From positions 1,736,001 through 1,800,000 of the forward strand of contig NZ_CP017916.1 in assembly GCF_002119525.1 (NCBI RefSeq): a stretch of DNA of 64,000 nucleotides, written 5' to 3'. The stretch is from Vibrio syngnathi (GTDB taxonomy: Bacteria > Pseudomonadota > Gammaproteobacteria > Enterobacterales > Vibrionaceae). Position 1 is the first letter of the stretch. The number at the start of each line of letters is the position of its first letter. The position numbers and the translations under genes are program-made. Shown in pieces: positions 1-64,000 of the stretch. The notes below the pieces were generated by a model. It did not search any database. It was given only the letters and a program-made list of their open reading frames with translations, and was not told the origin of the DNA.

Positions 1-1687
1 CAATGCCATCGACTTTTACGCCATCTTTCAGCACAACTAAACCAAGAGGTAGCTGCCCTTTTAAGTCATCGTGAATACCGACTACCGCGCATTCTGCAAT
101 GGCTGGGTGACCACCCACGATCTCTTCCATTTCACCCGTCGACAGACGGTGTCCCGCTACGTTTATCACATCGTCGATACGACCCATGATAAATAGATAC
201 CCATCTTCATCAAGATAGCCACCGTCCCCAGAAACATAATAGCCCGGGAACTGACTCAAATAGCCGGATTCAAACCGATCATGATTGCGCCATACCGTGG
301 GTAAACAACCAGGCGGCAATGGTCGTTTAAGTGCCACAAACCCTTGTTGATTCGTTTGTGCGATTTCACCCAATTCATTGAGGATCTCCACTTGGTAACC
401 GGGTACTGGCTTGGTTGAAGAACCCGCTTTTACAGGCAAAGATTCAAGCCCTGTTGGATTGGCAGAAATAGCCCAACCCGTTTCGGTTTGCCACCAGTGG
501 TCGATAACCGGTTTATTGGTATGAGATTCGACCCAATCCAATGTTGGCGGGTCCAAGCGCTCGCCAGCCATGAAAATCGACTTGAGCGATGATAAGTCAT
601 ACTTGGTGAGCAACTCGCCTTCAGGATCTTCTTTCTTGATTGCTCTAAACGCGGTTGGCGCAGAAAACAATACATCGACGTTGTACTCTTCACACACACG
701 CCAGAATGCGCCGGGATCTGGTGTTCTTACTGGCTTGCCTTCAAACAAAATGGTCGTACAGCCATGAATCAATGGCGCATACACAATATAGGAATGCCCC
801 ACTACCCAGCCGACATCAGAAGCTGCCCAAAACACACCATCTTGCGGCATATCGTAGATAGTGCTCATCGAGTATTTCATCGCTACCGCATGACCACCAT
901 TGTCACGTACCACGCCTTTCGGCTTACCCGTCGTTCCTGATGTATACAAGATATATAGTGGGTCAGTTGCTAGAACAGGCACACACACGTGAGGCAAAGC
1001 ATCCTCAACCGCTTGTTGCCAAAGTACATCGCGTTCATTGTTCAATTCGGCTAGAGACTGCTCTCTTTGGAATACCACCACTTTCTCAGGCTTCCAGCGG
1101 CTGTCCATGATCGCCCTGTCGACCATTGGCTTGTATGGCAGAACCTTGTTTATCTCGACACCGCAGGAGGCAGTAATCAACACTTTTGGTTCAGCATCTT
1201 CGATCCGAACTGCTAATTCATGAGGGGCAAAGCCACCAAACACCACCGAATGCACCGCGCCTAGTCGAGCACAAGCCAGCATTGCCATTGCCGCTTCAGG
1301 AATCATTGGCATGTAGATCACCACACGATCGCCTTTAGTAACGCCTTGCGTGGCTAACATGCCTGCGACTTTAGCCACTTGGTCACGCAATTGATTGTAA
1401 GTGTATGAGGATTGATTTCCTGTAACTGGAGAATCGTAAATCAGCGCGGTATTGCCACCACGGCCATTTTCACAATGGTAATCAAGCGCGAGCCAGCAGG
1501 TGTTCATCACCCCATCAGGAAACCAACGCTCAATACCGTTATCGTCCGTTTGTAAAATTGTTTTCGGTGGTTCAAACCAATCTATCGCTTGTGCTTGTGT
1601 TTCCCAGAACGAATTTGGGTCTTCCCTCGCCCATTGATACTCGGTGATATAATCGGTTTTTCTGTTTATTCGATTCGTAGCAGACAT
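1..1687 (-). CDS. prpE: Propionyl-CoA synthetase PrpE (3' end cut by window edge)
   Basis: Acyl-CoA synthetase of the ANL (AMP-forming) superfamily that activates propionate to propionyl-CoA, the entry step of the methylcitrate cycle. About 562 codons are visible. The start ATG at 1687 is preceded by a strong GGAGGAGG ribosome site. The adenylation signature YTSGTTGKPKG is present, followed by the conserved DVGWVVGHSYIVY and WWQTETGW stretches, and late motifs GDGGYLDEDGY and GRIDDVINVAGHR. The last part of the C-terminal domain lies outside the window (family length about 630 residues). It is the last visible gene of the minus-strand prp operon, 118 bases after prpF. That context favours propionate over acetate as substrate, because acetyl-CoA synthetase (Acs) is otherwise very similar. 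Confidence 0.9.
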   Translation of the reverse strand, partial: MSATNRINRKTDYITEYQWAREDPNSFWETQAQAIDWFEPPKTILQTDDNGIERWFPDGVMNTCWLALDYHCENGRGGNTALIYDSPVTGNQSSYTYNQLRDQVAKVAGMLATQGVTKGDRVVIYMPMIPEAAMAMLACARLGAVHSVVFGGFAPHELAVRIEDAEPKVLITASCGVEINKVLPYKPMVDRAIMDSRWKPEKVVVFQREQSLAELNNERDVLWQQAVEDALPHVCVPVLATDPLYILYTSGTTGKPKGVVRDNGGHAVAMKYSMSTIYDMPQDGVFWAASDVGWVVGHSYIVYAPLIHGCTTILFEGKPVRTPDPGAFWRVCEEYNVDVLFSAPTAFRAIKKEDPEGELLTKYDLSSLKSIFMAGERLDPPTLDWVESHTNKPVIDHWWQTETGWAISANPTGLESLPVKAGSSTKPVPGYQVEILNELGEIAQTNQQGFVALKRPLPPGCLPTVWRNHDRFESGYLSQFPGYYVSGDGGYLDEDGYLFIMGRIDDVINVAGHRLSTGEMEEIVGGHPAIAECAVVGIHDDLKGQLPLGLVVLKDGVKVDGI

Positions 1688-1805
1688 AGTGCCTCCTCCA
1701 TGATTTATCCATTAGTCCAAGCGCCTAGCTTTTGGCAGTAGCACTTGATTGCACTCTTTTCTCAGCGTTGTGTTCGTGAACATTTAACCGTTCACGACAA
1801 TCGCT

Positions 1806-2978
1806 TTACTTAGGAAAAGGCACTCGAATGGCACCTTCCATGATCACTCGGGCACTACGACTCATAATCGCCCGTTCTATTTTCCAACCGCTTTCCGTCT
1901 GAATAGCTTTAGCACCCACTTTTAAGGTTCCTGATGGATGACCAAAGGTAACAAAATCTCGGGAACCCTCACCGACTGCCAAGTTCACTAACGTACCTGG
2001 CACACTCGCCGCTGAAGCAATGGCGACTGCAGCCGTACCCATCATAGCGTGATGCAGTTGTCCCATAGACAAAGCACGCACCAGAAGGTCAGTATCTTCG
2101 GCAGCAACCGATTTACCACTGGAGGCTTGGTACGCTTGAGGCTTAGCAACAAACGCGACTTTAGGTGTGTGTTGGCGTGATTCAGCTTGTTCTAAAGAAT
2201 CAATAAGACCCATCGCTACTGCACCATGTGCTCGTATGGATTCAAATAGAGCCAAGGCTTTGGTATCACTATTGATATCTGATTGAAGTTCAGTGCCTTG
2301 GTAACCAACCGATTCAGCATCAACAAAAATGGTGGGTATCCCAGCATTAATGTATGTCGCTTTGATGCAACCCAGATCGGGAACATCTAAAAAATCGACA
2401 ATATTCCCTGTTGGGAACATAGAGCCGCTCGCATCGGCGGGGTCTAGGAAATCAACTTGGATCTCAGCGGCGGGGAAAGTCACACCGTCGAGTTCAAAAT
2501 CACCTAACTCTTGAACTTCGCCACCAGCGATAGGTACATGAACAATAATGGTTTTCTCTATATTCACTTGCCATACTCGCACCTCGACCACACCGTTTTC
2601 TGGAATACGATTCGAGTCGACTAGGCCACTATGAATAGCAAATGGGCCTACGGCAGCAGACAGATTGCCGCAGTTACCGCTCCAATCAACGAACGGCTTG
2701 TCTATTGCTACTTGGCCGAATAGGTAATCAACATCGTGATCGGCTTTACTGCTTTTCGAAACAATAACGGTTTTACTGGTACTGGATGTTGCACCACCCA
2801 TGCCGTCGGTTTGTTTGCCATAAGGATCTGGACTACCAATCACGCGCAGAAGTAATGCGTCTCGAGCTTCTCCGGCAACTTGCGCAGCTTCAGGTAAGTC
2901 ACTTAAGTTGAAGAAAACGCCTTTGCTTGTTCCGCCCCGCATGTAGGTAGCAGGTACTTTAATCTGTTTGATGTTCAT
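1806..2978 (-). CDS. prpF: 2-methylaconitate cis-trans isomerase PrpF
   Basis: PrpF-family isomerase of 390 residues. It interconverts the 2-methylaconitate isomers made by AcnD so that the aconitase-type hydratase can complete 2-methylisocitrate formation. The N-terminus has the family signature YMRGGTSKGVFF. A GNCGNLSAAVGPFAI segment lies near residue 100 and HHAMMGTAAVAIA near residue 300, both typical of the two-lobed diaminopimelate-epimerase-like fold. The start ATG follows AGGAGCTAGTT, a good ribosome site. It begins 9 bases after the acnD stop, so translation is probably coupled. PrpF is found only with AcnD-type methylcitrate clusters, which supports both calls. Confidence 0.95.
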   Translation of the reverse strand: MNIKQIKVPATYMRGGTSKGVFFNLSDLPEAAQVAGEARDALLLRVIGSPDPYGKQTDGMGGATSSTSKTVIVSKSSKADHDVDYLFGQVAIDKPFVDWSGNCGNLSAAVGPFAIHSGLVDSNRIPENGVVEVRVWQVNIEKTIIVHVPIAGGEVQELGDFELDGVTFPAAEIQVDFLDPADASGSMFPTGNIVDFLDVPDLGCIKATYINAGIPTIFVDAESVGYQGTELQSDINSDTKALALFESIRAHGAVAMGLIDSLEQAESRQHTPKVAFVAKPQAYQASSGKSVAAEDTDLLVRALSMGQLHHAMMGTAAVAIASAASVPGTLVNLAVGEGSRDFVTFGHPSGTLKVGAKAIQTESGWKIERAIMSRSARVIMEGAIRVPFPK

Positions 2979-2987
2979 AACTAGCTC

Positions 2988-5624
2988 CTACTGTGCAAGA
3001 AAGTCTTTGGCGAAACGTTGCAACACGCCACCAGCGCTATAAACATTCACTTCGTCTGCGGTGTCTAGTCGGCAGGTCACGGGAACATCAAGCTTTTTAC
3101 CGTTTTTACGAGTGATGACTAGAGCCAAATCAGAACCTGCTTCAATGTCGCCGTACACGTCGTAAAGCTCGGTGCCATCCAACTCTAAGGTATTGCGATT
3201 CGTTCCTACTTTGAACTGCAGAGGTAATACACCCATGCCAACTAAGTTGGTTCTGTGAATTCTTTCAAATCCTTCAGCCACAATCACTTCAACACCCGCT
3301 AAACGCACACCTTTAGCAGCCCAGTCACGTGATGAACCTTGTCCATAATCCGCACCCGCCACGACAATCAAAGGCTGTTTACGGTTCATGTAGGTTTCTA
3401 TCGCTTCCCACATTCGAGTAACTTGACCTTCAGGTTCAACTCTTGCTAATGAACCTTGCACGACTTCTCCAGCGTCCTTCACCATTTCGTTAAACAGCTT
3501 AGGGTTGGCGAATGTTGCTCGTTGCGCGGTTAAGTGATCGCCTCGATGGGTCGCGTAAGAGTTAAAGTCCTCTTCCGGCACTTCCATTTTGGTGAGGTAT
3601 TCCCCCGCTGCGCTCGAAGCGAGAATCGCATTTGAAGGGGATAAGTGATCGGTAGTGATATTGTCACCCAGAATCACTAAAGGTCTCATACCAGATAGGC
3701 TTCGTTCTCCCGCAAGAGCACCTTCCCAATAAGGTGGTCTGCGAATATAGGTACTTTGAGGTCGCCAGTCATAAAGCGGTTCAGTCGTCACCTGTTCCTC
3801 GTCTGGCTGGAACATTTTCACGTAGATTTGTTGGAATTGCTGAGGCTTAACATGCTCACCGACAACGGCATCGATCTCGGCATCACTCGGCCATAAATCA
3901 CTTAAGTAGATTGGCTTACCATTGTTGTCGGTGCCTAAGCTGTCTTTCTCGATATCAAATCGAATCGTGCCAGCCAAGGCGTAAGCAACCACCAATGGCG
4001 GTGAGGCTAAAAACGCTTGTTTTGCATAGGGATGGATTCGACCATCAAAGTTTCGATTCCCTGACAACACAGCGGTTGAGTACAGGTCGCGGTCGATGAT
4101 CTCTTGTTGGATAGCAGGATCCAACGCCCCACTCATTCCGTTACAGGTAGTACACGCATAACCCACGATACCGAAGCCTAATTGTTCCAGCTCAGTTAGC
4201 AAACCTGCCGACTCAAGATAGAGCTTGGCAACTTTAGAGCCCGGCGCAAATGACGTTTTCACCCACGGCTTACGAACTAATCCAAGCTGATTGGCTTTCT
4301 TTGCCACCAATGCGGCGGCGACTACGTTTCTTGGGTTGCTGGTGTTGGTACAAGAAGTAATTGCCGCAATGATTACGGCACCATCGGGCATCTGTTCATC
4401 GCTGAACTGCTTAGCATGCTGCTCTTTACAAGATGCTTGGCTAATGCCTTGTTCAGCCAGCTCTCTGGTTGGCAAACGACGATGTGGGTTAGACGGCCCT
4501 GCAAGATTACGCTCAACCTTCGACAAATCAAACTCAAGTACGCGCTCATATTGAGCAGAGTCGAGATCGTCAGCCCATAGCCCGGTTTGCTTGGCGTAGC
4601 GTTCGACTAGTTCAACCTGCTCAGGCTCACGGCCCGTAAGCTTCAAGTATTGAATGGTCTGTTCATCGATGTAGAACATACCCGCAGTCGCACCGTACTC
4701 TGGCGTCATGTTAGATATTGTTGCGCGATCACCAATGGTCAGTGCACGAGCCCCTTCACCGAAGAATTCCAAATAACTTGAGACCACTCTCTCATTGCGA
4801 AGGAACTCAGTAATCGCAAGCACAATATCCGTTGCAGTTATCCCTTCTTGTCGTTGGCCCGTCAGTTTAACGCCTACAATATCAGGCAATCGCATCATCG
4901 ACGGACGACCGAGCATCACAGTTTCAGCTTCCAAGCCGCCCACACCAATCGCAATAACGCCCAGAGCATCAACGTGCGGTGTATGGCTATCGGTACCAAC
5001 ACAGGTATCAGGGAAAGCGATGCCTTCTTTAGATTGAATAACCGGAGACATTTTCTCCAAGTTAATCTGGTGCATGATCCCGTTACCAGCAGGGATCACA
5101 CTCACGTTTTTAAACGCGGTTTTACACCATTCAATAAAATGAAAACGGTCTTCGTTTCTGCGCTCTTCAATCGCGCGGTTTTTATCAAAGGCTTGGTTAT
5201 CAAAACCTGCGTGTTCCACTGCTAAAGAGTGGTCAACAATCAGCTGGGTTTCGACAACGGGGTTAACCTTGGCAGGGTCTCCGCCTTGGTCGGCAATCGC
5301 GTCTCTCAAGCCAGCTAAATCAACCAAGGCTGTTTGACCAAGAATGTCATGACACACCACACGCGCAGGATACCAAGGGAAATCAAGGTCACTCTTGCGT
5401 TCAATGATCTGTTTTAAGCTGTCTTCAAGGGTTTCAGGATCACAGCGTCTTACTAATTGCTCTGCCAATACTCTCGACGTATAAGGCAAGGTTTTATAAC
5501 TGCCCGGAGATATCGCTTCTACCGCTTCGCAAGCATCGTAATACTCTAAATGAGTTCCGGGTAAAAGTTTTCGGTACTGATTTTTGTCAAGGTACTGAGC
5601 TTGTTCAAGTTTCACATCAGACAT
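2988..5624 (-). CDS. acnD: Fe/S-dependent 2-methylisocitrate dehydratase AcnD
   Basis: Aconitase-superfamily enzyme of 878 residues that dehydrates 2-methylcitrate to 2-methylaconitate in the methylcitrate cycle. The [4Fe-4S] ligands are visible in SCTNTSNP and, further on, CTTCNGMSG. The swivel domain near the C-terminus carries GADYGQGSSRDWAAKG. The substrate-loop region includes VGTDSHTPHVDALGVIAIGVGG. Length and N-terminus fit AcnD rather than housekeeping AcnA or AcnB, and the neighbouring prpF settles the assignment. It lies between prpC (101-base gap) and prpF in the minus-strand operon. I saw no frame disruption. Confidence 0.95.
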   Translation of the reverse strand: MSDVKLEQAQYLDKNQYRKLLPGTHLEYYDACEAVEAISPGSYKTLPYTSRVLAEQLVRRCDPETLEDSLKQIIERKSDLDFPWYPARVVCHDILGQTALVDLAGLRDAIADQGGDPAKVNPVVETQLIVDHSLAVEHAGFDNQAFDKNRAIEERRNEDRFHFIEWCKTAFKNVSVIPAGNGIMHQINLEKMSPVIQSKEGIAFPDTCVGTDSHTPHVDALGVIAIGVGGLEAETVMLGRPSMMRLPDIVGVKLTGQRQEGITATDIVLAITEFLRNERVVSSYLEFFGEGARALTIGDRATISNMTPEYGATAGMFYIDEQTIQYLKLTGREPEQVELVERYAKQTGLWADDLDSAQYERVLEFDLSKVERNLAGPSNPHRRLPTRELAEQGISQASCKEQHAKQFSDEQMPDGAVIIAAITSCTNTSNPRNVVAAALVAKKANQLGLVRKPWVKTSFAPGSKVAKLYLESAGLLTELEQLGFGIVGYACTTCNGMSGALDPAIQQEIIDRDLYSTAVLSGNRNFDGRIHPYAKQAFLASPPLVVAYALAGTIRFDIEKDSLGTDNNGKPIYLSDLWPSDAEIDAVVGEHVKPQQFQQIYVKMFQPDEEQVTTEPLYDWRPQSTYIRRPPYWEGALAGERSLSGMRPLVILGDNITTDHLSPSNAILASSAAGEYLTKMEVPEEDFNSYATHRGDHLTAQRATFANPKLFNEMVKDAGEVVQGSLARVEPEGQVTRMWEAIETYMNRKQPLIVVAGADYGQGSSRDWAAKGVRLAGVEVIVAEGFERIHRTNLVGMGVLPLQFKVGTNRNTLELDGTELYDVYGDIEAGSDLALVITRKNGKKLDVPVTCRLDTADEVNVYSAGGVLQRFAKDFLAQ

Positions 5625-5725
5625 ACATCCACCATTATCTGTTAAATTCTATTCGTTGGTTCTTGAGGCCTTGTCGTATGAAGACGGAAGTCACCTCAAG
5701 ACATAAGTCGGCTCGTTATAGAGGG

Positions 5726-6940
5726 CTAACGTAGATGAATAGGTAACCAGTCTTGATGCTCTGGCCCGGTGTAGTCTGCACTTGGACGAATGATGCGATT
5801 GTTTTCTCTCTGTTCGAACACATGCGCCGTCCAACCTGTAAGGCGGCTCATCACAAAGATCGGAGTAAACAATTTGGTTGGGATGTCCATGAAGTGATAT
5901 GCCGATGCATGGAAGAAGTCAGCATTACAGAACAAGCCTTTCTCGCGCTTCATAACCGCTTCAACACGTTCTGAAACGGCGTAAAGCTGTTTATCACCGA
6001 CCTCTTGAGCTAGCTCTTTTGACCAACGCTTGATTAGAGCATTTCGTGGGTCGCTTTCACGATAAATGGCATGACCGAAGCCCATGATTTTGTCTTTGTT
6101 AGCAAGCATCTGCATGATGTTAGTTTCTGCTTCATCAGCGGATTTCCAATCTTGGATCATTTCCATTGCCGCTTCATTCGCGCCACCATGCAGCGGGCCT
6201 CTTAGTGTGCCAATTGCTGCTGTAACGCACGAATGAATATCTGATAAAGTTGATGCGCAAACTCGAGCCGCAAAAGTAGATGCGTTGAACTCATGCTCTG
6301 CGTAAAGCGTTAGCGAACAGTGCATTACCTGCTTATGCAGTTCACTCGGCGCTTTATCTGTTAGCATTTTCAAGAAGTAGCCACCCAGACATGCTTCGCT
6401 TTGATCTTCAGTATCAATGCGCACGCCATCGTGGCTAAAGCGATACCAATAACAAATAATCGCAGGGAAAAGCGCAAGCATTCGTTCGGTCGCGAACAGT
6501 TGCTCAGAGAAGTCAGACTCTTGCTCTAGATTACCTAACATTGAACAACCCGTTCTCATCACATCCATTGGATGAGCGTCTGCAGGAATAAGCTCTAGTG
6601 CTGCTTTCAAAGGTTGAGGTAAACCGCGCAGACCAACCAACAATGTTTTGTAATCGTCTAGCTCTTTTTCAGTGGGTAAGTGACCTCTTAATAACAGGTG
6701 AGCCACTTCTTCAAACTGAGCATGATTAGCAAGGTCAGTAATATCATAACCACGATAAGTCAAACCCGTTCCTGATTGGCCTACTGTACATAGCGCGGTG
6801 GTTCCCGCACTTTGACCACGTAGCCCTGCACCACCAATCGCGGGAGTACCGGTTGGTTTTGCGCTTTCATTCTTGTCTACGTTATTGTTCGCCTTTGACG
6901 CATTGTCGACAGTTGCTTTATCACTCAAAGATACAGACAT
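5726..6940 (-). CDS. prpC: 2-methylcitrate synthase PrpC
   Basis: Citrate-synthase family enzyme that condenses propionyl-CoA with oxaloacetate to 2-methylcitrate. I chose the ATG at 6940 because AAGGAG lies 6 bases upstream. An in-frame ATG at 7015 would add 25 residues with no ribosome site. From 6940 the protein has 404 residues. The first 35 or so residues are a hydrophilic, Asn/Lys-rich extension before the conserved GLRGQSAGTTALCTVG. Catalytic regions are visible: HGGANEAAMEMI, MGFGHAIYRESDPRN and the FMDIPTKLFTPIF segment with the catalytic Asp region. It lies between prpB and acnD. It could be confused with citrate synthase GltA, but shorter length and operon context argue for PrpC. 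Confidence 0.94.
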   Translation of the reverse strand: MSVSLSDKATVDNASKANNNVDKNESAKPTGTPAIGGAGLRGQSAGTTALCTVGQSGTGLTYRGYDITDLANHAQFEEVAHLLLRGHLPTEKELDDYKTLLVGLRGLPQPLKAALELIPADAHPMDVMRTGCSMLGNLEQESDFSEQLFATERMLALFPAIICYWYRFSHDGVRIDTEDQSEACLGGYFLKMLTDKAPSELHKQVMHCSLTLYAEHEFNASTFAARVCASTLSDIHSCVTAAIGTLRGPLHGGANEAAMEMIQDWKSADEAETNIMQMLANKDKIMGFGHAIYRESDPRNALIKRWSKELAQEVGDKQLYAVSERVEAVMKREKGLFCNADFFHASAYHFMDIPTKLFTPIFVMSRLTGWTAHVFEQRENNRIIRPSADYTGPEHQDWLPIHLR

Positions 6941-7086
6941 GTTGAACTCCTTTTCTTTGTTAGCCGCCTGCACTCTTTGGTGCTGCCTGTTTATATGTCC
7001 GATGATCTTTATCATCGGTACTGGATATGGCGACTGACCATTTCACGTTATTGGATTAAGTTGATTTTTGATTAATTGAAACTGGT

Positions 7087-7983
7087 TTACCCTTCGCTTG
7101 AAAACAACTGATCAAGCTTGTTCTCGTAGTCGTGGTAATTCAGGTGTTCGTAAAGCTCTTTACGGGTTTGCATTGAATCCAACAGAGCTTCTTGATTGCC
7201 TTCAACTAACAAGTGTTTGTAAACATTCTCCGCCGCTTTGTTCATCGCACGGAACGCACTCAATGGATAAAGCACCATGTCGACACTTGATTGGGCCAAC
7301 TCGTGACAGTTATAGAGCGGCGTTTGGCCAAACTCAGTGATGTTCGCGAGAATAGGTACATGCTTGCCCGTTGCTGATTTCAGCGCTGCCGAGAACTTCA
7401 CGTATTGATCGAGTTGATTCATCGCCTCAGGGAAAATCATGTCAGCGCCCGCTTCAACACATGCAATCGCTCGTTCAATCGCACTGTCTATTCCTTCAAC
7501 CGCCAATGCATCCGTACGAGCCATAATCACAAAGCTTTCGTCGGTTCTGGCATCGGTTGCAGCCTTAACTCTATCGACCATCTCTTGCTGACTAACAATC
7601 GCTTTGTTTGGTCGATGACCACAGCGTTTCTGAGCGACTTGGTCTTCCATATGGATTGCTGCTGCGCCCGCCTTTTCCATCGCGCGAATCGTACGTGCGA
7701 TATTGAACGCGCCACCGAAACCCGTGTCGATATCCACCAGCAAGGGCAAATCACACGCATTGGTAATACGTTCAACATCCACCAACACATCGTTCAATGT
7801 AGTGATACCCAAATCAGGCAAACCGTAAGACGCATTGGCGATGCCTCCGCCAGACAAATAGATCGCTTGATGCCCCAAGTTCTTTGCCATCATCGCGCAA
7901 TACGGATTCACCGTACCGACGATCTGCAATGGGTCGTTGTCTTGCACAGCTTGTCGGAACTTAGCTCCTGCTGATAACTTCAT
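7087..7983 (-). CDS. prpB: 2-methylisocitrate lyase PrpB
   Basis: Isocitrate-lyase/PEP-mutase superfamily enzyme of 298 residues that cleaves 2-methylisocitrate to pyruvate and succinate, the last step of the methylcitrate cycle. The catalytic loop reads KRCGHRPNK (KKCGH in many relatives). Metal-binding [11 protein letters not shown] is near residue 85 and [11 protein letters not shown] near residue 190. The start ATG has GGGAGCG upstream. It is the first enzyme gene after the GntR regulator (96-base gap). The gap to prpC is 146 bases if prpC starts at 6940. Confidence 0.95.
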
Positions 7984-8079
7984 AATGACGCTCCCTGTTA
8001 ATTGTTAATTTCTAATCTTTATGACTACTGATGTTTAGCTCTCGCCAGCGAAGAACCGCTGGCAAATACCAGTCGCCAG

Positions 8080-8850
8080 TTAATCAAGATCTTTGGATTG
8101 AATTTGTTGTTCTATAAGCAATCGGCTTCCCGAGATGTGTCGTCGCATTAGCATTTCTGCTAGCTCTTCATCGCGATTACCAATCGCTTGTAGGATGTAT
8201 TTGTGTTCATCGAGCGCCTCTTTTGGTCGAGACTGAGCCCTAGGCGATTGATAGCGGTACATGCGTAATAGGTGATAAAGCTCATCACACAGCAGCGAAA
8301 TGAGCTTGCTGTTACGACTCGCTTTGATAATGCGGTAATGGAAATCGAAATCACCATGTTGGTGGAAGTAAGAAGAACCCTCGACTTCATCGATATGTTG
8401 GGAATGTGTCGACAATAATCCTTCAAGCCCGATAAGCTCTTCTTGTGTGATGTGTCGCGCTGCTAAGCGAGCCGCCATGCCTTCCAATGCCTCTCGCACC
8501 GCGTAAAGCTCTAGCAGTTTGTCTGCCGAAAAAGTAATAACTCGAGCGCCGACATGTGGAATACGTTCTATCAGGCCAAGTCCTTCAACACGCATTATCG
8601 CTTCACGTAATGGACCTCGGCTTACCTCAAAGCGTTTAGCCAGTTCAGGCTCCGAGATCTTACTACCAGGGCCTAATTCGCCGCTAACAATCGCCTCAAC
8701 AAGATACTCAGTGAGGTTTTCTGATTTAGTGTTCTCTTTATCGCTCACACGTGTCTTCGTGTTTGCACTCAAGCTGAGATCTTTTATCGCAGTATTCATA
8801 TTCACGCTGCTCACTTCTGATTGTTGAGCCTTAATTGTCAACAATTTCAT
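8080..8850 (-). CDS. GntR-family (FCD) regulator of the prp operon
   Basis: Transcription factor with an N-terminal winged helix (about residues 45-110, including ELAKRFEVSRGPLREAIMRVEGLGLI) and a C-terminal helical FCD ligand-binding domain with conserved RLAARHIT, HGDFDFHYRI and LMRRHISGSR. The substrate is unknown, but a propionate-pathway intermediate is likely because the gene heads the prp operon. The start is uncertain. The ATG at 8850 gives 256 residues but has no clear ribosome site and puts a palindromic operator inside the coding sequence. An in-frame ATG at 8799 (17 residues shorter) is an alternative. Two further copies of the palindrome lie just upstream, which suggests autorepression. 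Confidence 0.85.
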   Translation of the reverse strand: MKLLTIKAQQSEVSSVNMNTAIKDLSLSANTKTRVSDKENTKSENLTEYLVEAIVSGELGPGSKISEPELAKRFEVSRGPLREAIMRVEGLGLIERIPHVGARVITFSADKLLELYAVREALEGMAARLAARHITQEELIGLEGLLSTHSQHIDEVEGSSYFHQHGDFDFHYRIIKASRNSKLISLLCDELYHLLRMYRYQSPRAQSRPKEALDEHKYILQAIGNRDEELAEMLMRRHISGSRLLIEQQIQSKDLD

Positions 8851-8907
8851 AACATGAACATAAATTACACGATCAAATTGTCGACAATCAAGTAGATTGT
8901 CGACAAT
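8834..8907. promoter_or_regulatory. Three ATTGTC(G/A)ACAAT palindromes, probable GntR operators
   Basis: ATTGTCGACAAT occurs as a perfect 12-bp palindrome at 8877-8888 and again at 8896-8907, centre to centre 19 bp. A near-perfect copy, ATTGTCAACAAT, lies at 8834-8845, 43 bp from the first. They sit upstream of, and overlap the first possible start of, the GntR gene at the head of the prp operon. FCD-type GntR proteins bind short TNGTNNNACNA palindromes, which these fit. Binding by this particular regulator is inferred. Confidence 0.75.
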
Positions 8908-9127
8908 TTAGACTAAGGTAGTATTTCCCATAGACGATGAAAACTTACTCGAAATGGCAATAAAAACAACCTAACCACCTGTTACTTAATAACTTACAAA
9001 GAAACACAGCGACTAAATTCTTACCTACCCTAAAATTACTCGAAGCCAATGTGTCGACAACTTGTAACCACACTTGTCAAACGCAGAGCACTTTGTATCT
9101 ATCTACCTGCTCACCGATAAACAGCTA

Positions 9128-9152
9128 CAAAAAAGGCGCACTGATGTGCGCC
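9128..9152 (-). terminator. Rho-independent terminator of the HD-GYP gene
   Basis: The stem GGCGCAC / GTGCGCC (9135-9141 and 9146-9152) has a 4-base loop and is followed on the minus strand by a run of seven T. It lies 40 bases beyond the stop of the HD-GYP gene. The rest of 8908-9127 holds an additional partial half-site (GTGTCGACAAC near 9051) and no gene that I can support. Confidence 0.9.
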
Positions 9153-9192
9153 TTTCATTCATCGAACTCGTTCTAACAAGCCAACCTTTTAG

Positions 9193-12100
9193 TCAAGCAA
9201 TCTGACGAGTGACTTCAAGGTATTTATTGATATCGACAAAATCAATCTGTTCCGGTTTGAGATACTCTTTTGCATAACGAACATGCGTACCACTGGTTAA
9301 GAACAATCTAAACAGTTCGATATCGAGATGCTCGTCCAATGCCATCTTATACATGATATCGACAGCAACACTGATTGGCTTCGCCTTCTTATAAGGCCTA
9401 TCCGCAGCGGTTAATGCCTCAAAAATATCGGAGATCACCAGAATACGTTCTGGGATTGAAAGGTCGTCGCCAGTCAACTTACGCGGATACCCCGTGCCTT
9501 TGAGTGTTTCATGGTGCGTCGAAGCATAGCGAGGCACACGGCTTAGCTCTTTCGGGAATGGCAGGTTCTCAAGCATCTTAATCGTGCCAAGTATATGCTC
9601 ATTTATTTTGAACCTGTCTTCAGCAGTTAACGTGCCACGTACAATGCTTAAATTATAAACTTCACCTAAATTGTATAAGTACTCAGGAACGTCCATTTTG
9701 ATTTTGTATTGCGGGTCAAACTCTAACGGCCTATCTCTTTTCACTATATGTTCAGGCTTATCGCTTAACAGCGGCTCTGTCGCTGGCAAGCTTGAACTCG
9801 ATTCTCGATTCAAGGCTTCTATCGGCGATAGACCAAGTTGATCATCAAAGTTACGCATCCAAGTCGTCCCAGCTATCGAACGAATACGAGCAACTTTGTC
9901 GTCACTCATGAACTCACCACCAACGTTCGATGTCGCGATAAAGGCAAAGTCATCTTGTAGCTGCTGCTTGGTTGCCGCAAGCTCATCGGCTATCAGTTGC
10001 GTTGATAGCGTACCTTCAAGTTTTTTTCTCAAAGCAGTGATTTCCGCATCACGCCAAAGTACTTCAAATCGTGTTCTCACCTCGTGAATTCGATTGTAGT
10101 TGGCCTCAAGCTTCGTACCTTTATCGACAATGTGTTCCGGTGTCGTGATCTTGCCACAATCATGAAGCCAAGCCGCAATTCGAAACTCACGACGCTCGTT
10201 ATCATTTTCAAATTTAAAGTTTTTTAAGTAATCAGATTGTGATTTTTCAGCCGCCTCAGCCAACATCAAACCCAGTTCTGGTACACGATTACAATGCCCT
10301 GCGGTATAAGCTGACTTATCATCGATCGCTTGAGCAATAAGTTTAATGAACGACTCAACAAAGGCTTCTTGGGTTAGCTCATGCTGCTTGAGTTCCATCG
10401 CCATGTCTTTTACCGCCACAGATAGCTCCCATACTTCTTTAATTCGAGTCTCAACAAGCTCGACACTGTCATAATCACGCATCTTGATCTTATGAGTCTC
10501 CTCCTCTAATTGACGAATAGGACGCACTATCGGTGCACCAAAAACCCAAGCAATAGGCAAGGTCAAACTCATCAGTAACATCGTTACGCCAACAGAGGTT
10601 GCTAGACGTTTATTGACTGTACTAAAGATTTCAGTTTCTGGAATCAATACCGCAAAATACTCAGAGTAGTGTTCGCCCGTATCGACTTTCTTTAAATAGA
10701 GATGCTTGATCTCGCCATTCAACTCTACCCTTACCATACTACCTTCAACCGTTGCTTCCTTAGTCAAATCATAAAGTTCAGTATAAGGAACCGTCGTATT
10801 CGTATTAAAGCCGGTATCATGCAGCCACTTTTTCGCTAAGGCATCAAGTTGTTCACCACTTAACTTGCTGATAGCTTGATCAATGATTGGGAGCAATTGT
10901 TTATGCTTGCTCTGCAGCACCAAATGGAATTGGTTTGAGTAGTTCTGGTCTAGATCTTCTAGAGTCCCATTTACACTAAGGCCTGGCTGGAAAAACCTAT
11001 CTAATGCAAACGAGAGTACGGGTTCAGCGTCTAAGAAAGCAAAGTTCTCTCCACTTTCAATTGAATTAAATGCGGACTCTAGGTTTTCAAACTCAACTAA
11101 ATCAATGTTCGGAAAGTCCTTTCTCAACTTAGGAATAATTGACCATCCAGATAAAATCGCAACTTTTTGCCCCTCAAGCTCGGCATAATTAGTGACAACC
11201 TTCGCGCCGACCCTTGTCACGATAGAAAATGGCAATTCGTAAATTGGAGTCGTGTATAGTCCATCTATGCCATTATTTTTATAATTTTGAACCGATTGCA
11301 GGCCATCAATACTTCCTTCTTGAAACTTACTGACAAGCTCGCCCCAAGAGAAACCATTAACAAATTCAAACCTGATCCCTGTCATCTCACCAATCATTTT
11401 AAGAAGGTCTATCGCATAGCCGTTTGGTTTCCCCGCTACAGAAAAGTCCATCGGCCCCCAATCATTTTGATTAGAAACTAGCAGTGGAGGGGTATCGTTA
11501 ACCCAGGCTTTTTGCTCAGACGAAAGTACCAATTTTGATACATCAAACTCCGATTCCTGATTATTAACCTTGAGGTTAGACGCAATAATATTACCCGATT
11601 TCGAATATAAGAAGGACTCAACCTTACTATCTTCTGCCAACCCAAGCGCCGTACCTGATAGTTTGTTAGCCAAAGAAGACAACACAATATCAATACCAAT
11701 CACATGTTGAACTTTAGATTCGATTTTCGACTCAAACGCTAAAGAATAAGTTTGCCCGGTAATTTGTAAATGCTGGAAAAGATATGGCTGAGTTTTTTCG
11801 ACCGATTGAACATTGGCAGAAACATACCAAGGCCTTGTCGTTGGAAGGTAGTTGCTCTGCTCCGTAGTTGAATTTCTTAGCGCAAACTCTTGGTCAAAAT
11901 ATTTCGTTGTACGGACGCGATCCTGCCCTACATTATGAATTTCAACCACAACCCAACGGTCAGTTTGTTGGGCACCTATTTTCTCTCTAATGACAGGGGC
12001 AGATTCTAGATTGATAATTTGGAAGAAGTTTTCATTGGATGAACCAATATAAATACTATAAAAGAGAGGGTTATCTTTAATGGCTTCAGAAAGAATACTA

Positions 12101-12366
12101 CGCGACTCTTCTTTCGATATTTTGTTACTTATAGATCGTTTCACTGAAGCAAGTAAACGCGCTGTGTTGGCTGCGTCGGAGTCAACCGCGCCGATATAGT
12201 TACTCAGCTCTTGGGACACCATCGTCAACTTTGATAGGGTATTCTCAGTCGCCATTTTTTTACTAAAGTAATATTGCAGTGAAACAGCAACAACAGCGGT
12301 GAGAAATGTCGCAAGCAAAAACATTCCTCCAACGGTAAATCGTAACGAAATTTTTTTGTCTATCAT
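9193..12366 (-). CDS. Membrane HD-GYP protein with extracytoplasmic sensor and solute-binding domains
   Basis: Large predicted cyclic-di-GMP phosphodiesterase/receptor of 1057 residues. In order: a membrane helix (about 12-32); a Cache-like extracytoplasmic sensor (about 40-280, with TTRPWYVSA); a bacterial solute-binding family 3 domain (about 290-515, with NGYAIDLLKMIGEMTG); a second membrane helix (about 592-612); a HAMP-like linker with VRPIRQLEEE; and an HD-GYP region (about 672-1040). The HD pair is in AAWLHDCGKI and the GYP motif reads HHETLKGTGYP, with Lys where most members have Asp. About 150 residues are inserted between the HD helix and the segment preceding HHE. The gene is divergent from tctC, so the binding domain may sense an imported organic acid. 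Catalytic activity is not assured. Confidence 0.85.
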   Translation of the reverse strand: MIDKKISLRFTVGGMFLLATFLTAVVAVSLQYYFSKKMATENTLSKLTMVSQELSNYIGAVDSDAANTARLLASVKRSISNKISKEESRSILSEAIKDNPLFYSIYIGSSNENFFQIINLESAPVIREKIGAQQTDRWVVVEIHNVGQDRVRTTKYFDQEFALRNSTTEQSNYLPTTRPWYVSANVQSVEKTQPYLFQHLQITGQTYSLAFESKIESKVQHVIGIDIVLSSLANKLSGTALGLAEDSKVESFLYSKSGNIIASNLKVNNQESEFDVSKLVLSSEQKAWVNDTPPLLVSNQNDWGPMDFSVAGKPNGYAIDLLKMIGEMTGIRFEFVNGFSWGELVSKFQEGSIDGLQSVQNYKNNGIDGLYTTPIYELPFSIVTRVGAKVVTNYAELEGQKVAILSGWSIIPKLRKDFPNIDLVEFENLESAFNSIESGENFAFLDAEPVLSFALDRFFQPGLSVNGTLEDLDQNYSNQFHLVLQSKHKQLLPIIDQAISKLSGEQLDALAKKWLHDTGFNTNTTVPYTELYDLTKEATVEGSMVRVELNGEIKHLYLKKVDTGEHYSEYFAVLIPETEIFSTVNKRLATSVGVTMLLMSLTLPIAWVFGAPIVRPIRQLEEETHKIKMRDYDSVELVETRIKEVWELSVAVKDMAMELKQHELTQEAFVESFIKLIAQAIDDKSAYTAGHCNRVPELGLMLAEAAEKSQSDYLKNFKFENDNERREFRIAAWLHDCGKITTPEHIVDKGTKLEANYNRIHEVRTRFEVLWRDAEITALRKKLEGTLSTQLIADELAATKQQLQDDFAFIATSNVGGEFMSDDKVARIRSIAGTTWMRNFDDQLGLSPIEALNRESSSSLPATEPLLSDKPEHIVKRDRPLEFDPQYKIKMDVPEYLYNLGEVYNLSIVRGTLTAEDRFKINEHILGTIKMLENLPFPKELSRVPRYASTHHETLKGTGYPRKLTGDDLSIPERILVISDIFEALTAADRPYKKAKPISVAVDIMYKMALDEHLDIELFRLFLTSGTHVRYAKEYLKPEQIDFVDINKYLEVTRQIA

Positions 12367-12816
12367 TATTCTATCCTTGAATAACCACTAGCTCAGAAAT
12401 GTAACGTGCCAGCTATAATCATATTATTAGAGTAGCACTGCACACCTAGCAACATATTATTCTATATATTAAAGAGCGCCTCTCCATATCACTCTTTGTG
12501 TCGCAATAAGTACCCTCTTTAATGATACACAGTAGTATAAAGCGACCAGCAGTCAAAAAAATTGTTCACATAAACTCAAGAAAAACCTAGTTATTATTGC
12601 TGGAAGAGTCCTACAGCCACGCCTCCGTGAACTTTATGCACTTTATTCACCCAATGTTTTTTATTCTCAATATCACCGCATTACAGACAATTCATTAACA
12701 CACCGTTAACTTTAGCTTCATCTACTAAGCAATACCCTACTCATCTGTTTAGTAGCTGGAAATAAAACATAAGTTTCTCTCCATTGAAGAGATCCCCTAC
12801 ATAAGGAACGTGAACC
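12367..12816. other. Divergent intergenic region between HD-GYP gene and tctC
   Basis: This 450-bp AT-rich stretch must carry promoters for both flanking genes. I see an inverted repeat TTAAC-N5-GTTAA at 12695-12709 and a CTACTAA/TTAGTAG pair at 12722-12755 close to tctC, either of which could be a regulator site or leader hairpin. A strong AAGGAACGTG ribosome site precedes tctC. No gene is supported here. Confidence 0.5.
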
Positions 12817-13788
12817 ATGTTCAAGGCACTGAAACCTACTCTTGCGGCTTCTATTATCGCAGCAACCTTTTCTTTCAACACTTTTGCTGCTGACGTAGAA
12901 AAAATCCACTTCCTAATCCCTGGCGGCGCTGGTGGCGGTTGGGATATGACAGCTCGTGGTACGGGTGATGTATTGGTGAAATCAGACATCGTAGAAAATG
13001 TCTCTTTCCAAAACTTGTCTGGTGGCGGCGGCGGTAAAGCCATTGCACACCTAATCGAAACAGCTCAACGCCAAGAAGACACGTTGATGGTGAACTCAAC
13101 GCCTATCGTTGTTCGCTCACTAACGGGGATCTTTCCTCAATCTTTCCGTGACCTAACTCCTGTAGCAGCAACCATTGCCGATTACGGTGCAATCGTGGCG
13201 TCTGCGGATTCTAAGTACAACACTTGGGAAGACGTCGTTAAAGAGTTCGAAACCAACCCACGTAAAGTGAAAATCGCAGGTGGCTCAGCTCGTGGCAGCA
13301 TGGATCACCTTGTGGTAGCAGCGGCGTTCAAAGGTGAAGGTTTTGATGCTAAAAAAGTACGTTACATTGCCTACGATGCTGGCGGCAAAGCAATGGCGGC
13401 GCTACTGTCTGGCGAAACACAGCTTCTTTCTACTGGCCTTGGTGAAGTGCTAGAGATGTCTAAATCTGGCCAAGTTAAAGTATTGGCAGTAACGGCACCA
13501 AAGCGTCTTGACGCTGCACCTAACATCCCAACACTGACTGAGTACGGCAACGAAACCGTATTTGCTAACTGGCGTGGTTTCTTTGCAGCACCTGGCACAA
13601 GCCAAGCGAAGATCGACGAATGGAATGTAGCGCTTGGCAAAATGTACAAAACCGATGAGTGGCAAGTGGTTCGTGACCGTAACGGTTGGATCGACAACTA
13701 CAAAGCTGACAAAGATTTTTACGCCTTCCTAGAAGATCAAGAAAAACAGATGGGCGACCTAATGCGTGAGCTTGGTTTCTTGAAATAA
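12817..13788 (+). CDS. tctC: TctC-type periplasmic tricarboxylate-binding protein
   Basis: Substrate-binding component of a tripartite tricarboxylate transporter, 323 residues. A Sec signal peptide ends around FNTFAA (about residue 24). The mature start EKIHFLIPGGAGGGWDMTAR is the family hallmark: a beta strand and Gly-rich loop that binds the carboxylate. GGKAIAHLI and the AGGSARGSMDHLV segment are also typical. It delivers a carboxylate (citrate or another organic acid; the sequence does not say which) to TctA/TctB. The ribosome site is AAGGAACG. A hairpin terminator follows, so this component can be made in excess over the membrane subunits. Confidence 0.92.
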   Translation: MFKALKPTLAASIIAATFSFNTFAADVEKIHFLIPGGAGGGWDMTARGTGDVLVKSDIVENVSFQNLSGGGGGKAIAHLIETAQRQEDTLMVNSTPIVVRSLTGIFPQSFRDLTPVAATIADYGAIVASADSKYNTWEDVVKEFETNPRKVKIAGGSARGSMDHLVVAAAFKGEGFDAKKVRYIAYDAGGKAMAALLSGETQLLSTGLGEVLEMSKSGQVKVLAVTAPKRLDAAPNIPTLTEYGNETVFANWRGFFAAPGTSQAKIDEWNVALGKMYKTDEWQVVRDRNGWIDNYKADKDFYAFLEDQEKQMGDLMRELGFLK

Positions 13789-13800
13789 CCAACAACCATA

Positions 13801-13822
13801 GAGGGCATATGTGCCCTCTTAC
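13801..13822 (+). terminator. Hairpin between tctC and tctB
   Basis: GAGGGCA / TGCCCTC with a TATG loop (13801-13818), followed by a T-rich stretch. It lies 12 bases past the tctC stop and before a 200-bp gap to tctB. A partial terminator here would raise the ratio of binding protein to membrane subunits. No gene is seen in 13823-14031. Confidence 0.8.
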
Positions 13823-14031
13823 TCTTTCCTTGTTTCGCCGTGCATGAGTTAACTTCAAACTCCTTTGTTTATTCGTAGACGTATTACTAACGCTTGCCGA
13901 TTTGTTGTAAACGCAAGTGGCTGATAAACCAGTACCGTAATTCGCTTACCTTTGGTTAGTGATCCCAGACATTTCATTGACTCGCTCATGTACGGCTTTT
14001 TATTTTTATACCACCCCAAATGGAGTTGGAT

Positions 14032-14532
14032 ATGTCGGACTTACCAACCAAATTTCTGAGTAAGGAATCTTTGCTTTCGAAGGATCGCATCGGAGCCATG
14101 CTCTTTATGCTTGCGTGTTTATGCTATGGCTACCAAACCACGCTGATTCCTTTGTTCCCCGGTGACGAGTACGAACCCTTCACAGCAAGAACCTTACCTA
14201 TCCTGCTAACGTTCATCGGCATTGGCCTCTCGTTGATCCTGCTTATAACCGGACAGCCGGATAAAAAAGTCACATGCGACACTACGCCGCTGAACTGGAA
14301 ACTGCTGATTGGCTTCTTGGTGTTAATGGCTCTGTACGGTGTTGGGCTGACTTATCTCGGCTTTGTTTTAGCGACCAGTTTCTTCCTACTTGCAGGCTTT
14401 TATCTACTGGGTGAGCGTCGCAAAGCTGTTTTATTTGGCGCGTCGTTTCCTTTCGTTATCGCGTTCTTTCTTTTATTAACTCAAGGCTTAGATATCTACC
14501 TAGAGCCTGGTTTAATCTTCACTCTTTGGTAG
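14032..14532 (+). CDS. tctB: TctB-type small membrane subunit
   Basis: Small integral membrane subunit of the tripartite tricarboxylate transporter, 166 residues from the chosen ATG. TGGAG lies 6 bases upstream of 14032; an in-frame ATG at 14020 lacks a ribosome site. Four hydrophobic segments are visible: about residues 24-42, 57-78, 88-110 and 113-160, the last a pair split by a short GERRKA loop. This is the usual four-helix TctB plan. TctB proteins are poorly conserved, so the call rests mainly on position between tctC and tctA, with 10 bases to tctA. Confidence 0.88.
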   Translation: MSDLPTKFLSKESLLSKDRIGAMLFMLACLCYGYQTTLIPLFPGDEYEPFTARTLPILLTFIGIGLSLILLITGQPDKKVTCDTTPLNWKLLIGFLVLMALYGVGLTYLGFVLATSFFLLAGFYLLGERRKAVLFGASFPFVIAFFLLLTQGLDIYLEPGLIFTLW

Positions 14533-14542
14533 GGACAACATT

Positions 14543-16063
14543 ATGTTAGACGGAATTTTACAAGGACTTTCTACCGCTGTGATGCCAATGAACATCATGA
14601 TGGTAATTGTTGGCTGTTTTGTTGGTACCTTTATTGGGATGCTACCGGGACTCGGTCCAATTTCAGCAATCGCGCTGATGATCCCTATTACATACGGCCT
14701 AGACCCTTCTTCTGGCCTAATCTTGATGGCAGGTGTGTACTACGGGGCGGTATTTGGCGGTTCAACGTCATCAATATTAATCAACGCTCCGGGTTGCTCT
14801 TCAACGGTAGTAACCGCATTCGATGGCTACCCGATGGCACAAAAAGGCCAAGCTGGTAAAGCACTCGCACTCGCGGCTTACTCTTCTTTCACTGGCGGCA
14901 CACTTTCGGCAATTATGCTTTTGATTGCGGCTCCGGCTCTAGCGAGTGTGTCATTGAGTTTCCAGTCTTCAGATTACTTTGCATTGATGTTGTTAGGTCT
15001 ATCGGCTGTAGCGGCATTTGCAGGCCCAGGTCAGGTAATCAAGGCGTGGATGATGACCATTCTTGGTTTGATGCTATCGACCGTGGGTATCGACAAAGGC
15101 GTTGGTGTTGAGCGTTTCACGTTTGGCCTAACAGACCTAATGGACGGTTTCAGCTTCCTATTGTTGGCGATGGCAACGTTCGCTCTGGGTGAAACCTTGA
15201 TGGGTATTCTGAAGCCAGAGCACGACACCAGCGCAGAAGAAACGAAAAAAATGTCAGACATAGGCAGCATGAAAGTCACCAAAGAAGAGTTTAAAGAAGT
15301 CGCGCCTGTTTCGATTCGCTCTTCTATTCTCGGTTTCTTTACAGGTGTTTTACCGGGCGCAGGCGCAACGATCGCAGCGTTCTTAAGCTACGGCATGGAA
15401 CGTAGCCTTGCACCGAAAGACAAACAGAAAGAGTTTGGTAAAGGCAGTATTCGTGGTCTTGTTGCTCCTGAATCAGCAAATAACGCAGCTTCAAGTGGTT
15501 CATTCGTTCCGCTACTGACGCTTGGTATTCCCGGCTCTGGTACTACCGCAATCATGCTTGGTGCCCTAATCGCTTACGGTATTCAGCCGGGCCCTCGTTT
15601 GTTCGTTGAACACCCAGATGTATTTTGGTCGGTAATTATCTCTATGTACTTTGGTAACATCGTACTGGTTATCTTGAATCTGCCGTTGATCCCATATATC
15701 TCTAAACTGCTCGCGGTACCAAGAACGGTATTACTGCCGATGATTATCTTCTTCTCAATCACAGGCGTGTACTTGGTGTCTTTCAATACGATGGATGTCT
15801 TTGTAATGCTCATTGTTGCTATGGTTGCGATTGCGCTGAGGTTAGCTAACTTCCCTCTCGCACCGTTACTGCTTGGCTTCATATTAGGTGGATTAATGGA
15901 AGAAAACTTAAGACGTGCACTGATGATCAGTGATGGCGAGTTGAGCTTCCTATGGGAAAGACCAATCACGATGACGTTCACTATTCTGGCTGCGTTGGTG
16001 CTCTCAAGCCCGATTCTAGTTAAGCTGTTCAAGAGCTTTAGAGCAAAGGCGGTAGAAGTGTAA
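14543..16063 (+). CDS. tctA: TctA-type large membrane subunit
   Basis: Main permease of the tripartite tricarboxylate transporter, 506 residues, with about 11-12 hydrophobic segments. The family signatures are clear: GTFIGMLPGLGPISAIALMIP near residue 30, the GGSTSSILINAPG stretch near residue 70, the second half-repeat GFFTGVLPGAGATIAAF near residue 265, and LTLGIPGSGTTAIMLGAL near residue 325. The duplicated PG(L/A)G motifs probably form the substrate path. It follows tctB by 10 bases with AGGGACAAC as ribosome site and ends in a strong terminator, closing the operon. Confidence 0.95.
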   Translation: MLDGILQGLSTAVMPMNIMMVIVGCFVGTFIGMLPGLGPISAIALMIPITYGLDPSSGLILMAGVYYGAVFGGSTSSILINAPGCSSTVVTAFDGYPMAQKGQAGKALALAAYSSFTGGTLSAIMLLIAAPALASVSLSFQSSDYFALMLLGLSAVAAFAGPGQVIKAWMMTILGLMLSTVGIDKGVGVERFTFGLTDLMDGFSFLLLAMATFALGETLMGILKPEHDTSAEETKKMSDIGSMKVTKEEFKEVAPVSIRSSILGFFTGVLPGAGATIAAFLSYGMERSLAPKDKQKEFGKGSIRGLVAPESANNAASSGSFVPLLTLGIPGSGTTAIMLGALIAYGIQPGPRLFVEHPDVFWSVIISMYFGNIVLVILNLPLIPYISKLLAVPRTVLLPMIIFFSITGVYLVSFNTMDVFVMLIVAMVAIALRLANFPLAPLLLGFILGGLMEENLRRALMISDGELSFLWERPITMTFTILAALVLSSPILVKLFKSFRAKAVEV

Positions 16064-16093
16064 AATTCTACCAAATCAACTAAACCTCAACGA

Positions 16094-16117
16094 AAGGAGC
16101 CATTGGCTCCTTTTTTT
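16094..16117 (+). terminator. Rho-independent terminator of tctCBA
   Basis: AAGGAGCCA / TGGCTCCTT with a one-base loop, followed by seven T. It lies 30 bases past the tctA stop. Confidence 0.92.
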
Positions 16118-16250
16118 ATCTAGTCAATTTGAACACGCAGTTAAAGATGGTAGCAAACTCACAAACTCGTACTTTCAAGATGCACAGCTCTGATATTCTT
16201 AACAAATTCAAGTAAGGTAAACGATCATTTAACGCGTTGGACTCAAAACT

Positions 16251-17009
16251 ATGGATTGGTTGATTCTATTCTTATCGGGAGTGATTGGCGGAGTACTTAA
16301 CTCAATTGCGGGTGGCGGTAGCTTCATCACCTTCCCTGCTCTTTTGTTCGCTGGAGTTCCACCAATTGCAGCCAACGCGACCAATACCTTTGCTTCATGC
16401 GCTGGTTACATCAGTGGTGCCTACGCTCTACGCCACGAAATCCAATCAGGTACTAAGCAACTCAAGCTGACCATTGGTTTGTGTGTAATTGGTGGTGGCA
16501 TCGGAGCATTTCTACTACTGCACACACCAGAAGCTCTGTTCACTCAATCCGTGCCTTGGCTACTGCTTTTTGCTGCTTTGCTATTCACGTTTGGTGGCAC
16601 ACTCAACAAATGGATCAAAAAAGTAACCGCTAAACATAAGCACGCCACCAGCGCAGGGGTATTCTTGTCCGCTTTGTTGCTTTTGGTCGTGTGTATCTAT
16701 GGTGGTTACTTTAACGCAGGTTTGGGAATAGTAACGTTGAGTTACTTAGCTCTGGCTGGTTACACCAACATTAACGTCATGAATGGTATCAAACTGCTGG
16801 TTTCTGCGTGTGCATCGTTAGCGGCAATAGTGTTCTTTGTTGTGAATGGTTCGATAGATTGGTCGTCAGGCATGGCTGTTTTGTTTGGGACATTGGTTGG
16901 TGGTTACTATTCAGCAAAAATCTCTCGCCGCATTCCTCAACAATATGTTCGTACCACAGTGATCATTGCGAGCTTTTTGATCACCGCTTACTTTTTCTAT
17001 GCTAACTAG
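16251..17009 (+). CDS. TauE/SafE (TSUP) family membrane permease
   Basis: Integral membrane protein of 252 residues with about eight hydrophobic segments. The N-terminal half-repeat has GVIGGVLNSIAGGGSFITFPAL and the AANATNTFA segment. The second half has YGGYFNAGLGIVTLSYLALAGY followed by NVMNGIKLL. These are signatures of the TauE/SafE anion exporter family, whose members move sulfite, sulfoacetate or other organosulfur compounds. No sulfur-metabolism gene is adjacent, so the substrate cannot be told. The ribosome site before the ATG is weak. It is transcribed alone. Confidence 0.88.
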   Translation: MDWLILFLSGVIGGVLNSIAGGGSFITFPALLFAGVPPIAANATNTFASCAGYISGAYALRHEIQSGTKQLKLTIGLCVIGGGIGAFLLLHTPEALFTQSVPWLLLFAALLFTFGGTLNKWIKKVTAKHKHATSAGVFLSALLLLVVCIYGGYFNAGLGIVTLSYLALAGYTNINVMNGIKLLVSACASLAAIVFFVVNGSIDWSSGMAVLFGTLVGGYYSAKISRRIPQQYVRTTVIIASFLITAYFFYAN

Positions 17010-17235
17010 ACGTTCGGTTCAATAAGGCTTTCAACATGAGAGACCGACCGAAAAGACTCCACGATCTCAATACCTATTCCGCTATTTTATTGCTTATAAA
17101 ACAGCCAAGCCAAAATATGTGAGGCGAGTCTTTCAATTAGCAAATTTGATAACAATTTAGACTATTTTTTAGCCTTTATTTTGCCAAAGGTGGGATAATT
17201 CTCCTGTCGAAAGTGAGACTTCATTAGGAGGCGTT

Positions 17236-17427
17236 ATGAACATTAAACTCGGTCATGTCATGTCATCAAGTCGACTCATTTGCTTTGTCGCTTTTCTTGC
17301 TGCCACATTTGCGTGGATCCTAAAAATGCCCGCTCTGTTTTCTGTGTCGGCGCTATTCTTACTGATCAGCGCCATTGTCTATGTCGTTGACCTTTGGAAG
17401 AATCAAAGAAAGAACCGCGAAGCTTAA
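17236..17427 (+). CDS. Small two-helix membrane protein
   Basis: Sixty-three residues, preceded by an excellent TAGGAGGCG ribosome site and followed by a terminator, which is why I accept it. It has two hydrophobic stretches (about residues 14-29 and 33-50) separated by a short turn with MPAL, and a basic tail rich in Lys/Arg/Asn. The tail probably faces the cytoplasm. I do not recognise the family. Confidence 0.7.
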   Translation: MNIKLGHVMSSSRLICFVAFLAATFAWILKMPALFSVSALFLLISAIVYVVDLWKNQRKNREA

Positions 17428-17474
17428 GGCTCAAGAACAATAAGCTTTAGACGGATTTAATAGTTATACGCATT

Positions 17475-17500
17475 AAAAAAGGAGCACTTAGGCTCCTTTG
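17475..17500. terminator. Bidirectional terminator
   Basis: AAAGGAGC / GCTCCTTT with a 6-base loop, an A-run on the left and T-rich sequence on the right. It lies between the convergent small membrane protein gene and the VF530-type gene and can serve both. Confidence 0.85.
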
Positions 17501-17579
17501 TGTTTTTCGCTTGTCCAATTAGGCGCATTAATTATCTACGCCTTATCTAAAGACGGCTCTTACTAACGAAGCCTTCTTA

Positions 17580-17993
17580 TTAACGACGAAAATTACGACC
17601 GTTACCGCCGCGGCGCTCTTTAAATGCAGACGCTGCTTTAGCTTGTGATGCTAGAATCGATTCAACCGTCAATTCCATTGGCTCACGAGGCTCTAACCCG
17701 TGACGGAATGTACGTGAACGCGGAGGCATCTGGTATTCGATATCTGAAGCTTTAGGCATGCGCTTGAAACGGTAAAGGTAGAAGTTTTCTACTTTCTCAC
17801 GAGCCCATTCAGTCTTCTTCAGATATTTAACAGCACTTGCCACCGTTGGCTTAGTGTTAAAGCAGTTCATGCGCATTGCTGCATCCAAAATTTCCCAACC
17901 ATAATGATCCACTAATTCAGTGATCATAGTATCTAGCTTTAAGCCGTGCAGTGGGTTGTTTTGTTGCAGTTCGATTCTTTCTTCTTCAGTCAT
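17580..17993 (-). CDS. VF530-type (DUF2132) DNA-binding protein
   Basis: 137 residues. The N-terminal 75 residues (NNPLHGLKLDTMITELVDHYGWEILDAA through VKYLKKTEWAREKVE) match the small helical VF530/DUF2132 domain, described as DNA-binding from a Vibrio fischeri structure. The C-terminal 60 residues are an Arg/Pro-rich extension ending GGNGRNFRR, probably disordered and nucleic-acid binding. Start ATG at 17993 has AAGGTAAAG upstream. It is transcribed alone. The role is not known. The call is from memory of the domain pattern. Confidence 0.8.
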   Translation of the reverse strand: MTEEERIELQQNNPLHGLKLDTMITELVDHYGWEILDAAMRMNCFNTKPTVASAVKYLKKTEWAREKVENFYLYRFKRMPKASDIEYQMPPRSRTFRHGLEPREPMELTVESILASQAKAASAFKERRGGNGRNFRR

Positions 17994-18325
17994 ATCTTTA
18001 CCTTTTCCAAGGCAACTAAAGGCCTTGAATATACTCTAGAACACTGTCATCACTGACCGCTTCTAGCTCAATCACTTGGGCATTACATCCATTGCCCTTA
18101 TCTATGCCTTTATGATGGCATAAAGCATGCTTGTGATCCTATTTATCTTTGAATTTAATTTCGAATTGGTCACTTAACGTCCGGAATATCATTACCAGCA
18201 CCCTGCCAGTTCAACTACGCATACGCTATCAAGTTCAATCTGAGTTTAAGCAAATAGCCAGAGTTCGAGTTAACAAAAATGATAGTAATACTTCGAAGTA
18301 ACTGATTAAAACAGTGAACCAACAA
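17994..18325. other. Intergenic stretch without a supported gene
   Basis: 332 bases between the VF530-type gene start and the gnd terminator. It should contain the promoter of the VF530-type gene. I see no convincing ORF or structured element here. Confidence 0.4.
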
Positions 18326-18355
18326 AAAAGGATGCCACTGAGGCATCCTTTTATT
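18326..18355 (-). terminator. Rho-independent terminator of zwf-pgl-gnd
   Basis: AAGGATGCC / GGCATCCTT with a 5-base loop, preceded on the plus strand by an A-run that becomes a T-run on the minus strand. It lies downstream of the gnd stop. Confidence 0.9.
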
Positions 18356-18409
18356 TTCTAGTTTACAGCTGAAAGAACAAACGCGTTCTTTACTGAATCT
18401 AACTAACGA

Positions 18410-19858
18410 TTATACGTCGTAAGTAGTAGAAGCAGTGTCGCCGCCTGTACCAGTCCAGTTTGTGTGGAAGAATTCACCACGTGGACGGTCAGTACGCTCA
18501 TAAGTGTGAGCACCGAAGTAGTCACGTTGAGCTTGTAGAAGGTTCGCTGGAAGACGAGCTGTAGTGTAGCCGTCTAGGAACGTTAGTGCAGAAGTCATAC
18601 ATGGCATTGGGATGCCTGATTCCATAGACTTAGCTGCAACTTTACGCCAAGCGCCCATGCAGTTGTCTAGGATGCCTTTGAAGTATGCATCTGAACCTAG
18701 GAATGCGATCTCTGGGTTCGCTTCATAAGCATCACGAATGTTGCCTAGGAATGCAGAACGGATGATACAACCGCCACGCCACATAAGTGCAACGTTACCG
18801 TAGTTTAGATCCCAGCCGTTTTCGTTCGACGCTTCACGCATTAGCATGAAACCTTGAGCGTAAGAGATGATCTTAGAAGCAAGTAGAGCCTGACGGATTG
18901 CATCAACCCACTCTTGCTTGTCGCCTTCAACTGGAGCAACAGTCTTGCCGAATAGTTTTTCAGCTTCAACACGTTGGTCTTTAAGTGCAGATAGGCAACG
19001 AGAGAATACAGACTCAGTGATTAGAGTCAATGGGATACCCATGTCTAGTGCGTTGATACCTGTCCATTTACCTGTACCTTTTTGGCCAGCAGTGTCTAGG
19101 ATCTTCTCAACTAGCGCTTCACCGTCTTCATCTTTGTAGCCAAGGATGTCAGCAGTGATTTCGACTAGGTAGCTGTCTAACTCAGTTTTGTTCCAGTCAG
19201 CAAATACAGCCTGCATTTCGTCGTGGTTCATACCTAGGCCATCTTTCATGAACTGGTATGCTTCAGTGATAAGCTGCATGTCACCGTATTCGATGCCATT
19301 GTGAACCATCTTAACGAAGTGACCAGCACCGTCGTTACCAACCCAATCACAACAAGGCTCACCTGCGTCAGTTTTCGCAGAGATACCTTGGAAGATAGGC
19401 TTAACCGCTTCCCAAGCTTCAGGAGAACCGCCTGGCATGATAGAAGGACCGAAACGAGCGCCTTCTTCACCACCAGAAACCCCCGTACCGATGAAGTGGA
19501 TGCCTTTCTCACGAAGAGCAGCAACACGACGGTTAGTGTCCGGGAAGTTAGTGTTACCACCATCAATGATGATGTCGCCTTTGTCTAGAAGTGGTACAAG
19601 CTTGTCGATGAACGTATCTACAACGTCACCAGCACGAACCATAAGCATCACTTTACGTGGCGCTTCTAGCTTCTCAACTAGCTCTTCTAGAGAGTAAGCA
19701 CCAACAATGTTAGTACCTTTAGCTGGGCCTTCTAGGAACTCGTCTACTTTCGCAGCAGTACGGTTGTGGGCCACAACTTTGAAGCCGTGGTCGTTCATGT
19801 TTAGGATAAGGTTCTGACCCATTACTGCTAGGCCAATTACACCGATATCACCTTTCAT
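18410..19858 (-). CDS. gnd: 6-phosphogluconate dehydrogenase, decarboxylating
   Basis: 482 residues, the usual length. It oxidatively decarboxylates 6-phosphogluconate to ribulose 5-phosphate with NADP. The N-terminal dinucleotide site is IGVIGLAVMGQNLILN with following NRT. The substrate motif GTGVSGGEEGARFGPSIMPGG and catalytic KMVHNGIEYGDMQLI are intact. The C-terminal region with MWRGGCIIRS and a tail with YGAHTYERTDR-like sequence (here FGAHTYERTDR) is typical. It is the last gene of the zwf-pgl-gnd operon, 29 bases after pgl, with AAGGAG as ribosome site. Confidence 0.97.
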   Translation of the reverse strand: MKGDIGVIGLAVMGQNLILNMNDHGFKVVAHNRTAAKVDEFLEGPAKGTNIVGAYSLEELVEKLEAPRKVMLMVRAGDVVDTFIDKLVPLLDKGDIIIDGGNTNFPDTNRRVAALREKGIHFIGTGVSGGEEGARFGPSIMPGGSPEAWEAVKPIFQGISAKTDAGEPCCDWVGNDGAGHFVKMVHNGIEYGDMQLITEAYQFMKDGLGMNHDEMQAVFADWNKTELDSYLVEITADILGYKDEDGEALVEKILDTAGQKGTGKWTGINALDMGIPLTLITESVFSRCLSALKDQRVEAEKLFGKTVAPVEGDKQEWVDAIRQALLASKIISYAQGFMLMREASNENGWDLNYGNVALMWRGGCIIRSAFLGNIRDAYEANPEIAFLGSDAYFKGILDNCMGAWRKVAAKSMESGIPMPCMTSALTFLDGYTTARLPANLLQAQRDYFGAHTYERTDRPRGEFFHTNWTGTGGDTASTTYDV

Positions 19859-19887
19859 TATTTATATCTCCTTGCGGCTATTCGCAC

Positions 19888-20622
19888 TTATGCGATAGCA
19901 CTTGCTGCATTTGAATCTAGGAACCACTCTGTTTCGCCAGTTTTAGACTGGATTTTCGCTGCCGGGTAAGGCAGTTCTGAAGCAGGAGTTGTATGAATTT
20001 CTTTAACGATCTCGACTTTACCTGCGCCAAGCACTAGGTAGCTGATTCGTTTTGCTGCTTCTAAAACTTTCGCTGTTTTAGAAACACGGATCTGCCCCGA
20101 CTCTGGGTGAGAAGCTAATACAGATAGGTTCTCATCTTGGTAGTCAGTTGCACCCGGGAATAGTGAAGCTGTGTGGCCGTCTGCGCCAACACCTAGCAGA
20201 ATCCAATCAAAAACTGGCGTGCCGTTTTCAGTTGGAATCACATCTGCCATTTCTTTCGCGAAACGCTCTGCTTCTGCTTTAGGCTCATCTTCACCACGGA
20301 TGCGGTGGATGTTCTCTGCCGGAAAGTTTACTTGAGAAAATTCTCTTAGTTTTGAAAACAATAGCGCGTTCGCTTCACCGAAGTTGCTTTCAGCGTCGTC
20401 TGGTGCCACGCAACGTTCGTCGCCCCACCAGAAGTGAAGGTTATTCCATTGAATGACTTCTGCGTATGGTGCTTGAGCTAAAAGCTTAAAAAGCATTTTT
20501 GGCGTGCTACCACCCGACAGTGAAATGTGAACAGGCTTGCCCTGCTCGCTGTAAGCTTTCATTTCGTTTGCTAGGTTTTCAACGACTAATTCAGGCGTTG
20601 CAAAGATCTTGTGATTGATCAT
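19888..20622 (-). CDS. pgl: 6-phosphogluconolactonase (DevB type)
   Basis: Hydrolyses 6-phosphogluconolactone to 6-phosphogluconate. From the ATG at 20622 it has 244 residues. This start makes a 4-base ATGA overlap with the zwf stop, a classic translational-coupling junction. A longer frame opening at 20670 would lie inside zwf. Conserved features are [14 protein letters not shown] near residue 40, [19 protein letters not shown] near residue 75 and [16 protein letters not shown] near residue 140, the last with the catalytic His. It belongs to the NagB-like DevB family, not the beta-propeller type. Confidence 0.95.
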
Positions 20623-22121
20623 AGTTCGCAGTAATCCGTGTCTGTTAAGTTTTTGCATGGGAAACGCCATGCGCGGCCATCACGCTGCAGAAGTTCATTC
20701 GCTTCTTGCGGGCCCCAAGTACCACAAGCATAGCCAAACAGTGCTTGAGGATCTTGCTTGAAGTCTAAGATTGGTTGAACGTATTTCCAACATGCTTCTA
20801 CTGCATCGGTACGCGCAAACAGAGTCGCATCACCGTTCAGTGCATCAAGAAGAAGACGCTCATAAGCCGTTAGCATTTGAGTTTCAGGCAAGTCAGAGTA
20901 AGAGAAGTTCATTTTCACTTCTTTTGCTTTGAAACCTGCACCTGGCTCTTTCAAACCAAAGCTCATCTGAATACCTTCATCCGGTTGGATACGGATAATC
21001 AGCTTGTTCTCTGGTGCATCTTGACCAAACACTGGGTGTGGCGTGTTCTTAAAGTGAATCACGATTTCAGTTACGCGCGTTGGTAAACGTTTACCTGTAC
21101 GTACGTAGAAAGGAACCCCATTCCAACGCCAGTTGTTGATATGAGCTTTCAAGCCGATGTACGTTTCAGTACGAGAGTCATCTGCGACACCATGCTCTTC
21201 ACGGTAACCAGGCAGGTGCTGACCACGAACGTCTGATGCTGTGTATTGACCTAGAACCAAATCTTTACGCAGGTCGTCTTCTTCCAGTGGTTTCAGACAC
21301 TGAAGTACTTTAACCACTTCGTCACGAATAGAATCCGCATTGATTTGTGCAGGCGGTTCCATGCCAACCATTGCTAATACTTGTAGCAAGTGATTTTGGA
21401 ACATGTCACGAACTGCACCAGAACCGTCGTAGTATCCGCCACGCTCTTCAACGCCAAGGAACTCAGCACCTGTGATTTCAACGTATTCAATAAAGTTACG
21501 GTTCCACAGTGGTTCAAACATCGCGTTTGAGAAACGAAGCACTAGAAGGTTTTGTACCGTTTCTTTACCAAGGTAATGGTCGATACGGTAGATCTGGTGT
21601 TCTTGGAAGTGATGATGGATCTCTTCATCCAGCGCTTGGGCTGATGCTAGATCGTAACCAAATGGCTTCTCAATAATCAGACGACGCCAGCCGTTCTTTT
21701 CATCGTTCAGGCCATGTGCAGCAAGGTTTGCTGGAATCACACCGTAAAGGCTTGGCGGGGTTGCCAAGTAGAACAATGTGTTATGGTTTTCGAATTGGTA
21801 GTCTTGCTCAAGCTTATCCAGACGTTGTGCTAGACGAGCGTAATCGTCTACATCTGAAGTGTTGATCGCTTGGTAATGCAGATGTTCAATAAATGCATTC
21901 AGCGTCTCTGGCTCAGTTTTTTCCATTTCCTGAAGAGACTTCTTCAGCTTCTCACGGTAAGACTCGTCGCTGTACTCAGTACGGCTCACTCCAAGAATCG
22001 CAAAGGATTCTGGAAGTTGATTGCTAGCATACAGGTGGTACAAAGCAGGAATTAACTTGCGGTAAGTTAGATCTCCCGACGCACCAAAAATAACGATGCT
22101 GCTGTTTTCAGGTATTACCAT
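20619..22121 (-). CDS. zwf: Glucose-6-phosphate 1-dehydrogenase
   Basis: First enzyme of the oxidative pentose-phosphate branch, making NADPH. Starting at the ATG at 22121 it has 500 residues, the expected length. AGGA lies 6 bases upstream of this second of two adjacent ATGs. An upstream ATG at 22175 has no ribosome site. The N-terminal nucleotide fold has [20 protein letters not shown], and the active-site signature RIDHYLGKE is intact with its catalytic His and Lys, as is the [17 protein letters not shown] segment. It is first gene of zwf-pgl-gnd. Confidence 0.97.
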
Positions 22122-22300
22122 CATCTTTCCTATAAAAACAAGGTTTTTAGTATTCGCCAAAGGTATCAGCGACATACGAAAATAGATAATAGGTCTTGGC
22201 TATTACATCAATAGCGAGTGCCTATTACACTTGAGAATGCGTTTGGTAAACGAGAGTGAAAGCTATCACCTCTATTCGGGACAGTATTGTCTATGAGTAT

Positions 22301-22314
22301 TTGATTTACATCAA
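22301..22314. promoter_or_regulatory. Perfect FNR-type box upstream of zwf
   Basis: TTGATTTACATCAA is an exact match to the FNR consensus TTGAT-N4-ATCAA. It sits 180 bases upstream of the zwf start in the 437-bp region between zwf and the response-regulator stop. The neighbouring regulator genes end here, so zwf-pgl-gnd is the only evident target. Function is inferred from the sequence match. Confidence 0.65.
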
Positions 22315-22558
22315 CCACTGTGAAAGCAATCGATTAAATATTGACTGATTTCGAACAAATTATAATCGATAAGTCAGCTGTTCTATCTGGAAGAAGAAGC
22401 AAATCGGCATTCTCAAACATTGTAGTCAAGAAAGTATGGTATCTGGTCGGTGGAGTGAGCAATAAGAAAGGGAGAAAAAACCAAAACCAGCTTACTCAAC
22501 TGGCTTTATATTTATTTGATAGCATCGCGTTTATCTTTGTGACTTGTTGTCGCTAAAT

Positions 22559-23254
22559 CTATCTTCTAGCTTTGTTGTAGCAGCGTTCTGGGCGACCTAC
22601 TGACCCGTAATTTAAGTCAGCCACTAACTCGCCAGTCGTGATTAGAAATTCCAAATAGCGTCGAGCGGTGGTTCGGCTAGCTCCAATACGTTCACCGGCT
22701 TCATCTGCGGTAATATCAGCAATGTCGGCTTGTTGAAAAATGGCTCTAATTTTGTCCAGCGTTACGCCATCAATTCCTTTGGGTAATGTTGACACTTTTC
22801 CTGAGTCCGCTTTCGCGTTGGCTTGCAGCATCTTGTCGACCAAACCTTGGTTCAAATCAGACACACTTTCAAACTCTTGCTGTTGAGATTGATACTTTTT
22901 CAGCGCCGCTTCTAAGCGAGGAAACATCACAGGTTTCAGCAAATAGTCCACGACTCCACCACGCATCGCTTGTTGCAGTGTGTCGACATCTCGAGCGGCG
23001 GTAATCAGAATCACATCGCAGCCCTGATTACTGCCGCGAACGTGGTTCAAAATATCGAGCCCACATCCATCCGGCAGATACACATCCAATAAAACCAAGT
23101 CAGGCTTTAATATGTCTAATTGCATGAGTGCTTCAGACTGTGTGGTGGCAATTCCGACCACGTCAAAGCCACCCATCTGTTCTAAATAACGATGGTGTAG
23201 CTCTGCAATCGCAATATCATCTTCAATGACCATGACTCTCGTGATGGCGTTCAT
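22559..23254 (-). CDS. CitB/DcuR-family response regulator
   Basis: 231 residues. The N-terminal receiver has the acidic pair in VIEDD (12-13), phospho-acceptor Asp57 in LVLLDVYLP, and the conserved Lys in LLKPV. A linker leads to a C-terminal helix-turn-helix of the CitB type (about 165-225, with ADEAGERIGASRTTARRYLEFL and the closing GRPERCYN). It is paired with the kinase upstream (69-base gap). Such pairs usually sense citrate or C4-dicarboxylates and activate transporter or fermentation genes. Targets here are unknown; the tctCBA operon 7 kb away is one candidate. Confidence 0.9.
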   Translation of the reverse strand: MNAITRVMVIEDDIAIAELHHRYLEQMGGFDVVGIATTQSEALMQLDILKPDLVLLDVYLPDGCGLDILNHVRGSNQGCDVILITAARDVDTLQQAMRGGVVDYLLKPVMFPRLEAALKKYQSQQQEFESVSDLNQGLVDKMLQANAKADSGKVSTLPKGIDGVTLDKIRAIFQQADIADITADEAGERIGASRTTARRYLEFLITTGELVADLNYGSVGRPERCYNKARR

Positions 23255-23323
23255 TTATGTTCTTCCTTTAACCATGCTTTTTCCGTCACGATGATCTTCA
23301 CGAGATCGCTTCGTGCTTAATTA

Positions 23324-24976
23324 TTATTGTTCTTCTTTCGGTAGATACACCGTCATACGTGACCCAAAATCAGGGTTATCAACCATTTCTAGTTGCCCTT
23401 GATAACGATCGGCAAGTTGCTTTATCAGATACAATCCAACACCGCGATTTTGCTTCGCTTTGCTCGATACGCCTTTTTCCGTGAGGGCATTCGTCGCGAG
23501 GTGCTTTGGCAACCCGCACCCTTTATCTTCTACTTCAATGATGATTTCATTACCAAAGTCACTGATTGAAACTTCAATAGCTCGACGCATTGGAGCAATT
23601 TGCCCCTCTTGCTTAATCGCCGTCATAGTGGCATCAAAGGCATTATCAATCAGGTTACCAAGAATGGTGACAACGTCATCCGCGTTCAGCCAGCTAGGCA
23701 GCGCTTCCAGTCTTGAGCCTTCTTCGACTTTAAGCTCTAAACCAATTTCTCTTGCACGCTCCGTTTTCCCGAGGAGCATACCTGCGATGAGCGGGTCTTT
23801 AACAGTTTCACGCAAGAACTCGATCAGACTTTGGTAGTGCGCCGTTTCTTGACCAATCAATTGTTGAACAGAGTCCAGCTCGCCCATTTGAATCAAACCA
23901 CTGATGGTATTGAGCTTATTTTGATGTTCATGGGTTTGCGAACGAAGTAAGTCTGCGTACTCTTTTGTTTGAGAAAGTTGATCGGTTAAATCGTTGATTT
24001 CATCTCGCAATCGGAAACTGGATACCGCACCAACCACTTCACCCGCCACGATAATTGGGCTCCGGTTAGCAACAATTCGCTTATTGTTCAGGTACAGCTC
24101 AACATCGTGGTCGGTGTCACCAGTGGATAACAGTTGCTCCAAGTCACTGCCGGCCAATACATCAGAAAGGCGCTGTTGGTTGAGTGCAGACTCCCTATCA
24201 ATAGACAAGATATCGCAGGCACTCTTATTAATAGAACGCAAAATACCGTGCTTATCGATACTTAAAATGCCCTCTTTCACGGTACTCATGGTGACATCAA
24301 GCTCTACGTATAAGCGGCCAATTTCTTCTGGCTCAAAACCCAAAATAGCGCGTTGAAAACGACGAGACACATAGCTTGATATCACCGCATTGACGGCAAC
24401 CACCAGCAAGGCCATCACAATCAAAAAGGCTAAGTAAGGTTCAATTCGATCTTGTAACGAATCTAAGAGGTAACCAACCGACACCACACCAATCACATTA
24501 CCATCTTGATCTTTGACGGCAGATTTACCACGGACGGAGAAGCCAAGCGACCCTTTGGCCGTCGACACATAAGACTCCCCCAACACCAAAGCCTTTTGGT
24601 TGTCACCACCACGCATTGGTTTACCGAGCCTGTCATCATAAGGGTGAATCAGGCGAATACCTTTGTCATCTCCCACAACGACAAACGCCGCGCCAATGAG
24701 CTGGGCAAGGTTTCGAAATTTAACTTGAGTTTCTTCTGACAAAGTGTAGGCAACGCCGTTAAGATCTATCGCTCCATTTTCTCGAATAATACTGGTGACA
24801 AGTGGCGATTCAGATAGAAATTCAGCAACACCTAACGCTTTCAAACCCATCTCTTGCTCTTGAGATTGTTTGATGTAATAAAAACCAGCCGCTGAAAGTA
24901 TCAAAAGTTCAACAAGGCCAGTGACCGTCATGATAATCAGTAACCTTTTTCGGAAACTGATACTGCTCCATTTCAT
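23324..24976 (-). CDS. CitA/DcuS-family sensor histidine kinase
   Basis: 550 residues with the DcuS/CitA plan. Membrane helix about 13-33, a periplasmic PAS/Cache sensor (about 40-178, with GIRLIHPYDDRLGKPMRGGD), second helix about 180-202, a cytoplasmic PAS (about 220-320), then the non-standard phospho-acceptor box LRSQTHEHQNKL with His349. The ATPase domain has GNLIDNAFDAT and EDKGCGLP and a late GVGLYLIKQLADRYQG. It is co-directional with its response regulator. The periplasmic basic residues (RLIHP, MRGGD) resemble those that bind dicarboxylates or citrate in known members. Confidence 0.92.
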   Translation of the reverse strand: MKWSSISFRKRLLIIMTVTGLVELLILSAAGFYYIKQSQEQEMGLKALGVAEFLSESPLVTSIIRENGAIDLNGVAYTLSEETQVKFRNLAQLIGAAFVVVGDDKGIRLIHPYDDRLGKPMRGGDNQKALVLGESYVSTAKGSLGFSVRGKSAVKDQDGNVIGVVSVGYLLDSLQDRIEPYLAFLIVMALLVVAVNAVISSYVSRRFQRAILGFEPEEIGRLYVELDVTMSTVKEGILSIDKHGILRSINKSACDILSIDRESALNQQRLSDVLAGSDLEQLLSTGDTDHDVELYLNNKRIVANRSPIIVAGEVVGAVSSFRLRDEINDLTDQLSQTKEYADLLRSQTHEHQNKLNTISGLIQMGELDSVQQLIGQETAHYQSLIEFLRETVKDPLIAGMLLGKTERAREIGLELKVEEGSRLEALPSWLNADDVVTILGNLIDNAFDATMTAIKQEGQIAPMRRAIEVSISDFGNEIIIEVEDKGCGLPKHLATNALTEKGVSSKAKQNRGVGLYLIKQLADRYQGQLEMVDNPDFGSRMTVYLPKEEQ

Positions 24977-25593
24977 ATTCCACCGTCCCTAGTGTTAGAC
25001 GATCAATGTTAACACCAAGTTAATAAGATGACCTTTATAGGTGAGTAAATTTGTGACTGTTACTCAACTAAATAATTGAGCAAATTGTCAATTGATAATC
25101 CTTGACGAGACTTAGCCCCTCTCAATCGTTCGCTTTTAGAACGAATTAGCTTAAAAACCAAAATAAGCGAATAAATATTGAGCTAGATCACTAAGCTTTT
25201 AGGTGTTTTTTAGGTTGTTCAAAATAAATACAATTATAATAGTTGCATATGAAGAAGTTTATTGTTGCCAAGCCAGAAGTCATGATTTTGAGACCGCGCT
25301 TTAAATCAAAATATTGATTAACAAAAAAGCAACAACCCTTCATTCACTGGACGTATCTATAACTAAAAGTTGCACGCTCGTCGTTACGATTGTTGAACAA
25401 ACAGGTTACCTACCTAACCTCATTCACACATCTCTATTTACGCGACAGGCCAGTAGACAACTCAGAGGTGACTGATAAATCAGCGCCCAATAATAAAACA
25501 TTGATGAGCAGGAAGTGGAGATCAGTGGCAACGTCCGATAGAAACAGGATAAAAAACATAACGTACAAACATTGTTGAAAAGGAAACCAGGCA
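24977..25593. other. Intergenic region, no recognised element
   Basis: 617 AT-rich bases between the divergently oriented kinase gene and a small plus-strand gene. It should contain both promoters. A short CTCAA/TTGAG inverted repeat lies near 25063-25081. The open frames here have no ribosome site or recognisable composition, so I call none. Confidence 0.4.
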
Positions 25594-25821
25594 ATGAAAC
25601 GCGATAACTTTGGAATTTGTCTTACTAAGACTATGCTGTTCAAACACTTACAATCGACTTTTACTCATGTAAGAGCCTATGAGAAAGACGGAACCTCTCC
25701 TCTTGATCTCAAGGTATTGTTAGCGTTCCCGCAAATGTCAGGTAGAGATTTATTACAAACAATGCAAGGATCAAGACAATTAGTGTGGCGCGCCGATCAC
25801 CATTGTCCTAGCTTTAAATAA
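25594..25821 (+). CDS. Small hypothetical protein
   Basis: 75 residues, with GAAAAGGAAACCAGG just upstream and a strong terminator 40 bases after the stop, which together make it credible. No signal peptide or membrane helix. The middle (PLDLKVLLAFPQMSGRDLL) looks helical and the tail is WRADHHCPSFK. I do not recognise the family. Confidence 0.55.
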   Translation: MKRDNFGICLTKTMLFKHLQSTFTHVRAYEKDGTSPLDLKVLLAFPQMSGRDLLQTMQGSRQLVWRADHHCPSFK

Positions 25822-25860
25822 GCCACTTCATTTTGTAAGAACACTTCTATACTGAACTTA

Positions 25861-25886
25861 AAGAGCACGCTTTGTCGTGCTCTTTT
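25861..25886 (+). terminator. Rho-independent terminator
   Basis: AAGAGCACG / CGTGCTCTT with a 6-base loop and TTTT following. It lies downstream of the small gene and upstream of the exporter operon. Confidence 0.9.
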
Positions 25887-26034
25887 CGTTTCAGTGATCT
25901 TTGTAGCCCACATCACGTACTTTATTACATTAACTTAACGAGTTATGAGGGTTTCTAATCATGTGAGACAATCATCTCAAGACAAATGACTATCACCCTG
26001 TTAGCATTAGAGCTAATACTCTAAATGGTATTTA

Positions 26035-27489
26035 ATGCAGATGACCAAACCAAAACTCCGACACCTTGCGCTCGCCAGTATGCTTCTCGGCACATTTGCT
26101 TCGCCAGTTTTCTCTGCCCCGCTCACTTTTTCTGAAGCGTGGCAAATATTGCAAGAGAACAACAACTCACTTGCGGCTCAACAAGCCAACGTTGAACGTT
26201 ATAAACACCTTCAGAATTCAACCAGCAGCCTTAATCTACCTTCGATCACCTTGGGGGCTAACTACACGCACCTTGATAGTGATGTGACGATTAATGGTGA
26301 ACAGTTCAAAAATAGCTTAAGTGGCGTGCCAAATTTAGGTGCAGTTGGAGGTATTCTTCAACCCATATTAAGTGGGCTTGGTGGTGTTACCTCAACCATC
26401 ACCGAACAAGACATCTTCAGCTCTTCCATCCGTGCTATTTGGCCTATCTTTACTGGCGGACGTATTACTGCTGCGCAAACTGCTGCCGAAGGTAAAAGTG
26501 AAGAAGCGCAAAGCCAACTGTTGATGGAGAAACAAGCGCGCTACGAAGACTTAAGTAAGTATTACTTCTCGGTGATCTTAGCGGAAGACGTTGCAAAAAC
26601 ACGTCAAGCCGTTGAAGCTGGCTTAACTCAGCATCGTGATTTCGCCATCAAGCTTGAACAACAAGGGCAAATCGCACGAGTAGAACGCCTGCAGGCGGAT
26701 GCTTCTTTAGATAAAGCCGTTGTTGAACGCACCAAAGCGCAGAACGACCTTAAGATTGCTCAGTTAGCGCTGACTCAGATCCTTGGCCAGAGCCAAAGTG
26801 TCGAGCCTTCAGAACAACTGTTTATCAATAAGAACTTGCCTCATATGGACGTGTTCATTGACCAAACTCTCATGACCTACCCTGGCCTTAAGATTCTTGA
26901 TGCAAAAGAGAAACAAGCAAGCAGCTTAATCAAGGCTGAGAAAGGTAAATACTACCCAGAGGTATACCTTTACGGTGACTACAGCCTGTACGAAGATGAC
27001 TCGCTAGCCAGCGAAATGAAACCCGATTGGTTAGTGGGTATTGGTGTGAATGTGCCGCTACTAGACACGTCAGGTCGTTCCGACAAAGTCGCAGCCGCTC
27101 ATAGCGCCGTGTCTCAAGTCCAGTTCCTTAAGTCGCAAGCCAAGCAAGACTTAACCGTTTTGGTACAAAAGACCTATCTTGAAGCGAACCAAGCCATTGA
27201 AGAAGTTCAAGGCCTCAACTCAAGCCTGTCTTTAGCTCAAGAAAACCTTTCACTTCGTAAAAAAGCCTTCACTCAAGGGTTATCAAATTCGTTAGAAGTG
27301 GTTGATGCTGAGCTTTATCTTGCAAGCATTAAAACCCAGCAATCTGCTGCGCGATTCAAATATCTAATCTCTCTGAATAAACTATTAGCGCTAACTAGCG
27401 AAATGAATGCTTACTCGAGTTACTTAACCTCCTCTGTTCCGTCTGATTTCAACTCAAAAACAGACACCGCTAGCCAGTCAAAAGGATAA
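26035..27489 (+). CDS. TolC-family outer-membrane efflux protein
   Basis: 484 residues with a signal peptide ending around SPVFSA (about residue 28). The rest is the duplicated long-helix pattern of TolC-type channels: NNNSLAAQQANVERYKHLQ near residue 50 and VGIGVNVPLLDTSGRSDKVAAAHSAV near residue 335, the second TolC repeat. The beta-barrel strands have alternating patterns such as LPSITLGANYTHLDSD. First gene of an export operon with an HlyD-type adaptor and two permeases; a 3-base gap to the adaptor gene. The ribosome site is weak, and ATG at 26041 is an alternative start. Confidence 0.9.
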   Translation: MQMTKPKLRHLALASMLLGTFASPVFSAPLTFSEAWQILQENNNSLAAQQANVERYKHLQNSTSSLNLPSITLGANYTHLDSDVTINGEQFKNSLSGVPNLGAVGGILQPILSGLGGVTSTITEQDIFSSSIRAIWPIFTGGRITAAQTAAEGKSEEAQSQLLMEKQARYEDLSKYYFSVILAEDVAKTRQAVEAGLTQHRDFAIKLEQQGQIARVERLQADASLDKAVVERTKAQNDLKIAQLALTQILGQSQSVEPSEQLFINKNLPHMDVFIDQTLMTYPGLKILDAKEKQASSLIKAEKGKYYPEVYLYGDYSLYEDDSLASEMKPDWLVGIGVNVPLLDTSGRSDKVAAAHSAVSQVQFLKSQAKQDLTVLVQKTYLEANQAIEEVQGLNSSLSLAQENLSLRKKAFTQGLSNSLEVVDAELYLASIKTQQSAARFKYLISLNKLLALTSEMNAYSSYLTSSVPSDFNSKTDTASQSKG

Positions 27490-27492
27490 TTC

Positions 27493-28467
27493 ATGAAACC
27501 TATTAAGCCACTTATTCTCTCTCTGGTTGGCATCGGCATTATTGGCTGGGTTGGGTACAGTTTTTACCAAGCTTATCAACCTCAGCCTGTAAAGCTTCAA
27601 GGTCAAATCGATGCCCAGCAATACAGCATCTCATCGAAAGTGCCAGGCAGAGTTGATGAAATATTCGTGCGTAAAGGTGATTCGGTTGAAAAAGGCGAAT
27701 TGATCTTTTCTCTTCTTAGCCCTGAGATTGATGCGAAGCTAGAACAAGCAAAGGCAGGTCAAAAAGCCGCTGGCGCATTAGCACAACAAGCAGAGAATGG
27801 TGCGCGCACTCAACAGATCCAAGCGGCTAAAGACCAATGGTTGAAAGCAAAAGCCGCAGCCGATCTCATGGACAAAACTTACCAACGTGTAAACAACCTT
27901 TACAACGATGGTGTGGTTGCCGAGCAAAAGCGTGATGAAGCCAAAACTCAGTGGCAAGCGGCGAAGTACACCGAAAGTGCTGCGTTCCAGATGTATCAAT
28001 TAGCGCAAGAAGGTGCTCGTGACGAAACTAAAGTGGCAGCCGCTCAAAAAGCGGTAATGGCAGCGGGTGCGGTAGCGGAAGTTGAAGCTTACGCAAAAGA
28101 CACCCAAATCCACAGCTGGTTTAATGGCGAAGTATCTCAGGTTCTGTTGAGCAGCGGTGAGCTCGCACCACAAGGCTTCCCTGTCGTGACTGTTATCGAC
28201 ACCAAGGATGCTTGGGCTGTACTCAATGTGCGTGAAGATATGCTTAAGCATTTCGAGAAAGGCAGCCAGTTTGAAGCGTACCTACCGGCTCTGGATAAAT
28301 CATTAACTTTCCAAGTCACACACATTGCCGTAATGGGTGATTTCGCGACTTGGCGTTCAACAGACGCAGCACAAGGCTTTGACTTACGTACTTTTGAAGT
28401 AGAAGCGCACCCTGTTGATACCAACGAAACACTGCGTATGGGCATGAGCCTAGTGGTTGAGCTTTAG
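27493..28467 (+). CDS. HlyD/EmrA-type periplasmic adaptor
   Basis: 324 residues. One N-terminal membrane anchor (about residues 7-26). The first biotinyl-lipoyl half is ISSKVPGRVDEIFVRKGDSVEKGELIFSL, followed by a long coiled-coil hairpin (about 80-200, Ala/Gln/Lys-rich) and the second lipoyl half with VSQVLLSSGELAPQGFPVVTVID. The C-terminal barrel region reads EVEAHPVDTNETLRMGMSLVVEL. It links the inner-membrane permeases to the TolC-type channel. AAGGA lies before the start, and the gene is 7 bases from the next. Confidence 0.93.
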   Translation: MKPIKPLILSLVGIGIIGWVGYSFYQAYQPQPVKLQGQIDAQQYSISSKVPGRVDEIFVRKGDSVEKGELIFSLLSPEIDAKLEQAKAGQKAAGALAQQAENGARTQQIQAAKDQWLKAKAAADLMDKTYQRVNNLYNDGVVAEQKRDEAKTQWQAAKYTESAAFQMYQLAQEGARDETKVAAAQKAVMAAGAVAEVEAYAKDTQIHSWFNGEVSQVLLSSGELAPQGFPVVTVIDTKDAWAVLNVREDMLKHFEKGSQFEAYLPALDKSLTFQVTHIAVMGDFATWRSTDAAQGFDLRTFEVEAHPVDTNETLRMGMSLVVEL

Positions 28468-28474
28468 GTGACGT

Positions 28475-29791
28475 ATGTCTGCTAACTTTCGATCTATCGG
28501 CTCGCAATCTAGAGACTCGCAATCCCCTGAGCATCATAGAGCGAAGAATACCTTGCTTAGGCAGTGGGCGATTGTCCGCAAAGACAAATGGTTGTTGTCT
28601 TGCCTAACTTGGATTCCTTTGCTTCTTGCTGCCAGTATCTGGCTGATTTTTTCGCAAGGGATCGCTCGTGACTTACCGGTTGCCGTTGTCGACCTTGAGC
28701 ACAGTCAAATCTCGCAACAGTTCACTCGTCTTGTTGATGCATCACCAACGCTGCAAGTCACTCAGAAATACAGCTCGGCGAGTGATGCGGCGAAAGCGAT
28801 GATCGAACGAGATATCTATGGTTACGTTGTGATACCAAGGCACTTCGACCGAGACCTTCTACTCGGTTTGAACCCGCAAGTGTCTGTGTTCTATAACAGC
28901 CAATTTATCTTGATCGGTAAGCTGGTGAACTCTGCATTGCTACAAGCTCAAGGTACGTTTAACGCGCAACTTGAAGTGGTTAAACAGCTGTCACACGGTG
29001 ATACCACAGTCCAGTCAGCATTAGCCCAAGCAGTAACAGTGCAAAGCCAGATCACGCCATTGTTCAACAAGAACACCAGCTATGCTCAGTTCTTGGTGTC
29101 TGCGGTTATTCCTGCGCTATGGCAGATCATGATTGTGGTGGGCACGATATTGATTTTAACGGCGAACGTTAGGGCTCGTGGCCTTCATGCTTGGTTATCC
29201 AACGCCCCTATAAAGTCACTAACATCAACATTAACGCCCTACCTTGTCTTGTTTTTGATGTTTGGTATCGCGTTTAGCTTTTGGTTCTATGTGCTCTTAG
29301 ACTGGCCGTTTAACGGAAGCTTTATGGCATTGACTATTGCCCAACTGCTTACCGTTATCAGTTGTATCATCATGGGTTGTTTGTTTTTCTTCTTAACACT
29401 TGATCCAGCAAGGGCGATGAGTTTCGCTGGCGCGTTTACGGCACCAAGTTTTGCGTTCATGGGTATTACCTTTCCAGTAACCGACATGAACACGGCAGCG
29501 CAAATTTGGAGAAGCTTGTTACCAGTCAGCCACTACATCGAAGTACAAACAGCACAATCAAGTTATGGCGCGAGTGCGGCACAGTCGCTTATCAGCCTCT
29601 CCTCAATGTTGTGGTATGCGATTCCTGCTTTGGTGGTGATGTTGTTGATTAAGAAACACTTGGCGCAATCGGATCTGTCTGCACAAGCGGCTCTAACAGC
29701 CCAAGCAGCTCGATCTGCAAACGCAACATCGTCAGTACAAGTAACACAGCAAGAGAAACCAGAACAATCAGCAACACAAGGAGTAAAATGA
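28475..29791 (+). CDS. ABC-2 type permease (first of a pair)
   Basis: 438 residues. The plan is the YhhJ/YbhR one: a hydrophilic N-terminal leader, a membrane helix (about 44-62), a large extracytoplasmic domain (about 65-200, with LPVAVVDLEHSQISQQFTRLVDASP), then five or so membrane helices and an Ala/Gln-rich cytoplasmic tail. The phrase FAGAFTAPSFAFMGITFPVTDMN is typical of ABC-2 proteins. It overlaps the next permease by ATGA. No ATP-binding subunit is encoded in the operon. Confidence 0.9.
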   Translation: MSANFRSIGSQSRDSQSPEHHRAKNTLLRQWAIVRKDKWLLSCLTWIPLLLAASIWLIFSQGIARDLPVAVVDLEHSQISQQFTRLVDASPTLQVTQKYSSASDAAKAMIERDIYGYVVIPRHFDRDLLLGLNPQVSVFYNSQFILIGKLVNSALLQAQGTFNAQLEVVKQLSHGDTTVQSALAQAVTVQSQITPLFNKNTSYAQFLVSAVIPALWQIMIVVGTILILTANVRARGLHAWLSNAPIKSLTSTLTPYLVLFLMFGIAFSFWFYVLLDWPFNGSFMALTIAQLLTVISCIIMGCLFFFLTLDPARAMSFAGAFTAPSFAFMGITFPVTDMNTAAQIWRSLLPVSHYIEVQTAQSSYGASAAQSLISLSSMLWYAIPALVVMLLIKKHLAQSDLSAQAALTAQAARSANATSSVQVTQQEKPEQSATQGVK

Positions 29792-30945
29792 TGAGCTTTA
29801 CTCAATTGCTCAAACAAGAACTCTTGGCGGTACTGCGCAACCCTGTCGTGCTCCTTACGGTATTCGGCGGCGTTGTCTTCTATTCATTCTTGTATCCATT
29901 ACCTTACGCGAACCAAATTCCTCAACAGCTCAAAGCCTCGGTTGTGAACTTGGATAAGAGCCAAAGCAGCTACCAATTAGAACGAATGGTCGATGCCACC
30001 TCTCAAATCGAGTTAGTACGTCGAGACTCCACCATCGCCGATGCTAAACAAGCCGTACTTAATCAAGAGATTGGCGGATTCCTAGTCATTCCAGAAGACT
30101 TCTATAAAGACTTGCTGCTCGGTAAAAGCCCGACGCTTTCTTACGCTGGCGATGCTTCTTACTTCTTAGTTTACGGAACCATTGTTGAAGGGCTCGCTAA
30201 GGCAGGTGGCACGTTAGCTGCGCAAGTTAAGGTAAGCCACTTGTTAGTAGAAGGAGTACCTTTAGAATCGGCAGCCAAAGGCTACAGCGCGTTTAGCTTA
30301 AACCTAAAACCAACGTTTAATAGCCGCATGGGATACATCGATTACGTAGTTCCAGCCGTTTTTGTGCTGATCCTGCAACAAACCTTAGCCATGGCTTCAG
30401 GTTTAGTTAGTGCAACCCAAAACGCGCAATCAACGTTTGGCTATTGGAGTCAAACCTCTCCAGCGAAATTGATTCTTGCTCGTTGTTGTACCTTAGTCGG
30501 CATATATTACTTGTTGTCGATGTATTACTTCGGCGCGAGCTTTTCGATGTATGGAATAAATCTGCTCGCCTCAACCACACAGATCTTGACCTTGCTGCTG
30601 CCCTTCTTATTGGCCAGTTGTTTGATCGGGATTTTTATCGGTGAGTTGGTGCCAAGAAGAGAATTAGTCACGGTTGTGGTGTTAATCAGTTCAATGCCGC
30701 TTATCTTCTCTTCAGGTTTTATTTGGCCAGTTGAGATGATGCCTGAATGGTTAGTACTGCTGTCACAGTTATTCCCGAGTACACCAGCAATCCAAGGTTT
30801 CTTAGCGCTTAATCAGATGGGTGCATCTTGGCAAGAAGTAGCCCCTCAATGGACGCTGTTGTGGGGACAAGTTCTACTATGGGGATCGTTACTCGCACTT
30901 AAGCTTTACCACAAATCGAGTAAACGTATCATCGGAGCTGTATAA
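29788..30945 (+). CDS. ABC-2 type permease (second of a pair)
   Basis: 385 residues, homologous in plan to the preceding gene. It has a first helix about 22-38, an external domain with LKASVVNLDKSQSSYQLERMVDAT and VLNQEIGGFLVIPEDFYKDLLLGK, then a membrane bundle. The closing motif FSSGFIWPVEMMPEWLVLLSQLFPSTPAIQGFLALNQMG is characteristic. Start ATG at 29788 overlaps the previous stop, with AAGGAG 5 bases upstream. An adjacent ATG at 29791 is an alternative. It probably forms a heterodimer with the first permease. Confidence 0.9.
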   Translation: MMSFTQLLKQELLAVLRNPVVLLTVFGGVVFYSFLYPLPYANQIPQQLKASVVNLDKSQSSYQLERMVDATSQIELVRRDSTIADAKQAVLNQEIGGFLVIPEDFYKDLLLGKSPTLSYAGDASYFLVYGTIVEGLAKAGGTLAAQVKVSHLLVEGVPLESAAKGYSAFSLNLKPTFNSRMGYIDYVVPAVFVLILQQTLAMASGLVSATQNAQSTFGYWSQTSPAKLILARCCTLVGIYYLLSMYYFGASFSMYGINLLASTTQILTLLLPFLLASCLIGIFIGELVPRRELVTVVVLISSMPLIFSSGFIWPVEMMPEWLVLLSQLFPSTPAIQGFLALNQMGASWQEVAPQWTLLWGQVLLWGSLLALKLYHKSSKRIIGAV

Positions 30946-31137
30946 CTCTAGTATTTAAACGCCAGAGCTAAAATCTATCATTGCTAAATAATACCAATCA
31001 CAGTAAATAAGTGCTTAGGAATAGCGCGGGAAAAAGGCTTGAGAGCAAGGCTGCTCTTTTCGACAAGAAGTTTTGATCAGTAGTTATTCTACAATCAAAG
31101 ATTCTAACGCCGTTATCGAGTATTTTAACCCGCTAGG

Positions 31138-31398
31138 GTGAACCGTTATTTACTACGATTGGTATCATGCTTAGATGGCGTGTCATCTCGCTATTTAGCA
31201 AAACAACATTCAATGTCTTCGAGACAGATACGCTATTGGGTTCAAGTCTTTGCCATCCATGGTGCTGGTTCATTTCTAACAACTAAACACGCTGTTACTG
31301 CTCAGGCAAAGCGAAAAGCATTAAATTTAATGCAGACAAATAATTGGTCTCTCACGCGCAGTATTAAACCTCTCGTTTCCCTTTCAATACTCTCCTGA
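31138..31398 (+). pseudogene. Truncated IS transposase (helix-turn-helix part)
   Basis: An 86-codon open stretch from a GTG with no ribosome site. It contains a helix-turn-helix of transposase type (SCLDGVSSRYLAKQHSMSSRQIRYWVQVFAIHGAGSF), as in the N-terminal OrfA subunits of IS3-like elements. The expected catalytic part is missing. The reading frame then runs into 19-bp tandem repeats. I take it as a remnant of an insertion sequence; the family assignment is tentative. Confidence 0.5.
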
Positions 31399-31478
31399 CT
31401 TTTAATCCCCTCCTCGCTTTTAATCCTCTTTCTCGCTTCTAATCCTCTTTCTCGCTTCTAATCCTCTTCCTCATTTTC
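31398..31478. repeat. Four tandem ~19-bp repeats
   Basis: The unit TAATCCTCTTTCTCGCTTC begins at 31403, 31421, 31440 and 31459 with one or more base changes in the outer copies. It follows the truncated transposase directly and has no coding potential that I trust. It may mark the scar of the element. Confidence 0.85.
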
Positions 31479-31633
31479 AAAAACGAAACTTTAGCTTACT
31501 GGCTTTAAGCTGATATCGCGTTGACGACCAAGCTTGAGAAGCGCATGCTTTTATTTCGAGCAGAACCTATTTGGCCGTGAAGTCCACCCCATCATTGGTT
31601 CTGTGCAACGTACCCGATTGAACGGCAGGTCAC

Positions 31634-31837
31634 ATGAATAAAATTGTAATGTTAGTAATGGGGCTGCTTTTTACCAGTCGATTGTTCGCCAGTATTGTGC
31701 CGCACGTTAGTCAACTTGAGCATGATGCACCTATTCTACTTCGCTCTGCATTGATCGTGGGTGTTTCGGCTTATGCCGTCTGGACAGGGTTCAAATACTT
31801 CAAAAAGAACAAAGCTTCTAGTTCAGACCAACTCTAG
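31634..31837 (+). CDS. Small membrane protein
   Basis: 67 residues. A hydrophobic N-terminus (about 3-19, MLVMGLLFTSRLFAS) may be a signal peptide or first helix, with a second helix about 34-52 (LLRSALIVGVSAYAVWTGF) and a Lys-rich tail. The ribosome site is weak (GGCAGGTCAC). The end overlaps by 20 bases the convergent thioesterase gene. Family not recognised. Confidence 0.5.
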   Translation: MNKIVMLVMGLLFTSRLFASIVPHVSQLEHDAPILLRSALIVGVSAYAVWTGFKYFKKNKASSSDQL

Positions 31838-32327
31838 GCGGGGCTGACATGAACTGACTCTTTGCCGACGAACATAACTTTCCGCACTGCATAATTTGGC
31901 TTTCGAGGAAATAAAGATTACGTCTGCTTTTCACCCACTGAGCGCGAATTTCAAGCTCCTGACCAATGGCGATTGGATAGTGAAAGCGAGAAGTTAAACT
32001 CACCGTCATCGCATTGATATTGTTATGGAACAAGCAATACAACATCGCGCTGTCGTGTAACGCGGTAACAATGCCCCCCTGCATAATACCGTCGTAGCCC
32101 TCAGCTTTATCTGTTGGTACAATCTTGGCTACAGATTCATACTTAGCAATAGATTCATACTTACTTAAAGTTTCATGCTTAACTGGCGTTTCATGCTTAG
32201 TTAAAGCTTCATACTTAGCTAAGTTCTCGTTATCGCCAACAGCTTCAAAGCAAATCGGGCTATCTGAAAAAAAGCCTTGGCTGCATACTTGGCAGCGGCG
32301 ATGGTTGTGAGGAATGAAAACCTTCAT
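31818..32327 (-). CDS. PaaI-like hotdog thioesterase with repeat insert
   Basis: 169 residues. The C-terminal 95 residues form a PaaI/YbgC-like hotdog fold with YDGIMQGGIVTALHDSAMLYCLF, whose GG-x-x-x-x-L-x-D helix is the acyl-CoA thioesterase signature. The N-terminal CQVCSQGFFSDSPICFE pair of Cys may bind metal or be structural. Between them lies a low-complexity insert (about residues 35-68) of six-residue units of the form K(Y/H)E(S/T/A) plus spacer, encoded by an 18-bp DNA repeat. Substrate unknown. Confidence 0.8.
   Translation of the reverse strand: MKVFIPHNHRRCQVCSQGFFSDSPICFEAVGDNENLAKYEALTKHETPVKHETLSKYESIAKYESVAKIVPTDKAEGYDGIMQGGIVTALHDSAMLYCLFHNNINAMTVSLTSRFHYPIAIGQELEIRAQWVKSRRNLYFLESQIMQCGKLCSSAKSQFMSAPPRVGLN
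32128..32217. repeat. Five 18-bp in-frame minisatellite units
   Basis: TTCAT(A/G)CTTA starts at 32136, 32154, 32172, 32190 and 32208, exactly every 18 bases, inside the thioesterase gene. Because 18 is a multiple of three, gain or loss of units keeps the frame, changing the protein by six residues each time. Confidence 0.9.
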
Positions 32328-32371
32328 ACTTATCCTTATTCCTTTGTACCCTTAGATTCCTAGAGATTGAT

Positions 32372-32650
32372 ATGGCTCGACCAAAAAAACATCGTCAGTT
32401 ATGTACCCGTGCGGCTTACTCATGTTTTAAGCCTAATGGTGTTCCTATGGACGAGCTTCATAAAGAAGAATTGCTATTAGAAGAGTTAGAAGCCTTACGC
32501 TTGGCTGATCAAGAAGGATTGAGCCAGCTTGAAGCCGCCGAGCAGATGCAGGTGTCTCGCCAAACGTTCGGCAACATCATTAAGCGAGCACGTACCAAAG
32601 TAGCCAAGTGCATCGTCAACGGCCATGCGTTGGTGATTCAAGGCAGTTAA
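32372..32650 (+). CDS. DUF134 family DNA-binding protein
   Basis: 92 residues matching the DUF134 family: MARPKKHRQLCTRAA at the N-terminus, FKPNGVP, and a sigma-like helix-turn-helix LRLADQEGLSQLEAAEQMQVSRQTFGNIIKRARTKVA. Two Cys near the N-terminus could bind metal. Members often sit beside genes for NifX/NafY-like cofactor proteins, as here, so it may regulate the adjacent convergent pair. Divergent from the thioesterase gene. Confidence 0.88.
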   Translation: MARPKKHRQLCTRAAYSCFKPNGVPMDELHKEELLLEELEALRLADQEGLSQLEAAEQMQVSRQTFGNIIKRARTKVAKCIVNGHALVIQGS

Positions 32651-32687
32651 TTCACGTGTTAGCCAGAAGTTATTTAACTCTTGATGC

Positions 32688-32885
32688 TTAACTTGATGGC
32701 TCAGTAATCTGATACAACTTTCGGCTTTGCCCTTCACACACATCCTTGCAATTGCATTCGCGCTCAATGTCTAACTGTGCGAGCCCTCCACAACTGCCTT
32801 TGATTGGCTTGCGCGAAAAAATCACGCCTATCGCCATCAGTGTAACGACTCCGACAAACCCCAATAGCGTCAACAAAAAGGTCAT
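32688..32885 (-). CDS. NqrM-like (DUF539) small membrane protein
   Basis: 65 residues. An N-terminal membrane helix (about 3-22) is followed by the diagnostic GSCGGLAQLDIERECNCKDVC cysteine cluster. NqrM proteins of this family are needed to insert iron into the Na+-translocating NADH:quinone reductase and normally sit by the nqr operon. No nqr genes are near, so this may be a paralogue with another partner. The ATG overlaps the stop of the NifX-like gene by ATGA. Confidence 0.8.
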   Translation of the reverse strand: MTFLLTLLGFVGVVTLMAIGVIFSRKPIKGSCGGLAQLDIERECNCKDVCEGQSRKLYQITEPSS

Positions 32886-33328
32886 TTACTGAACCCTCGA
32901 ATAGCGCCTAGCTGATTAGGCTGTGCCATTAAAATCGAAGCTTGTTTTTTGTGCACTTTCTCGCCGCACGTTTTATTGCTACACCCACTATTTCGGGACT
33001 CGCGACCATAATCGAGGTCGGTTACTTCTTGTAGATTGCTGAAATCCAGAGTGGTAACTTCCGCCTTTGCTTTAGATGCAAAAACGCGAACATCATGATT
33101 GAACAAGTGCGACAGCATTTTCTTCCCGATGTGACGAACCACAACAGCTTTCACATCATAAGATTTAACGACGGACATCCATTGCTTCTTCTTATTGCAC
33201 GGGCTGTCTGACTCAACCAAAGGAATAAGATGCTTTATTTGTTGTTGCTCATCGACAATCGCGATCTGTGGAGAACGGGCAAAATGGTTGCCGACATGAA
33301 GGTCACGACAAGGTATTGCGTATAACAT
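32882..33328 (-). CDS. NifX/NafY-like Fe-Mo cofactor domain protein
   Basis: 148 residues. The first 105 match the dinitrogenase iron-molybdenum cofactor biosynthesis domain: YAIPCRDLHVGNHFARSPQIAIVD, then VKAVVVRHIGKKMLSHLFNHDVRVF. The C-terminal part has SGCSNKTCGEK, a probable metal-binding Cys pair. No nitrogenase genes are seen. Such stand-alone proteins often associate with iron-sulfur chemistry. It overlaps the NqrM-like gene (ATGA), implying joint expression. Confidence 0.82.
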   Translation of the reverse strand: MLYAIPCRDLHVGNHFARSPQIAIVDEQQQIKHLIPLVESDSPCNKKKQWMSVVKSYDVKAVVVRHIGKKMLSHLFNHDVRVFASKAKAEVTTLDFSNLQEVTDLDYGRESRNSGCSNKTCGEKVHKKQASILMAQPNQLGAIRGFSK

Positions 33329-33791
33329 GGTAACTTCCTGTTATTGATGATCAGGAATTCAGAATACGCCCCATTACTGGCATATGCCAATAACTATCGT
33401 ATGAGAAATAAGATTTACAGAATGGATACTTAAGTTAAGAAGTAAATGCTCAAACGATTAGCACTTTGTGTACTTCGTATTTGTCACAAAGCCACATCAA
33501 CATTCTCACCAATTTAGTCTGAGTATTATTAGTTGGCTTTTGACTGATCGGGCCCTAGCACACCACCTAAACCCAAAATCATAAAAAATACAGTCGTTTT
33601 TAACCCGATCTATAAGTTGCGACTGTTTTCCAACTATTTTGCAACAAAACAGAACGACAGTTTTATCAATTGAGAAGCCTACCGGAATTAAATGCAACAA
33701 GCTTTATATGCCTAAACAAATCGTTACGTTAAGTCTGTTCATGAAATTTTCAACTCCCATCCTTGGCTAAATCAGACTCAAAGGTTAATAA
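33329..33791. other. Intergenic stretch without a supported gene
   Basis: 463 AT-rich bases between two divergent genes, so it holds two promoters. A 64-codon minus-strand frame (33506-33700) has no ribosome site and I do not accept it. The GGGCCCTAG at 33551 is the only GC-rich island. Confidence 0.4.
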
Positions 33792-35308
33792 ATGAAACCA
33801 TACATTCCGAGCGTCACGCTCAGTGTTTTGTTACTTTCTCCGGGATTCTCGAGCGCAGAAAATGTACCTGATTCACATGAATTGCATAATTTTTCAATTC
33901 GTTCACAGAGCTCCGGGATTGCCCCACCACCAGAAGAACTCGGTGTCTATGTCGTCAATTCAGGCCCTGGCCTTGATACTGGATGTACATTTTCTTCCGG
34001 TGGCCCTCTTATAATATCTTTACCCGTTCCCTTAGTCGTAAGCCCTAAAGCATTAATCAGTGATGGTAGAATTGACCCGAGTAAACTCGCCACCATCCAG
34101 CAAAAAGGAGTTATTGGCTCTAGTGCAAGAATCAGCATGCCAGTATTCGACATAGACTCCAATGCAAACGTTACTAACACTGCACCGGAAATTGACATCG
34201 TATCATTTAACGGTAAATCGTTAGGTACACTGCAAGGCGCAGATAACCGTTGAACAGATACCAACCTCCAAGTTGATATCGGAGATATCAAGTTTGGTCA
34301 AAATAATGAAATTCGTGTCGACATTGATACTGGTAATACTGGAAACAAATGGTGTATGTCTGTCGATTGGGTTTCAATAGAATTCGACATTGCTATCCCA
34401 GTTGTCCTTGCGCATGGTATTGCTGCACAATCTGACACGTGGGATGACGCTACCGCTCCTGGAGTGTTATCAGCACTCGATGATTATGGGGTTCGTTACA
34501 CTCGCTTTTCTGCTGAAAAAAATGGCACAACAGCGACTAACGCAAACATCTTGAACAAAAAAATCCAGGGTTTTCTTGATGAGTTGAAATCCGATAAAGT
34601 CCACGTTATTGCGCACAGTAAAGGAGGACTTGATACACAAAACCTCAAAGCGCTCAGCCCTTCCTTTGAAATTAAGTCTCTTTCTACGTTTTCCACTCCT
34701 CACCTTGGTAGCGTTGCGGCAGATTTATCTGTGATAAAAATGGATCACTATGCCAACATCTACAGCAACATCGGCACGGATCCCAACAATTACGCGGGCA
34801 AGTACATGCGACTACCTGACATCCCTTTCGCTGGTCCTAAAATGCCCGGCATACGTGACCTAACCACAAATACCGCGTCAAACGCAATACAAATGCGTAC
34901 ACGGGGCAATATTCGAAATACCTTTTCTATTGGTGCAGATGCTGATCTCAACCAAGACGGTGTTATACAAAAAGACCCTGATATCGTAGGACTTTTCCCA
35001 TGGGGATCTCGCTGGGCGGGTGTCACCGCTTGGCAAACTCTCAGAAATTTTAGCTCTGCTACCTATCTCGATACCAAAACGCAATGGATGACATGCCAGG
35101 TGTTTATGGTTCACACGCTCATCCAATTACGTCTGTAAGTTACCAAGCTATTCAAACGACACCTCAAGACAATGACGTTGTCGTCACCTTAACAAGTGCT
35201 AACCCAAGTTATGCCAAAGCGTTAGGTAACGTATTAGCTAACCACTCAACAATGAAAACAGGCCAAAACGTTGAACATTTTCTACAACAAATTATTTCAA
35301 TGCGCTAA
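33792..35308 (+). pseudogene. Secreted alpha/beta-hydrolase (lipase) broken by a TGA and a frameshift
   Basis: Three adjacent open stretches make one ancestral protein of about 505 residues. Signal peptide MKPYIPSVTLSVLLLSPGFSSA, then a beta-rich N-terminal domain. An in-frame TGA stands at 34251-34253 after GADNR, and the frame continues without further stop into IPVVLAHGIAAQSDTWDD and HVIAHSKGGLDTQ (oxyanion and nucleophile motifs of lipase/PGAP1-like hydrolases). Near 35080 the frame shifts by what looks like a 1-base deletion, after which MDDMPGVYGSHAHPITSVSYQ carries the expected C-terminus with the His region. The next gene starts 12 bases later. Two separate lesions make this a real pseudogene unless the TGA is read through and the frameshift is a sequencing error. 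Confidence 0.82.
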
Positions 35309-35320
35309 GGAGTGGCCACT

Positions 35321-37315
35321 ATGAAATTCATCAAACAATTAGTGTTGGTGTTCAGTCTTTTCTGTACCCTCATCACACCGGTGATCGCGAGCAACGCAAT
35401 ACCTGTTGGGATGAGTACAAGCACGACACTATCTCAGCCTGTGACTAGTAACGATAACGAAATAACAATGTTGTTCACTATTGATAAAGCTGACGCATTA
35501 AAAACAGAAATCATCGTACCGATTGATAATGCGACTGTTTATTTAGTCAGACCAAACGGACAAATCGCGACATCATCCAATGACGTTCAAGCGAACATCC
35601 TCTCAGGTGACACGCAAAATCCGCCACTGCCGGGTAGCTATGTGTTTTTACCTGAAGTAGCCGCCCCTGAATCTGGCGAATGGAAGATCATCGTTGATTT
35701 TCCAAACCCCAGTTACAACACGGTAATTATTGCGCAGATTGCTATCCAATCCCCTATTGCGTTTGGCATGGCGATAGCCGCTAACCAATTTGTGCTCGGT
35801 GAGCCAGTTCCTGTCTCAGCGTTGCTGACAAACAAAGGTTCTCCCCTTTCAGGAGCCCAAACTCATGCAGTAATCACGGATGAAAATAGAATAGAAACAC
35901 ATCTCAAATTAAAGGATGACGGTGCGGATTTCGATACTCTGGCTAAAGATGGCGTCTATAGCAATATTTTCCAACCAACAACCGAAGGGGAATATCAAAT
36001 TGATGGCGTGACCTCTGTTCAAGACAACGGGATGACCATCGTTCGTCAAGCAAGCAAAAAGATTCATGTCTTTCCTGCTGATATCGAATTTGCCAGCCAC
36101 TCACTCGCGCCTTTGTTCTCCTCTGAAGGTTGCTTGATCGCTATCGAACAACGTTTGGAACTTGATGTAAAATCAGCGGGTGATTTTGCTATTCATGGTT
36201 ATCTCACCGACGGAATTAATGAACTTAACACTAGTAAGCGTATGCAGCTCAAACCCGCAAAGCAGATAATCACTCTACAGTACTCAACAGAAGATATTTT
36301 TGAATCTTTTGATTCAGCATCTACATTGACTTCCAATCCGACTATCATCTACACAATCACACATGATGACATAAGAATTTCAGCGCCTAGAATTAAGTTC
36401 AAAGAAACGATTGAATTAGCGTCGTTTGAACGTTGTCGAGAGCCTATTGAAATCACGGGAGCCCTACTGACTACGCCCAACATGTCTCAAGATGGAACAT
36501 ACATAGATTCATTAACATTTGAATTTCCTGTGCATGTCACACTTAACGGAACCTACACTGGTTCTGTCAATATCGTTGGAGCAAAAGGCGAATATCTTGA
36601 GTTGGTGAGCTTCCAAGAGCCACTGGTTTCCGGCGAAAACACCATCAGATTTAACGTTCTAGGTGGAACGTTTAAGCAAGCTAATGGGCCATATGAACTT
36701 AATGCACTGTTAATTTATAGCGGCGTCGATTCCTACCGACAAGGCGTACTCGGACAGACACCAACATACCAAGCGTCTGACTTTAGCCCGCCAGTAAATG
36801 TTACGTTGCCATCAAATTTATTAGGCCTCGAAAGACAGAACTGGCAAGCTATTCCGGCTTCAGAGATCATTGAGCATCGTGTCGGAGGTTACCTGAGAGC
36901 AGGAGCCGCAATCCCTTACGACTACGAAACGTTAGCAAGTTTTGATTTAAGTTCAGTTCGCGGACAAATTAAGCAGGCAACGCTGATTGTTAATTTCGGA
37001 GAATCAAGCCTCCAGTACCCATTCAATAATGTAGGTGCATATGTCGTAAATCGAACTTGGTCTCCAAGCACATTAAGTTACGACACATTCTGTGAATCTT
37101 TTATAGTATGCCCAGCGTGGAGTAATCGATTAACAACATTCAACAACGTAAAAGCGGGACAATCTTTAGATTTCACAAGTTCCAAACTATTAGAGGTGTT
37201 AAATGAGAAGAGAGAGTCAGGGCTAAATAAACTTGATATAGTACTTACCTCTTCTCCTTATGAAAGAAGTTTTTTCATCGGTGTTAAGCAAGTGTCATTG
37301 TTCATCGAATACTGA
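35321..37315 (+). CDS. Secreted beta-rich protein with choice-of-anchor-X-like middle
   Basis: 664 residues. I place the start at ATG 35321 because AAGGAG ends 8 bases upstream. A signal peptide ends around TPVIAS. The protein is rich in beta-sandwich patterns. The stretch LKLKDDGADFDTLAKDGVYSNIFQPTTEGEYQIDGV is typical of adhesion/anchor modules found in secreted bacterial proteins. Two or more Cys pairs could form disulfides. It is 12 bases past the broken hydrolase and shares its operon, so it may have helped secrete or anchor that enzyme. Function is otherwise unknown. Confidence 0.7.
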   Translation: MKFIKQLVLVFSLFCTLITPVIASNAIPVGMSTSTTLSQPVTSNDNEITMLFTIDKADALKTEIIVPIDNATVYLVRPNGQIATSSNDVQANILSGDTQNPPLPGSYVFLPEVAAPESGEWKIIVDFPNPSYNTVIIAQIAIQSPIAFGMAIAANQFVLGEPVPVSALLTNKGSPLSGAQTHAVITDENRIETHLKLKDDGADFDTLAKDGVYSNIFQPTTEGEYQIDGVTSVQDNGMTIVRQASKKIHVFPADIEFASHSLAPLFSSEGCLIAIEQRLELDVKSAGDFAIHGYLTDGINELNTSKRMQLKPAKQIITLQYSTEDIFESFDSASTLTSNPTIIYTITHDDIRISAPRIKFKETIELASFERCREPIEITGALLTTPNMSQDGTYIDSLTFEFPVHVTLNGTYTGSVNIVGAKGEYLELVSFQEPLVSGENTIRFNVLGGTFKQANGPYELNALLIYSGVDSYRQGVLGQTPTYQASDFSPPVNVTLPSNLLGLERQNWQAIPASEIIEHRVGGYLRAGAAIPYDYETLASFDLSSVRGQIKQATLIVNFGESSLQYPFNNVGAYVVNRTWSPSTLSYDTFCESFIVCPAWSNRLTTFNNVKAGQSLDFTSSKLLEVLNEKRESGLNKLDIVLTSSPYERSFFIGVKQVSLFIEY

Positions 37316-37344
37316 ACAAACCCTAACTAAAACACAATATACGC

Positions 37345-37377
37345 AAAGCCTGAAGTCGCCTCACCTTCGGGCTTTTT
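37345..37377 (+). terminator. Rho-independent terminator
   Basis: AAAGCCTGAAG / CTTCGGGCTTT stem (one G-T pair) with a 9-base loop, and five T at the 3' side. It ends the lipase/secreted-protein operon. No gene is supported in the remaining bases up to 37606. Confidence 0.88.
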
Positions 37378-37606
37378 CATGATCTCTAAACAAAAAAGTT
37401 TCGATAGTCTACCTGCTTTTAGCATCTTTTCTGGCTTAGTCTCAGATCTCAAAACATCATTTAGCACCCGTTTAAATAACAACTGACTCTGGCATGAACA
37501 AGCGCATTCAGTATTATTGATTTACAAAAGAGGATTGAAACCGCTAAGACAAACCAGCGTGAAGCGATATAATGCGCCTCAACAAAGAACTACAAAGTAG
37601 CCACAC

Positions 37607-38092
37607 ATGCCTAAAGATCCCGGTTTCACCACAGAATACACCCTCGACAAAACGTTTTTTGCAGAGTGTTATGATCAAACTAGCCTTCCGACTCAATTTC
37701 CAAAAGCCTATTTGAAAGGAATATTGTTTCTTGTTTTTGGTGTGGTTCTACTGGAGTTTGAACTATTACCTAACGGTTACGTTGGTTGGTTCTTTATTGT
37801 TTTGAGTGTGATTGAAGCGTTCAGTGTATATTGCAAGAGAACCTGGTGGTTATGGCGACAAAAAATCAGCTCAGGTGCTGGTAGCAAAGTGGTCTTTACA
37901 GGGGATACTGATGGTGTGAGTTATAAAAACCGCAAAACCACCAATACTATTGCTTGGCGTGACATCGACCAACTTGAACAGACCAATCTCGGCCTTATCC
38001 TTCATATTGGAAAACAGCGTCAATATGTGAGTAAATCTTGTTTAAGCGATGAAGCCATTGCCTTCATGATTGAACAACACGAAGTTTCATAA
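37607..38092 (+). CDS. YcxB-like membrane protein
   Basis: 161 residues. Two hydrophobic helices (about 33-52 and 56-76) sit between an N-terminal cytoplasmic segment beginning with TEYTLDKTFFAECYDQT and a C-terminal domain with FTGDTDGVSYKNRKTTNTIAWRDIDQLEQTNLGLILHI. The C-terminal beta domain matches the YcxB-type plan seen in several small membrane proteins. Function is unknown. It stands alone, with a terminator 53 bases after its stop. Confidence 0.65.
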   Translation: MPKDPGFTTEYTLDKTFFAECYDQTSLPTQFPKAYLKGILFLVFGVVLLEFELLPNGYVGWFFIVLSVIEAFSVYCKRTWWLWRQKISSGAGSKVVFTGDTDGVSYKNRKTTNTIAWRDIDQLEQTNLGLILHIGKQRQYVSKSCLSDEAIAFMIEQHEVS

Positions 38093-38126
38093 ACTTCGTA
38101 AGCTTCGTAAGCTTCGTAAGCTTCGC
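38091..38126. repeat. Four tandem 9-bp repeats after a stop codon
   Basis: AA(A/G)CTTCG(T/C) repeats four times without interruption (38091-38126), directly overlapping the TAA stop of the preceding gene. The unit contains a HindIII-like AAGCTT palindrome. It may be a slipped-strand product. Confidence 0.9.
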
Positions 38127-38144
38127 AAAAAAATATCATCTATA

Positions 38145-38173
38145 AATGCCTGCTGACTTAGCAGGCATTTTTC
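38145..38173 (+). terminator. Rho-independent terminator
   Basis: AAATGCCTGCT / AGCAGGCATTT with a 5-base loop and a T-run. It closes the YcxB-like gene. Beyond it, 38174-38618 holds no gene that I can support. Confidence 0.92.
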
Positions 38174-38618
38174 TATCATCTAAATGCGCCCAGCGTTTAG
38201 GGAATCAAGCTCTACTTGCAAGCCATCCTTCCAACACCGAAAATCATCAAACTATCGACCCAAGAAACTTTAGAGTTCGGTCAACAATAAGTCTCAGTCA
38301 GTACTTTCTTTTCAGTGGTACTGATTTATTGAAAATGGTCGAAAAACACATATTCATATAAGTAAGGCGTCGCACTCGTGAAGCCTTACCTTTGTCCATC
38401 CATTGCACTGAGTCAGTGCCACCTCGTTTCCGCGCCTAAGCCATAGAGTTAATCGCTTGGCTCAACATTTATAAACCAGTCTTGGTTGCGCCAGCATTGT
38501 GAGATGCCCTAGGTCTCATTGTCGTAAATTCGGTTTTTGACATCCCGAAATTTCCTTTATTTTCAAAGCCATTTTGTTATATTCATGTGAAACATTACTA
38601 ATATAAGAAATGGCTTAA

Positions 38619-39626
38619 ATGATAAAGCAAAGTTGTACTTTTTTAACGTCACTGTCGCTGCTGCTATCAGCTAACACTTTTGCATACGATCTTGAGATAG
38701 AAGCTTTTGAAGGCGAAGAACTCACACTTTTAAAGAACGCAGAAACGTCTAGCGACAACGAATTGCTAATGCAGGCTGCTAACCTTTTAATTGAAGATTC
38801 AATGTATGAAGAGAACTTACAACGCGGATATCAGTACATGAATCAAGTCGCGGAATCTGGCGAGGTAAAAGCGATGATTACCTTGGCAGATAATTATTAC
38901 TACGAAGAGCAATACGAAAAAGCACTGGCTTGGTACCATCAAGCTGAAACCAGCAAAGACCCTTATGTGCTCTACTCATTAGGCGTAATGTATTTTGATG
39001 GTGAAGGTACACCTGTCGACCTGAAGAAAGGCAACGACTATTACCTAGCTTCTGCAAAAGCGGGTTATTCTGACGCTATGTATCAACTCGCGTTTTCATA
39101 CGATGAAGGTCAAGGCGTCGCTCAAGACTTCTCCAAATCTGCGTATTGGTTTGAGCAATCTGCAAACTTAGGCGACGCAAGTGCCATGTACAACTTGGGT
39201 ATTTCTTACCTAAATGGACAAGGTGTTGAAAAGAGTTGCTCTAAAGCGATGCAATTATTTAGCAACGCCATTGAAGAAGATGAACATACACTTTCTTATG
39301 TGAAGATGGGTGATATTTACTCTTCTACTCGATACAAAAAACCGTGTGGTTTCAAAACGACAGACGCAAAAAAAGCATTAGAGTATTACACTCGCGCCGC
39401 AATGCAGGGCAACGATTATGGTCAATATTCCGTTGGTTACGCCTACCGTAATGGTCACGGTACATGGAGCGATTTTGTTAAAGCGCTAGCATGGTTTGAA
39501 GTCGCACAGGAATACGGAAACTCGGATGCAGAGAAAGAGATAATCGACGTGAAACAGTACATGTCGAAAGAAAACATTGCCGCAGCTGCGCAGCTTAAAG
39601 ACTCTTTAATCGAAGATATCTGGTAA
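38619..39626 (+). CDS. Secreted Sel1-repeat (TPR-like) protein
   Basis: 335 residues. A signal peptide ends around LLLSANTFA. Seven or so Sel1-like repeats follow, recognised by units such as VLYSLGVMYFDGEGTPVDLKKG, AMYQLAFSYDEGQGVAQDFSKSAYWFEQSA and AMYNLGISYLNGQGVEKSCSKAM. These stack into a superhelix that binds partner proteins. Two Cys (about 206 and 242) may pair. It lies next to, but convergent with, the lipoprotein/hydrolase array. Role unknown; Sel1 proteins often act in envelope regulation. Confidence 0.85.
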   Translation: MIKQSCTFLTSLSLLLSANTFAYDLEIEAFEGEELTLLKNAETSSDNELLMQAANLLIEDSMYEENLQRGYQYMNQVAESGEVKAMITLADNYYYEEQYEKALAWYHQAETSKDPYVLYSLGVMYFDGEGTPVDLKKGNDYYLASAKAGYSDAMYQLAFSYDEGQGVAQDFSKSAYWFEQSANLGDASAMYNLGISYLNGQGVEKSCSKAMQLFSNAIEEDEHTLSYVKMGDIYSSTRYKKPCGFKTTDAKKALEYYTRAAMQGNDYGQYSVGYAYRNGHGTWSDFVKALAWFEVAQEYGNSDAEKEIIDVKQYMSKENIAAAAQLKDSLIEDIW

Positions 39627-39710
39627 GGATAGTAACGACTCTAATTGTCATGGACTAGAACACTTCTATCCAATTACCCGTTAGAGATCGGTTTATTGTA
39701 ACAGCCTCAA

Positions 39711-39745
39711 AACTAAGGCCTCACACACACGAGGCCTTAGTTTTA
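39711..39745. terminator. Bidirectional terminator, member of a dispersed family
   Basis: AACTAAGGCCTC / GAGGCCTTAGTT, a perfect 12-bp stem with an 8-base ACAC loop, followed by TTTT. It lies between the Sel1 gene and the convergent hydrolase gene. Its core is shared with hairpins at 45393, 52571, 54906, 56140 and 57393. Confidence 0.9.
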
Positions 39746-39764
39746 TCTATCGAAAGGTTGTCCC

Positions 39765-39862
39765 CCGACTCCACCAACTTAGCCGCTTTCATCAACTTTT
39801 CATTAAACTGCTTTGGTTGCTCTAGCATATGGACATAGCCTGAACCTTCAACGTAGCTAGTA
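39765..39862 (-). pseudogene. 3' remnant of an alpha/beta-hydrolase gene
   Basis: The minus strand reads SYVEGSGYVHMLEQPKQFN and then EKLMKAAKLVES, the C-terminal His region of an alpha/beta hydrolase (normally GHFPMLEQPEQF; here the expected His position reads Y). No upstream part is present: the preceding DNA is the stop of the secreted hydrolase gene, just 1 base away. It is one of four such remnants in the window. Confidence 0.7.
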
Positions 39863-39863
39863 A

Positions 39864-41387
39864 TCAATGGCCTTGACAGAGATTAGTAGGATGAAAACTT
39901 TGAAAAGGTACTGCATAACGTGCCGACACATCATAGCGTCCAGACAAATGCTGAGTGACTAAATACTGACGTTGCTCCTCATTATAAAAGTGTTGTGTTG
40001 CTTCTAGTTCAATAGCATCTCCATCCCCAGCACAAATGAAATAGTCGTCGTCCATATCTCGAAATGCTATTGGGGTTTCATCTACCAATCCATATCTATC
40101 GGTCATCTTTCTTGACCTCCAAATATCTTTAAATGTACCTAGCTCAAAGCGTTTTAAATTTCGCCATTGTACGAACATATAAGTGTCTTGCGAGGGAATC
40201 GATGGAATGTCATTCATTGCCTCGTTCGGGCTTTTACAAGTATCAAACAAAACCACAGCATTGTTCTCAACTCTAAATGGTAATCTATCTTCATCTTGTA
40301 TATAAGAATCCACGTTCCTTTTGAACCAAGAATCACCCTCTGGGCTGAGATAGAAAGAAGGAGACTTTAGGTAAGACCCAAATTCGTCAGTTTTACTTGC
40401 GTCAACAATTTCATAAACAGGATTATCATGAAGTGAGTCATAGCTCGCACTATAATCGAACTCAATTTTAAACAAAAAATCTTCCATCTCGGGTTTAGTA
40501 AGAGACGTGAAAGCCTTATCGACGGAGGCTTTAAGTTTTTCAATAGATTTAGGATGAGTGAGGTAAATAGGAATGAGTCCGTGTCCAGTAATGTCTAATT
40601 TACTCGGTGCTATCGTGGTGTTGGGAGGCGGAACACTGCCTATCCCTGTAAAGTTAAGCAAGTTAATCACAAGGTCTGAGGCGGATAAAATATAATCACT
40701 GTCTGGGCTAAGGGTTGGAGAAGCGGGGGCGATGTGAACGACGCGAATGTTATCGGCACTGTAACCGTATTGAGATGTAACATGCTTGTACGATTCGTTT
40801 ACCCACAAGTTCCCTTGTGAATGCGCGATGTAAATGAGCTTTTTTCCTTTCCACGTAAGAGAGTCATTTAAAAGATGATGCTGCATTCTAGTTTGGCTGG
40901 TTTCGGGGGCATCAACAAGTGAGGCTAGTTCTTTTAAAAATGTCGTGATGGTTGCATTGATGGTTTGGTTTGTGAAGTCGAGAACAAACCCAGCAAACCA
41001 AGTAAAAGTGGCGCTGATTTTTTGGATGATAGCGCTTTTTTGCCGACCGCTCACAATGTCCCAAAAGGCCTCCCACCGGTCGAATTGTTTCTGCTCTAAC
41101 TCGTAAGTTCTTTGGTCAAAGGTTTCAGCAAAATCAGCTAGTACGTTAAGGCCACTTCCGTCAATATAAGAATCGTTGTAGAAAAGCTGGTAATCGACAG
41201 ACTCACCGTTGTATTGGTTGATATCTATAGTGGATTCTATTTTAAATCTCCCTTGTTCGGCTTGCTTTTTGGTTGTTGCAACACCGTTAAAAAAACCGAT
41301 GGTGTAACCTTCAATTTTGCATGAGTTGGCGATTGCATTGAATGGCAGTGAAGCCGCAATCATGAGTAATATTGTTGGCTTATTCAC
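39864..41387 (-). CDS. Secreted serine hydrolase at the end of the lipoprotein array
   Basis: 507 residues. A signal peptide ends around FNAIA (about residue 20), and the mature protein begins CKIEGYTIGFFNGVATT. A nucleophile motif lies in YIAHSQGNLWVNES (Ser190), of alpha/beta-hydrolase type. An amphipathic/hydrophobic region (about 118-150) lies ahead of it. HGLIPIYLTH (about 262) may hold other active-site residues. Start is a GTG that overlaps the stop of lipoprotein copy 1 by 8 bases (41380-41387), so translation is coupled. There is no lipobox. It could be a lipase or peptidoglycan/lipid-active toxin; substrate unknown. Confidence 0.7.
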   Translation of the reverse strand: MNKPTILLMIAASLPFNAIANSCKIEGYTIGFFNGVATTKKQAEQGRFKIESTIDINQYNGESVDYQLFYNDSYIDGSGLNVLADFAETFDQRTYELEQKQFDRWEAFWDIVSGRQKSAIIQKISATFTWFAGFVLDFTNQTINATITTFLKELASLVDAPETSQTRMQHHLLNDSLTWKGKKLIYIAHSQGNLWVNESYKHVTSQYGYSADNIRVVHIAPASPTLSPDSDYILSASDLVINLLNFTGIGSVPPPNTTIAPSKLDITGHGLIPIYLTHPKSIEKLKASVDKAFTSLTKPEMEDFLFKIEFDYSASYDSLHDNPVYEIVDASKTDEFGSYLKSPSFYLSPEGDSWFKRNVDSYIQDEDRLPFRVENNAVVLFDTCKSPNEAMNDIPSIPSQDTYMFVQWRNLKRFELGTFKDIWRSRKMTDRYGLVDETPIAFRDMDDDYFICAGDGDAIELEATQHFYNEEQRQYLVTQHLSGRYDVSARYAVPFQSFHPTNLCQGH

Positions 41388-41979
41388 AGTACTGTGCCTC
41401 TGCTTTTAGAGAGGTACTTACGGAACCATCTAATAGGTGGTTATAAGCCAAGTAAGTCATAGTGCGGGCTTTTGTATTGTAAGTGAGTACATCAACGGTT
41501 CTTCCTGTATTTATATTGTCATCAACATCAATACCAACAAATTTCTTACAAGCGAGAATTTTGTTATATTTATGGCTAATCGCTAGTGCCTTTTTTATAT
41601 TGGCGTTATTCTTTTCACTCCAGTCGTGATAAAGACTTTCTTGTGCCTGCCGAGCTTCTTGTTTTAAGGATTTTCGGACTGGCTCGGTCACTTCTAGCGC
41701 ATCAATAAACGCCTCAATGTCGTCGCGGATACCGTCTTTGTTTGCATCCGCACCAGTAAGAGAGTCACTACGGTCAAGCATGGGTTCAAAACGCTCATAT
41801 AGCAGCCTAAACTGATCATCAATTGTCTCTTGTGCCTTTAATTCCGCAACTAGCTCAGGTGTTTTCTCGATGTGAGATATGACACTCGGTTGTTCCACTA
41901 CAGCAGCGTTTGGCTCATTCGATTCTTTGCACCCCACAATTAACATCACTGCTAACGTGTAGACTAACCCATTTTTCAT
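41380..41979 (-). CDS. EF-hand-loop lipoprotein, array copy 1
   Basis: 199 residues. Signal peptide with a lipobox ending in VGC (Cys17), so probably a membrane-anchored lipoprotein. The core has the 12-residue loop DANKDGIRDDIE, matching the EF-hand/dockerin Ca2+ pattern at positions 1, 3, 5, 6, 9 and 12. LLYERFEPMLDRSDSLTG precedes it and TYNTKARTMTYLAYNHLLDGSVST follows. Two Cys (ACKKFVG and the terminal YCE) may form a disulfide. It is the copy nearest the secreted hydrolase, whose GTG start it overlaps. Function unknown. Confidence 0.85.
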   Translation of the reverse strand: MKNGLVYTLAVMLIVGCKESNEPNAAVVEQPSVISHIEKTPELVAELKAQETIDDQFRLLYERFEPMLDRSDSLTGADANKDGIRDDIEAFIDALEVTEPVRKSLKQEARQAQESLYHDWSEKNNANIKKALAISHKYNKILACKKFVGIDVDDNINTGRTVDVLTYNTKARTMTYLAYNHLLDGSVSTSLKAEAQYCE

Positions 41980-42170
41980 TTTTGTTTCCCCTAGTATTTC
42001 AAATAGTTACCAGAGAATACGGACAAATTAACTCACTGAATAATAAAGAGTTTGCATAGGGACATAACAAACAAAAATAGAAAGTTAGATGTTGTTACCC
42101 TCCGCCTTTTCTGTGTTTCAAAAGAGGGTAAAAATATCAATTAGGGGGGAGGTTTGAACGGGTGACTAGC

Positions 42171-42770
42171 TTATTCACAGTATTTCTCCTCAGCAGGAAG
42201 GAGTGTACTTACAGATCCATCTTGTAAATGATTATAAGCTAAGTACGCCATAGTACGGGCTTTGGTGTTGTAGGTGAGAGATGTGATTGTGTTGGAGGTG
42301 TTTATCCTGTCATCCACATCAATACCAACAAATTCCTTACAAGCAATGACTTTGCCGTATTTATCTGAAATATATAGAGCTTTTTTGATATTAGCGTCGG
42401 TCTTTTGTGAAAAATCGTGATAGAGGTTTTCTTGTGTGTAATGGGCATTTTGCTTTAAGGCTTTTCGGACTGGCTCGGTCACTTCTAACGCATCGATAAA
42501 TGCCTCAATGTCGTCGCGGATACCATCATTGTTTGCATCAGTACCAGTAAGAGAATCGCTGCGGTCGAGCATGGGTTCAAAACGCTCATATAGCAGCCTA
42601 AACTGGTCATCGATTGTCGGTTGTGCCTTTAACTCTGCGGTTAGTTCAGGTGTTTTCTCTATGTTTGATATGACAATCGGTTGTTCCACTCCATTTTCAA
42701 TTGCCTTATTAGATCCTTTACATCCTACAATTAACATCACCGATAAAGTGCAAACTAACAAATTTTTCAT
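42171..42770 (-). CDS. EF-hand-loop lipoprotein, array copy 2
   Basis: 199 residues, the most divergent of the five. The signal and lipobox are MLIVGC, but the segment after the Cys reads KGSNKAIENGVEQP instead of the shared KESNEPNAAVVEQP. The Ca2+ loop is DANNDGIRDDIE. The region ACKEFVGIDVDDRINTS and end EEKYCE differ from the neighbours. It starts 791 bases from copy 1 in the repeat register. A non-coding hairpin TACCCTC/GAGGGTA lies between the copies. Confidence 0.85.
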   Translation of the reverse strand: MKNLLVCTLSVMLIVGCKGSNKAIENGVEQPIVISNIEKTPELTAELKAQPTIDDQFRLLYERFEPMLDRSDSLTGTDANNDGIRDDIEAFIDALEVTEPVRKALKQNAHYTQENLYHDFSQKTDANIKKALYISDKYGKVIACKEFVGIDVDDRINTSNTITSLTYNTKARTMAYLAYNHLQDGSVSTLLPAEEKYCE

Positions 42771-42961
42771 TTTTGTTTCCCTAGTATTTCAAATAGATAC
42801 CAGAGAATACGGACAAATTAACTCACTGAATAATAAAGAGTTTGCATAGGGGTATAACAAACAAAAATAGGAAATTAGATGTTGTTACCCTCCGCCTTTT
42901 CTGTGTTTCAAAAGAGGGTTAAAATATCAATTAAGGGGGAGATTTGAACGGGGTGACTAGC

Positions 42962-43561
42962 TTATTCACAGTACTGTGCCTCTGCTTTTAGAGAGGTACT
43001 TACGGAACCATCTAATAGGTGGCTATAAGCAAGGTAGGCCATGGTGCGTGCTTTGGTGTTGTAGGTGAGAGCTCTAGTGGTTTTTCCTGTATTTGTTCTA
43101 TCTCTGACTGGAATGCCAACAAACTTCTTACAGGCGATAACTTTGTTATATTTATTACCCATCGCCATTGCCTTGTCGATATTGGCTTTAGTCTTTTTCG
43201 AGAAGTCGTGGTACAGGTTTTCTTGTGAGTAGCGAGCGTTTTGTTTTAAGGATTTTCGGACTGGCTCGGTCACTTCTAGCGCATTAATAAACGCCTCAAT
43301 GTCGTCGCGGATACCATCGTTGTTTGCATCCGTACCAGTAAGAGAGTCACTGCGGTCAAGCATGGGTTCAAAACGCTCATAAAGCAGCCTAAGTTGATCA
43401 TCAATTGTCTCTTGTGCCTTTAATTCCGCAACTAGCTCAGGTGTTTTATCTATGTGAGAGATGACACTCGGTTGTTCCACTACAGCAGCGTTTGGCTCAT
43501 TCGATTCTTTGCACCCCACGATTATCATCACGGCTAATGCGCAGACTAACCCATTTTTCAT
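42962..43561 (-). CDS. EF-hand-loop lipoprotein, array copy 3
   Basis: 199 residues, identical in translation to copy 5 although copy 4 lies between them. The lipobox is MIIVGC and the Ca2+ loop DANNDGIRDDIE. FVGIPVRDRTNTGKTTRALTY distinguishes copies 3 and 5 from the others. Such identity of non-adjacent members points to recent duplication of a two-gene block or gene conversion. Same repeat period of 791 bases. Confidence 0.85.
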   Translation of the reverse strand: MKNGLVCALAVMIIVGCKESNEPNAAVVEQPSVISHIDKTPELVAELKAQETIDDQLRLLYERFEPMLDRSDSLTGTDANNDGIRDDIEAFINALEVTEPVRKSLKQNARYSQENLYHDFSKKTKANIDKAMAMGNKYNKVIACKKFVGIPVRDRTNTGKTTRALTYNTKARTMAYLAYSHLLDGSVSTSLKAEAQYCE

Positions 43562-43752
43562 TTCTGTATCCCCTAGTATTTCAAATAGTTACCAGAGAAT
43601 ACGGACAAATTAACTCACTGAATAATAAAGAGTTTGCATAGGGGTATAACAAACAAAAATAGGAAATTAGATGTTGTTACCCTCCGCCTTTTCTGTGTTT
43701 CAAAAGAGGGTTAAAATATCAATTAAGGGGGAGGTTTGAACGGGTGACTAGC

Positions 43753-44352
43753 TTATTCACAGAATTTTGCCTCCGCAGCAAGGAGCGTACTTACGGAACC
43801 ATTTAATAGGTGATTGTAAGCCAAGTAAGTCATAGTGCGGGCTTTGGTATTGTAAGTGAGCGCATCAACGGTTCTTCCTGTATTGGTTATATCTCTTACA
43901 GGAATACCAACAAACTCTTTACAAGCGAGTACTTTGTCGTATTTGTATGAAATGTCGAGTGCTTTTCTGATGTTCGCATCGGTCTTTGCATTCCAGTCGT
44001 GATAAAGACTTTCTTGTGCCTGCCGAGCCTCTTGTTTTAAGGCTTTTCGGACTGGCTCGGTCACTTCTAACGCATCGATAAACGCCTCAATGTCATCGCG
44101 GATACCATCATTGTTTGCATCCGTACCAGTAAGAGAGTCGCTGCGGTCAAGCATGGGTTCAAAACGCTCATATAGAAGCCTAAGTTGATCATCAATTGTT
44201 TCTTGTGCCTTTAATTCCGCGACTAGCTCAGGTGTTTTCTCTATGTGAGAGATGACACTCGGTTGTTCCACTACAGCAGCGTTTGGCTCATTCGATTCTT
44301 TGCACCCCACAATTAACATCACTGCTAACGTGTAGACTAACCCATTTTTCAT
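43753..44352 (-). CDS. EF-hand-loop lipoprotein, array copy 4
   Basis: 199 residues from the ATG at 44352, chosen to match the conserved start of the other copies; an in-frame ATG at 44370 would add six residues (MLGGTE). The N-terminal 130 residues are close to copy 1. After that FVGIPVRDITNTGRTVDALTY resembles copies 1 and 3 by turns, and the C-terminus is LLAAEAKFCE. This mosaic pattern suggests recombination among copies. The lipobox and Ca2+ loop (DANNDGIRDDIE) are intact. Confidence 0.85.
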   Translation of the reverse strand: MKNGLVYTLAVMLIVGCKESNEPNAAVVEQPSVISHIEKTPELVAELKAQETIDDQLRLLYERFEPMLDRSDSLTGTDANNDGIRDDIEAFIDALEVTEPVRKALKQEARQAQESLYHDWNAKTDANIRKALDISYKYDKVLACKEFVGIPVRDITNTGRTVDALTYNTKARTMTYLAYNHLLNGSVSTLLAAEAKFCE

Positions 44353-44544
44353 TTCTGTACCCCCTAGCATTTCAAATAGTTACCAGAGAATACGGACAAA
44401 TTAACTCACTGAATAATAAAGAGTTTGCATAGGGGCATAACAAACAAAAATAGGAAGTTAGATGTTCTTACCCTCCGCCATTTCTGTGCTTCAAAAAAGG
44501 GGGGAAATATCAATTAAGGGGGAGATCTGAACGGGGTGACTAGC

Positions 44545-45144
44545 TTATTCACAGTACTGTGCCTCTGCTTTTAGAGAGGTACTTACGGAACCATCTAATA
44601 GGTGGCTATAAGCAAGGTAGGCCATGGTGCGTGCTTTGGTGTTGTAGGTGAGAGCTCTAGTGGTTTTTCCTGTATTTGTTCTATCTCTGACTGGAATGCC
44701 AACAAACTTCTTACAGGCGATAACTTTGTTATATTTATTACCCATCGCCATTGCCTTGTCGATATTGGCTTTAGTCTTTTTCGAGAAGTCGTGGTACAGG
44801 TTTTCTTGTGAGTAGCGAGCGTTTTGTTTTAAGGATTTTCGGACTGGCTCGGTCACTTCTAGCGCATTAATAAACGCCTCAATGTCGTCGCGGATACCAT
44901 CGTTGTTTGCATCCGTACCAGTAAGAGAGTCACTGCGGTCAAGCATGGGTTCAAAACGCTCATAAAGCAGCCTAAGTTGATCATCAATTGTCTCTTGTGC
45001 CTTTAATTCCGCAACTAGCTCAGGTGTTTTATCTATGTGAGAGATGACACTCGGTTGTTCCACTACAGCAGCGTTTGGCTCATTCGATTCTTTGCACCCC
45101 ACGATTATCATCACGGCTAATGCGCAGACTAACCCATTTTTCAT
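44545..45144 (-). CDS. EF-hand-loop lipoprotein, array copy 5
   Basis: 199 residues, first in transcription order and identical in sequence to copy 3. It has the same signal peptide, lipobox MIIVGC, Ca2+ loop DANNDGIRDDIE and paired Cys. The DNA upstream of its start continues the repeat for about 185 bases (to about 45330), then becomes unrelated. The repeat array thus ends here. The 5' flank should contain the operon promoter, but each copy also has TATTAT-like sequence about 80 bases upstream. Confidence 0.85.
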   Translation of the reverse strand: MKNGLVCALAVMIIVGCKESNEPNAAVVEQPSVISHIDKTPELVAELKAQETIDDQLRLLYERFEPMLDRSDSLTGTDANNDGIRDDIEAFINALEVTEPVRKSLKQNARYSQENLYHDFSKKTKANIDKAMAMGNKYNKVIACKKFVGIPVRDRTNTGKTTRALTYNTKARTMAYLAYSHLLDGSVSTSLKAEAQYCE

Positions 45145-45392
45145 TTCTGTATCCCCTAGTATTTCAAATAGTTACCAGAGAATACGGACAAATTAACTCA
45201 CTGAATAATAAAGAGTTTGCATAGGGACATAACAAACAAAAATAGAAAGTTAGATGTTGTTACCCTCCGCCTTTTCTGTGTTTCAAAAAAGGGGGAAAAT
45301 ATCAATTAAGGGGGAGATTTGAACGGGGGGTTGGCAGTATATTATCACGAGCTTCTGGCCAAGCTATTTCGCTCGCTAAACAACACATAAAA

Positions 45393-45420
45393 AAGGCCTC
45401 GCACACGCGAGGCCTTAGTT
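45393..45420 (-). terminator. Terminator of the dispersed GGCCTCGC family
   Basis: AAGGCCTCGC / GCGAGGCCTT with an ACAC loop (45393-45416), an A-run to its left and TAGTTTTATCTA to its right. It serves the following minus-strand gene (stop at 45496). No gene is seen between 45331 and 45392, or in the bases just before 45496. Confidence 0.85.
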
Positions 45421-45495
45421 TTATCTACAGAGCAGCTTATTCGCAACCCATTATTCAATTAACCAATCAACCGCTCTAAACCAACTGAATCACTC

Positions 45496-45834
45496 TCAGT
45501 CCATGCGGGTAATGAAGGTTTGTTCGTCATCGACAAAAGCCACATAGTCGCCGTGATAAATAAACACCCGACCTCGCCCTTCCACTATGCACGCAAGCTG
45601 TGGGTTCAAATCTTCGTCAAGATTTTCACTTTGATACGTTCCGGTATCAGTGATCACACCGCGGAGTTTAGGTAAAAATCCATAGCTGCGCTTGGCTTGA
45701 TCAATCAGGCTCAATTCGCTGGCGGTCGAGAAGTAAGATGGGATTGGGCCTGCATCTTCGATAAACATAGTTTTCAGTTCATCAAAAGCTGTAATCACCA
45801 GCCAGTCGATGCCGTTAACGTGATGGATAAACAT
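45496..45834 (-). CDS. Conserved hypothetical protein
   Basis: 112 residues. Acidic, with no signal or helix. The sequence begins MFIHHVNGIDWLVITAFDELKTMF and ends EGRGRVFIYHGDYVAFVDDEQTFITRMD, a strand-rich pattern. The ribosome site is weak. The gene sits alone between two differently oriented operons. I do not recognise the family. Confidence 0.65.
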   Translation of the reverse strand: MFIHHVNGIDWLVITAFDELKTMFIEDAGPIPSYFSTASELSLIDQAKRSYGFLPKLRGVITDTGTYQSENLDEDLNPQLACIVEGRGRVFIYHGDYVAFVDDEQTFITRMD

Positions 45835-46003
45835 TGTCTATAAATACCTAGATTCTCGATAATTCTGATGCGGGGATTCTATCACTATCAGAGGCGATTT
45901 GCGGCAGAACCCTATTTTCTTTTATCTTCCTGTTTTTAAGAGAATGCATAGCTGATCTTCATCGCGAGTTGGACGTATAGGCTCCTTAAAAGGAAGGAAA
46001 ACT

Positions 46004-46501
46004 ATGGCCAACGTCTACGTCAGCATCGGAAGCAACATTAACCGCGAACACCACGTCACAGAATCTCTCAAAGCATTGAATGACCGCTTTGCACCGTTGC
46101 ACATTTCTAATTTCTACGATTGCGAGCCTGTCGGCTTCGAGGGGGACAACTTCCTAAACCTTGTCGTTGGGTTTGAATGTGACCTCCCTGTCGATGAACT
46201 GGTTCAGGTTCTACATCAAATCGAAGCAGAGAATGATCGCAAGCGTCAAACCAAAACCTATGCTTCACGCACAATGGATATAGACATCCTTCTTTATGGT
46301 AATCAAGTGGGCGTTATCGATGGCGTAGAGCTGCCTAGAGGCGAAATCACCGAGTACGCATTTGTACTCAGGCCGTTAGTCGATGTTGCCGCGCAAGAAC
46401 GCCACCCCACTCTAGACATCTCATTTCAGCAGCTCTGGGAAAACTTCGATCAGTTGAGCCAGAAAACCGAACCCATCCCGTTCGAGCTCAGTTTCACTTA
46501 G
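46004..46501 (+). CDS. folK: HPPK-family pterin pyrophosphokinase (FolK)
   Basis: 165 residues of the 2-amino-4-hydroxy-6-hydroxymethyldihydropteridine pyrophosphokinase family. YVSIGSNINREHHVTESLKAL at the start, FYDCEPVGFEGDNFLNLVVGF, and the catalytic signature RTMDIDILLYG with two Mg-binding Asp. It should use ATP to pyrophosphorylate the pterin alcohol for folate synthesis. Ribosome site AAGGAAGGAAAACT. Heads the folX-folE-folM group. Many Vibrio carry the housekeeping folK elsewhere, so this may be a second copy. Confidence 0.92.
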   Translation: MANVYVSIGSNINREHHVTESLKALNDRFAPLHISNFYDCEPVGFEGDNFLNLVVGFECDLPVDELVQVLHQIEAENDRKRQTKTYASRTMDIDILLYGNQVGVIDGVELPRGEITEYAFVLRPLVDVAAQERHPTLDISFQQLWENFDQLSQKTEPIPFELSFT

Positions 46502-46643
46502 CCCGTACATGACTGAAAAAAGAACGACTGCAACAAGAACAACTGCGAAAGGAACGACTGAACTCTTAATCGCCTGAACTTCACTGATCTTTTCTTAAAA
46601 CAAGCACGTAACTGACTTCACTTTCTAAGGAATGGACACTGTT

Positions 46644-47021
46644 ATGAATCACAACGCCATTATTACCATTACAAACCTGAGACTAAGAACCTTCATCGGC
46701 TTCAACGAAGAAGAAAAGTCTAAGCAGCAAGACATCGTTATCAATGCAGAGATCCACTACCCCGCTAACAACCTTTGTCTCTCAGATGATGTGGACAACG
46801 CGCTTAACTACAAAAACATCTGCAAGAAGATCATTCAACATGTCGAATCCGGAAGGTTTCTGCTTTTGGAAAAGCTAACCAGTGACGTTCTCGGCATTTG
46901 TATCGATCATCCATGGGTAAAATACGCTCAAGTGAGAATCGACAAGCCTCATGCGCTACGTTTTGCTGACTCTGTTTCGCTCACTCTGAGCTATGAAGCA
47001 GACAACGACAATAATTCATAA
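46644..47021 (+). CDS. folX: Dihydroneopterin triphosphate 2'-epimerase (FolX type)
   Basis: 125 residues from ATG 46644; the ATG at 46632 directly abuts AAGGA and is the poorer choice. The protein is a FolB/FolX-fold member: [35 protein letters not shown], then [18 protein letters not shown] and [21 protein letters not shown]. The close match to E. coli FolX, rather than the aldolase FolB, makes epimerisation to dihydromonapterin triphosphate the likely reaction. It is 10 bases from folE. Confidence 0.88.
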
Positions 47022-47031
47022 GGAGTGCGTC

Positions 47032-47670
47032 ATGCTGAACACAGAAGCCGAAAAAGTAAGAGAAGCTTTGCTCGCAAGAGGACTTGAAACTCCAATGACA
47101 CCGAGCGAAATGAATCCCAACCAGAAGTACAACCGCATCAAAGGACTGCTGACGGAAGTGGTCAGTACGCTTGGGCTGGATTTAACCGATGACAGCCTTG
47201 CTGAAACACCTCATCGCATTGCAAAGATGTACGTCCATGAGATATTTTCAGGGCTCGATTACGATAACTTCCCGAAAATCAGTGTTATAGAAAACAAAAT
47301 GTCGGTTGATGAAATGGTCAAGGTATCGGATATCGATTTAACGTCGACGTGCGAACACCACTTCATTACCATCGATGGCTTAGCGGAAGTGGCTTATATA
47401 CCTGAAAACAGGATTCTTGGGCTGTCTAAAATAAACCGTATCGTTCGATTCTTTGCTCAGCGTCCTCAGGTACAAGAACGCCTTACTCAGCAAATCCTAG
47501 TCGCGATACAGACTCTAGTAGAGACAGAAAACGTGGCCGTGACGATTAAAGCCACGCACTATTGCGTTAAATCCAGAGGCGTCATGGATGCAAACTCTGA
47601 AACCTCAACGACCGCTCTCGGTGGTATTTTCAAAACTAACCCTCAAACCAGAGCTGAGTTTCTACGATGA
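47032..47670 (+). CDS. folE: GTP cyclohydrolase I (FolE)
   Basis: 212 residues from the ATG at 47032, which follows AAGGAGTGCGTC. An earlier in-frame ATG at 46993 lies within folX. Converts GTP to dihydroneopterin triphosphate. Zinc and catalytic motifs are visible: [15 protein letters not shown] with the Cys and two His, [25 protein letters not shown], and the second Cys in [13 protein letters not shown]. It overlaps folM by ATGA. Confidence 0.95.
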
Positions 47671-48383
47671 GTGAAACGATACTAATAACCGGCGTGGGAA
47701 AGCGACTCGGTTTCGCACTGGCGCAGCAACTTTTAGCGGATGGATACGAAGTGGTTGGCACTTACCGCAGCGACTATCCTCAACTGCAACTGTTGCGCGA
47801 CAGTGGAGCCGATTTGCAGCAAGTCGACTTTTATCAACAAAGCAGCTTAGAGGGCTTTCTTGATTATGTTGGTCAAGAATATAAGACACTCAGAGCCGTC
47901 ATACACAACGCTTCGGACTGGAAATCTGAGAGCAAGAAAGATCCCAGTGAAAATGCATCACACATCATGCACCAGATGATGACGATTCACGCTACCGTGC
48001 CTTATCTGTTCAATTTAACACTCAAAGACCAACTGATATCTGGCGATCAAACTTCAGACATCATCCACATCAGTGACTACGTTGCAGAAAAAGGCAGTAA
48101 AAAACACATTGCTTACGCGGCCAGTAAAGCGGCGCTCAACAACCTAACGCTATCGTTTTCAGCGATGCTGGCTCCCAAGGTCAAAGTAAATACCCTCTCT
48201 CCAGCCATGATTAAGTTTAATGAGCATGACGATGAGGCATACAAGACCAAAGCGCTGCAGAAAGCTCTGATTCCCACAGAAGCGGGCTTTGAGGAAATAA
48301 TAGATGGCATCAAGTTTGTGTTGGCCAGTCACTACATGACAGGAAGAACTTTGCACCTTGATGGCGGCAGACATTTGAAGTAA
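47667..48383 (+). CDS. folM: Dihydromonapterin reductase (FolM-type SDR)
   Basis: 238 residues of the short-chain dehydrogenase family. The nucleotide site is [19 protein letters not shown], followed by TYRSDYPQ, an NADPH-type turn. The catalytic YAASK motif is in [15 protein letters not shown]. In E. coli FolM reduces dihydromonapterin to tetrahydromonapterin. The four-gene order with FolX and FolE supports that role. Start overlaps the folE stop by 4 bases. Confidence 0.92.
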
Positions 48384-48471
48384 TGCGCTTACATTGTCTG
48401 CTACCTAAAACTGCTGCTATATAGCGAATGCGGTTAACTAGAAACCGTTATAAGCTAGAAACTGCTATGAC

Positions 48472-48828
48472 CTAGAAACTAGTATAAGACTGAGGAAGGC
48501 GAGTCTCTTCATCCCAGCCTAACAACTCAATATTGATCAATGACTTGCGCTTCTCATTACACAGTGAAGCGATATTGATAATAGGAAGCTGGCTACGAAA
48601 CTGCGCAGTGAGGATGACCTTTTTATTTTCACTCAGGCAGTCTCGGCATTGCACCACAATCGCTTCAGTATTTAGCTGGTGTGCTTTCTCGATAATCTGA
48701 ATATCAGCGTTCTCTTGATAGCACTCTATCAGCCAAGATACGGCAGCTTCTTCTGAGCTAGTGAGCACGATGACATCTTTTGTTGCCATAAGCTCGTGGA
48801 GTTCAAGCTCTTTTAGTTCAGTTTCCAT
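48472..48828 (-). CDS. Hypothetical protein
   Basis: 118 residues from ATG 48828, which follows GAGAGTATTT; an ATG 12 bases upstream gives four more residues. Mixed alpha/beta sequence: METELKELELHELMATKDVIVLTSSEEAAVSWLIECYQ, then a QCRDCLSENKKVILTAQFRS stretch with two close Cys. I do not recognise it. It is co-directional with, and 27 bases downstream of, the patatin-like gene, so they may be co-transcribed. Confidence 0.6.
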   Translation of the reverse strand: METELKELELHELMATKDVIVLTSSEEAAVSWLIECYQENADIQIIEKAHQLNTEAIVVQCRDCLSENKKVILTAQFRSQLPIINIASLCNEKRKSLINIELLGWDEETRLPQSYTSF

Positions 48829-48855
48829 AAATACTCTCATTCAGCAGCAAATACA

Positions 48856-49728
48856 TTAAAGTCGGTTGCCCAGTTTAGCCTGTGCCAAATGGTAGCCTCT
48901 GTCTATCATCTCTTGTGAACGATAAAACTCTAAGGTGCCACAGGCATTACGTGGGATCTCAAGCGTAATGTCGGCGGGGTAAGCGGCCAATTTTTGGCGA
49001 GCAATGGTCGATTGCATCGCATCAAACGCTTGGTTAGCAATGTCGTAGGCAGCAAAATTGAAGCTCATTTTACTTTTTACACCGCTACCTAGATTATCGA
49101 TAAAGTGAACAACCTTCTCATGCAGATTGCTCTCTTTTGTTGGTAGCGAAACCGGTATCACTTCCTGTTGAAGCATCTCAGGTTCACCACCTAAGTTCAC
49201 AGCCAGCGTAAAGTCTGTCTTATCACTAAAGGTAGGCGCAATCGGTACGGGGTTGAGCACTCCTCCATCAATCAGCACTTCACCATTGATGACGTGAGGT
49301 GTGAAGAACAGTGGCAAAGAGATAGAAGCGCGAATAGCATCAAACAGAGAACCTGATTGCAACCAAACCTCTTTTTCATCAGCGACATTGGCGGCAACTG
49401 CGGTATAAGGGATAGGCAGATCTTCAATTGAAATCTCGCCGATCAATCCACGCAGAGTGTCGATGATCTTGTCCCCTTTGAAGATACCACTCGATTGCCA
49501 TGAAAAGTCCAACATCATCGCCATATCCGATTGGTCGATACTGGTGACCCACTCTTCAAATTCATCCAACTTACCCGCCGCATAGACACCACCGATAAGT
49601 GCGCCAATTGAACAACCAGAGATGGATTTTATCTGATAGCCATGCTCAATTAACCAACGGATGATTCCAACGTGAACCAAGCCTCTTGCGCCACCACTGC
49701 CAAGTACCAACGAGATCGTTTTTTCCAT
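48856..49728 (-). CDS. Patatin-like phospholipase
   Basis: 290 residues from ATG 49728, with AAAGG 9 bases upstream; the ATG at 49737 abuts the ribosome site. The oxyanion loop GSGGARGLVHVGIIRWL, nucleophile elbow SGCSIGALIGGVYAAG and catalytic DGGVLNPVPI make a complete Ser-Asp dyad of the bacterial patatin family (RssA/YchK-like). It has no signal peptide, so it acts on lipids from the cytoplasm. Substrate not predictable. Confidence 0.93.
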   Translation of the reverse strand: MEKTISLVLGSGGARGLVHVGIIRWLIEHGYQIKSISGCSIGALIGGVYAAGKLDEFEEWVTSIDQSDMAMMLDFSWQSSGIFKGDKIIDTLRGLIGEISIEDLPIPYTAVAANVADEKEVWLQSGSLFDAIRASISLPLFFTPHVINGEVLIDGGVLNPVPIAPTFSDKTDFTLAVNLGGEPEMLQQEVIPVSLPTKESNLHEKVVHFIDNLGSGVKSKMSFNFAAYDIANQAFDAMQSTIARQKLAAYPADITLEIPRNACGTLEFYRSQEMIDRGYHLAQAKLGNRL

Positions 49729-49980
49729 CGTACTCATCCTTTAATTCATTAGCTCTTCAAAGCTTTGGGCAAAAATTATATCACTTCGTGTCAGTGTAAG
49801 CTGTGTAATGCTTTGAAAACTGCACCACCTGCGTGCCTAAATGTGTCACGGATTGAGATCGGGCAGCTTAAGTTGATTGCTGAAACTCATAGACTTTAGA
49901 CTACCGCACTAAACTAAAAGTGAGTCATTCCAGCAAGCCTAAGCGCGACTAGGAATCTGCTTTCCGTTAGCGCTTGATAC

Positions 49981-50010
49981 AAAAAAGTCGCCCACTTGAA
50001 AGCGAGCGAC
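49981..50010 (-). terminator. Rho-independent terminator of the Fur-box gene
   Basis: Read on the minus strand: GTCGC-T-CGCTT, TC loop, AAGTG-G-GCGAC, with GT wobbles, then six T. It lies 53 bases past the stop of the gene at 50063. The rest of 49738-49980 has no gene that I can support. Confidence 0.75.
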
Positions 50011-50062
50011 CTCTTATTATTCATTGTGTTTTTGAGCTCATTCTGTAAGTGAGAACAAAGAA

Positions 50063-50617
50063 TTACAACACGCGTAAGCACTCTTCTGGCGACAAGCTCA
50101 AGAGCGTATTGGCGAAGTTGATCTTCTCATCGCGCCATCTCAATGCTGCCTCTCGACCTTCTTGTGCGTGTCTGTCGGCCTCAAAATAGCTTTTTCTTGG
50201 AAGTCCGTCTGCTGGCGTCATCACCATAGACTGTTCATTCAAGCGAAGCGTAAATAAGAATTGACCACGTTGTCCGGTTTGCGCTGCTGGGTGATGCAAT
50301 GTGGTATCACAGCAATAGCGCCTATCACGCAGTGCGCGGCATGTGTACTCAAAAGCATCTTGAGCACCACGTCCAGGGAACGCGGTATAAACACTGATGC
50401 CATCACGTTGCAAAGACTGATCACCCGCCGCGAGTTGCACCGCATGTTGGATCATCCTAAAGCCCAGAACCACGCCACCAATGCTGTTCAATCCACTGTA
50501 TTGAATTGCGCCTTCTAAGCTCAGATGAAGTTTGTCTTCCCCTTCATAGAGAAAGAGATCAGGCGATGCCCAATCGCTCTTTGGAATAAGCAGTTGAGTA
50601 ATATCCGAGTGTTCCAT
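50063..50617 (-). CDS. Hypothetical protein behind a Fur box
   Basis: 184 residues from ATG 50617, which follows GGAGACCAAC; an in-frame ATG at 50653 lacks a ribosome site. The segment LEGAIQYSGLNSIGGVVLGFRMIQHAVQ and the FPGRGAQDAFEYTCRALRDRRYCC region recall, weakly, the layout of FmdE-type proteins, but the metal-binding Cys of that family are not conserved. I cannot assign a function. A near-consensus Fur box lies 49 bases upstream, so iron control is likely. Confidence 0.65.
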   Translation of the reverse strand: MEHSDITQLLIPKSDWASPDLFLYEGEDKLHLSLEGAIQYSGLNSIGGVVLGFRMIQHAVQLAAGDQSLQRDGISVYTAFPGRGAQDAFEYTCRALRDRRYCCDTTLHHPAAQTGQRGQFLFTLRLNEQSMVMTPADGLPRKSYFEADRHAQEGREAALRWRDEKINFANTLLSLSPEECLRVL

Positions 50618-50665
50618 GTTGGTCTCCGCAACAATGAGTGTGTTTGAGCCCACAAGGTAACGTAA

Positions 50666-50680
50666 TGAGAATTATTATCA
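50666..50680 (-). promoter_or_regulatory. Near-consensus Fur box
   Basis: TGAGAATTATTATCA matches the 7-1-7 Fur consensus TGATAATNATTATCA with a single mismatch. It lies upstream of the hypothetical gene that starts at 50617. The rest of the 409-bp gap to the DUF3360 gene carries a T-rich region near 50886 and presumably that gene's promoter. Confidence 0.8.
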
Positions 50681-51026
50681 ATAGTTTTTAACCAAAAACG
50701 TTACCCCAGAAAGCACTCATCGATGGACGTTATCTGATGCTTTAACGCCAAGCATTTCTTGTTAGATATTCGTTTATTACCCATAAATTCATCGCCTACC
50801 AATAAACAGACACATGCTATCTACAGGGTCTAATACTAGTCGTCCGACTCTACGACTAATGTCTAACTGCCTGAGACTGTTTGTTTTTTTTGGTTTGGTA
50901 TAAGGTACTAACAACTAAATGTTAATGAGTTTTTAATTATAAGTTGACGCATTGTTTGCGCTTCTGCGTGAGTCAATAACGTTTGTTGGAATAACACGCC
51001 TTAGAGTGTGAACGAAAGGAATCAAA

Positions 51027-52535
51027 ATGAGCAGCACTTTAGAGTCGGTACATATACGAACAGATAAGCCTCAAACCAATGAGGATGAACTCACTTATGA
51101 ACAACAACACAAACCAAGCTCGGAATTTGATTCCCGCGAACAGTATTTAGAGCACGAATTGCAAATCATGGCGCCTAAACGCTGGCGTCCCAATTTGCCT
51201 TTTAAAGATTATCGATTCGAAATAGAAGATACCATCCCAGCGATGGCGGCGACCATTGGTAAAATAGTTATGGTGGGCGCGATTGCAGCCACCTTTGCTG
51301 GAGCGCTCGGCTTAAACGAAGGCTTCATCTTAGAAAACGTTCGTTATGAACTGCTCATCGCCTCGGTTTTCATTATTCTTTTCTCTGGTTTTTTATTGCC
51401 GACCGCTAACCTCGCAGGTACACACGGCCCACTCATCCCTTTAATTCCGATTGTCGTAGCAGCAGGCGGACACCCAATGGCCTTTGGGTTGCTGATTGGC
51501 GCTTTTGGCTTAATCTTAGCCATCAGTAAAGGTGGCAGCATGTTGGCTAACCTCTCCAGTAAAGGCGTTTGTGGTGGTTTACTGCTCTACCTTGGCTTTG
51601 TTGGCACCGCTTCTCAAGTTAAAAAGCTGTTCGCTTGGGCTGAGGGGATCGGTATGAGCCACATCGCTTTTGTCGTGATCTTTTGCACCATTATTTTATA
51701 CGCGTTATTGGAACATTTCCGTAAGCGTTGGCTAGCCGTCCCTCTTAGCTGCTTGCTGGGTGGTACGTTAGCGTTTGCCATGGGGGCACCGTTCTCTTTT
51801 CAAACCGAGCCAGGTTTACCCAACATGAACCCTATGTATTGGTGGGGAGAAGATACAGGCTGGATGCTAGGCCTGCCGACGATTGAACACTTCATGGTGG
51901 TATTGCCGTTTGCTATTTTAGCTGTGGCGATGTGGTCGCCAGATTTCTTAGGGCATCAAGTATTCCAAAAGATCAGCTATCCAGAACGTACCGAGAAAGT
52001 ACACATGAACATTGACGACACCATGACCACGGCGTCTATTCGTCAAACGTTCGGTTCTCTGCTCGGTGGTACTAACTTTACGTCTTCATGGGGTACTTAC
52101 ATCGTACCGGCGGCAATTGCTAAACGCCCTATTCCTGCGGGCGCGTTGCTCACGGCTCTGTTCTGTATCATCGCCGCTGTGTGGGGCTACCCGATGGATC
52201 TCGCTATCTGGCAACCTGTACTGTGTGTAGCACTTATTGTTGGGGTATTTGTTCCATTGCTAGAAGCTGGAATGGAAATGACACGTGAAGGTAAAACCAC
52301 GCAGTCGGCCGCGATTGTTGTGTTTTCTTCAGCGCTGGTTAACCCTGCATTTGGTTGGGCTCTCACCATGCTGCTGGATAACTTAGGCTTAGTCGGTTGT
52401 AAAGAACGTAGCAGTGAACTGAGTAGAATGAGCCGCTGGGTGTTGCCAGGCATTATGTTTATTGTGCTAAGTGGTGTGATGGCGTTGGTTGGCCTTCTAC
52501 CAGGGATACCAGCGATTATCCCGAGTTTTCGTTAA
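51027..52535 (+). CDS. DUF3360 family polytopic membrane protein
   Basis: 502 residues. A hydrophilic, acidic N-terminus of about 65 residues precedes 11-12 hydrophobic segments. Glycine-rich motifs such as NLAGTHGPLIPLIPIVVAAGGHP and FGSLLGGTNFTSSWGTYIVPAAIAKRP recall the anion or nucleobase transporters (SulP/xanthine-uracil permease type), to which DUF3360 is distantly similar. I recognise the family but not a substrate. Ribosome site GAAAGGA. Confidence 0.8.
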   Translation: MSSTLESVHIRTDKPQTNEDELTYEQQHKPSSEFDSREQYLEHELQIMAPKRWRPNLPFKDYRFEIEDTIPAMAATIGKIVMVGAIAATFAGALGLNEGFILENVRYELLIASVFIILFSGFLLPTANLAGTHGPLIPLIPIVVAAGGHPMAFGLLIGAFGLILAISKGGSMLANLSSKGVCGGLLLYLGFVGTASQVKKLFAWAEGIGMSHIAFVVIFCTIILYALLEHFRKRWLAVPLSCLLGGTLAFAMGAPFSFQTEPGLPNMNPMYWWGEDTGWMLGLPTIEHFMVVLPFAILAVAMWSPDFLGHQVFQKISYPERTEKVHMNIDDTMTTASIRQTFGSLLGGTNFTSSWGTYIVPAAIAKRPIPAGALLTALFCIIAAVWGYPMDLAIWQPVLCVALIVGVFVPLLEAGMEMTREGKTTQSAAIVVFSSALVNPAFGWALTMLLDNLGLVGCKERSSELSRMSRWVLPGIMFIVLSGVMALVGLLPGIPAIIPSFR

Positions 52536-52570
52536 GCTCGATTAATATTTAGTTTGGGTCGGAACACAAA

Positions 52571-52600
52571 AAGGCCTCGCACACGCGAGGCCTTAGTTTT
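52571..52600 (+). terminator. Terminator of the GGCCTCGC family (after DUF3360)
   Basis: AAGGCCTCGC / GCGAGGCCTT with an ACAC loop, preceded by an A-run and followed by TAGTTTTATCTA. It ends the DUF3360 transcript. The whole unit recurs elsewhere in the window. Confidence 0.85.
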
Positions 52601-52644
52601 ATCTATCGAACGGTTACAGCTAATCTTTATCAACGGCAACGCCC

Positions 52645-52711
52645 TACAACCCTGACTTCAACGCATTCATCAACGCTTTCATCAACGTAGTGTTAAACGG
52701 TTCTAGCATCA
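52645..52711 (-). pseudogene. 3' remnant of an alpha/beta-hydrolase gene
   Basis: The minus strand reads MLEPFNTTLMKALMNALKSGL then stop, matching the C-terminus of the remnant at 56195. Nothing further upstream is left; a MITE-like sequence begins 4 bases away. Terminator 52571 stands on its 3' side, as in the other copies. Confidence 0.75.
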
Positions 52712-52715
52712 AAAA

Positions 52716-52890
52716 CCTCCCCCTCTAGCTCCCCCTCAAATCAAGTTGTCCGATCTCTTTAGATATACGTTCGAGGGGGAGAACATTCTTTGGCGCTGAA
52801 CATATAACAGCGCTTGTCACGATCGATATTCAGCTACTCCCACTCTCCCATTAGCTTTTACCTATACCAACTAGAGATTAGAGATGTAAA
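52716..52890. mobile_element. MITE-like element, 3' end missing
   Basis: A C-rich start CCTCCCCCTCTAGCTCCCC and an internal CTCCCCCTC...GAGGGGGAG inverted pair. The next 100 or so bases are close to the element at 57508, including ACATTCTTT and the GAGATGTAAA near the end. The right terminal sequence found at 57671-57690 is absent here. It has no coding capacity. The remaining bases to 53020 hold the MFS gene promoter. Confidence 0.7.
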
Positions 52891-53020
52891 TGACCAATCT
52901 GACACTTACAAAAAATGTAAGTTGTCATCAAACCTTAAGCATTAGAGTAAAAACTCAGCTTAGATAGTTCAAGTTTAAATGTTAGCGTAATGTTACAAGT
53001 AAAAACCAAAGGTACGTGAC

Positions 53021-54223
53021 ATGCAGCACGTAAAACTCTTAAACCGCAGCACCTTCGCAGGGCTCGCAGCAACATTAGTTGGGAATGGCATTGGGCGATT
53101 TGCTTACATAGCTTTGATGCCTGTGCTCATTCAAGGTGGGTGGTTCTCAAGCGAAGACGCCTCCATACTCGGTGCTGCCACACTGATTGGCTATATTTTC
53201 GGAGCTCCTGCTTCGAGCTTTTTACAGAGATATTATTCAACAGGCACACTCATACGTGCCTCTCTGTTATTAAGTAGCTTTAGTTATCTTGGTTGTGCCT
53301 TAAAGTCTGCCCCCTTTGAATGGTTTTTAACACTTAGAACTATTGCTGGTGTATCCGGTGCGATACTCATGGTACTCGCTCCACCCGTGATCACCAGCCT
53401 TCACCCGCAAGAAATGAAAGCAAGAATCAGTGGCGTCGTGTTTTCAGGCATTGGCCTTGGTGCCATGATTTCAGGAACAATCATACCTTTGCTTATCTAC
53501 CAAAGTGTTGAAAGTGCATGGTTAGGTATGGGAGCGATCGCTTTCCTCGCAACTGTCCTGACGTGGAACACATGGGCTCTTGAAGCTAAACCAAACCATT
53601 GCGATAAAAGTCCATCGACGTTCGATGCCTTATCTAAGAATAAGCGCATTAGTATTAGCTGCGTACTTTTAGCCTATAGCTTTAGCGCCATCGGTTATTT
53701 ACCCCACACTCTCTTTTGGGTCGACTATATTGTTCGAGAGCTAAAAATGAGTTTTGCGAGCGGTGGTTTTTATTGGGCTGTTTTTGGTATAGGAGCAGCG
53801 ATTGGACCAATAGTGACTGGTATATTAGGTGATAAGTTTGGACTTAAAAAAGCACTATTAGCCGCGTTTATTTGTAAAGCTTCCGGGGTTGCTCTTCCGC
53901 TATTAAGCACCAGTGAAACAGCACTTTTTGCTTCATCTTTGTTGGTCGGTATGTTTACGCCTGGTACCGTAACACTGGTATCAACCTACACCTTAGAAAT
54001 CGTCGGGACTCAGCTCCATACGAGATCTTGGGGAGCAATGACAATGGCTTTTGCTATATCGCAAGGAATAGTCGGCTTCGTTATGGCTCACTACGCCCCT
54101 CAACTCACCAGTTATAACCTCTTATTTATGATCAGCGCGAGTGCACTGATTTTGTCGATACTCTGCATCGCATTTACATCAACCAAACAGCAGACATTAA
54201 ACACTGCTCAAATAAGTTCTTAG
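53021..54223 (+). CDS. YbfB/YjiJ-type MFS transporter
   Basis: 400 residues, 12 predicted helices in two halves. Early segment NGIGRFAYIALMPVLIQGGWFSSEDASILGAATLIGYIFGAP is typical of this MFS subfamily. The middle GIGAAIGPIVTGILGDKFGLKKALLAAF carries the inter-half loop motif. Substrate unknown. Ribosome site AAAGGTACGTGAC. It is 14 bases from the GST gene, so the two are probably one transcript. Confidence 0.88.
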   Translation: MQHVKLLNRSTFAGLAATLVGNGIGRFAYIALMPVLIQGGWFSSEDASILGAATLIGYIFGAPASSFLQRYYSTGTLIRASLLLSSFSYLGCALKSAPFEWFLTLRTIAGVSGAILMVLAPPVITSLHPQEMKARISGVVFSGIGLGAMISGTIIPLLIYQSVESAWLGMGAIAFLATVLTWNTWALEAKPNHCDKSPSTFDALSKNKRISISCVLLAYSFSAIGYLPHTLFWVDYIVRELKMSFASGGFYWAVFGIGAAIGPIVTGILGDKFGLKKALLAAFICKASGVALPLLSTSETALFASSLLVGMFTPGTVTLVSTYTLEIVGTQLHTRSWGAMTMAFAISQGIVGFVMAHYAPQLTSYNLLFMISASALILSILCIAFTSTKQQTLNTAQISS

Positions 54224-54237
54224 CAAAGGAATCGCTC

Positions 54238-54870
54238 ATGAAACTGTATTTAAACGACACCTCTCCATTCTCCAGAGCAGTGCTGGCAACGGCCTATATG
54301 TGTGATGCTCCAATGGTTCTTGAATGGGTCGACCCGTGGCAAACACCCAGCACATTGGTCGCCATTAATCCATTTAGCACCATTCCAGTTCTAGAAACCA
54401 GTGATGGGGTTGCACTGACCGAGAGTTTAGCGATCTGTGAGTTCCTCATGCAAGCATACCCAACAGAAAAACTAACAGTGACCAAGGCTAGCGACACTCA
54501 ACGTATGTCGTTATTGGGAGTGAGTAAAACGTTGATGGAAGTGGCCTTTCGGTGCGCAGCACTGAGCCGCTTCGAAGCTGAGCAAAACGTGCTAACGATT
54601 AGGGGAAAGGAAGGTATTAAAAGAAGCGTTAAAGCACTTATCGGGCAGTTGAATAACAATGATGATTTGCTTGAACCTGACTTCTCAACATTGTACCTGC
54701 ACGTCGCATTAGATTACGTATTATTCAGGCATGCGAATTTGCTTTCAGCAGAAGAGCGCGACATCCTCACTACTGCCTTACATAATTCGCCTTTCAAAGA
54801 CACATTGGCAAAACTTAGCCTAGAGTCGCTTTCAAAAAAGCTTAACTATTGCGAATACAAAAATTCTTAA
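54238..54870 (+). CDS. Glutathione S-transferase family protein
   Basis: 210 residues with the GST plan: an N-terminal thioredoxin-like part (MKLYLNDTSPFSRAVLATAYM), the cis-Pro region TIPVLETSDGVALTESLAICEFLM with the ES pair that binds glutathione, then an all-helical C-terminal domain. The N-terminal site has Ser rather than Cys at the usual catalytic place. It follows the MFS gene (AAAGGAATC site) and probably joins it in detoxification or export. Confidence 0.85.
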   Translation: MKLYLNDTSPFSRAVLATAYMCDAPMVLEWVDPWQTPSTLVAINPFSTIPVLETSDGVALTESLAICEFLMQAYPTEKLTVTKASDTQRMSLLGVSKTLMEVAFRCAALSRFEAEQNVLTIRGKEGIKRSVKALIGQLNNNDDLLEPDFSTLYLHVALDYVLFRHANLLSAEERDILTTALHNSPFKDTLAKLSLESLSKKLNYCEYKNS

Positions 54871-54905
54871 TCACTTTGAACAGTGTTGTGTTGAACGAGT
54901 CTAAC

Positions 54906-54935
54906 AAGGCCTCGCACACGCGAAGCCTTAGTTTT
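54906..54935. terminator. Terminator of the GGCCTCGC family (between convergent genes)
   Basis: AAGGCCTCGC ACAC GCGAAGCCTT, with one C-A mismatch, then TAGTTTTACTGA. It lies between the GST gene and the convergent alpha/beta-hydrolase gene and can stop both. Confidence 0.75.
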
Positions 54936-54986
54936 ACTGAGTTTCAACGAACAAGCAGCGAAGAAATTTACGTTCGTAAAACCAAA

Positions 54987-55913
54987 TCAACTAGAGAGCC
55001 ATTCATCCAATACTTTGATGAATTTAGGGTTAATGAGATAACCGATAGAGGCATGCGGGTTGCTTTTTCCGTTGCGAATATTGAGGTTATAGATTGGGTG
55101 GATGTCTTTCATTCCGCCGGGTATCAGACCCAGTTTGAGCATATCCTTAAAGTCATTTCTAATTTTGCTGTCATGAGAGATAAAATCATCTTCTGCCGAT
55201 ATGTTTACCCATTGCTGAATGTTTAACGGGTACTTCTTCTCATCTTTCAAGCGACTCCCCTTTAGCCTATCTTTGACGTTTTCATCTCCTAACGGTGACC
55301 CAAGCGTTAGCAATAAGTTGACCTTCTTATCCGCACCATAGTCATGCCTATACTCTCCGTAATGAGACAACTTCCATAACACGTCATAGCTGATCATCGA
55401 CCCAAGGCTGTGCGATACAATCATCACATCATCCTGATTATCAAGCGCTTCCTTCAGTTCAACCATTAACCTGTGCCTAACATCGCTGCCAAAATAGGTA
55501 TCTTCATACCAATAATGCGCCATATCCGGCGCGACCTTCGTTATAAGTGTCTCAGCCACACCCAGCTTTCCAAATAGCGATGAAAAGGTATCTGCTAGCG
55601 CCTCTTTTAGAAAACCAATTTTAGACACCTTGTTATACGTTGTTTTATTGAACTGGCTTGTCTTGTACTTTTTGAGTTCAGACAGCGCTTGTTGTCGACT
55701 TGCAGGGTCTTCCGTTGGTTTCTCTAACAATGTGTTCGATAGTTCACCGTAATAGACAAACCATTTATCGACATCTTTAAAAGCTTGTAATGAACTTGAG
55801 TATCCACAATCTCGCTGCAAGCCATGTTCTATAGCCTCGTACCTGAGTGCTTGAAGGGGAGCTTTATCGGGCTTTTGAGCGCGACCATGAATGAATATTA
55901 TTTTCTTAGCCAT
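54987..55913 (-). CDS. Alpha/beta-hydrolase, probable lipase/esterase
   Basis: 308 residues from ATG 55913 (AGGA 9 bases upstream). The N-terminus MAKKIIFIHGRAQKPDK gives the oxyanion HG and the nucleophile elbow is MIVSHSLGSMISYDVLW. Late acidic and His candidates lie in ISAEDDFISHDS and HPIYNLN. There is no signal peptide. It resembles DUF-type hydrolases of mobile regions. It lies inside the region flanked by MITE-like elements. Substrate unknown. Confidence 0.8.
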   Translation of the reverse strand: MAKKIIFIHGRAQKPDKAPLQALRYEAIEHGLQRDCGYSSSLQAFKDVDKWFVYYGELSNTLLEKPTEDPASRQQALSELKKYKTSQFNKTTYNKVSKIGFLKEALADTFSSLFGKLGVAETLITKVAPDMAHYWYEDTYFGSDVRHRLMVELKEALDNQDDVMIVSHSLGSMISYDVLWKLSHYGEYRHDYGADKKVNLLLTLGSPLGDENVKDRLKGSRLKDEKKYPLNIQQWVNISAEDDFISHDSKIRNDFKDMLKLGLIPGGMKDIHPIYNLNIRNGKSNPHASIGYLINPKFIKVLDEWLSS

Positions 55914-56139
55914 AGCAGGACGTCCTAAACACATAGTTAAAATTATTATCAGTAGAAAGCACCACTAGATTCGGTCAGCCGTTACTAATAACAGTGGTGC
56001 TAACTACGTATCTAGGAGTGGTTGATAGACCATTTATATAACTATGAGGCACAAGTTTAAGGACCATAAACGTGTGAACGACGCGATCATTACTCGCACA
56101 TTGGGAATGAAATTAGCTAGCAAAACCTCCAACTAACAA
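55914..56139. other. Upstream region of the hydrolase gene
   Basis: 226 bases between the hydrolase start and the next terminator repeat. It should hold the promoter. I see no gene or other element. Confidence 0.4.
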
Positions 56140-56165
56140 AAAGACCCCGCATACGCGAGGCCTTA
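56140..56165. terminator. Terminator of the GGCCTCGC family, degenerate
   Basis: AAGACCCCGC ATAC GCGAGGCCTT, with two changed pairs, then TAGCTCTATTTATCTA. It stands at the 3' side of the hydrolase remnant at 56195, the same arrangement as at 52571. Confidence 0.65.
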
Positions 56166-56194
56166 GCTCTATTTATCTAACAGTTACAACTGCC

Positions 56195-56365
56195 CTACCT
56201 CACTGACTTCACTGCTTTCATCAACGTTGTGTTGAACTGCTCAGGTTGTTCTAGCATTGGGAAGTGACCTGAGTCTTCAATGTAGTAAATGCTGTAATCC
56301 TTGATGTGTTTATATCGAACAATTTCATCCTGATTTGACGGCTGTTCAGGATTATAAACAACTCC
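56195..56365 (-). pseudogene. 3' remnant of an alpha/beta-hydrolase gene
   Basis: The best preserved remnant: GVVYNPEQPSNQDEIVRYKH, IKDYSIYYIEDSGHFPMLEQ, then PEQFNTTLMKAVKSVR and stop. GHFPMLEQPEQF is the catalytic His segment of alpha/beta hydrolases. The 5' remainder of the gene is missing, replaced by the promoter region of the HNH gene. Confidence 0.8.
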
Positions 56366-56408
56366 TAGGTTAAAATGCAGAAACGCAAATTAAGAAGTAA
56401 GGCGGAGA

Positions 56409-57308
56409 ATGTCACGCAAAAAATTTATGGAATCCTACGGTGCAACGAACCGAAATGCGCGGTATGGGTGGGCTTTTGTTAATCACGAAAAAAAAGTAGT
56501 TTATTTTGGTGCGTGGGACGTCAATACAAACCGAGAAAGATCTTTGATTTTTTCTATGGACTGGGAGTTCAACAACGACGGACGTAGAGTTAATGCGTTT
56601 GGCGAAGCTCTCGAGTACATCAAGTTGGTTGAAAACGAAGGATATTCATTAAGAACATTTCCAATAATCTGGGATGAAGATAACGACAGTTATGTTGATA
56701 CAGGCAGTGCCAAGATAAAAGAGTACATAGAAGAAGTCTCTGAGATGTCTCTTGAGGTAATTGGCAGCAATTACTATGCGATTGGAAAGCATAACGTAAA
56801 GTATTCAAAAATGCCCTCACCCAACGTAGCACAAGACGTCAACATAATATTCGGTACTACGATCAATAAGACAGAACGTGAAAGTCTAGTTCTCTCGCGT
56901 ATTGGGCAGGGGCGATTTAGACAAAACGTTATCAGCTCATGGGGGAATGGTGAGTGCTGTGCGCTAACGCTTACAAGCGTACGCGAGATTTTAATTGCAT
57001 CTCACATAGTGCCTTGGTCCAAATGTGAAAGTGATGAACAGAGACTTGATGGCGCAAATGGCATACTGCTTTGTGCTCATATCGATAAACTTTTTGACGC
57101 TCACTTGTTGACCTTCATTAAAAAAGGTTCAAAGTACATATCCCAATTATCACCCAAACTAAATATTTCCTTACTGAAAGGTTTAGGTATTCAAAGCGGA
57201 GAAGAACTTTGCGCTGAAGAACTAAGCGAAGTTCATCGTGATCGATTTGAAAAGTATTTAGAAGCACATAACAACGAGTTCAACTTCAAAATTTCGCAAA
57301 CAAATTAA
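56409..57308 (+). CDS. HNH endonuclease, probable restriction/defence nuclease
   Basis: 299 residues. The C-terminal half has the HNH_2-type core: RIGQGRFRQNVISSWGNGECCALTLTS, IASHIVPWSKCESDEQRLDGANGILLC and HIDKLFDAHLLTF, with the SHIVPW His as likely catalytic. The N-terminal half (about 1-150) is an unknown module beginning GATNRNARYGWAFVNHEKKVV. AAGGCGGAGA precedes the ATG. Related nucleases are found in restriction systems and mobile defence islands. It is 672 bases from an AIPR gene. Confidence 0.8.
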   Translation: MSRKKFMESYGATNRNARYGWAFVNHEKKVVYFGAWDVNTNRERSLIFSMDWEFNNDGRRVNAFGEALEYIKLVENEGYSLRTFPIIWDEDNDSYVDTGSAKIKEYIEEVSEMSLEVIGSNYYAIGKHNVKYSKMPSPNVAQDVNIIFGTTINKTERESLVLSRIGQGRFRQNVISSWGNGECCALTLTSVREILIASHIVPWSKCESDEQRLDGANGILLCAHIDKLFDAHLLTFIKKGSKYISQLSPKLNISLLKGLGIQSGEELCAEELSEVHRDRFEKYLEAHNNEFNFKISQTN

Positions 57309-57392
57309 ACTAACGCGACTCGACTACTTAACGTCTCAATACTCCAAAGGGATTCAACTAAACTTGTCGATGAGAACTTCGTAAAGAACAAA

Positions 57393-57420
57393 AAGGCCCC
57401 GCAATCGCGAGGTCTTAGTT
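57393..57420. terminator. Terminator of the GGCCTCGC family, degenerate
   Basis: AAGGCCCCGC AATC GCGAGGTCTT with an A-run before and TAGTTTTTCTATCGA after. It probably ends the HNH gene and marks the 3' side of the split hydrolase remnant. Confidence 0.7.
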
Positions 57421-57434
57421 TTTCTATCGAACAG

Positions 57435-57860
57435 TTACAAACTGCCCTCTTTCACTGACTTCACCGCTTTCATCAACGTTGCATTGATTAGTTCTAGTAG
57501 AACAAAGCCTCCCCCTCTAGATCCCCCTCAAATGAAGTAAAACGATCTCTTTAGATTAACGTTCGAGGGGGAGAACATTCTTTTTCGCTGGACATATAGC
57601 AGCACATGCAGCGACCGGTATTCAGTTCCTCCCTTTTCCCATAACCAAACAAGAGATTGGAGATGTAAACCAAGGGGAGGCTAGGAGGGGATTATCAGCC
57701 TATTCTTACGTGCATCTGCCCTAGTCGTTTCGGGAGCTGTACAGCACGTAAAAAGTCTTCACTCACTTGGTTTTGCCAAAGCCTGCTGTCTAAGCTCCAA
57801 CCGTGAATGAAGATCAGCGCCGTTTCCCCACTCCCACTTTTGCCATACCAATTTGCTCAC
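57435..57860 (-). pseudogene. Alpha/beta-hydrolase remnant split by a MITE-like element
   Basis: The C-terminal piece (57435-57500, LELINATLMKAVKSVKEGSL and stop) and the N-terminal piece (about 57720-57860) belong to the same gene family. The N-terminal piece reads YGKSGSGETALIFIHGWSLD and then SRLWQNQV. The oxyanion HGW is intact, but the nucleophile region and most of the middle are lost. The element at 57508-57690 now occupies the gap. It explains most of the 672-bp gap between the HNH and AIPR genes. Confidence 0.78.
57508..57690. mobile_element. MITE-like element with C-rich terminal inverted repeats
   Basis: 183 bases. Left end CCTCCCCCTCTAGATCCCC; right end reads GGGGAGGCTAGGAGGGGA, an imperfect inverted copy of the left. 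An internal hairpin pairs CCCCCTC with GAGGGGG. It has no ORF. A related copy lies at 52716. I did not find a clear target-site duplication. Confidence 0.78.
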
Positions 57861-57980
57861 ACTCAGAATAATTACAATGCAGCAATCGACCTCTCAAATA
57901 TAATATATAAAACAATCATCATATCAATAGCTTTGATATCATAAAGATACATCCATTATACTTTAATTAGGAACAAATCG

Positions 57981-59798
57981 ATGAGCCTCAAAGTTCTTTT
58001 AGACGATCAAATAGATAAACTATACGAAGACAACCCAGAGCTAAAATCTGTTAAAAAAAACCAATTCGAAGTTGCTGTTGCCTCATTTGCAAATGTTAAG
58101 TCCCTTGGCGGCCTAGAACATGACGATTTAATTGATGGAATTATGGGAGAAGGAGGCGACGAAGGAATTGACCATTGTTACGTTTTCTGCAATGGAATAT
58201 TAGTGGGCAGTGAGGAACACCCCATAAACAAAGAGAGTAATATTAAAGTAAAATTTTTTCAAACCAAAAAAGAGAATAGCTTCTCCACTGATGGATTTAG
58301 GAAGACTAAAGAAGGTATCGAAGAAATTTTTAACCTCGATTTAGGCTTAGCAAAGTTAAGTAAAATTGGAGCGAATAAAGATATACTAGATAAAGCTGAG
58401 CTAATAAGAGCCATTTTTAGAAAAGCGAGTAAAGAAAGGGCTCAATTTTCGTGTGAGGTCTATTACGTCACTGCAGCACCGGAGAAGAAAATCTCTGAGA
58501 AAATAAAGCACCTTCAAGAAGAAATGAAGGACAACATATTAAAAATTCCATTTGAATTTTTTAACTGGGGAGCACAAGATTTACTCGACTTGACCGAAAG
58601 CTATGATGAAACAATTGAAGTATCTTTTATATCTCAACCATTAGAGATTAAAGAAAGAGCAATACCAACTAGCGGATATTCTGGATTTGTTTTGGGTAAT
58701 GAAATTATAGAGTGTCTACTACACGAGAATGGAGATTTCAAAACACACCTAACCGAAGGAAATGTAAGATATTTTTTAGGTGAAGATGGTAAAATAAACC
58801 AATCAATTATTGAAACAATAAATGATGACAAAAAATCAGAAGTATTCTGGGCCATGAACAATGGACTAACCATAATTGCTGATGAAATATCTCCCCTTGG
58901 TAGCAACCAGTATGCAATTCTAAACCCACAAATAGTAAACGGATGTCAAACAGTACATTGTTTGTACCATGTTTACAAAGAGTCAGGTACTTTACCATCA
59001 TCACTAAAGGTCTTTATCAAGTTAGTAAACGCGGAGAACCTTGATGTTCAAACAGATATTATAAGTGCGACCAACTCACAAAACCCTGTAAAGGCAGCAA
59101 GTCTCAAAGCCAATGATGATATTCAGCGAAATTTAGAATCCCACCTTAAAAAGTCTCATATATACTATGAACGACGCGAGAACTTCTATAAGCGACAAGG
59201 TTATACTGGTAATAAAGTAATTGGTTTACTAAAAATGGCCCAAATAATTCACTCTGTAGTGAACAAAGAATCCGTCATCGCCGCTAACGATACAACAACG
59301 CTTTTTGATAGCCCATCTAAATATAATTTACTTTTCAGTAATGAAGCTGACTTTGATATTTATACATTTTCAATCACACTATACCAAAAAATATGGACGC
59401 TTAAGAATTCAGATCTAAGAAACAATGAATATGATAGTGAAACAAAGGAAATAATTTCAAAAGGCGGTTTTACACTATTACACATCATGAGTTCAATGAT
59501 ATTAACCGAAGCGCGCTACTCTAATGGAAGTTCTTCAATCAAACCTAATATGATACAGCCGTTTTCAATCAGTACACCTGCTAGAAAAAATGAATTTGTG
59601 AAAAGGAAGAAAGATGCACTTAAAAAAATCGAAGATGATGAATACCTAAAATCTGCATACGAGTCAGCGAAGGATATACTATTGACGTGTGCTATTGACT
59701 ATGAAAAGAGAACGGAAAAATTGAAATCATCTCTTTTCAAATATAGAAATTTCGATAAAGAATATCTAATACCAGAAATTGAGGGGAAGTTTGATTAA
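57981..59798 (+). CDS. AIPR-family (abortive infection) anti-phage protein
   Basis: 605 residues. The centre carries the AIPR signature: EGNVRYFLGEDGKINQSIIETI, FWAMNNGLTIIADEI and LNPQIVNGCQTVHCLYHVYK, then VKAASLKANDDIQRNLE. The N-terminal 170 residues look like a restriction-enzyme-like nuclease fold (GGDEGIDHCYVFCNG, then IKVKFFQTKKEN, the QxK of a PD-(D/E)xK core), but this is inferred. The gene is strongly AT-rich compared with its neighbours, a sign of transfer. AGGAACAAATCG is its ribosome site. Proteins of this family protect lactococci and others against phage. Confidence 0.85.
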   Translation: MSLKVLLDDQIDKLYEDNPELKSVKKNQFEVAVASFANVKSLGGLEHDDLIDGIMGEGGDEGIDHCYVFCNGILVGSEEHPINKESNIKVKFFQTKKENSFSTDGFRKTKEGIEEIFNLDLGLAKLSKIGANKDILDKAELIRAIFRKASKERAQFSCEVYYVTAAPEKKISEKIKHLQEEMKDNILKIPFEFFNWGAQDLLDLTESYDETIEVSFISQPLEIKERAIPTSGYSGFVLGNEIIECLLHENGDFKTHLTEGNVRYFLGEDGKINQSIIETINDDKKSEVFWAMNNGLTIIADEISPLGSNQYAILNPQIVNGCQTVHCLYHVYKESGTLPSSLKVFIKLVNAENLDVQTDIISATNSQNPVKAASLKANDDIQRNLESHLKKSHIYYERRENFYKRQGYTGNKVIGLLKMAQIIHSVVNKESVIAANDTTTLFDSPSKYNLLFSNEADFDIYTFSITLYQKIWTLKNSDLRNNEYDSETKEIISKGGFTLLHIMSSMILTEARYSNGSSSIKPNMIQPFSISTPARKNEFVKRKKDALKKIEDDEYLKSAYESAKDILLTCAIDYEKRTEKLKSSLFKYRNFDKEYLIPEIEGKFD

Positions 59799-59875
59799 TA
59801 TCCTCTCGAAATTAAAACGGGACCTAATCAACGACTAATATGTAATTCGCGATTAATTCAAACTATACATTTCTA

Positions 59876-59905
59876 AAAAAGGCCTCGCAATGCGAGGCCT
59901 TTGGT
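59876..59905. terminator. Bidirectional terminator between AIPR gene and pheT
   Basis: AAAGGCCTCGC / GCGAGGCCTTT with an AAT loop, A-run to the left and TTGGTTTTCT to the right. It ends pheST on the minus strand and the AIPR gene on the plus strand. The stem core is the same as in the dispersed family. Confidence 0.9.
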
Positions 59906-59925
59906 TTTCTATCTATCAGAAGAGA

Positions 59926-62367
59926 TTAGTCGCGAAGTGCTGCGCCGAATTTCTCTGAGATTGAAGCTACGATAGCATCTACTGAACCAGCGATATCTGC
60001 ATCTTCAAGTGTGCGCTCTACAGACTGTAGGCTAAGTGCGATTGCTAGGCTCTTCTTACCTTCTTCAACGCCTTGACCAACGTATACGTCGAACAGTTTA
60101 GCGCCTGTTAGGAATTCACCACCAGCTGCGATACACGCTTCTACGATGTCGCCAGAAGCAACTGCTTCGTCAACAACTACTGCGATATCACGACGGTTTG
60201 CAGGGAACTTAGATACCGCTACTGCTTCTGGAAGCACGCGAGTGTTGATAGCTGCCCATTCGATTTCGAATACGATAGTACGGCCGTTAAGACCAAACTT
60301 ACGCTCTAGTTCTGGGTGAACAGTACCAATGATACCCACTTCTTTGCCGTTAGCCATAATCGTAGCCGATTGACCTGGGTGAAGTGCTGGGTTGCGCTCT
60401 TTTGCTTCAGAAGAAAGAGATTTGAAGCTGTATGCGATTTCGTTTGCAGAAAGCTCAAGAACGGCTTCTAGGTCACCTTTAAGATCGAAGAAATCTACAG
60501 TGTTAGTTGCAATGTCCCAGTGCTCTTCGCCACGAGTACCAGAGATAACGCCCGCAAGCATCATTTCTTGGCGCATGCCGTTTTCAGCCGTTGCTTCAGG
60601 GATGAAACGTAGGCCTGATTCGAATAGACGAACGCGAGACTGTTGACGCTTCTGGTTGTGAACCACTGTGTTTAGAAGACCTTGGATTAGGCCAAGACGC
60701 ATTGCTGACATATCCGCAGAGATTGGGAATGGCAGGATTAGCGGCTCAACACCCGGTACAACCAATTTTTGCTGTTCTGGTTCTACGAAGCTGTATGTGA
60801 TTGCTTCGTGGTAGCCACGGTCTACAAGAAGGTCACGAACGCGCTTAAGCGGTTGGTTAGCTTCTTTGTGGTCATTCATTTTAAGTGCCGCTTTAGGCGC
60901 TTGGTTTGGAATGTTATCGTAACCGTAGATACGACCTACTTCTTCAATTAGGTCTTGCTCGATTGCGATATCAAAACGCCAAGATGGAGACGTTGCCGTC
61001 CAACCAGCTTCTGTGCTTTCTGTATTTTCAACAACAGTAACGCCACAACCTAGGCGAGTAAGAATTTCCACTACGTCTGTAGATGGGATTTCGTGACCTA
61101 GTAGGCTGTCTAGCTTAGCGCGACGTAGAGCAACTACGTTTGCTTTAGGAAGATCAGCTTCAGATTCGCTGCCGTTTACTGGCGCAACTTCACCACCACA
61201 GATTTCAACTAGAAGCTGTGTTGCACGCTCCATTGCTGCTGCTTGAAGCGTTGAATCAACACCACGTTCGAAACGTAGAGAAGAATCTGTGTGAAGGCCG
61301 TAAGCACGTGCGCGACCACGGATGTGATCCGGTGCGAAGAACGCCGCTTCAAGAAGTACGTCTGTCGTTTCAGTCGTAACACCTGAATCTTGACCGCCAA
61401 AGATACCTGCGATTGCTAGTGCTTTGTTTTGGTCTGCGATAACAAGTGTGTTGCTGTTTAGTTCAGCTTCGTTGCCATCTAGAAGTGTTAGCTTTTCGCC
61501 CTGCTCTGCTAGACGAACCACGATACCGCCTTCGATCTTAGCAAGATCAAATGCGTGCATTGGTTGGCCTTGCTCTAGCATCACGTAGTTTGTGATGTCT
61601 ACAACTGGGTCGATTGAACGAATACCACAACGGCGCAGTTTTTCTTGCATCCAGATTGGAGATTCCGCTTTCACGTTTACGTTCTTAACCACACGGCCAA
61701 GGTAACGTGGACAAGCATCAGTTGCTTTGATTTCAACAGATACTGTGTCTTCAATGCTTGTTGCAACAGCTTCAACTGTTGGCTCTGTAACGTCTGCGCG
61801 GTTTAGTACGCCAACTTCACGAGCAAGGCCACGGATGCTGAAGCAGTCTGCGCGGTTTGCTGTTAGGTCTACGTCGATAGTTACGTCGTTAAGCTCAAGA
61901 AGCTCACGAACGTCCATACCTAGCGCTGTGCCTTCTGGCAGCTCAAGGATGCCGTCAGACTCTACGTCGATACCTAGCTCAGAGAAAGAACAAAGCATGC
62001 CGTGCGATGGAACGCCACGTAGTTTTGCTTTCTTGATTTTGAAGTCACCAGGAAGTACTGCGCCAACTGTTGCTACTGCTACAGTTAGGCCAAGACGACA
62101 GTTAGATGCACCACAAACGATGTCTAAAAGTTCTTTATTACCTTCTGCATCAACAGCGCCGATATCAATTTTAGTTACTTGTAGTTTGTCTGCGTCTGGG
62201 TGCTGACCGCACTCAACCACTTTACCTACTTTAACGCCGGTGAATTCACCAGCAACAGGTTCTACATCGTCAACTTCCAAACCAGCCATAGTGATTTGGT
62301 GAGCTAGCTCTTCGCTGTTAATTGCAGGTTTAACCCACTCGCGTAGCCAAGATTCACTGAATTTCAT
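59926..62367 (-). CDS. pheT: Phenylalanyl-tRNA synthetase beta subunit
   Basis: 813 residues, slightly longer than the usual 795. N-terminal EMAP-like tRNA-binding part ([31 protein letters not shown]), then the B3/B4 editing region ([25 protein letters not shown]), B5 and the C-terminal ferredoxin-fold domain ([29 protein letters not shown]). It lies 18 bases after pheS. Confidence 0.97.
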
Positions 62368-62385
62368 AGTTTTGACTGCCCCGGA

Positions 62386-63471
<1,086 letters not shown>

Positions 63472-63538
63472 TTAAAAGAGCAAGTTATTGACTAAAAACA
63501 CGGCAAATTTAACAGGATATTAATGAGGAGTAAGAAGA

Positions 63539-63562
63539 AGTGGAACAATTACTGGTTCCACT
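63539..63562 (-). terminator. Probable terminator of the GGDEF gene
   Basis: AGTGGAAC / GTTCCACT with an 8-base loop, followed on the minus strand by TTCTTCTT, a weak T-tract. It is 26 bases past the GGDEF stop. Confidence 0.5.
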
Positions 63563-63587
63563 GCTTAATTTGGAAATGACCTGAACG

Positions 63588-64000
63588 CTAAATCTGAATC
63601 GAACAAACGCTGTTCTTCCCCGCGTTTTTCGCTAAATAGACGGACTCATCGGCGGCTTTAATCAAATCATTCATTGAGCCGAATTCTTCGGTTATTTCAG
63701 CGACACCGACACTAATACTGCCAATCCAAACTTGATTACTGGTTTCAACCTCTAATTCAGACACTTGCTGTCGAGCGGTTTCCGCGATGTACATCCCACC
63801 TTTAAGGTCAGTATCTGGGCAGATTACCAAGAACTCATCGCCACCTAACCGGCAAACAATATCATCATTACGGAACGTGTTTTTCAGTTCACGCGAGAGG
63901 GTTTTTAGCACCAAGTCGCCTGCATCATGACCGCTAGTGTCATTAATGCGCTTGAAGTGGTCGGCATCAATCATAATGCACACCAAAGGCATGCCCAGTT
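63588..64000 (-). CDS. GGDEF-domain protein (5' end cut by window edge)
   Basis: Only the C-terminal ~137 residues are in the window. They are most of a GGDEF domain: MIDADHFKRINDTSGHDAGDLVLKTLSREL, the active-site loop LGGDEFLVICPD and ADESVYLAKNAGKNSV at the end. With intact GGDEF and the preceding metal-binding Asp, it should be an active diguanylate cyclase. There is no RxxD inhibitory site at the usual place five residues before the GGDEF (the stretch reads FRNDDIVCRL). Sensor domains lie beyond the edge. Confidence 0.92.
   Translation of the reverse strand, partial: LGMPLVCIMIDADHFKRINDTSGHDAGDLVLKTLSRELKNTFRNDDIVCRLGGDEFLVICPDTDLKGGMYIAETARQQVSELEVETSNQVWIGSISVGVAEITEEFGSMNDLIKAADESVYLAKNAGKNSVCSIQI

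What the first reader, a model, noticed from the sequence alone, without database searches (positions are those of the whole stretch)
39864..45330. Tandem array of five EF-hand-loop lipoproteins coupled to a secreted serine hydrolase
Five 791-792-bp repeats each carry a lipoprotein gene with a 12-residue Ca2+-type loop (DANxDGIRDDIE). The last copy overlaps by 8 bases the GTG start of a secreted protein with an AHSQG nucleophile. The layout resembles effector/immunity clusters (several immunity copies, one toxin), or an enzyme with a dosage-amplified partner or chaperone. The order (lipoproteins first, enzyme last) and the signal peptide on the enzyme differ from typical type VI lipase effectors. 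I know of no described system with this architecture, and this is my best candidate for an undescribed one.
Basis: partly seen in the sequence, partly recalled or inferred. Interest (0 to 1): 0.85.

Follow-up and report, generated by a model that had tools for sequence, protein, structure and literature searches.

The report
Secreted hydrolase with lipoprotein partner array
A Vibrio chromosome carries a gene for a secreted fat-splitting-type enzyme behind five tandem copies of a partner lipoprotein, and the extra copies resemble versions found in other strains, which looks like a stockpile of antidotes against rivals' versions of the enzyme.

Summary
In detail: five intact 199-residue lipoprotein (LP) genes, period 791/792, the last overlapping by 8 bp a GTG-started, signal-peptide-bearing alpha/beta hydrolase (HYD). 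LP and HYD form a pair without a Pfam or NCBIfam family, found mostly in Proteobacteria. An LP homologue or remnant adjoins HYD at 80 of 80 scan loci and in 21 of 22 HYD-bearing Vibrio genomes; no HYD was found in 14 of 34 LP-bearing ones. The LP C-half plus the HYD N-terminus (to about residue 62) form one hypervariable block across the gene junction, seen in Vibrio and again in three Hydrogenophaga loci. The five copies are four old alleles: copy 1 adjoins the window's HYD; copies 4 and 3/5 match LPs that adjoin HYD in other Vibrio species, copy 2 more loosely. Elsewhere old LPs survive beside HYDs truncated before the catalytic serine, next to a new LP-HYD pair. I read this as a polymorphic effector-immunity-like pair with an immunity repertoire (0.5). 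A dedicated chaperone, cofactor or tether is the main rival, supported by two natural fusions and by partners with chitin-binding modules instead of lipid anchors. Toxicity, binding and the literature could not be tested.

The parts
39864..41387 (-). HYD: secreted alpha/beta hydrolase, 507 aa, GTG start, Sec-type signal peptide; core about residues 23-300 with a helical insertion at about 81-180, C-terminal beta-rich domain at 305-507
40812..40826 (-). AHSQG nucleophile elbow, residues 188-192, Ser190
   Evidence: A188 H189 S190 G192 N193 in 108 of 108 rows, Q191 in 107
40581..40583 (-). His269, candidate catalytic histidine (Asp238 or Asp265 the candidate acid)
   Evidence: H269 108 of 108, D238 107 of 108, D265 102 of 108; roles inferred
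41380..41979 (-). LP copy 1, the copy adjacent to HYD; its end overlaps the HYD start by 8 bp
   Evidence: residues 108-184 100% identical to P0144 (V. atlanticus)
42171..42770 (-). LP copy 2; C-half of a group with V. chagasii, V. tasmaniensis and V. atlanticus LPs
   Evidence: 93.7% DNA identity to the single LP at the same locus in G239 (V. tasmaniensis 1F-187 by equal contig length); residues 108-184 97% to V. chagasii P0128, P0136, P0139; branch not resolved in the tree
42962..43561 (-). LP copy 3; V. chagasii / V. splendidus type
   Evidence: 91.2% DNA identity to the LP adjoining HYD in G085; clade of six rows, support 100/97
43753..44352 (-). LP copy 4; type of G128 and G183
   Evidence: 98.5% and 96.8% DNA identity to the LPs adjoining HYD in G128 and G183; clade support 99/99
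44545..45144 (-). LP copy 5, identical to copy 3
   Evidence: 100% over 600 nt
41200..41679 (-). hypervariable block: LP1 C-half + HYD signal peptide + HYD residues to about 62
   Evidence: 120-nt windows over 8 Vibrio LP-HYD units: mean identity 69-79% inside, 88-94% before it and 86-96% after it
41713..41748 (-). EF-hand-like loop of LP1, residues 78-89 (DANKDGIRDDIE)
   Evidence: D78, R85, D86, D87 in 103 of 103 rows; position 80 N/D 101, position 82 N/D 102, position 89 E/D 96 of 103
41980..42170 (-). spacer upstream of LP1; the four homologous spacers are 42771-42961, 43562-43752, 44353-44544 and 45145-45335
   Evidence: 91-97% identical to each other

Best explanation
LP and HYD are an obligate, co-specific pair. 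Shown by computation: conserved linkage, one hypervariable block joining the LP C-half to the HYD N-terminus, and LP arrays built of different alleles. Inferred: HYD is a lipase/esterase-like enzyme exported by Sec and probably released; the lipoprotein, probably in the outer membrane, binds it through its helical C-half at the helix that follows the oxyanion-type motif (HYD residues 40-54) and keeps it from harming the producing cell. Because Vibrio lineages carry differently keyed enzymes, cells gain from keeping LP alleles that match other strains' enzymes. The array would then be one self antidote (copy 1) plus three non-self antidotes in four copies (2, 3 = 5, 4), gathered by recombination through conserved LP N-half, spacer and HYD core.
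For: (1) LP, whole or as a remnant, adjoins HYD at 80 of 80 scan loci and in 21 of 22 Vibrio genomes with a HYD hit; the exception is a 34-residue C-terminal fragment. Of 34 Vibrio genomes with an LP hit, 15 have no HYD hit; one of these (G202) has a broken HYD by profile, leaving 14. (2) Among 8 Vibrio units mean identity falls from 88-94% to 69-79% from LP nt 301 to HYD codon ~62 and returns to 90-96% until the HYD 3' end. In Hydrogenophaga L155, L156 and L158 old and new units fall to 34-65% there, between windows of 90-100% on both sides. (3) Over 17 Vibrio-type pairs LP C-half distance has partial r 0.66 with HYD 39-62 (0 of 300 permutations); the LP N-part has 0.02 with that segment. (4) Copies 3/5 and 4 group with LPs that adjoin HYD in other genomes, supports 100/97 and 99/99. 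C-half dS between copies is 0.48-2.13 in the pairs listed, against 0.16-0.30 for whole HYD between the window and six close units: old alleles. (5) Old LPs persist beside truncated HYD, with a new LP-HYD next: L155, L156, L158 and a P. damselae plasmid (L202). (6) The extra whole genes are LPs: none of 115 loci had two intact HYDs. All five window LPs are open.
Against: Two natural fusions place the LP domain and HYD in one chain (P0065, 752 aa; L195, 793 aa), which makes little sense for an antidote. In two distant Vibrio-genus loci the partner has no lipobox and carries two CBM5/12 modules, so it is probably secreted. HYD has only a Sec signal: no route into rivals is visible. LP dN/dS is 0.12-0.41 in the pairs listed, so no positive selection. 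The variable block is contiguous DNA, so covariation may partly be joint transfer; over all 80 pairs it is weak (r 0.17 for HYD 39-62) and stronger for HYD 111-135 (0.35). In the P. damselae plasmids only part of the LP C-half varies and the HYD N-terminus hardly does (87-100%); in L158 the old and new HYD diverge again beyond the conserved windows. Loci with HYD broken and LP kept (6, one of them with a stop in LP) against the reverse (2 after inspection: L146, L152) do not clearly exceed what gene length predicts. Persistence of old LPs may be neutral. Some orphan-LP hits are weak (E 1e-7 to 1e-4).
Confidence: 0.5

Rival explanations
1. LP is a dedicated folding/secretion chaperone or activating subunit of HYD, a lipase-foldase-like pair of unrelated sequence; the array is a by-product of allele exchange.
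For: Near-universal linkage and co-specificity; all-helical partner model, pLDDT mostly 92-98 from residue 31 on; natural fusions P0065 and L195; intact HYD without any LP practically absent.
Against: A cell with one HYD has no use for chaperone alleles keyed to other HYDs, yet four copies are kept open here, and two LPs of different C-half type appear to share a contig in three other strains (contig lengths with the tree; inferred). Intact LPs occur without any HYD nearby. No PF03280 (Lif) match for the five window LPs at E up to 1.
Confidence: 0.3
2. LP is a tether: its N-terminus (lipid anchor, transmembrane segment, CBM5/12 or PKD/Ig-like domain) holds the secreted HYD at a chosen surface, and the EF-hand-like domain is the docking module.
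For: N-terminal parts vary while the docking domain is kept: CBM5/12 (E 1.6e-11 and 1.9e-12), PKD-type and weaker Ig-like matches; fusions.
Against: Does not explain allele stacking, displaced arrays or orphan LPs.
Confidence: 0.12
3. The extra copies are neutral leftovers of recombination at a hot spot and have no function.
For: Copies 3 and 5 are identical and the spacers 91-97% alike, showing recent copying; broken LP copies exist in L068 and L125.
Against: Five of five window copies are intact; arrays recur (10 of 80 scan loci have more than one LP ORF).
Confidence: 0.08

Closest known systems
Orphan immunity-gene arrays beside type VI effectors in Vibrio cholerae (recalled; the paper could not be opened)
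   Same: One active effector, several immunity alleles, older immunity genes kept beside effector remnants
   Different: Enzyme has a Sec signal peptide; no type VI feature among the three flanking genes scanned; partner gene comes first in Vibrio; the variable part is the partner's C-half plus the enzyme's N-terminus
CDI / Rhs polymorphic toxin-immunity modules (recalled)
   Same: A hypervariable block crosses the toxin-immunity gene junction between conserved flanks
   Different: Mirror image: the block covers the end of the partner gene and the start of the enzyme gene; the catalytic core is conserved
Lipase-specific foldases (Lif, PF03280; LipA-LipB) (recalled)
   Same: All-helical, membrane-anchored, specific partner of a secreted alpha/beta hydrolase in an operon
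   Different: No PF03280 match; mostly lipid-anchored, at times multi-copy and allelic, found without the enzyme
Cutinases / minimal lipases (e.g. 1cuz, 1i6w)
   Different: 14-16% identity; extra helical insertion and C-terminal beta-rich domain; no Pfam match at E up to 1

Membership tests
Effector-immunity pair | tight genetic linkage of the two genes | tested here: met
   80 of 80 scan loci (six of these are also among the Vibrio-genus loci); 21 of 22 Vibrio genomes; class sample: LP adjacent or fused in 4 of 5 non-own genomes with a HYD hit
Effector-immunity pair | allele-matched specificity segments | tested here: inconclusive
   hypervariable block and covariation in Vibrio-type pairs, weak over all pairs; joint transfer not excluded; binding not tested
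Effector-immunity pair | effector toxic and neutralised by its partner | not testable with these tools
   needs expression in a laboratory strain
Immunity-gene array by effector displacement | old immunity-type genes kept beside effector remnants | tested here: met
   L155, L156, L158, L202; no remnant found in the window itself
Type VI lipase effectors (Tle) | Tle-type Pfam domain; no Sec signal peptide (criterion recalled) | tested here: not met
   no Pfam family at E up to 1 for HYD; hydrophobic signal peptide in HYD
Type VI lipase effectors (Tle) | VgrG, PAAR or Hcp nearby | tested here: inconclusive
   the three flanking genes scanned are Sel1, unmatched and YcxB; other loci not scanned for this
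Lipase-specific foldase (PF03280) | match to the family profile | tested here: not met
   absent from the Pfam lists of the five window LPs at E up to 1
EF-hand | ligand-spaced 12-residue loop | tested here: met
   positions 1, 3, 5, 9 and 12 are D, N or E in at least 96 of 103 rows
EF-hand | helix-loop-helix | tested here: not met
   in the model helix 53-67 ends 10 residues before the loop; only the exiting helix 86-94 adjoins it
Alpha/beta hydrolase | fold plus nucleophile elbow and His | tested here: met

The most novel reading that the evidence does not exclude
A new class of interbacterial self/non-self system that needs only Sec export: a secreted polymorphic lipase-like enzyme keyed by its N-terminal helix, and allele-specific outer-membrane lipoproteins that cells collect in arrays as immunity to other strains' enzymes, with the specificity cassette spanning the immunity-effector gene junction in mirror image to CDI and Rhs.
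Probability: 0.35. Interest if true: 0.88.

Novelty: new variant of a known kind. Interest (0 to 1): 0.72.

Why it matters
The pair is widespread (Vibrionaceae, Comamonadaceae, Pseudomonas, Marinobacter, Acinetobacter, Ferrimonas, Campylobacteraceae and others; also conjugative plasmids), yet HYD and LP match no curated family here, and many LP homologues are named 'chromosome partitioning protein ParA' in public records. If the immunity reading holds, it adds a Sec-exported polymorphic antagonism system with a sharp, testable specificity segment. If the chaperone reading holds, it is a lipase-partner family with unusually strong allelic diversity, useful for making such enzymes.
Full report
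Observation. The five LP genes and the overlapping HYD gene are present as described. Spacing is 791, 791, 791 and 792. Copies 3 and 5 are identical over 600 nt; other gene pairs are 77-88% identical while the spacers are 91-97% identical. The searches found five LPs and one HYD in the genome. All copies carry a lipobox and the 12-residue loop.

Linkage. A scan of GTDB species genomes with the HYD alignment gave 107 relatives, of which 80 were kept. At all 80 an LP homologue adjoins HYD: upstream in 63, downstream in 16 (Comamonadaceae-type loci and one Polyangiaceae MAG), and in one (L152) as a remnant inside the HYD frame (in L103 and L135 HYD runs to the contig end; in L145 and L146 the LP is truncated). 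Of 227 genomes of the genus, 22 have a HYD hit and 34 an LP hit. In 21 of the 22 an LP adjoins HYD; the other is a 34-residue HYD fragment. Of the 34, 15 have no HYD hit; one of them, G202, has a broken HYD by profile, and 10 of the other 14 had their LP neighbourhoods read without finding HYD. In a class-wide sample of 321 genomes, five genomes besides the window's own have HYD: LP is adjacent in three, fused in one (G282), and not found upstream in one (G278), whose downstream side is off the contig. Of 72,556 plasmid records, 16 hold HYD and 13 hold LP, conjugative ones among them.

Copy number. 10 of the 80 scan loci have more than one LP ORF, up to five in L147. By (115 loci after dropping six duplicates): 83 intact HYD with intact LP, 6 broken HYD with LP, 18 LP only, 4 labelled HYD only (two of them by threshold), 4 other. 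No locus has two intact HYDs.

Hypervariable block. Aligning the LP-HYD unit of eight Vibrio genomes in 120-nt windows, mean pairwise identity is 88-94% in the LP N-part, 69-79% from LP nt 301 to about HYD codon 62, then 90-96% in most of HYD, with 86-88% at its 3' end. Three Hydrogenophaga loci (L155, L156, L158) each hold an old LP with a truncated HYD next to a new LP-HYD. Comparing old with new, identity reaches 90-100% in the LP N-half around the loop (lower at the very start in L155 and L158), falls to 34-65% over the LP C-half and HYD N-terminus, and returns to 94-100% in the HYD core; in L158 it drops again after two windows. In the two P. damselae plasmids only part of the LP C-half varies (69-82%) and the HYD N-terminus is 87-100% alike. 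In the HYD model the variable segment is helix 40-54, directly after the first core strand. Over 17 Vibrio-type pairs LP C-half distance has partial correlation 0.66 with HYD 39-62, 0.40 with 63-85, and -0.36 to 0.15 with the eight later segments; the LP N-part correlates instead with HYD 86-110 (0.50) and 271-300 (0.40). Over all 80 pairs of that call the effect is weak and not confined to that segment. Joint transfer of contiguous DNA can give such covariation, so it supports but does not prove contact.

Alleles in the window array. Over residues 108-184 copy 4 is identical to the LPs adjoining HYD in G128 and G183; copies 3/5 group with V. chagasii and V. splendidus LPs (100/97); copy 1 is identical to P0144 from V. 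atlanticus; copy 2 is 97% identical to V. chagasii LPs, its branch not resolved. By residues 20-104 the copies have other nearest relatives, so halves have been exchanged. C-half dS between copies is 0.48-2.13 in the pairs listed, against 0.16-0.30 for whole HYD between the window and six close units: the alleles predate the array. LP dN/dS is 0.12-0.41 in the pairs listed. By shared contig lengths, three other strains (V. chagasii P0122/P0136, V. splendidus P0132/P0142, V. atlanticus P0141/P0144) appear to hold two LPs of different types (inferred). The same locus in G239 has one LP, nearest to copy 2.

Displacement. In L155, L156, L158 and P. damselae pdp3 (L202) the order is old LP, truncated HYD, new LP, intact HYD; in pPHDD1 (L201) both HYDs are truncated. 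These truncated HYDs end before the catalytic serine. This is the pattern recalled for type VI effector replacement that leaves immunity genes behind. The window array itself shows no HYD remnant.

Mechanism. Shown: near-universal pairing and a shared variable block. Inferred: LP binds HYD near the active site; it protects the producer; extra alleles protect against neighbours. Against this, two fusions (P0065, a single database sequence; L195) put LP and HYD in one chain, some distant partners show no lipobox (L197, L198, L199, by eye), and two carry CBM5/12 modules. These suggest that the older role of the domain is to fold, regulate or place the enzyme. A protective inhibitor that began as a dedicated partner would reconcile both sets of facts; I hold immunity at 0.5, chaperone or cofactor at 0.3.

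Limits. No toxicity, binding or localisation data. Only single-chain models were possible, so the proposed interface was not tested. Literature tools failed, so novelty in print is unchecked.

Noticed in passing
window 39715-39759, 45393-45427, 52571-52615, 54906-54936: A terminator-like dispersed repeat (90-94% identity to the copy downstream of HYD) occurs on both sides of the LP-HYD module and twice more in the window; the module may have entered between two such repeats.
   Followed up: partly
window 38619-39626 (+): Exported Sel1-repeat protein convergent with HYD, with a like-starting 335-aa ORF at the same place in L057 and none seen in the listed neighbourhoods of the other HYD loci (by eye); Sel1 proteins serve as immunity in some other lipase-effector systems (recalled).
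   Followed up: partly
LP homologues, e.g. P0122-P0240: Public records name many LP homologues 'chromosome partitioning protein ParA', apparently a mistaken name: no ParA-type match among the Pfam hits of the five window LPs or the NCBIfam hits of two of them.
   Followed up: no
L073:7254-8054, G004 locus L032: Partner proteins with two CBM5/12 chitin-binding modules and no lipobox beside distant HYDs.
   Followed up: partly
L084/L085 and L086/L087: Orphan LPs sit in a like gene neighbourhood in two genomes each (L086/L087 beside what look like pilus-assembly genes, by eye), as if kept as host genes.
   Followed up: no
HYD C-terminus, e.g. L065 versus L066: Two HYDs of one genome, V. pectenicida (plasmid and chromosome), share the N-terminal core but the chromosomal one matches the window's HYD only to residue 298; the C-terminus also varies across the family.
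   Followed up: partly
window 38082-38125 and 46511-46560: Short tandem repeats of 9 and 15 bp.
   Followed up: no
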